Shown one piece after another: positions 1-23,525 of a DNA stretch of 23,525 nt. The position numbers were made by a program, and so were the translations under genes. The notes beneath the pieces were generated by a model. That model had not been told where the DNA came from. It did no database searches and worked only from the letters and a program-made list of their open reading frames with translations. The DNA comes from a virus. Each line of letters opens with the position of its first letter. The first letter of the stretch is position 1. The stretch lies in IMG/VR virus record IMGVR_UViG_3300009488_000076, positions 1 through 23,525 of that record; one strand, given 5' to 3'.

Positions 1-660
1 AATAGTTCAAGCACATTTGTTACAAGTAACTATGATCAACCTAATGATATAACAGGAAACTCTTCTAAGCATTTAGTTATAAATTCTTCAAATACAAGTC
101 TTACATCAGCGGGAGCTGACAATGAAAGCAATGTTGTTATAAATGGTACGGGTGTCACAATGGCTACAACATTTGGTAATCCGACTAACAATAACTTTGT
201 GGTAAATTCTAAATCAACTGCTAATTGGACTAATTGTCAATATAATTACCTTTTTGGAGGAGATGTAACAACAAACAATCTGACTTCTGCAAAAGAGAAT
301 ATTGTAGGACCAAACAATGCAACTTTAAATAATGTTGAAAATTCTCTTGCGTTAGGTCAATCGGGAATAACATTACAAGAAGCTAAAGGTGTTTTAGCTT
401 TAGGAAACAACACCTCTATAGTAGGTCAACAAGGTGTTCCTGTTCAAAGAAGTATAGTAACGGGATCAGGTGTATCTATAGAACCCTCTGCGGGAACTCT
501 TGCAAACAATGCGTTTTTTGGAGGTAACCAAGTAGAATTAAAAGATCCTTATAATGCTACTAACACAATCGCTTATGGAAGTAACCTAGAGGTTGCGGGT
601 AATAACGCTGCGGTTTTTGGTAAAAATAATGTTGCATTAGGTAACGGACAATCAAGCACA
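1..660 (+). repeat. Degenerate beta-roll-like protein repeats in the fibre gene
   Basis: Around eleven repeats of roughly 17-28 codons, recognisable only at protein level as N-x-hydrophobic(2-3)-G-x-x-hydrophobic. The DNA copies are not identical, so this is an old structural repeat rather than a recent duplication. Confidence 0.5.
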
Positions 661-873
661 GTATTTCAAGTAGGATGTGGAGATGGTGTTGGTAACAGAG
701 CAAATGCTATCAATATTGTTGATAAAAATCAAGCACAAGGTAATGCTATAATATTTATGGATCAGTTGGTCGCTCAAAACTATGCAGATGATGTAGCGGC
801 AGCAGCAGCGGGAATTACAGTAGGAGGATTATATCATACCAATGGAGTTCTTAAAATAAACATTACTCCATAA
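1..873 (+). CDS. Repeat-rich phage fibre / appendage protein, 3' part (5' end outside window)
   Basis: The frame is open from base 1, so the ATG at 160 is internal and the true start lies upstream; 290 residues are visible, ending at TAA. The chain is built of about eleven short units, each starting with a small polar residue, then two or three hydrophobic residues, then usually Gly and a polar turn (LVING, LALGQ, LALGN, FFGGN, IAYGS, AVFGK). Such spacing is typical of beta-roll or beta-helix trimers such as YadA-type heads and phage fibres. An Ala-rich stretch and a VGGLYHTNGVLKI ending resemble the C-terminal cap of fibre proteins of flavobacterial phages (recalled, not searched). It probably forms a head or tail fibre that touches the host surface. 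The exact place on the virion cannot be read from sequence. Confidence 0.6.
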   Translation, partial: NSSSTFVTSNYDQPNDITGNSSKHLVINSSNTSLTSAGADNESNVVINGTGVTMATTFGNPTNNNFVVNSKSTANWTNCQYNYLFGGDVTTNNLTSAKENIVGPNNATLNNVENSLALGQSGITLQEAKGVLALGNNTSIVGQQGVPVQRSIVTGSGVSIEPSAGTLANNAFFGGNQVELKDPYNATNTIAYGSNLEVAGNNAAVFGKNNVALGNGQSSTVFQVGCGDGVGNRANAINIVDKNQAQGNAIIFMDQLVAQNYADDVAAAAAGITVGGLYHTNGVLKINITP

Positions 874-889
874 TTTAAATTTAAATTGA

Positions 890-1117
890 ATGGACATTAG
901 AAAAATTTCACTAGGTCCTGACTATAAGTCAGGAGCAATGCATTATTTAAAAGGTCAAGAGGTTCTTAATGGCAGTCATTTTGTTCATCTAATCAAGCAC
1001 GACAAGGATGAAGATTCATTTAAAATATATATTGAAAATACAGATGATCAAACTGTAGTTTTATGGAAAGAGTTTTTCGGTATGCCTATATCGATTGAAT
1101 ACAATATTAATTTTTGA
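890..1117 (+). CDS. Small conserved phage protein of unknown function
   Basis: It encodes 75 residues starting MDIRKISLGPDYKSGAMHY. The ATG lies 16 bases after the fibre stop, with no Shine-Dalgarno sequence. The chain alternates beta-like stretches (HFVHLIKH, SFKIYIEN, TVVLWKEF, ISIEYNI) and lacks membrane segments or catalytic motifs, suggesting a compact all-beta protein. From memory, similar small proteins sit just upstream of the terminase in crAss-like phages. The stop TGA overlaps the next gene's ATG (TGATG), which points to translational coupling. No function is known to me. Confidence 0.75.
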   Translation: MDIRKISLGPDYKSGAMHYLKGQEVLNGSHFVHLIKHDKDEDSFKIYIENTDDQTVVLWKEFFGMPISIEYNINF

Positions 1118-1719
1118 TGAAAGCACCCGAGTTGTTTATAGTTAAACCTACGGGTGGGACAAGATATTCAAACACAAAAACAATCGGAGGATGTGAATTT
1201 ATAGTCAACACATCTGAAGAAGATCACAAGTTTTCAAATCGTTTTGCTATCGTTCAAGAAACACCTCTAGGTTATAAAGGAAAAATAAAACCTGGAGATA
1301 CTTTGCTTGTTCATCATAATGTATTTAAATTCTATAATGATATGTATGGTCAGAGAAAAAGCGGAAAAAGTTTTTTCAAAGACGATTTGTTTTTTATAGA
1401 ACACAATCAATTTTATATGTATAAAAACGAAGATGGTTGGAATACTCACGATAGGTATTGTTTTGTAAAACCAATTCCAACAGAAGATTCGTATATTTAT
1501 AAACCATTTAGTGAAGAACCATTGATGGGTAAAATGAAATATGTAAACGATTATCTGATTAGTCAAGGAGTTTTGCCAGGAGATAAAGTTTGTTTTCAAC
1601 CCGATAGTAAATACGAATTCACAGTAGATGGAGAAAAATTATATAGGATGTTTGATCATCAAATTACAATTAAATTAAATGACAATGAACTCAAAAGATT
1701 TAAAAGAAAAAATCATTAA
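1117..1719 (+). CDS. Conserved phage protein with possible tandem GroES-like beta-barrels
   Basis: It encodes 200 residues. The start is the ATG inside TGATG at 1115-1119; the TTG just upstream is unnecessary. The protein carries an internal repeat: IKPGDTLLVHHNVF (residues 57-70) and VLPGDKVCF (152-160). The second is followed by YEFTVDGEKLYRMFDHQITIKL-type sequence resembling the end of GroES (VKVGD...IDGEE...DILAI). Two GroES-like barrels in one chain is therefore my structural guess. T4 Gp31 is a known phage co-chaperonin that replaces GroES for capsid folding, and the place beside head genes would fit. GroES mobile-loop residues cannot be assigned, so it could equally be an unrelated beta-barrel. 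Its 3' end overlaps the next gene by 41 bases. Confidence 0.7.
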   Translation: MKAPELFIVKPTGGTRYSNTKTIGGCEFIVNTSEEDHKFSNRFAIVQETPLGYKGKIKPGDTLLVHHNVFKFYNDMYGQRKSGKSFFKDDLFFIEHNQFYMYKNEDGWNTHDRYCFVKPIPTEDSYIYKPFSEEPLMGKMKYVNDYLISQGVLPGDKVCFQPDSKYEFTVDGEKLYRMFDHQITIKLNDNELKRFKRKNH

Positions 1720-1966
1720 CGCAGGGTATCGAGCAGTTGAACAATTAGTTAAAGTTGCTCGAGAAGAAATAATCAAAGCTGATCCACAAGATGACTTAGC
1801 CGCAGACAGATTAAAAAATGCTGCTGCAACAAAAAAACTTTGCATTATGGATGCGTTTGAGATAGTCAACAAAATTGAAGAAGAAAAGAATATTCTTGAA
1901 ATATCAGAAAAAGGAAAAACAAAAATAGATACTAAACAAGGTTTTGCAGAAAGAAGGTCTAAATAG
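1679..1966 (+). CDS. Small helical protein, candidate small terminase subunit
   Basis: It encodes 95 residues, mostly helical and highly charged, ending in TAG. Motifs include AVEQLVKVAREEI, DLAADRLKNAAATKKL and DAFEIVNKIEEEKN. Its position directly before the large terminase, overlapping it by 23 bases, and its helical make-up fit a small terminase subunit, which recognises viral DNA and stimulates the large subunit. No helix-turn-helix is evident, so this rests on context. The ATG at 1679 is used; an in-frame ATG at 1685 is an alternative. The start lies inside the previous gene. The tail end, AGA AGG TCT AAA TAG, sits at the unusual start of the terminase frame. Confidence 0.65.
   Translation: MTMNSKDLKEKIINAGYRAVEQLVKVAREEIIKADPQDDLAADRLKNAAATKKLCIMDAFEIVNKIEEEKNILEISEKGKTKIDTKQGFAERRSK
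1944..1946 (+). other. Probable non-AUG (TTG) start of the large terminase
   Basis: This is the only common start codon between the upstream in-frame stop (1926-1928) and the conserved N-terminal region. A purine-rich AGAAAGAAGG follows it rather than precedes it, so it does not act as its ribosome-binding site. A +1 shift from the upstream frame is the alternative. Confidence 0.5.
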
Positions 1967-4106
1967 TTTATATGTAACAATAACAGATATTGTTGCTAAG
2001 AATATTGTTTCAAACAAAAACAGAAACAAAAGTTGGCTCTATGGATACAATGCAAAATACGATATTGTAGTTATATCTAAAACAGGAGAAATAGGAGATA
2101 TAATAGAAATAAATGGATTAAAAATTGCTTTACCAAAACCTCCAAAGTCTCTTCAAAGAGACACAAATAAATGGGTTAGAAAAAAAGAACCTCAACCTTT
2201 ATCTAAAATAAATTCCATATTCCAATGGAATACAATGCCAAATGAATTTAAAAACAAATGGGTAGACTATATTGAACAAGAGTTTGATAGAAGAGATATA
2301 GGGTATTGGTTTTATAACAACAACAAACCTACATACATAACGGGTGCACATTATATGTATTTACAATGGACAAACATTGATGTGGGTTATCCTGAATTTA
2401 GAGAAGCAAACAGAGTTTTTTATATATATTGGGAAGCTTGTAAAGCAGACAATAGGTGCTTTGGTCTTGTGTATTTAAAAATTAGAAGGTCAGGATTTTC
2501 GTATATGGGTTCTTCAGAATGTGTAAATACGGGAACACTAGCAAAAGACTCAAGGGTAGGTATATTATCTAAAACAGGTTCAGATGCCAAAAAAATGTTT
2601 ACAGATAAAGTTGTTCCTATATCTAGTAGATTGCCTTTCTTTTTCAAACCTATACAAGATGGTATGGACAAACCTAAATCAGAACTAGCATTTAGAATAC
2701 CTGCTTCAAAAATAACTAAAAAGAATATGTATGATATATCTGATGAAGAGTTATATGGACTAGATACTACTATTGATTGGAAAAATACAGATGATAACTC
2801 TTATGATGGAGAAAAATTATTATTATTAGTTCACGATGAAAGCGGAAAATGGTTGAAACCAAATAATATTTTAAACAATTGGAGAGTAACTAAAACTTGT
2901 TTGAGGTTAGGTAGTAAAATAATTGGTAAATGTATGATGGGCTCAACATCTAATGCATTAAATAAAGGCGGTTCAGAATTTAAACAATTATATCTTGATT
3001 CAAATCCAAGTAAAAGAAATGCAAATGGACAGACTAAAAGTGGATTATATAATTTATTTATTCCAATGGAGTGGAACTTTGAAGGGTATATTGATGAATA
3101 TGGAATGCCAAATGAAGAAGTAATTGAGTATTGGAATGCTGAAGTAGAGTCACTAAAAAATGATCCCGATGCTTTGAATGAATATTATAGACAGTTTCCA
3201 AGATCAGAATCACACGCTTTTAGAGATGAAAGTAAAGCTTCTATATTTAATTTAACTAAAATATATCAACAAATAGATTACAATGATTCTTTAATATTAG
3301 AACATCATTTAACTAAAGGTTCGTTTTATTGGAAAGATGGAGTAAAAGACTCAGAAGTTGTTTGGACTCCCAATCCAAGCGGAAGGTTTTTAGTTAGTTG
3401 GATTCCGAAAAGTAATCTACAAAATAGATTTGTAAAAAAACAAAACAACAAACATCCAGGTAATGACCATCTCGGTTCTTTCGGATGTGATAGTTATGAT
3501 ATATCGGGAACTGTAGGTGGTAGAGGATCTAATGGTTCATTACACGGATTGACTAAATTTAATATGGATGATGCTCCTAGCAATGAGTTTTTTCTAGAAT
3601 ATATTGCACGACCACAAACTGCTGAAATATTTTTCGAAGAAGTATTGATGGCTTGTGTGTTTTATGGTATGCCGATTCTAATTGAAAACAACAAACCTAG
3701 ATTGCTATATCATTTTAAAAATCGAGGATATAGACACTATTGTATAAACAGACCTGACAAACATTATAATAGATTATCTAAAACAGAAAGAGAGTTAGGC
3801 GGTATACCCAACTCTAGCGAAGATGTAAAACAAGCTCACGCAGCAGCAATAGAATCGTATATAGAAAACCATATTGGTTTGAATGGAGAACAAATGGGTT
3901 TTATGCCTTTTAACAGAACTTTAGAGGATTGGGCAAAGTTTGATATATCTAGTAGAACTAAATATGATGCTTCGATTAGTACGGGTTTAGCTATTATGGC
4001 TAATCAAAAACATAAGTATTTACCACAAAAAAAACAATCAAATTTAATTGTTAACTTTGCAAGGTATAATAACAAGGGAATTTATAGCGAAATAATTAAT
4101 AGATGA
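1944..4106 (+). CDS. terL: Terminase large subunit (DNA packaging ATPase/nuclease)
   Basis: It encodes 720 residues, the usual size for crAss-like terminases. The protein pumps DNA into the prohead by ATP hydrolysis and cuts concatemers. Numbering from the TTG, an atypical Walker A-like RRSGFS lies at residues 181-186 and Walker B LLLLVHDE ends at D298-E299. The C-terminal RNase H-fold nuclease shows candidate acidic residues D516 (GCDSYD), E581 (IENN) and D627 (SEDVKQAH). No in-frame AUG occurs before residue 98, yet the sequence upstream (YGYNAKYDIVVISK) looks fully coding. The frame is closed upstream by TAG at 1926-1928, so TTG at 1944 is the best start. It ends in TGA overlapping the portal ATG (ATGA). 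Confidence 0.92.
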   Translation: MQKEGLNSLYVTITDIVAKNIVSNKNRNKSWLYGYNAKYDIVVISKTGEIGDIIEINGLKIALPKPPKSLQRDTNKWVRKKEPQPLSKINSIFQWNTMPNEFKNKWVDYIEQEFDRRDIGYWFYNNNKPTYITGAHYMYLQWTNIDVGYPEFREANRVFYIYWEACKADNRCFGLVYLKIRRSGFSYMGSSECVNTGTLAKDSRVGILSKTGSDAKKMFTDKVVPISSRLPFFFKPIQDGMDKPKSELAFRIPASKITKKNMYDISDEELYGLDTTIDWKNTDDNSYDGEKLLLLVHDESGKWLKPNNILNNWRVTKTCLRLGSKIIGKCMMGSTSNALNKGGSEFKQLYLDSNPSKRNANGQTKSGLYNLFIPMEWNFEGYIDEYGMPNEEVIEYWNAEVESLKNDPDALNEYYRQFPRSESHAFRDESKASIFNLTKIYQQIDYNDSLILEHHLTKGSFYWKDGVKDSEVVWTPNPSGRFLVSWIPKSNLQNRFVKKQNNKHPGNDHLGSFGCDSYDISGTVGGRGSNGSLHGLTKFNMDDAPSNEFFLEYIARPQTAEIFFEEVLMACVFYGMPILIENNKPRLLYHFKNRGYRHYCINRPDKHYNRLSKTERELGGIPNSSEDVKQAHAAAIESYIENHIGLNGEQMGFMPFNRTLEDWAKFDISSRTKYDASISTGLAIMANQKHKYLPQKKQSNLIVNFARYNNKGIYSEIINR

Positions 4107-6538
4107 AAGATATAAAAATAAACATTTCATCTGTAGGTTTTCCTAGTCAGTTTGTTTCTGATGCAGAGAAAGAAACACCCGAATTTGGACTGCAAATTGG
4201 TCAGGCGATTCAATACGAATGGTTTAAAAAAGATGGAAACCAATGCAGATATTATAATCAATGGAGAGATTTTTATCGTCTAAGGTTATATGCGAGAGGA
4301 GAACAACCTATAGGTAAATACAAAAACGAATTAGCGATTGATGGAGATTTAAGTTATTTAAATTTAGATTGGACACCCGTACCTATTATTCCCAAGTTTG
4401 TTGACATAGTAGTAAACGGAATGAATGATCGTTTGTTTGAAGTCAAAGCATATGCTCAAGACGCAATGTCTCAAGCTAAAAGAAGTAAATATCAAGATAT
4501 TATTGAGGGGCAAATGGCGGCTAAAGATGTTTTAACCACTATCAAAGATAAAACAGGTGCAAATCCTTTTATTATGAACCCCGATGATTTACCTGAAACA
4601 GACGAAGAAATGAGTTTGTATATGCAGTTAAATTACAAACCTGCAATAGAAATAGCAGAAGAAGAAGCTATAAACACAATATTTGAAGAGAATCATTATA
4701 TTGATATTAGAAAAAGACTTGACTATGATTTAACTGTTTTAGGAATAGCTTGTGCAAAACACGAGTTTTTACCAGGAGCGGGAGTAGAAGTCAAATATGT
4801 AGATCCCGCTAACATCGTTTACAGTTATACAGAAGATCCACATTTTAAAGATTGTTTTTATTGGGGAGAAATCAAAACCCTACCTATTACTGAATTATTA
4901 AAGATAGATCCGGAACTCACAAGAGAGGATTTAGAAAAAATAAGTCAGTATAGCCAAAGTTGGTATGATTATTACAACACGGCTCAGTTTTATGAGAACG
5001 ATATATTTTATCGAGACACTTGTACTTTAATGTATTTTAATTATAAAACCACTAAAAAAATGGTTTATAAAAAAAAGATATTAGATGATGGTCGAAGTAA
5101 AGTCATAGAAAAGGATGATACATTCAACCCACCTGTAGAAATGATGGAAGAGGGTAAGTTTGAAAAGTTTGAAAAAACTATAGATGTGTGGTATGAAGGT
5201 GTTATGGTTATGGGAACAAACATAATACTCAAATGGGAGTTAGCCAAAAATATGGTTAGACCAAAATCTGCACAACAACACGCTATGCCAAACTATGTTG
5301 CAGTAGCACCTAGAATGTATAAAGGAGTAATCGAATCTCTTACAAGACGAATGATTCCTTTTGCAGACTTAATACAAATTACACACTTGAAGCTTCAACA
5401 AGTTATAGCAAGAGTTGTTCCCGATGGAGTATTTATAGATGCAGACGGCTTAAATGAAGTTGACTTAGGAACGGGTAATGCTTACAATCCCGAAGATGCT
5501 TTACGATTATATTTTCAAACAGGTAGTGTAATTGGTAGAAGTTACACACAAGATGGAGACTTTAATCAAGGAAGAGTTCCTATCAAAGAGCTTCAGTCAA
5601 GTTCAGGAGCAAGTAAAACCCAAATGTTAATTAGTAATTATAATCATTATCTAAATATGATTAGGCAAGTTACGGGACTTAACGAAGCAAGAGATGCTTC
5701 CACTCCCGATCCAAACTCTTTAGTTGGTTTACAAAAACTTGCTGCTTTGAATTCAAATGTAGCAACTCGACATATACTTGATGGTTCATTATATCTTTTT
5801 AGAACCCTAGCTGAAGCTTTGACTTACAGAGTTGCAGATATTTTAGAATATGCAGATTTTAAAGATGACTTTGCCAATGCTATTGGAAAATATAATGTAA
5901 GTATTTTACACGAAATATCAGACTTATATATATATGACTTTGGTATATTTATAGAAGTATCTCCCGATGAAGAAGAAAAAGCTCAACTTGAAGCAAATAT
6001 TCAAACTGCGTTAAAACAAGGAGATATAAATTTAGAAGATGCTATTGACATTAGAGAAATCAAAAACTTGAAGTTAGCGAATCAGTTACTTAAAGTAAAA
6101 CGAAAGTCTTTGATGGAAAGAAAAGAAAAGATGCAAATGCAACAACAAGCAATGCAACACCAACAGTCAATTCAGAAACAACAGATTCAAGCTCAGATGG
6201 AGCAGCAAAAACAACAATCTGAAATGCAAGGTAAAATGCAGTTGAAACAAGCTGAAATAGCATTTGAGATAGAGAAGATGAATACTGAAGCTAAATTAAA
6301 AAGTCAGTTGATGGCAGAAGAGTTTAGTTACAATCAACAACTAAGAGAGATTTCAGAAAAAGCTTTAGCACAACGAGAACTACAAAGAGAGTCATCTAAA
6401 TCAAAAAGAATTAGTCAAGCTAACACCGAACAATCTAGATTGATAATTCAGCGTAAAAACAATTTACCACCTCAACAGTTTGAGTCGAATGAAGATAGTT
6501 TAGATGGTTTTGATTTAGCAGAATTTGATCCAAGATAA
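4103..6538 (+). CDS. Portal protein
   Basis: It encodes 811 residues, starting at the ATGA overlap with the terminase stop. The portal forms the dodecameric ring at one head vertex through which DNA enters and leaves and onto which the tail is built. The order terminase-portal-scaffold-capsid and the length (about 800 residues in crAss-like portals) support this. The central region includes a long mixed alpha/beta part around TLMYFNYKTTKKMVYKK and a helical SLTRRMIPFADLIQITHLK segment expected in stem/crown regions. Residues about 669-745 form a Gln/Met-rich helix (QMQQQAMQHQQ, QKQQIQAQMEQQ), a long coiled coil that could form the portal barrel inside the head. It ends in TAA, with a promoter 29 bases later. 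Confidence 0.88.
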   Translation: MKDIKINISSVGFPSQFVSDAEKETPEFGLQIGQAIQYEWFKKDGNQCRYYNQWRDFYRLRLYARGEQPIGKYKNELAIDGDLSYLNLDWTPVPIIPKFVDIVVNGMNDRLFEVKAYAQDAMSQAKRSKYQDIIEGQMAAKDVLTTIKDKTGANPFIMNPDDLPETDEEMSLYMQLNYKPAIEIAEEEAINTIFEENHYIDIRKRLDYDLTVLGIACAKHEFLPGAGVEVKYVDPANIVYSYTEDPHFKDCFYWGEIKTLPITELLKIDPELTREDLEKISQYSQSWYDYYNTAQFYENDIFYRDTCTLMYFNYKTTKKMVYKKKILDDGRSKVIEKDDTFNPPVEMMEEGKFEKFEKTIDVWYEGVMVMGTNIILKWELAKNMVRPKSAQQHAMPNYVAVAPRMYKGVIESLTRRMIPFADLIQITHLKLQQVIARVVPDGVFIDADGLNEVDLGTGNAYNPEDALRLYFQTGSVIGRSYTQDGDFNQGRVPIKELQSSSGASKTQMLISNYNHYLNMIRQVTGLNEARDASTPDPNSLVGLQKLAALNSNVATRHILDGSLYLFRTLAEALTYRVADILEYADFKDDFANAIGKYNVSILHEISDLYIYDFGIFIEVSPDEEEKAQLEANIQTALKQGDINLEDAIDIREIKNLKLANQLLKVKRKSLMERKEKMQMQQQAMQHQQSIQKQQIQAQMEQQKQQSEMQGKMQLKQAEIAFEIEKMNTEAKLKSQLMAEEFSYNQQLREISEKALAQRELQRESSKSKRISQANTEQSRLIIQRKNNLPPQQFESNEDSLDGFDLAEFDPR

Positions 6539-6566
6539 CCCCCAAAAAATATATTAGATTTTGTAT

Positions 6567-6574
6567 TATCTTTG
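6567..6574 (+). promoter_or_regulatory. Bacteroidota-type promoter (-7 element TATCTTTG) for scaffold/capsid
   Basis: TATCTTTG matches the TAnnTTTG consensus of Bacteroidota sigma factors. It lies in the 62-base gap after the portal gene, 26 bases before the scaffold ATG. No clear -33 TTG was found. The same 8-mer recurs at three other intergenic places in the window. Confidence 0.7.
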
Positions 6575-6600
6575 TATAAACAAAATTTAATTAAATCAAT

Positions 6601-7746
6601 ATGGAATTAAAAGTAAAAGCAGTTGAACCAGGCGAAAGCAAATCGGTTCAAGAAGTTGAAAAAGAATTGCTCGAAAAGCACGAGGAAAAATTTGAAGATG
6701 GAAAAAGTAGTGCTGAAGTGGAGCGAGTGGATACAAGCAATGAGAGTACCACCACCACACAAGAGCAAGAAAGCGTACAGTCGAAAGACGAAGCACAAGA
6801 AACAACTCCCTCCTCAGAGTTAAGTGAGGAAGATGTTCTTTCATATATTGGAAAACGATACGGAAAAAAGATTGAATCTTTTGATGAATTGATGCAAGAA
6901 AGGGAAACCGCAGAAGAGTTACCTGAAGATGTTGCATCATATTTTAAATTCAAAAGAGAAACGGGAAGAAGCATTCAAGATTATGTGGCTTTGCAAAAAG
7001 ACTATAATGATGTTGATCCCGATAGTTTGCTTAGAGATTATTTTAAAGCGACTGAAGAAGGATTAGATGATGATGATATTTCAGTTTTGATGGAAGATTA
7101 TCATATATCTGATGATTTAGAAGAAAGCGAAGCTAAGAAACTAAAAATCAAAAAGAAAAAAATTATTGGTAAAGCCAAAAAGTATTTTACTGATATGCAA
7201 GAGAAGTACAAGCAACCGCTTGAGTCAAGCGAACCTGCCCCTTCATCTGTTTCAGAAAAAGAAATTGAAGCATATAACCAATATTTAGCAGATGCCAAAA
7301 GTAGATCAGACTTAGCACAAAGAAAAAGCGAGGTCTATAAGGAGCAAACATCTAATTTTTTTAATCCCGAATTCAAAGGTTTTGAGTTCAAGGTAGGGGA
7401 AAAACAATTAATGTATAATCCAGGATCGTTTGCAGAGTTGAAAAACGCACATTTAAATCCATCTAAATGGACTGAACAGTTCACAGATGAGAGTGGTGTT
7501 TTAAACAATGCAAAAGGTTATCATACTGCTTTAGCACTTGCGATGAATCCTCAAAAGTTTGCTGAGTTCTTTTATGAGCAAGGCAAATCGGATGCGACTG
7601 AGGATGTTACGAAGAAAATGAAAAATATAAATATGACTACTCGTAGCACACCCGAAGTAACATCTAAAGGGGGTACAAAGTTTAAGTCTTTGAACGCTGA
7701 TAGCGGAAGAGGACTTAGAATTAGAAGTATAAAAAAAAGTAAATAA
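6601..7746 (+). CDS. Capsid scaffold / assembly protein
   Basis: It encodes 381 residues between portal and major capsid genes, the normal place for a scaffold. The first 80 residues are very rich in Glu, Ser, Thr and Gln and probably disordered. The middle is acidic and helical (ESFDELMQERETAEELPEDV, DDDDISVLMEDYHI), with a Lys-rich patch (KKLKIKKKKIIGKAKKY) near residue 185. The C-terminus is basic (RGLRIRSIKKSK), typical of scaffold segments that bind the capsid inner surface. There is no protease motif; whether it is cut during maturation is unknown. The start ATG follows an A/T-rich leader from the promoter at 6567. The capsid gene follows after 20 bases. Confidence 0.8.
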   Translation: MELKVKAVEPGESKSVQEVEKELLEKHEEKFEDGKSSAEVERVDTSNESTTTTQEQESVQSKDEAQETTPSSELSEEDVLSYIGKRYGKKIESFDELMQERETAEELPEDVASYFKFKRETGRSIQDYVALQKDYNDVDPDSLLRDYFKATEEGLDDDDISVLMEDYHISDDLEESEAKKLKIKKKKIIGKAKKYFTDMQEKYKQPLESSEPAPSSVSEKEIEAYNQYLADAKSRSDLAQRKSEVYKEQTSNFFNPEFKGFEFKVGEKQLMYNPGSFAELKNAHLNPSKWTEQFTDESGVLNNAKGYHTALALAMNPQKFAEFFYEQGKSDATEDVTKKMKNINMTTRSTPEVTSKGGTKFKSLNADSGRGLRIRSIKKSK

Positions 7747-7766
7747 ATTTTTAAAAGTAAATAATT

Positions 7767-9239
7767 ATGGCAGGTTCAGTACAAGCTGTACCGGGTTTTG
7801 CGTTGCAACCAAGTTCGCACCAAACTCCGTTAATCAGCAATTATATTACTGATTTTAATTTCTTAAATCAGTACCTTCCCGACACTTACGAAAAAGAATT
7901 CGAAAGATACGGGAATAGAACAATTAGCTCTTTCTTACGATTAGTAGGAGCTGAAATGCCTTCTAACTCAGACCTTATCAAATGGGCAGAGCAAGGAAGG
8001 TTACATACTAAGTATACCGAATTAGGTGTAGTGGGTGGTGCACAAGTTAATCAAGGAACAGTTGTGTTTCAAGTTAACGATGTGCTAAATCCCGCTAACT
8101 CAACAGTACAACCAGGTTCGGGTGCTACAGTACAAATCGCAATTAGAGTTGGACAAACTCTTGTAATCGCTAACAAAACTGCTCCTCTAGGAGAGTTTAA
8201 AGGTATTGTTAGTGCAGTTGATGTAGCTAACAATCAGTTTACAGTAGAATTCTACAACGCTAATGGTTACTCAGGTAACGCAGCAGCAGCGGGTGTAGCA
8301 GTTGGTGTAGCCGAGTGTTTCATTTATGGTTCAGAATTCAAAAAAGGAACTAAAGGAATGCAAGGTTCTTTAGAAGCTGATGATTTCATCTTTGAAAATA
8401 CTCCAATCATATTAAAAGATACTTACGAAGTAAGTGGTTCTGATATGGCACAAATTGGATGGATTGAAATAACAACTGAAGATGGAGCAACAGGTTACCT
8501 ATGGTATTTAAAATCTGAGCACGAAACTAGACTTAGATTTGACGATTACCTAGAAACATCTATGATTGAAGCAGTTCCCGCTGAAGTAGGTTCGGGAGCA
8601 GCAGCAGCAGGTGGAGACATTGGTAACAAAGGATCTGAAGGTATCTTCTATGTTGTGCAACAAAGAGGTAATGTATGGAGCGGTGGAAACCCCGCAGCAT
8701 TAGCTGACTTTGATGCAATTATTAGCAGATTAGATGCTCAAGGTGCAATTGAAGAAAATGTAATCTTTGTTGACAGAGATTTCGGATTCGATATTGACGA
8801 TATGTTAGCGGCTCAAAACTCATATGGAGCGGGTGGAACATCTTATGGTCTATTCGACAACGATGAGGAAATGGCTTTAAATTTAGGTTTCTCAGGATTC
8901 CGTAGAGGTTATGACTTTTACAAATCTGATTGGAAATATTTAAATGATCCTACAATGAGAGGTGGGTTACCATCTTCTTCAGGGAACATTAACGGATTGT
9001 TAGTCCCTGCGGGATCAACAACTGTATATGACCAAATCTTAGGTAAAAATGCTAAGAGACCTTTCCTTCATGTAAGATATAGAGCTTCTGAAACGGAGGA
9101 TAGAAGATACAAAACTTGGATCACGGGTTCAGCGGGTGGTGCAGCTACATCTGATGTAGATGCAATGCAAGTGAACTTTTTATCTGAAAGAGCAGTTTGT
9201 ACTTTAGGTGCGAATAACTTTTTCATTTTCCAAGACTAA
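7767..9239 (+). CDS. Major capsid protein (HK97 fold expected)
   Basis: It encodes 490 residues, matching crAss-like capsid proteins in length and position. Recognised family stretches are ERYGNRTISSFLRLVGAEMP and SDLIKWAEQGRLHTKY (residues about 46-83) and, near the end, RPFLHVRYRASETEDRR and GANNFFIF. The N-terminal 40 residues look like an arm. Residues about 85-190 are Gly/Ala/Val-rich with alternating beta pattern and may be an inserted domain. Many copies would form the icosahedral shell. The start context AATAATTATGG lacks a Shine-Dalgarno sequence. A strong UUCG hairpin terminator lies 19 bases after the stop, so the transcript probably ends mainly here, as expected for a highly expressed gene. 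Confidence 0.93.
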   Translation: MAGSVQAVPGFALQPSSHQTPLISNYITDFNFLNQYLPDTYEKEFERYGNRTISSFLRLVGAEMPSNSDLIKWAEQGRLHTKYTELGVVGGAQVNQGTVVFQVNDVLNPANSTVQPGSGATVQIAIRVGQTLVIANKTAPLGEFKGIVSAVDVANNQFTVEFYNANGYSGNAAAAGVAVGVAECFIYGSEFKKGTKGMQGSLEADDFIFENTPIILKDTYEVSGSDMAQIGWIEITTEDGATGYLWYLKSEHETRLRFDDYLETSMIEAVPAEVGSGAAAAGGDIGNKGSEGIFYVVQQRGNVWSGGNPAALADFDAIISRLDAQGAIEENVIFVDRDFGFDIDDMLAAQNSYGAGGTSYGLFDNDEEMALNLGFSGFRRGYDFYKSDWKYLNDPTMRGGLPSSSGNINGLLVPAGSTTVYDQILGKNAKRPFLHVRYRASETEDRRYKTWITGSAGGAATSDVDAMQVNFLSERAVCTLGANNFFIFQD

Positions 9240-9257
9240 GTATTACTTAATAAGAGT

Positions 9258-9290
9258 AGAGTCCCTTCGGGGACTCTGTTCTTTATTTTA
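9258..9290 (+). terminator. Rho-independent terminator after the capsid gene
   Basis: A perfect 8-bp stem AGAGTCCC / GGGACTCT closes on a TTCG tetraloop (9258-9277), followed by a T-rich GTTCTTTATTTT stretch. Confidence 0.88.
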
Positions 9291-9310
9291 ATTTTATAAA
9301 ATTTAATCTA

Positions 9311-10060
9311 ATGAAAAAAAATCAAAAATATGTAGACAAGATCTACAAACTAACAAGAGATGCAGCACCTCTTTCTTTTATGCTGCCAACTAGACATACT
9401 CGAAGATACCCTTTATTGTGGTTTGACGAGGAGACAGGAAACCAAAGAGCATTACGATATGCTCGAAATCAAAAATCAATATTTGAAGATGAACAAGATG
9501 GCAACGCTATAGTTGAACCTATAATCTTCGAAGATGGTTTTTTAAGAGTTCCTAAAACCAATCAAGTTTTACAAAAGTTTCTTGCTTTACATCCGCAAAA
9601 CGGACATCGATTTGTAGAGGTTAATTTAGAGAAAGATGCAGCTCAAGAACTAGACAATATGAATGTAGAGATTGATGCTTTGATTGAAGCTAAAAATTTA
9701 AACATAGAACAACTAGAACATATTGTAAGAGCGGTGTTTGGTCAAGATCCCGACACTTTGACAACAAAGGAAATGAAAAGAGATGTTTTAGTTTTTGCTC
9801 GTAGAAATCCTGATCAGTTTTTAAAACTATTAAATGATCCAATGTTAAAGTTACAATCTAAAGTAGAGATGTTTATTTCTAAAGGATTAATAAAATGGAG
9901 AAACAATAAAAAAGAAGTGTGGTTTAATTTACCAAAAAACAAAACCAAAATACTCACAGTTCCATTTGGAGAAGATCCTACTTTTATAACGGCATCTTAT
10001 TTTCAAAGTGATGATGGTATAGAATCATTAAAACTACTTGAAAAGCTTTTAGATGATTAA
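9311..10060 (+). CDS. Conserved head-region phage protein of unknown function
   Basis: It encodes 249 residues, starting at the ATG after an A/T-rich leader. The N-terminal third (PLSFMLPTRHTRRYPLLWFD, LRYARNQKSIFEDEQDG, EDGFLRVPKTNQVLQKFLA) is familiar from structural clusters of flavobacterial and crAss-like phages, but I cannot attach a function. The middle is helical and acidic. Residues about 125-205 (LEHIVRAVFGQDPDTLTTKE, MKRDVLVFARRNPDQF, KVEMFISKGLIKWRNNKKE) could form small helical or winged-helix domains able to bind nucleic acid; this is a guess. It lies between two terminators with no TAnnTTTG promoter, so it is probably expressed by read-through from the capsid transcript, at a lower level. 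It could be a minor head or head-completion protein. Confidence 0.75.
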   Translation: MKKNQKYVDKIYKLTRDAAPLSFMLPTRHTRRYPLLWFDEETGNQRALRYARNQKSIFEDEQDGNAIVEPIIFEDGFLRVPKTNQVLQKFLALHPQNGHRFVEVNLEKDAAQELDNMNVEIDALIEAKNLNIEQLEHIVRAVFGQDPDTLTTKEMKRDVLVFARRNPDQFLKLLNDPMLKLQSKVEMFISKGLIKWRNNKKEVWFNLPKNKTKILTVPFGEDPTFITASYFQSDDGIESLKLLEKLLDD

Positions 10061-10088
10061 ACATCGGAGATAAAGTTTTTCACGAGAG

Positions 10089-10110
10089 TGGGGGTTTTAC
10101 CCCCATTTTT
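10089..10110 (+). terminator. Rho-independent terminator
   Basis: The stem TGGGGG / CCCCCA (10089-10094 and 10100-10105) with loop TTTTA is followed by five Ts. It lies 28 bases after the stop of the preceding gene. Confidence 0.87.
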
Positions 10111-10127
10111 GTTATTTTATTTTATTG

Positions 10128-10135
10128 TATCTTTG
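10128..10135 (+). promoter_or_regulatory. Bacteroidota-type promoter TATCTTTG for the two small genes
   Basis: TATCTTTG lies directly after the terminator and 31 bases before the ATG at 10167. A TTG at 10109-10111 is a possible -33 element, though the spacing is a little short. Confidence 0.72.
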
Positions 10136-10166
10136 TTTTTTATTAACTCATAAAATTTTTTAAATT

Positions 10167-10445
10167 ATGAATAAGTATGCAAGTATCGCCATTGATGGCG
10201 GATTAGTAGAGCAATTTTCATTAAAAGACATCGCATCGTGCTATTTAGATGGTAATGATGATATAGTCATAGACTATAATGGTGGCTCTCAAGTGAAACT
10301 TGCTTCGGCTGCGGCATTAGTCCAAGCTGATGTAGACATCGTATTTGGTGTCATCAAAAATGCCCAAGAACAGAAATGGACACAAGTATTATATAGTATA
10401 CCGGCATTAAGCGAACCGGTAAACGCCTTTACATTCACCTTTTAA
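10167..10445 (+). CDS. Small probable virion-associated protein, first of a look-alike pair
   Basis: It encodes 92 residues. The start context AAATTATGAATAA is nearly identical to that of the next gene. The N-terminal half is beta-rich (YASIAIDGG, DIVIDYNGGSQVKL); a helix follows (ADVDIVFGVIKNAQEQKW), then a strand and a short hydrophobic end (VNAFTFTF). The gene has its own promoter, sits just downstream of the capsid region and is bounded by terminators, which suggests high expression, as for a head decoration or accessory capsid protein. That role is an inference; no family was recognised. The following gene shares the same fold order and may be a diverged copy. Confidence 0.75.
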   Translation: MNKYASIAIDGGLVEQFSLKDIASCYLDGNDDIVIDYNGGSQVKLASAAALVQADVDIVFGVIKNAQEQKWTQVLYSIPALSEPVNAFTFTF

Positions 10446-10457
10446 ATCTTAGAAATT

Positions 10458-10709
10458 ATGAATAAATTTTTAGTTATCGGAGATTACAATTTTGGTGCTG
10501 ATGTATTATATGTAGATGGAACTTCCAATCTAGGAGATCTTGTTTTCAATTATCACGACAAAAAAGTCACGGCAACAGGAAGCGGAGCTCCTTTTACTGC
10601 TGATGATATAGCGGCAGTCAATGCTGCTATTGTAACTGTTTGGGGACAAGGTTATACTGACGCAACCATTGATGTAACTCTAAGTCAAGCAATAACGGCT
10701 ATTTCATAA
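10458..10709 (+). CDS. Small probable virion-associated protein, second of a look-alike pair
   Basis: It encodes 83 residues, starting 12 bases after the previous stop at AAATTATGAATAA. It has beta strands (FLVIGDYNF, DVLYVDG, DLVFNYHDKKVTATG), then a helix beginning TADDIAAVNAAIVTVWGQG, then a strand (TIDVTLSQAITAIS). Both proteins of the pair begin MNK, place a V/I-rich strand before the helix, start the helix with an AD/ADD cap, and end in a strand. Sequence identity is low, so common descent is only suggested. It shares the promoter at 10128, and a strong terminator follows 24 bases after its stop. Its role is unknown, perhaps capsid accessory. Confidence 0.73.
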   Translation: MNKFLVIGDYNFGADVLYVDGTSNLGDLVFNYHDKKVTATGSGAPFTADDIAAVNAAIVTVWGQGYTDATIDVTLSQAITAIS

Positions 10710-10733
10710 AAATATTGTTATTGAAAGTTTAAG

Positions 10734-10766
10734 AAGAGGACTCAAAAACAGTCCTCTTTTTTTTTT
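10734..10766 (+). terminator. Rho-independent terminator
   Basis: A perfect 9-bp stem AAGAGGACT / AGTCCTCTT with loop CAAAAAC is followed by a run of eight Ts. It separates the small-protein unit from the tail genes. Confidence 0.92.
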
Positions 10767-10769
10767 GTT

Positions 10770-10777
10770 TATCTTTG
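10770..10777 (+). promoter_or_regulatory. Bacteroidota-type promoter TATCTTTG for the connector/tail operon
   Basis: TATCTTTG starts three bases after the terminator T-run and ends 15 bases before the ATG at 10793, so the untranslated leader would be only about ten bases. It overlaps a perfect inverted repeat. Confidence 0.72.
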
Positions 10778-10787
10778 TAACAAAGAT
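10771..10787. promoter_or_regulatory. Perfect inverted repeat over the promoter -7 element (possible operator)
   Basis: ATCTTTG-TAA-CAAAGAT has 7-bp arms and a 3-base spacer. The left arm is the promoter element itself, so a dimeric protein bound here would cover the promoter and start site. This could also be chance in A/T-rich DNA. Confidence 0.35.
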
Positions 10788-10792
10788 TTCAA

Positions 10793-11536
10793 ATGATAAA
10801 CCAGGTTAGAAATACAGTATTAGCCGTACTAAATAAAAACAATTACGGATACATTTCTCCTTCAGACTTTAATCTTTTCGCAGAACAAGCTCAACTTGAT
10901 TTGTTTGAAGATTATTTTTATGCATATAATTATCAAGTAAACAAAGAAAATGCAAGACAGTCGGGAACGGGATATGCGGATTTAAAGAAAGGATACGAGG
11001 AAGTAATTGATACTTTTTCAGTAAGTGCTACTTTGTCGCAAATAGGTTTGCCAGGATCTGCCGTTTTTAGTGTTCCTACAACGGCAACCACAGGTAGTAA
11101 TTATTATTTTATAAATAAAATACTTTGTGGTAGTAATCTAAGAGAAGCAGAAAGAGTTCATCAAAACAAAATTACTTTATTAAACCAATCTTTATTAACT
11201 GCTCCTTCAGATTTATATCCCGCTTACACTATGGAAGGCAGCTTAATTACTTTATATCCTGGTAATTTTAATGTTGTAGGTTTTCAACCGGGAGATGTAC
11301 TTTGTCAATACATAAGATTTCCCAAAACACCTAAATGGACCTACATAGAGATTACGGGTGGAGAACCCGTGTTTAGTCAATCACAACCCGACTATCAAGA
11401 CTTTGAATTACCTCTTGATGATCAAACTGATTTGACAATGAAAATATTACAGTATGCGGGTGTGTCGATTAGAGAATCTGAAGTTGTTCAGTATTCAAGT
11501 AGTAAAGAGGCACAAGAAATGCAACAAGAGAAATAA
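10793..11536 (+). CDS. Ring / tail connector protein 1 (crAss-like; P22 gp4 or T7 gp11 analogue)
   Basis: It encodes 247 residues. The N-terminus is helical with NYGYISPSDFNLFAEQAQL (residues 17-35), a stretch I recognise from crAss-like ring proteins. The centre is beta-rich (GSLITLYPGNF, DVLCQYIRFPKTPKW), and the C-terminus is helical (DFELPLDDQTDLTMKILQYA). It is thought to dock under the portal as the first adaptor ring that closes the head and joins the tail. It is the first gene after promoter 10770, followed after two bases by the second ring gene. It ends in TAA. Confidence 0.75.
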   Translation: MINQVRNTVLAVLNKNNYGYISPSDFNLFAEQAQLDLFEDYFYAYNYQVNKENARQSGTGYADLKKGYEEVIDTFSVSATLSQIGLPGSAVFSVPTTATTGSNYYFINKILCGSNLREAERVHQNKITLLNQSLLTAPSDLYPAYTMEGSLITLYPGNFNVVGFQPGDVLCQYIRFPKTPKWTYIEITGGEPVFSQSQPDYQDFELPLDDQTDLTMKILQYAGVSIRESEVVQYSSSKEAQEMQQEK

Positions 11537-11538
11537 TT

Positions 11539-12462
11539 ATGGCTTATATATCACAATATCAATATTACGAAAATGGTGGAAATCAACCCGAAGATGCTAA
11601 TTGGGGATCTTATCAATATGTGAGTTTGGAAGATATTGTAACCAACTTTCAATTAATGTATGCAGACAATCATACATTGGTTAATAATGAAGAAAGATAT
11701 AAGATATTATTCCACGCAAAAAGAGCGATTCAAGAATTAAACTATGACGCTTTCAAAGAAATTAAAGTTTTACAATTAACTGTTGGAGAAGAATGTAGAT
11801 TTATTCTTCCTTCCGACTATGTGAATTGGGTTAGAATATCATATTACAAAGATGGTGTTATAAGACCAATGACTGAAAACATACAAGTAAACTCATCATT
11901 AGCATACCTACAAGATAATACCACTCGTATTCTTTTTGACCATACGGGAGCTGCATTAAGTCCTCAGTTTTCTGATCTAGATATAGCAAGAATTACCGGC
12001 CAAAAACCTAGTATTTATCTTAATAGATTGAGTCCTTATTTTGGTCTATTAGGATTTGAATTTGAAGGGTGTTGGTATTTTGATTTTCCGATAGGTGCAA
12101 GATATGGTTTAAATACAGAAACTGCAAACGCAAACCCTACATTTAGAATTGACAATAAAGCGGGAGTTATAAATTTTGATTCTTTAATGAAGAATGAAAG
12201 TTGTATACTAGAATATGTTTCTGATGGAATGGAAAACGGAGACAATTCTAAAATAACTGTAAATAAATTATTTGAAGAATATGTATATGCTTATATCACT
12301 TATACAATTTTAAATTCAAAGTTTGGTGTTCAAGAGTATGTTGTAAATAGAGCTAGAAAAAATAAAACGGCATTGTTACGAAATGCAAAAATTAGATTAA
12401 GTAATATACATCCTGGCAGACTTTTAATGAATTTAAGAGGTAGGGACAAGTGGATAAAGTAG
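11539..12462 (+). CDS. Ring / tail connector protein 2 (crAss-like)
   Basis: It encodes 307 residues, starting in AATAATTATGG two bases after the previous stop. The N-terminal helix pair NNEERYKILFHAKRAIQELN (residues 49-68), then LPSDYVNWVRISYYKDG (90-106), is a signature I recall from crAss-like tail connector proteins, which resemble the T7 gp11 (tail tube A) fold. The C-terminal part has a helix EYVYAYITYTILNSKFG and a basic end (RKNKTALLRNAKIRLSN) that could face DNA in the channel. It stops at TAG one base before the muzzle gene ATG, so the two are probably translationally coupled. Exact ring level is uncertain. Confidence 0.77.
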   Translation: MAYISQYQYYENGGNQPEDANWGSYQYVSLEDIVTNFQLMYADNHTLVNNEERYKILFHAKRAIQELNYDAFKEIKVLQLTVGEECRFILPSDYVNWVRISYYKDGVIRPMTENIQVNSSLAYLQDNTTRILFDHTGAALSPQFSDLDIARITGQKPSIYLNRLSPYFGLLGFEFEGCWYFDFPIGARYGLNTETANANPTFRIDNKAGVINFDSLMKNESCILEYVSDGMENGDNSKITVNKLFEEYVYAYITYTILNSKFGVQEYVVNRARKNKTALLRNAKIRLSNIHPGRLLMNLRGRDKWIK

Positions 12463-12463
12463 T

Positions 12464-14188
12464 ATGACTAAAGTACAAAGAAATTTTATAAAAGGTAGAA
12501 TGAACAAGTCTGTTGACGAAAGACTTGTGCCTAATGGAGAATATATAGATGCTCTTAATGTTCGTTTAGGTTCTACTGAGCAGTCTGAAATAGGTTCGGT
12601 GGAGAACAGTAAAGGTAATACTGTTTTAACTGCCTTAAAGTTTCTTAATATCGATTTGAGTGCTAATGCAAAATGTATTGGTGCATTTGAAGATGGAGCG
12701 AAAGAAACTATTTATTGGTTTGTTCACGATCCTAGTGCTCCTGCTGCTATTAGTCCTACGGGTAAATGTGATATGATTGTTTCTTTTGAAACTACACAAT
12801 CTGTTTTAGAATATCATATTATTTCAGTTTATGATGGTGGTGTAAATCAAGCAGACACAGTTTTAAATTTTGATCCAAGTTTTTTAATTACGGGAGTTAC
12901 AAAAGTTGAGGACTTATTGTTCTTTACAGACAATTTGAATCCTCCAAGATTTATCAATGTTAAAAGAAGTTATCTTGATCCAACTACCAACAACACAGTA
13001 TTATTAACCGATGGAGATGGTAATCCCGAGCTACTAGCTGAAACCATTTTAGTTGTTAAAAAACCACCTATTGAAGCACCTTCTATTGAACTTACTAGAT
13101 TAGCGGGGCAAGAAAACTTTTTAGAAGAAAGACTAATTTGTTTTGCTTATAGGTATGAATACGAAAATGATTCTTATTCTGCCACATCACAGTTTACCGA
13201 AGTAGCGTTTTCTACAGGAGCTTTTGGTTACGCAGCAAATACTGCTCTGAACGAGGGTATGATAAATATATTTAATACTGCAATTATTACTTTTAATTCA
13301 GGAGGTCCTTTAGTTAAAGGAATTGACTTGTTGTTTAAAGAAAATGATAACCCAACAATTAAGGTTATAGAAAAACTAAATAAAGAAGATTTAGGTTACG
13401 CAGACGATACAGAATATACTTATACTTTTCAGAACAGTAAAATCTTTACAATTTTACCCGAGAGTGAAACATTAAGATTATATGATAATGTTCCTTTGAA
13501 AGCTCAAGCTTTAACACTTATGGGCAACAGATTAATATATGGTAATTATGAAGATAATTATGATTTAATTGATGAGTTTAATAGTCCCGTTAGGTTTGAT
13601 TATTTTGCAAGGTTAAATGCTGAGTTAATTGGTTTTACTGAAATACCCGACAGTTTTGATGTGGGTACATACACTTATGGTTCAACACAAACTATTAGTG
13701 ATTCTATGTTAAAGATTGATTTAGCGGGGGTGGACTTAGTGCAAGGAGCTTCTATTACGATTGATGCTCGTTTTACACATAGTTTGTTTAGCGGAACACC
13801 CGCACCAAGTGAAACCACAGTTAATGTTCAGGTAGAATTAAGTTTTATATTAATTAACAATTACGCATCAGTTTATGATTTAGCTACATCCGTAGAATTT
13901 CAAGAAGCAGTTGGTATAGCTACGAATATAAAACCTGTTTATGACGCAGATCCAAACGCTGAAACATCTTGTGATGGAAACACTTGGACTGACATTGTAA
14001 ATTGTGCGATACCTCAAACGCTAGATGCAAACCAAAATCCAAGTTTTACAAAAGTAGAAAGTGGTATAAATGGATCAAATGAACCTTTGTTTATAGAGAC
14101 AACACCTGGTTCAACTGAAATAGGTATTCAATTAATTGCAATGAAGTTTGTAGACGATCCTACTCTAATAGGAGATACAGTTTATTAA
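12464..14188 (+). CDS. Tail muzzle / stabilization protein, segment 1 (to in-frame TAA)
   Basis: This is the N-terminal 574 residues of the long muzzle frame. It opens with NKSVDERLVPNGEYIDALNV (residues 14-33), the signature at the start of crAss-like 'stabilization' proteins, which are related in role to P22 gp10 and T7 gp12 at the tail tip. Repeated strand patterns (KVEDLLFFTDNLNPPRFINV, AQALTLMGNRLIYGNYEDNY) fit a beta-propeller. The frame stops at TAA (14186-14188) within ...TVY-stop-YYEW, and the following codons continue the same protein. If termination is real, the product would lack the distal tail domains. It starts one base after the preceding gene's TAG. Confidence 0.85.
   Translation: MTKVQRNFIKGRMNKSVDERLVPNGEYIDALNVRLGSTEQSEIGSVENSKGNTVLTALKFLNIDLSANAKCIGAFEDGAKETIYWFVHDPSAPAAISPTGKCDMIVSFETTQSVLEYHIISVYDGGVNQADTVLNFDPSFLITGVTKVEDLLFFTDNLNPPRFINVKRSYLDPTTNNTVLLTDGDGNPELLAETILVVKKPPIEAPSIELTRLAGQENFLEERLICFAYRYEYENDSYSATSQFTEVAFSTGAFGYAANTALNEGMINIFNTAIITFNSGGPLVKGIDLLFKENDNPTIKVIEKLNKEDLGYADDTEYTYTFQNSKIFTILPESETLRLYDNVPLKAQALTLMGNRLIYGNYEDNYDLIDEFNSPVRFDYFARLNAELIGFTEIPDSFDVGTYTYGSTQTISDSMLKIDLAGVDLVQGASITIDARFTHSLFSGTPAPSETTVNVQVELSFILINNYASVYDLATSVEFQEAVGIATNIKPVYDADPNAETSCDGNTWTDIVNCAIPQTLDANQNPSFTKVESGINGSNEPLFIETTPGSTEIGIQLIAMKFVDDPTLIGDTVY
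14186..14188 (+). other. In-frame TAA within the muzzle gene
   Basis: Context is GTT TAT TAA TAT TAC GAA. Coding continues in the same phase on both sides. TAA is the normal terminator of most genes here. Confidence 0.85.
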
Positions 14189-14947
14189 TATTACGAATGG
14201 ACATTTGCTGAAGTTACTTTTCAAGAAGTTGCCAACGCTAGAAGCTTACACAGTAATAGAGATTATGAGGTTGGTATAATATATATGGATGAATATAATA
14301 GAGCAACAACTGCTTTAGTTAGTGAAAACAATTCAGTTCATATTCCTTGTGCAAACTCTGAAACTAAGAACAATTTAATTGTTACTATACCCGTTACGCA
14401 AAGACCTCCTAAATGGGCGAAAAGATATAAGTTTTGTATTAAACCCGATAGAGAAACTTATGAAACCATTTATAGTAATATATTCTTTACCGATCCCGCA
14501 ACAAATGATACTTACTTTTTATTAGAAGGAGAGAATCAAAATAAAGTAAATGATGGAGATAGGTATATAGTAAAAGCTGATACTGACGGACCTTTGAATA
14601 GATGTGCTTTTGCAACTGTGTTAGAAAAAGAAGCACAAACAGAAGATTTTATTGAAGTCCCAACGGGAGCACAAGATTCCAATGGAGACGATATTTTAGT
14701 TCCCATACCCGCAGGGACATATATGAAAATGCGAGTAAATACTTTTAGTATTGATACGGGAGAAAACCCCGTGATAACTCCAGGACAACAACAAACATCA
14801 GCTTTAAATGGAAATTATCCTATAGAAAAATATCAAGGTTTGAGTGGAGATCCCGATGCCAACGGAGTTTATACACCTTTTGATATTCCACAAGGTTCAA
14901 GAATCGTTTTGAAAATTAAATGGAATAGAGATGGTGTTGGTCAATGA
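14189..14947 (+). CDS. Tail muzzle / stabilization protein, segment 2 (between in-frame stops)
   Basis: This is 252 codons of open frame in the same phase as segment 1, ending at TGA (14945-14947). Directly after the TAA the frame encodes YYEWTF then RSLHSNRDYEVGIIYMDEYN, a conserved muzzle motif, so the coding signal crosses the stop without a break. The first ATG is at 14285, in the middle of that motif, and has no AATTATG context, so independent initiation would cut a conserved block. The rest is beta-rich (WAKRYKFCIKPDRETYE, GSRIVLKIKWNRDG). It is best read as part of one gene, expressed by read-through or broken by mutation or sequence error. Confidence 0.65.
   Translation, partial: YYEWTFAEVTFQEVANARSLHSNRDYEVGIIYMDEYNRATTALVSENNSVHIPCANSETKNNLIVTIPVTQRPPKWAKRYKFCIKPDRETYETIYSNIFFTDPATNDTYFLLEGENQNKVNDGDRYIVKADTDGPLNRCAFATVLEKEAQTEDFIEVPTGAQDSNGDDILVPIPAGTYMKMRVNTFSIDTGENPVITPGQQQTSALNGNYPIEKYQGLSGDPDANGVYTPFDIPQGSRIVLKIKWNRDGVGQ
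14945..14947 (+). other. In-frame TGA within the muzzle gene
   Basis: Context is GGT CAA TGA AAC GGA. Coding continues in phase. TGA is a genuine stop at 1115-1117 and 4104-4106, so it is not reassigned throughout. Confidence 0.85.
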
Positions 14948-17900
14948 AACGGAAACTGTGAAAGAAGAAGATATAATTTAGAGTTAACATTAGTTTCTAA
15001 CAACGACTATGATAATATAATAGATTGGTGGAACGGACAAAACATACAAGCTTTGATAAACACCGGTGAGCAAGAAGTTGGTGGAGGTGCAAGTTTAATT
15101 ACAAATGAGTATATATCTACTTTAGCAACTGAAGCAAATGGTAATCCTGGAGCTACTATAACTCCTACTCTTAGCACTAATTTTATCCAATGGTATCAAC
15201 ATACTGTTACCAATGAAATAATATTTTTAGTATCGGGAACAAGAGGTTGCGGTGGATTATCAAGAAAGTCTAAAAGAAGGTCAAGAGTAAAAGTAGAGTG
15301 GGAAATATTTAGAGCAGAAAGCACAATTGTTTGGGAAACATTACCACTCGATGCTAACCCCGATATATGGTTTGAAGGTTCACAGTCTTTTGCTATTGAA
15401 AATGGATTACATCAATCGGGTAACCAAAGCGGAGACCAAAATCAAACCGCACTATTACCCGCTCTTGTATCTACAGATTTTGCAAATTGTTTTGCTTTTG
15501 GAAACGGAGTTGAAAGTTATAAAATAAGAGATTCTATAATTGGTAAAACTATGGTGTTAGGAAACAGAGTTACCTCAACACAATCTGAAGATTATAGAAA
15601 AGTCCATAGGTTCGCAGATTTAACTTATAGTGGTATATATAATGATGAGTCTAATGTAAATAAACTAAATGAATTTAATTTAGGTTTATTAAACTTTAAA
15701 AACCTAGAAGATTCTTTTGGACCTATAATGAGAATAGAAGGTAGAAGCACCGATGTGTTATGTTTGCAAGAAGATAAAATATCTTATGTATTAGCAGGTA
15801 AAAATTTATTATCAGATGCTGCCGTTGGCGGAGCGATTGCTTCAGTACCCGAAGTTTTAGGAACACAGATTGCAAGATTAGAAGAATTTGGAATTAGTAG
15901 AAACCCCGAAAGCTATGCTATATATGGATACGATAAATATTTCAGCGATGCTAAACGAGGTGCTTTATTACAGTTAAAAGGCACGGCTTATAGTAACGAA
16001 CAATTAATTGTTATTTCAGAAAACAATATGAGAAGTTGGTTTAGAGATTTATTTATTGATTTTCCAACTACACAAAAACTAGGAGGGTTTGATCCTTATA
16101 TGGATGAGTATGTATTTTCTTCTAACAACTTACAATTGCCGTCAGAGGTGGTTTGTATTGATTGTAATACCACAAGAACTTTTCCTAAAGATGCTAATCA
16201 AATTATAGATTTATGTTATGATTTAGGTAGTCTTGTTGGAGATGTAGGTATTGTAATAAATGTTACTAACATAACAAATGATATAGAGTTAGATTTTAAT
16301 TATAATAACGCTTCTACAACTGTAGATATAGATGTAGATGGAACATATACTGAAACCATTAATAAAGATTCAGTTCAAGAAACTCAATTAGATGTTACAG
16401 TAAGTGGTGCGGGTAGTGCTACCATTGAACTTACTGTAAATTGTCCCGATGCTCCAACTATCAGAATATATCAGATTACTGTTAATAATAACAACGAGGC
16501 AAACCAATCTATTCACAATGAATACAGATGGACAGATGGTGCATTTATTTCTCCTCAACATTCAGAGCTTGTAGTTTTACAAGCAGGATTTGACAACCCT
16601 TTAGTTTCTCAATACTCAGTTGTTTCAGGTCCTCAAGGAGGTGGTGTGATTCCCGCTAACGGAGCAACAGTTACAATAAATAACAATAAAATACCACCGA
16701 GTGATGATTTTGTGTTTAATCCAAGCACAATGAGTTTTAAATTTTTAAGAAGTAATATTGGGTACAACAATACCCCCGCAGATATTTTAGCTTTATTATT
16801 AAATGCGTCAACACAAACTTTACCAACAGATGCTACACTTGCTCCCGATATTTATAGTGGTCAATTTACAATGCCTAATACGGGAGATAATTTATATTTA
16901 ATATATGACTATAGACAACCAACTGAAGTAATATTATGTTATGGAACAAGTGTCGCTGATGTGTGTTGTGAATGTGATCAAAGCGATCCACCTTCTGCCG
17001 TTACATTTTTAGTTCAACAATGTAGAAACGACCAAGTTATAAATATAGAATATGTAGACCAAACTGATTTAAGTGGTACGATTTCAATTGGAGATTTTAT
17101 TACCATTAATGATCCAAGTTTAACTCCAGGATGTGCGTTTGAAGTATTGAGTCAATCAAATCAAACTGCAACTTTTTCAGCTCTTGCAAAATTAAACATA
17201 GACAATTGTAGCGGAACTTGTCAAGAATATACTGTAACTAATCCAACATCAATAAAACCAACTATATTTTATACTGATTGTCAAGGTGCTCCACAACAAG
17301 TTCTTGTAGATGGAGGAGGTAGTGTAACTTTTTGTTCAAGTGGCAGCATTACAAGTTCGGGTGTATTTATAGATGATCTTGTTGTAGTGTTAAATAAATG
17401 TGAGTGTGGTGCACCACCACCAACCACAAATTATAGACTAAGGAGATGTCAATCAACTTTTACAAATTCTGCACCCCCCGAAGTAATTGCGGATTCTCCT
17501 CTCATTACTCCTAGTATTGGAAATTTAGTGGTAATTACAGGACAACCCGATTGTGTATATGAAGTAATATCTTTAGTACAAGATGTGGAAAGTATCAGTA
17601 TAACATCATTTGCAACTGAAAGCACTTGTACGCAAGTATGTAATTTTTATACTGTAAATCTTGCTTCAGGAACATCGGGTAGTATTACATTTAAAGATTG
17701 TGATAATGGTGGTCAAGTCACTACTATAAACTTTACTCCCAAAACTACATCTGCAACTATTTGCACCACAGAAGTAACTCAAATAAGTAATAATGTTGAT
17801 TTAATATTTAATAATTGTAAATGTCCCGAAGAAGAAGAACCCGCATTTTTAGGTAAACTTTGTGCGGGACAAGGATTAGACTCTACACAATTCCAAGATA

Positions 17901-18265
17901 TTTTTGATGTGTTAGAGGATTCCTTTGGTTTAGGAGTTCAAGTAGGAGATTTTGTAGAGGTTGATAGTAAATTTACGGGATCTAGTTGTGTATACGAAAT
18001 TGTTTCAACAACAAGCTCTGCACCTGTATATCCTATAGACAGACTCCATCCGCAACAATCTTGTGTAGGTGTTGATAATATTTATGAGTTAACAAACTCT
18101 ACTGTAAATCAAAAAAGTGTAGAATATGTAGATTGTACCTTTGCAACACAATTGATTAGTATTCCACCAGGATTTACAGATGTGATTGGTGCAACAGAGT
18201 TTGTAAGTGTGGATTCAGGAGTAGTTGTAAATGTAATATCTTGTGATTGTGTAACCCCAATATAA
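14948..18265 (+). CDS. Tail muzzle / stabilization protein, segment 3 with Cys-rich C-terminal repeats
   Basis: This is the third same-phase stretch, 1105 residues, ending at TAA. After TGA the frame runs NGNCERRRYNLELTLVSNND, and the first plausible start, TTG at 15053, lies 35 codons in, arguing against a separate gene. Residues up to about 16150 continue the tail propeller (DVLCLQEDKISYVLAGKNLL, FGISRNPESYAIYGYDKYF). A beta-sandwich part with NEYRWTDGAFISPQ and VVSGPQGGGVIPANGATV follows. The last 435 residues form three Cys-rich repeats. The distal part likely forms the tail tip that meets the host surface. The next gene follows after 9 bases. Confidence 0.8.
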   Translation, partial: NGNCERRRYNLELTLVSNNDYDNIIDWWNGQNIQALINTGEQEVGGGASLITNEYISTLATEANGNPGATITPTLSTNFIQWYQHTVTNEIIFLVSGTRGCGGLSRKSKRRSRVKVEWEIFRAESTIVWETLPLDANPDIWFEGSQSFAIENGLHQSGNQSGDQNQTALLPALVSTDFANCFAFGNGVESYKIRDSIIGKTMVLGNRVTSTQSEDYRKVHRFADLTYSGIYNDESNVNKLNEFNLGLLNFKNLEDSFGPIMRIEGRSTDVLCLQEDKISYVLAGKNLLSDAAVGGAIASVPEVLGTQIARLEEFGISRNPESYAIYGYDKYFSDAKRGALLQLKGTAYSNEQLIVISENNMRSWFRDLFIDFPTTQKLGGFDPYMDEYVFSSNNLQLPSEVVCIDCNTTRTFPKDANQIIDLCYDLGSLVGDVGIVINVTNITNDIELDFNYNNASTTVDIDVDGTYTETINKDSVQETQLDVTVSGAGSATIELTVNCPDAPTIRIYQITVNNNNEANQSIHNEYRWTDGAFISPQHSELVVLQAGFDNPLVSQYSVVSGPQGGGVIPANGATVTINNNKIPPSDDFVFNPSTMSFKFLRSNIGYNNTPADILALLLNASTQTLPTDATLAPDIYSGQFTMPNTGDNLYLIYDYRQPTEVILCYGTSVADVCCECDQSDPPSAVTFLVQQCRNDQVINIEYVDQTDLSGTISIGDFITINDPSLTPGCAFEVLSQSNQTATFSALAKLNIDNCSGTCQEYTVTNPTSIKPTIFYTDCQGAPQQVLVDGGGSVTFCSSGSITSSGVFIDDLVVVLNKCECGAPPPTTNYRLRRCQSTFTNSAPPEVIADSPLITPSIGNLVVITGQPDCVYEVISLVQDVESISITSFATESTCTQVCNFYTVNLASGTSGSITFKDCDNGGQVTTINFTPKTTSATICTTEVTQISNNVDLIFNNCKCPEEEEPAFLGKLCAGQGLDSTQFQDIFDVLEDSFGLGVQVGDFVEVDSKFTGSSCVYEIVSTTSSAPVYPIDRLHPQQSCVGVDNIYELTNSTVNQKSVEYVDCTFATQLISIPPGFTDVIGATEFVSVDSGVVVNVISCDCVTPI
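16967..18250 (+). repeat. Three tandem Cys-rich repeats of about 140 residues
   Basis: C-x-C pairs lie at 16967-16975, 17399-17407, 17816-17824 and 18242-18250, spaced 144, 139 and 142 codons. Each unit contains an early RC/QC/LC cysteine, a C-x-(Y/F)-E-(V/I) strand, a cysteine followed by a tyrosine strand (EYTV, FYTV, IYEL), and a YxDC/FKDC strand. Repeats 1 and 2 have an additional cysteine that repeat 3 lacks. The DNA is diverged. Confidence 0.8.
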
Positions 18266-18274
18266 ATTTTAATT

Positions 18275-19213
18275 ATGTCTACATCAAATACATATTATTT
18301 AAACGGACCTACCCTCGCTACTGCGACTGCGGTTTTTAGTGATTCTAACTTAACTGTTTGTGCTCCCGATGGTTTTTATTCTGATAATACCATTTCAAGA
18401 GAGCAAGTAAACTGTGTGTTATTACCCGCTCAAACTTGTCCAAGTTGTGCAAGTCCATGTGATTCTCCGATAAACGCAGATGGAGATCAAGGATTTTACA
18501 AAGCGTCATTCCAATCAGGAACAGATACGGGTGCTATGCTTATATATTTTAGTCCTAGAGGAATACCCGATGGTATAAAAGCAAGTTTAGGAACATATAG
18601 CACAAGTGAAACCACAAGTCAAACTCACGGATATGCGGCTGCAAGTTCAATGAATAATTTTGTATATCTAGGTAACCCAAGTCTAGACTGCGGTATAGGA
18701 ACTACCTTAGATGCGGGTGGATTTACAAATTTAAATGAGTTTGTTTATCAAGGCGGTAATGTAAATGATTATGTTGGAACAGGGCAAACTGTTAACATAC
18801 AAGGATCAAGTGCCGATGTAGTATTGTTGGGTGGTTATTCTCAACCTACTAATATGGCTACATTAGTAGTTCCTAAAACAAGTAATGTAGATGAAATATT
18901 AATTGTAGATGTTGTCGGTCCTTGTAGCGGAACGGCATTTGATTTACAAATAAACTGTCCCGCACCTTTGTTACCCACACCAATATCGACTGTGGGAGAA
19001 GAATGTGGTACAGATCAATTTCCAAATACAGTTTATGTTGCACCTAATTCTAACGGAACTGCGGGAGATCCCGCACTCAACGAATTTGCTTTTGCAGATG
19101 AGAATGGTGCTCAAAAATACAGTCCTGGACAATACACTATCAACCCCGCAAGTGGTAAGAAATTTATAACTATAGATGGAAATGGAGTAATAACTAATTT
19201 TGTAAATTGCTAA
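18275..19213 (+). CDS. Tail protein with Cys-rich beta modules
   Basis: It encodes 312 residues, starting in TTTAATTATG nine bases after the muzzle stop. The N-terminal module (YYLNGPTLATATAVF, APDGFYSD, then Cys 47, 55, 58 and 62 in QTCPSCASPC) is one I recall from tail proteins of Bacteroidota phages. The centre is Gly/Ser/Thr-rich beta sequence (GMLIYF-like strands, FVYLGNPSLDCG, VVLLGGYSQPTNMATLVV). The C-terminal module (NTVYVAPNSNG, FAFADENGAQKYSPGQY, ITIDGNGVITNFVNC) is a separate small beta domain with a terminal Cys. No signal peptide or membrane segment is seen. It is probably a tail-tip or fibre-attachment component beside the muzzle. One base separates it from the next ATG. Confidence 0.72.
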   Translation: MSTSNTYYLNGPTLATATAVFSDSNLTVCAPDGFYSDNTISREQVNCVLLPAQTCPSCASPCDSPINADGDQGFYKASFQSGTDTGAMLIYFSPRGIPDGIKASLGTYSTSETTSQTHGYAAASSMNNFVYLGNPSLDCGIGTTLDAGGFTNLNEFVYQGGNVNDYVGTGQTVNIQGSSADVVLLGGYSQPTNMATLVVPKTSNVDEILIVDVVGPCSGTAFDLQINCPAPLLPTPISTVGEECGTDQFPNTVYVAPNSNGTAGDPALNEFAFADENGAQKYSPGQYTINPASGKKFITIDGNGVITNFVNC

Positions 19214-19214
19214 T

Positions 19215-20069
19215 ATGTCAACAAATTATACACTAACATATGATGAAGGAGTAAAAGGGTTTCCATCCTTTTACAGTTTTTTCCCTGACTTTATGATGGG
19301 AATGAATAATTATTTTTACACATTTAAAGGTGGAAACTTATATAGACACAACACTAATTCAATTAGAAATCAATATTATGGTGTAAACTATTCATCTAAT
19401 ATTACATCAGTCTTTAATGAAAACCCATTGGTTAACAAAGTATTTAAAACCATTGCTTTAGAATCGGATGATGCGTGGTCATTTAACGGATCTAGTGATC
19501 AGCAAACGGGAAACTTTATAGAAAGTTCGTTCTTCAAATTAAAAGAAGGAGACTACTATGCTTTTTTAAGAGCTGAAGGAACTACAGAAACTAATGTTCC
19601 TGGACAATATATTGACATACCCGCTAACTCAGCACAGTTTCCGTTGAGGTCAGTAAATGGTATTGCTAATTGCACAACTGTAGATGCAACTAACCCCGCA
19701 TCTGTTATTATTAATTTTGCATTAGATATAAGTATTGGTTCAATATTAAGTGTTGGAGATTTAATATATTTTGGAGATCCTAATGTATCGCCAATAACAC
19801 CGACATTAGGTGGTGTTTTACTAAATATAAATGTAGATTTACAGAACAGTATAAATCAAATTATTATTGACACTACCATAACAAATACTGCGGGTGTCGT
19901 AGTAGGTCAAGCACCTTCAGATGCTGACTATATATTCTTTATAAAGTCGGGTGTAGCAGAGTCTCACGGACTTTTAGGGCACTATTGTGTGTTTGAATTA
20001 AGAAACAATAATACTGCCGCAGTAGAGCTATTTGCCGTGATGGCTGATGTAATGAAATCTTTCCCTTAA
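19215..20069 (+). CDS. Conserved phage tail protein
   Basis: It encodes 284 residues, starting one base after the previous stop. Strongly conserved-looking blocks are EGVKGFPSFYSFFPDFMMGM (residues 11-30), NYFYTFKGGNLYRHNTNSIR (32-51), NPLVNKVFKTIALESDDAW, GLLGHYCVFEL and the end ELFAVMADVMKSFP. I recall this block set in tail clusters of crAss-like and flavobacterial phages, always after the muzzle gene, with no assigned reaction. It is aromatic-rich and lacks catalytic motifs, suggesting a structural tail part. The stop TAA is followed within seven bases by the promoter of the next unit. Confidence 0.75.
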   Translation: MSTNYTLTYDEGVKGFPSFYSFFPDFMMGMNNYFYTFKGGNLYRHNTNSIRNQYYGVNYSSNITSVFNENPLVNKVFKTIALESDDAWSFNGSSDQQTGNFIESSFFKLKEGDYYAFLRAEGTTETNVPGQYIDIPANSAQFPLRSVNGIANCTTVDATNPASVIINFALDISIGSILSVGDLIYFGDPNVSPITPTLGGVLLNINVDLQNSINQIIIDTTITNTAGVVVGQAPSDADYIFFIKSGVAESHGLLGHYCVFELRNNNTAAVELFAVMADVMKSFP

Positions 20070-20075
20070 TTTTCT

Positions 20076-20083
20076 TATCTTTG
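20076..20083 (+). promoter_or_regulatory. Bacteroidota-type promoter TATCTTTG, nearly leaderless
   Basis: TATCTTTG lies in the 23-base gap between genes and ends nine bases before the ATG at 20093. Since transcription starts a few bases after the -7 element, the mRNA leader would be only about 2-5 bases. Confidence 0.68.
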
Positions 20084-20092
20084 TAGAAAAGT

Positions 20093-20605
20093 ATGAGTTT
20101 TTTGAGTTTAAACGAAAACCCTGAAGCTATACTGCAAGAGGTTAACAAAAATCGTGGTATACTTTGGGAAAAAATTAGTCAATTCAAAGACACAATTTTA
20201 GACCAAGAAGGAGTCGTTATTCATCATACTAAAGAGATGGATGAGTTGATGCCTGTGAAACATCATTTAAAAGATGGTTTATATACACGGGAAATATTTA
20301 TGCCAAAGAATAGTTTGGTTGTAAGTTTTATACATAAACAAAGCCACCCATCTTTTTTTTTAAAAGGAGAAATGTCTGTGTTATTAGACACAGGAGAAGT
20401 TAAACGAATTAAAGCACCAATGGTAGTGCAAACAGATATAGGAACACAAAGAGTCGCATTTATGCACGAAGATTGTGTTTGGACTTGTGTTTATAAAACT
20501 GATGCAGAAACTATTGAAGAAGCAGAAAAAGAAGTGTATACATATAATTACAAAGAATTACCAAGCTATGTAATTAATAATAAAAAAATGTTATGTCAGG
20601 AGTAA
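20093..20605 (+). CDS. Cupin-like phage protein
   Basis: It encodes 170 residues. The sequence fits a cupin barrel: a first motif with H81 and H85 (IHKQSHPSFFLKGEMSV, G92) and a second with P109, G117 and H125 (APMVVQTDIGTQRVAFMHED). The Glu of the first canonical motif is not in clear register, so metal binding may be reduced or absent. N-terminal residues 1-40 are helical. Related single-domain cupin proteins occur in tail clusters of many phages (from memory), where the role is unknown; sugar binding or assembly are possible. It has its own promoter seven bases after the preceding gene. Its 3' end overlaps the next gene by 13 bases. Confidence 0.7.
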   Translation: MSFLSLNENPEAILQEVNKNRGILWEKISQFKDTILDQEGVVIHHTKEMDELMPVKHHLKDGLYTREIFMPKNSLVVSFIHKQSHPSFFLKGEMSVLLDTGEVKRIKAPMVVQTDIGTQRVAFMHEDCVWTCVYKTDAETIEEAEKEVYTYNYKELPSYVINNKKMLCQE

Positions 20606-21600
20606 TTGCAGGATTAGTTATATCAGTTGGAACAACAACCGCTAGTTTTATTCAAGCGGGGCAACAAAGAAAACTTGCTGCTAAAGCAGAAAGAGAAGCT
20701 GATTTAGCTATGGAAAGAGCAAGAAAAGAACTCACAAAAAACACTCTTGCTGCATTAGATATTGACAGAGAACCTTACGAATTAGAAAGAGAAGCTTTAT
20801 TGAGTGCGGGTGCACAAGCAGTTGAAGCGGGGCAAGAAAGTGAAAGAGGAGCTGCGGCAACTGCGGGTAGAGTTTTTGCTGCTCAACAAAGAGGTCAAGC
20901 GGGAATCCGTTCCGCAATGTCAAAAGAGTTAACCGCATTAGAGAAAGCTGCGGCAGAAGAAGAAGGAAGATTAAGAGACATAGGTGTTCAATTAGATTTA
21001 GGAGAAGTAGCGGGTGCTCAACAAGCAATGAGAGACGCACAAAATAATCAAGCCGCTGCGGTTCAACAAGGTATAGCGGGTGTTGGTCAAATTGCTTCGG
21101 GAGTCGCACAATTATCTCCTACTTATGGTAAATCAGAAGGTGTAAGAGAGTTTGATAAAGGACAAAGAAAAGCCGTTAGAGAAGATAAAAAAACTTTTAT
21201 AGAAGATTTTAGAACCGCTAATCCCGATGATGGTTTCTTAGGTATAGGCACGGGTGCACGAAAAGCATATAGAGCAGATGATGCAGCCAACCAAAGAGTA
21301 CAAGGTGTCAAACAAGATTTCCTACAAGGTCGAATTGCAGATTTAACATTAAGTGAAACAGAGCTAGGAGACTTTGTTGCTGCGGGTATTCAAAAGAAAG
21401 AAAACGCAGAAGGAAAAATGGAAGATGTATTGATTGGTGCTGAAAAAATTGATGTGAAGGAGATAAAAAATATGGATAGAGATACTTTTAAAAACTATAT
21501 GGATTCTTTATCTCCTGGACAACGAACTATCTTACTAGAAAAACTAAATTTAGTAGAACCCGCTGATCCTATGGATGGGTTTATGGGAATACAAGGATAA
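20593..21600 (+). CDS. Internal virion / ejection protein candidate
   Basis: It encodes 335 residues. The ATG at 20593 lies in the preceding gene's last codons. A hydrophobic N-terminal segment (VIAGLVISVGTTTASFI, residues 4-20) could be a membrane or amphipathic helix. It is followed by long Ala/Glu/Gln-rich helices (AAKAEREADLAMERARKEL, ERGAAATAGRVFAAQQRG) and a second Ala/Gly region (AAVQQGIAGVGQIASGVAQL). This pattern is typical of podovirus head-internal proteins that leave with the DNA (T7 gp14, P22 gp7, crAss-like cargo). The C-terminal third is charged (KGQRKAVREDKKTF). It stops at TAA with an in-phase TAG directly after. The following large gene is probably its ejection partner. Confidence 0.68.
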   Translation: MSGVIAGLVISVGTTTASFIQAGQQRKLAAKAEREADLAMERARKELTKNTLAALDIDREPYELEREALLSAGAQAVEAGQESERGAAATAGRVFAAQQRGQAGIRSAMSKELTALEKAAAEEEGRLRDIGVQLDLGEVAGAQQAMRDAQNNQAAAVQQGIAGVGQIASGVAQLSPTYGKSEGVREFDKGQRKAVREDKKTFIEDFRTANPDDGFLGIGTGARKAYRADDAANQRVQGVKQDFLQGRIADLTLSETELGDFVAAGIQKKENAEGKMEDVLIGAEKIDVKEIKNMDRDTFKNYMDSLSPGQRTILLEKLNLVEPADPMDGFMGIQG

Positions 21601-21604
21601 TAGA

Positions 21605-23525
21605 ATGGCTAAAACTTATTTTAAATATGCTGAACAACAAGCTGATTCCACAGTAAATTGGGCAGAAATTGGAAAATCACTTTCTGACACCCTTAAACTT
21701 GAGGGTGCTATAAGAGAGCAAAAGAGAGCCGCTATTGACAAAGCTTCCGCTGAACTAGGAGAAACACTTAGCAACGCACCACAAGGAGAGCATTTAGGAT
21801 TGAATGAATTTGCAATGAACTTTGCAGAAGGTGCTCAAGAAACTAGATTACAACAAGACAGGTTATTAAAATCGGGTGCATTAAAATTAAAAGATTATAA
21901 TATTTCAAGAGCTAATCTTGATCAAGGTACAAAAGATTTATTTAGTTTATCAGAAAAATATCAAGAGGTATACGCTGAAAAACAAAAAATGATTGCTGAA
22001 GGAAAAGCTGCGGGACAAATGATATGGCAGTTAGGAAATGTTGAGGGGTTTGGTAATTTTTCTAAACATCAAGGATTTATAGATCCAACAACGGGTAGAG
22101 TTAGTATAGGTAAAATGGTAATGACAGGAGATGATGGTGTAATGACACTATCAAAGAAACCAGGAGATGTGCGTAGCATTCAATCTTTAAACTTTTCTCT
22201 TCGTGAGGATATACCAAAGTTTGATATGCAACCTCTACTTGATGAACTAAAGCAATGGGATAAAAATTGGGTAAGTCAATATCAACTTGAATCGGGAGAT
22301 ACAGTTAGTATAGCCAATATAAGAAACAATCCAAACTATAAAAAAGCAAAAGCTGATATAATAAAAAAGTATTTGGTAAACAACCAACAAGTTGGTAGTG
22401 TATTATCTGATTTAGCGGGTACTGCACCGAATGGTAAACCATATGAGTTTGTTTTAGATCCCGAAGAAGTAGATGAAAACTCTATATTGTTGATACCCGA
22501 TCCAAACGATCCGAGTTCAGGTAAACTAATTCCCGATTTAAATTTTAAGAAAAAACCAACAGACGATGACGGAAACCCTATAACAAAGATGCCACCTCTT
22601 GTTCTTAATAATAAAGCTGAAGGAGATGAATTCAGAGCTTGGGTTAATAAAAACCATCCCGAATATGCTAAAGAAATAAATCTTGACAAGTCAGGTTCTT
22701 TTAATAATAAAACTATTAACGAAGCCATTAAGGAATATGGAGATGAATACCAAAGATCAAAAGGTGTGCAAGAAGTTGAAGAAGGAGAAATAAACTTTGG
22801 TCAAAAACTATATGACCAAGCTTATAATTATTTAGACACACAAGTAGAAATGATGTTCGGTAGAACTTATAAAGTAACACCCGAAAGTGCATCAGACAGA
22901 AACACTCGAACAGGAGAACAATCCGACCTCAACAAACTTAATAAAGTTGGTGCTCTGTATTATGGAACACCACAACAAATTGAATCATCACTACAGTTCT
23001 TACAAGGTGTGTTAAATCAGAGAAGTCCAGGATTAGTCACAAAATTAGTAAGAGATGATAATGGTGTAACTGTTTTCTATAAAGATGGTTCATCCAAACC
23101 TTTACCATTCTTTGCTGAAGGTTCTACAACAAGATTATCACAAGCAGAATGGATTGAAAGTGCGGTATCTACATTAACGGGTATTGATAACTATGACGGA
23201 TTGCTTGAAAATTCAGGATATAAATCAGATCAAACATTTAAGGAAATAGGTAAAGACAAACCTGGTATAATCTCTGAATTAAAATTAAAAGAAGGTATTA
23301 GTCTTTCTGCAAGTAAAAATGCTGCGATAAATGATATTGGTATAAATGAAGAAATTTTCAAAGGTGGAGCTAGTTATGTAGATGATGATGAATTAGTTTC
23401 ACAATTATCTGCAAAATTAGGTAATTTAGGTGTTAAAGTTTCAGCTCCTGTTAGTGCATATGAAAAGATTGTACTTACACATCCCGATGCGGAAGAACCT
23501 TTGGAGATATTCTTAAACTATGACA
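21605..23525 (+). CDS. Large internal virion (cargo/ejection) protein, N-terminal 640 residues
   Basis: An uninterrupted + frame runs from the ATG at 21605 to the window edge with no stop, so the 3' end is outside; I checked every codon. It starts four bases after the previous stop. The N-terminus (YFKYAEQQADSTVNWAEIGK, then EQKRAAIDKASAELG and SNAPQGEHLGLNEF) is like that of large crAss-like internal/cargo proteins. The first 180 residues are helical, then come mixed alpha/beta regions (SKHQGFIDPTTGRVSIGKM, YEFVLDPEEVDENSILLIP, GVTVFYKDGSSKPLPFF). No lysozyme, peptidase or polymerase motif is visible in this part. The gene likely belongs to the 20076 transcription unit. It could instead be a tail tape-like protein. 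Confidence 0.75.
   Translation, partial: MAKTYFKYAEQQADSTVNWAEIGKSLSDTLKLEGAIREQKRAAIDKASAELGETLSNAPQGEHLGLNEFAMNFAEGAQETRLQQDRLLKSGALKLKDYNISRANLDQGTKDLFSLSEKYQEVYAEKQKMIAEGKAAGQMIWQLGNVEGFGNFSKHQGFIDPTTGRVSIGKMVMTGDDGVMTLSKKPGDVRSIQSLNFSLREDIPKFDMQPLLDELKQWDKNWVSQYQLESGDTVSIANIRNNPNYKKAKADIIKKYLVNNQQVGSVLSDLAGTAPNGKPYEFVLDPEEVDENSILLIPDPNDPSSGKLIPDLNFKKKPTDDDGNPITKMPPLVLNNKAEGDEFRAWVNKNHPEYAKEINLDKSGSFNNKTINEAIKEYGDEYQRSKGVQEVEEGEINFGQKLYDQAYNYLDTQVEMMFGRTYKVTPESASDRNTRTGEQSDLNKLNKVGALYYGTPQQIESSLQFLQGVLNQRSPGLVTKLVRDDNGVTVFYKDGSSKPLPFFAEGSTTRLSQAEWIESAVSTLTGIDNYDGLLENSGYKSDQTFKEIGKDKPGIISELKLKEGISLSASKNAAINDIGINEEIFKGGASYVDDDELVSQLSAKLGNLGVKVSAPVSAYEKIVLTHPDAEEPLEIFLNYD

Follow-up and report, generated by a model that had tools for sequence, protein, structure and literature searches.

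The IMG/VR virus record IMGVR_UViG_3300009488_000076, whose full 23,525 bases form the window analysed here and which is assigned to a marine flavobacterial phage, raises the question of how a long structural gene is to be read when its frame carries two different stop codons. The frame, which codes for a muzzle homologue, runs on the plus strand from 12464 to 18265 and corresponds to 1934 codons. On translation its only internal stops were a TAA at codon 575 (14186..14188) and a TGA at codon 828 (14945..14947), and its terminal codon is TAA. The stops divide the frame into an N-terminal piece of 574 amino acids (12464..14188), a middle piece of 252 codons (14189..14944), in which the first possible in-frame start is the ATG at 14285, and a C-terminal piece (14948..18265), in which the first possible in-frame start is the TTG at 15053.

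All three pieces, also on the plus strand, matched the same PHROG profile, phrog_14478, in collinear order. Residues 5-489 of the N-terminal piece aligned with profile positions 2-442 (E 7e-89), residues 13-201 of the middle piece with positions 519-698 (E 1e-41) and residues 17-661 of the C-terminal piece with positions 793-1367 (E 4e-95). Identity to the closest relatives was 51-52 % just before the TAA, compared with 65-66 % at codons 576-640 and 71-76 % at codons 641-730, and was 51-57 % behind the TGA. In codon usage all three pieces correlated with the remaining window genes (r 0.85-0.89), compared with 0.31-0.42 for the shifted frames. Given the collinear profile matches, the sustained identity and the matching codon usage, the coding continuity across the stops is not due to chance, in agreement with the initial annotation, which had described coding character and recognised motifs as continuing past both in-frame stops. 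The same annotation had argued against a global reassignment of the genetic code from the presence of all three stop codons as terminators; TAA, TAG and TGA were each found to terminate other genes of the window, and global reassignment was thereby ruled out. An intron or intein was also ruled out, since neither stop is accompanied by inserted sequence and the alignment is collinear across both.

The gene encodes a crassvirus-type muzzle homologue, as had been proposed from the sequence at the outset, and Pfam, PHROG and fold comparison agree on this. The Pfam family PF25731 (crAss_MUZ) matched residues 5-400, within the N-terminal piece, with 36.2 bits against a curated cut-off of 27. An AlphaFold2 model of residues 1-1199, in which both stops were read as residues, had a pLDDT of 71.6; it was built from an alignment that excluded three rows from annotated records. 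When this model was searched against PDB folds, the muzzle of phiCrAss001 (gp44; PDB 7QOK, 7QOL; PF25731) was the top match, with 7qok_A first (E 2.3e-8), 7qol_P at E 6.4e-8 and a probability of 1.00, the global TM being only 0.2. A PDB sequence search with the pieces of the gene matched nothing; the structural match to the muzzle came from the fold search. The gene lies among structural genes behind terminase and portal, as in phiCrAss001, but is longer (approximately 1930 codons, compared with a solved chain of 1361 residues), and the window differs from phiCrAss001 also in its two private stops and in having the C-terminal muzzle domain as a separate gene. This gene (crAss_MUZ_C by Pfam, 19215..20069, plus strand) is intact and stands one gene away from the muzzle body, and many relatives have an ORF of 265-300 codons in a similar place. 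The term crAss-like in the initial annotation fits less closely than muzzle: the named relatives found by sequence belong to Pachyviridae, Elemovirus and further flavobacterial podoviruses, and Crassvirales does not appear in the NCBI lineage of either Pachyviridae or Elemovirus.

Related loci, 211 in total, were collected from IMG/VR scans and annotated phages, and 151 distinct relatives spanning both stop sites were used for the site comparison. Among the flavobacterial podoviruses with a muzzle of the same gene family and in the same frame are the Cellulophaga phage phi18:3 (Pachyviridae; gp114), Elemovirus elemoF (gp22), the phage of record MW202828.1 (UOF82506.1) and the IMG/VR loci L085-L093, and the near relatives also share the neighbouring genes. 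A stop was found at neither column in any of the 151 relatives (0/151). The muzzle homologues named above likewise lack both stops and, where the complete gene is present, encode it in one unbroken ORF, unlike the window. The homologue comparison suggested with the initial annotation gave sense codons at both sites, and the closest relatives, L085-L093, which are approximately 60 % identical over the middle segment and have nearly the same gene length, are uninterrupted there, codon 575 being GAA (Glu) and codon 828 GGT (Gly). In three of them (L086, L089 and L090) the whole gene is present as a single ORF of 1937-1946 codons, compared with 1934 in the window when its stops are included. Codon 575 is Glu in 133 of the 151 relatives (76 GAA and 57 GAG). 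At the 828 column Gly is the commonest residue where a residue is present (16/34), and GGA is the commonest Gly codon. In all three bacterial genomes in which a muzzle relative was found, Glu occupies position 575 and position 828 is free of a stop. Pattern scans of IMG/VR at both sites found no nearly identical contig with sense codons, in a scanned set that may lack very near records. One muzzle relative (L215; CP070801.1, 878735-896015) lies in a chromosome-sized MAG labelled Candidatus Aenigmatarchaeota, and is probably phage sequence that was wrongly joined or binned.

As none of the relatives has a stop in these positions, the TAA and the TGA are, as judged from this alignment, private to the window contig. 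A single G>T step from the ancestral sense codon would explain each of them. For codon 575 the alignment argues strongly for such an ancestor; at 828 the ancestral codon, also one G>T step away, would have been GGA, with less certainty, as the column is poorly conserved. Of the 853 single-base changes that could create a stop within the muzzle gene, 174 are G>T, so that two of two would occur by chance in approximately 4 % of cases. G>T is known as an oxidation artefact (PMC12390751), and the type of both changes hints weakly at the oxidative-damage class.

Clear private nonsense changes are rare in this family, with approximately 2 in approximately 660,000 aligned codons from 212 loci. The scan for internal stops counted a stop where homology was good before and behind it, those at the ends of muzzle genes being true ends bridged by the alignment. 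The probability of two nonsense changes in approximately 7,000 codons was approximately 2e-4 if they are independent, a value softened by the window having been picked for having both stops; independence may also fail, since a shared cause (thin coverage or damaged DNA) is possible. Elsewhere in the contig 10 of 999 near-invariant columns had odd residues, compared with 1/563 to 29/972 in control contigs. An error-rich contig is accordingly not supported, and the contig would contain at most a few errors. Locus L007 has a private in-frame TAA at muzzle codon 1007 (L007:5252-5254). As a second case of recoding this stop was rejected, as it lies in another part of the gene, at a variable position, and is likewise private.

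Programmed read-through or suppression of both stops, by which the initial annotation would have obtained three nested forms of the muzzle, would have the TAA read as a Glu-like residue and the TGA as another residue by suppressor tRNAs of the phage or the host. Conserved coding sequence does run on behind both stops, and crAss-like phages recode TAG and TGA, mostly in late genes (PMC7886860), with TAG read as Gln and TGA as Trp, the likeness to the window being in-frame stops in a late structural gene. Continuity of the open frame is, however, no specific support for recoding, since an error explains it as well. The relatives lack both stops, and decoding both TAA and TGA would call for a suppressor for each. 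A phage survey names only TAG and TGA reassignment (PMC11210395), and in one alpha-group crAss-like genome a TAA-suppressor tRNA is encoded but not used (PMC7886860). Recoding in crAss-like phages affects many late genes and is often accompanied by phage suppressor tRNAs, whereas here a single gene is affected by two stops and no suppressor was identified. The 23,525-base window, a fragment, contained no tRNA genes, and a search of 22 related records, comprising one bacterial MAG and 21 phage records 16 to 67 kb long, likewise identified no suppressor tRNA; the phage hits were few and those typed by ARAGORN were tRNA-Met(cat). In MW202828.1 Infernal detected two atypical tRNA-like genes (523-697, L216) that ARAGORN did not call and that were left untyped; the anticodon arm of the first contains a long insert. 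Recoded phages are recognised by an in-frame stop that recurs in several genes and by avoidance of that stop as a terminator. In-frame stops are absent from all other window genes, the muzzle gene has one TAA and one TGA, TAA terminates most window genes and TGA ends the genes at 890-1117 and 1944-4106. No SECIS or other recoding element was matched in Rfam up to E 5 in 12000-18500, and the RNA downstream of the stops folded no better than shuffled sequences (z 0.0 to 0.4); selenocysteine insertion at the UGA was ruled out on the lack of an Rfam element and of a significant fold near the stops. Read-through thus found no backing in the relatives, in the search of the window and the 22 records for suppressor tRNAs, in the other genes of the window or in RNA structure, and is considered improbable. 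Slightly more improbable still is the variant in which the TAA (Glu-like) and the TGA would be translated by suppressors encoded outside the fragment, as an early change of code so far confined to this gene; two different stops recoded in one gene only would be a new pattern relative to the literature cited here on phage recoding. The other proposal, a genuine fission in which the muzzle would assemble from two or three polypeptides, each with its own start, has a precedent in the clade L056-L081, in which the muzzle really is encoded by two genes and an ATG directly follows the first stop. That split sits elsewhere, at approximately residue 190, and the second gene begins only a few bases after the stop; a conserved extra domain has been added at the end of the first gene (for example L062:3747-10389). 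In the window no start codon stands at or right behind either stop, the next in-frame starts being 96 and 105 nt downstream, and the stretch that would be lost between the TAA and the ATG at 14285 holds the invariant residues S594, L595, S597 and R599. Codon 575 also falls inside a predicted 16-residue beta-strand (572-587), and codon 828 lies in a length-variable loop between the predicted strands 813-822 and 835-844. From the published muzzle structure, in which other muzzle domains are inserted within the propeller, a fragment ending at residue 575 would not be expected to complete the propeller. The close relatives have intact, single genes in place of the three separately started ones that splitting would predict, and fission is regarded as the least probable of the readings.

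With these options having lost support, sequence error and nonsense variants, which had been listed last in the initial annotation, are what remains, and single-base errors or dead variants most likely account for the locus better than a novel mode of stop-codon read-through would. The relatives have sense codons at both sites and an intact ORF of the same length, and no recoding machinery was found; the unchanged conservation behind both stops fits a change that is either erroneous or very recent. Real nonsense mutations would make the contig a defective or minority genome, for instance a haplotype that was merged during assembly or a dead genome rescued through co-infection by intact phages, in which the first stop would inactivate the muzzle and the second would then be free to arise. 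The location of both stops in one gene, with the other genes of the window open, fits the loss of a single gene; the contig also lacks a general excess of errors. Apart from the two stops, however, the muzzle gene shows no decay. The phi18:3 homologue was annotated as one protein from virion mass spectrometry, and the phiCrAss001 muzzle is the probable gatekeeper of the tail (PMC10172136), so that a muzzle mutant should not dominate a lytic population. A real defective variant is placed second, as an unlikely reading but a clearly stronger one than recoding or fission. Error at two bases, in the consensus or by DNA damage, is probably the correct reading of both stops and is the first choice. 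The gene would then encode an ordinary tail muzzle protein, of the kind apparently made as one polypeptide in the relatives. Two single-base changes, most likely G>T at Glu codon 575 and at Gly codon 828, would have been introduced into the assembled sequence by consensus error or DNA damage, presumably where coverage was thin. The phage population would carry sense codons at both sites and make the full-length protein without recoding. That one gene should carry two nonsense changes is unusual and counts against error; in its favour, other contigs of the family have similar private interruptions, namely the TAA in L007, a TGA near the contig end in L092 (in the gene at position 103) and frameshifts in L150 and L199. 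Overall, the data fit both readings, with errors the likelier of the two.

A single uninterrupted gene is the usual state of the muzzle, though not strictly a defining one, as one clade has it split, and the window departs from this state. If the stops were real and decoded, the locus would be a rare case in a phage of TAA used as a sense codon, together with TGA, in a gene required for infection. As the evidence stands, its main value is that of a caution that single metagenome contigs may bear private nonsense changes in long genes, the reading of which is quickly settled by relatives. What the comparison adds lastingly to the knowledge of the family is a by-product, the clade with a truly split muzzle together with the separate gene for the C-terminal muzzle domain.
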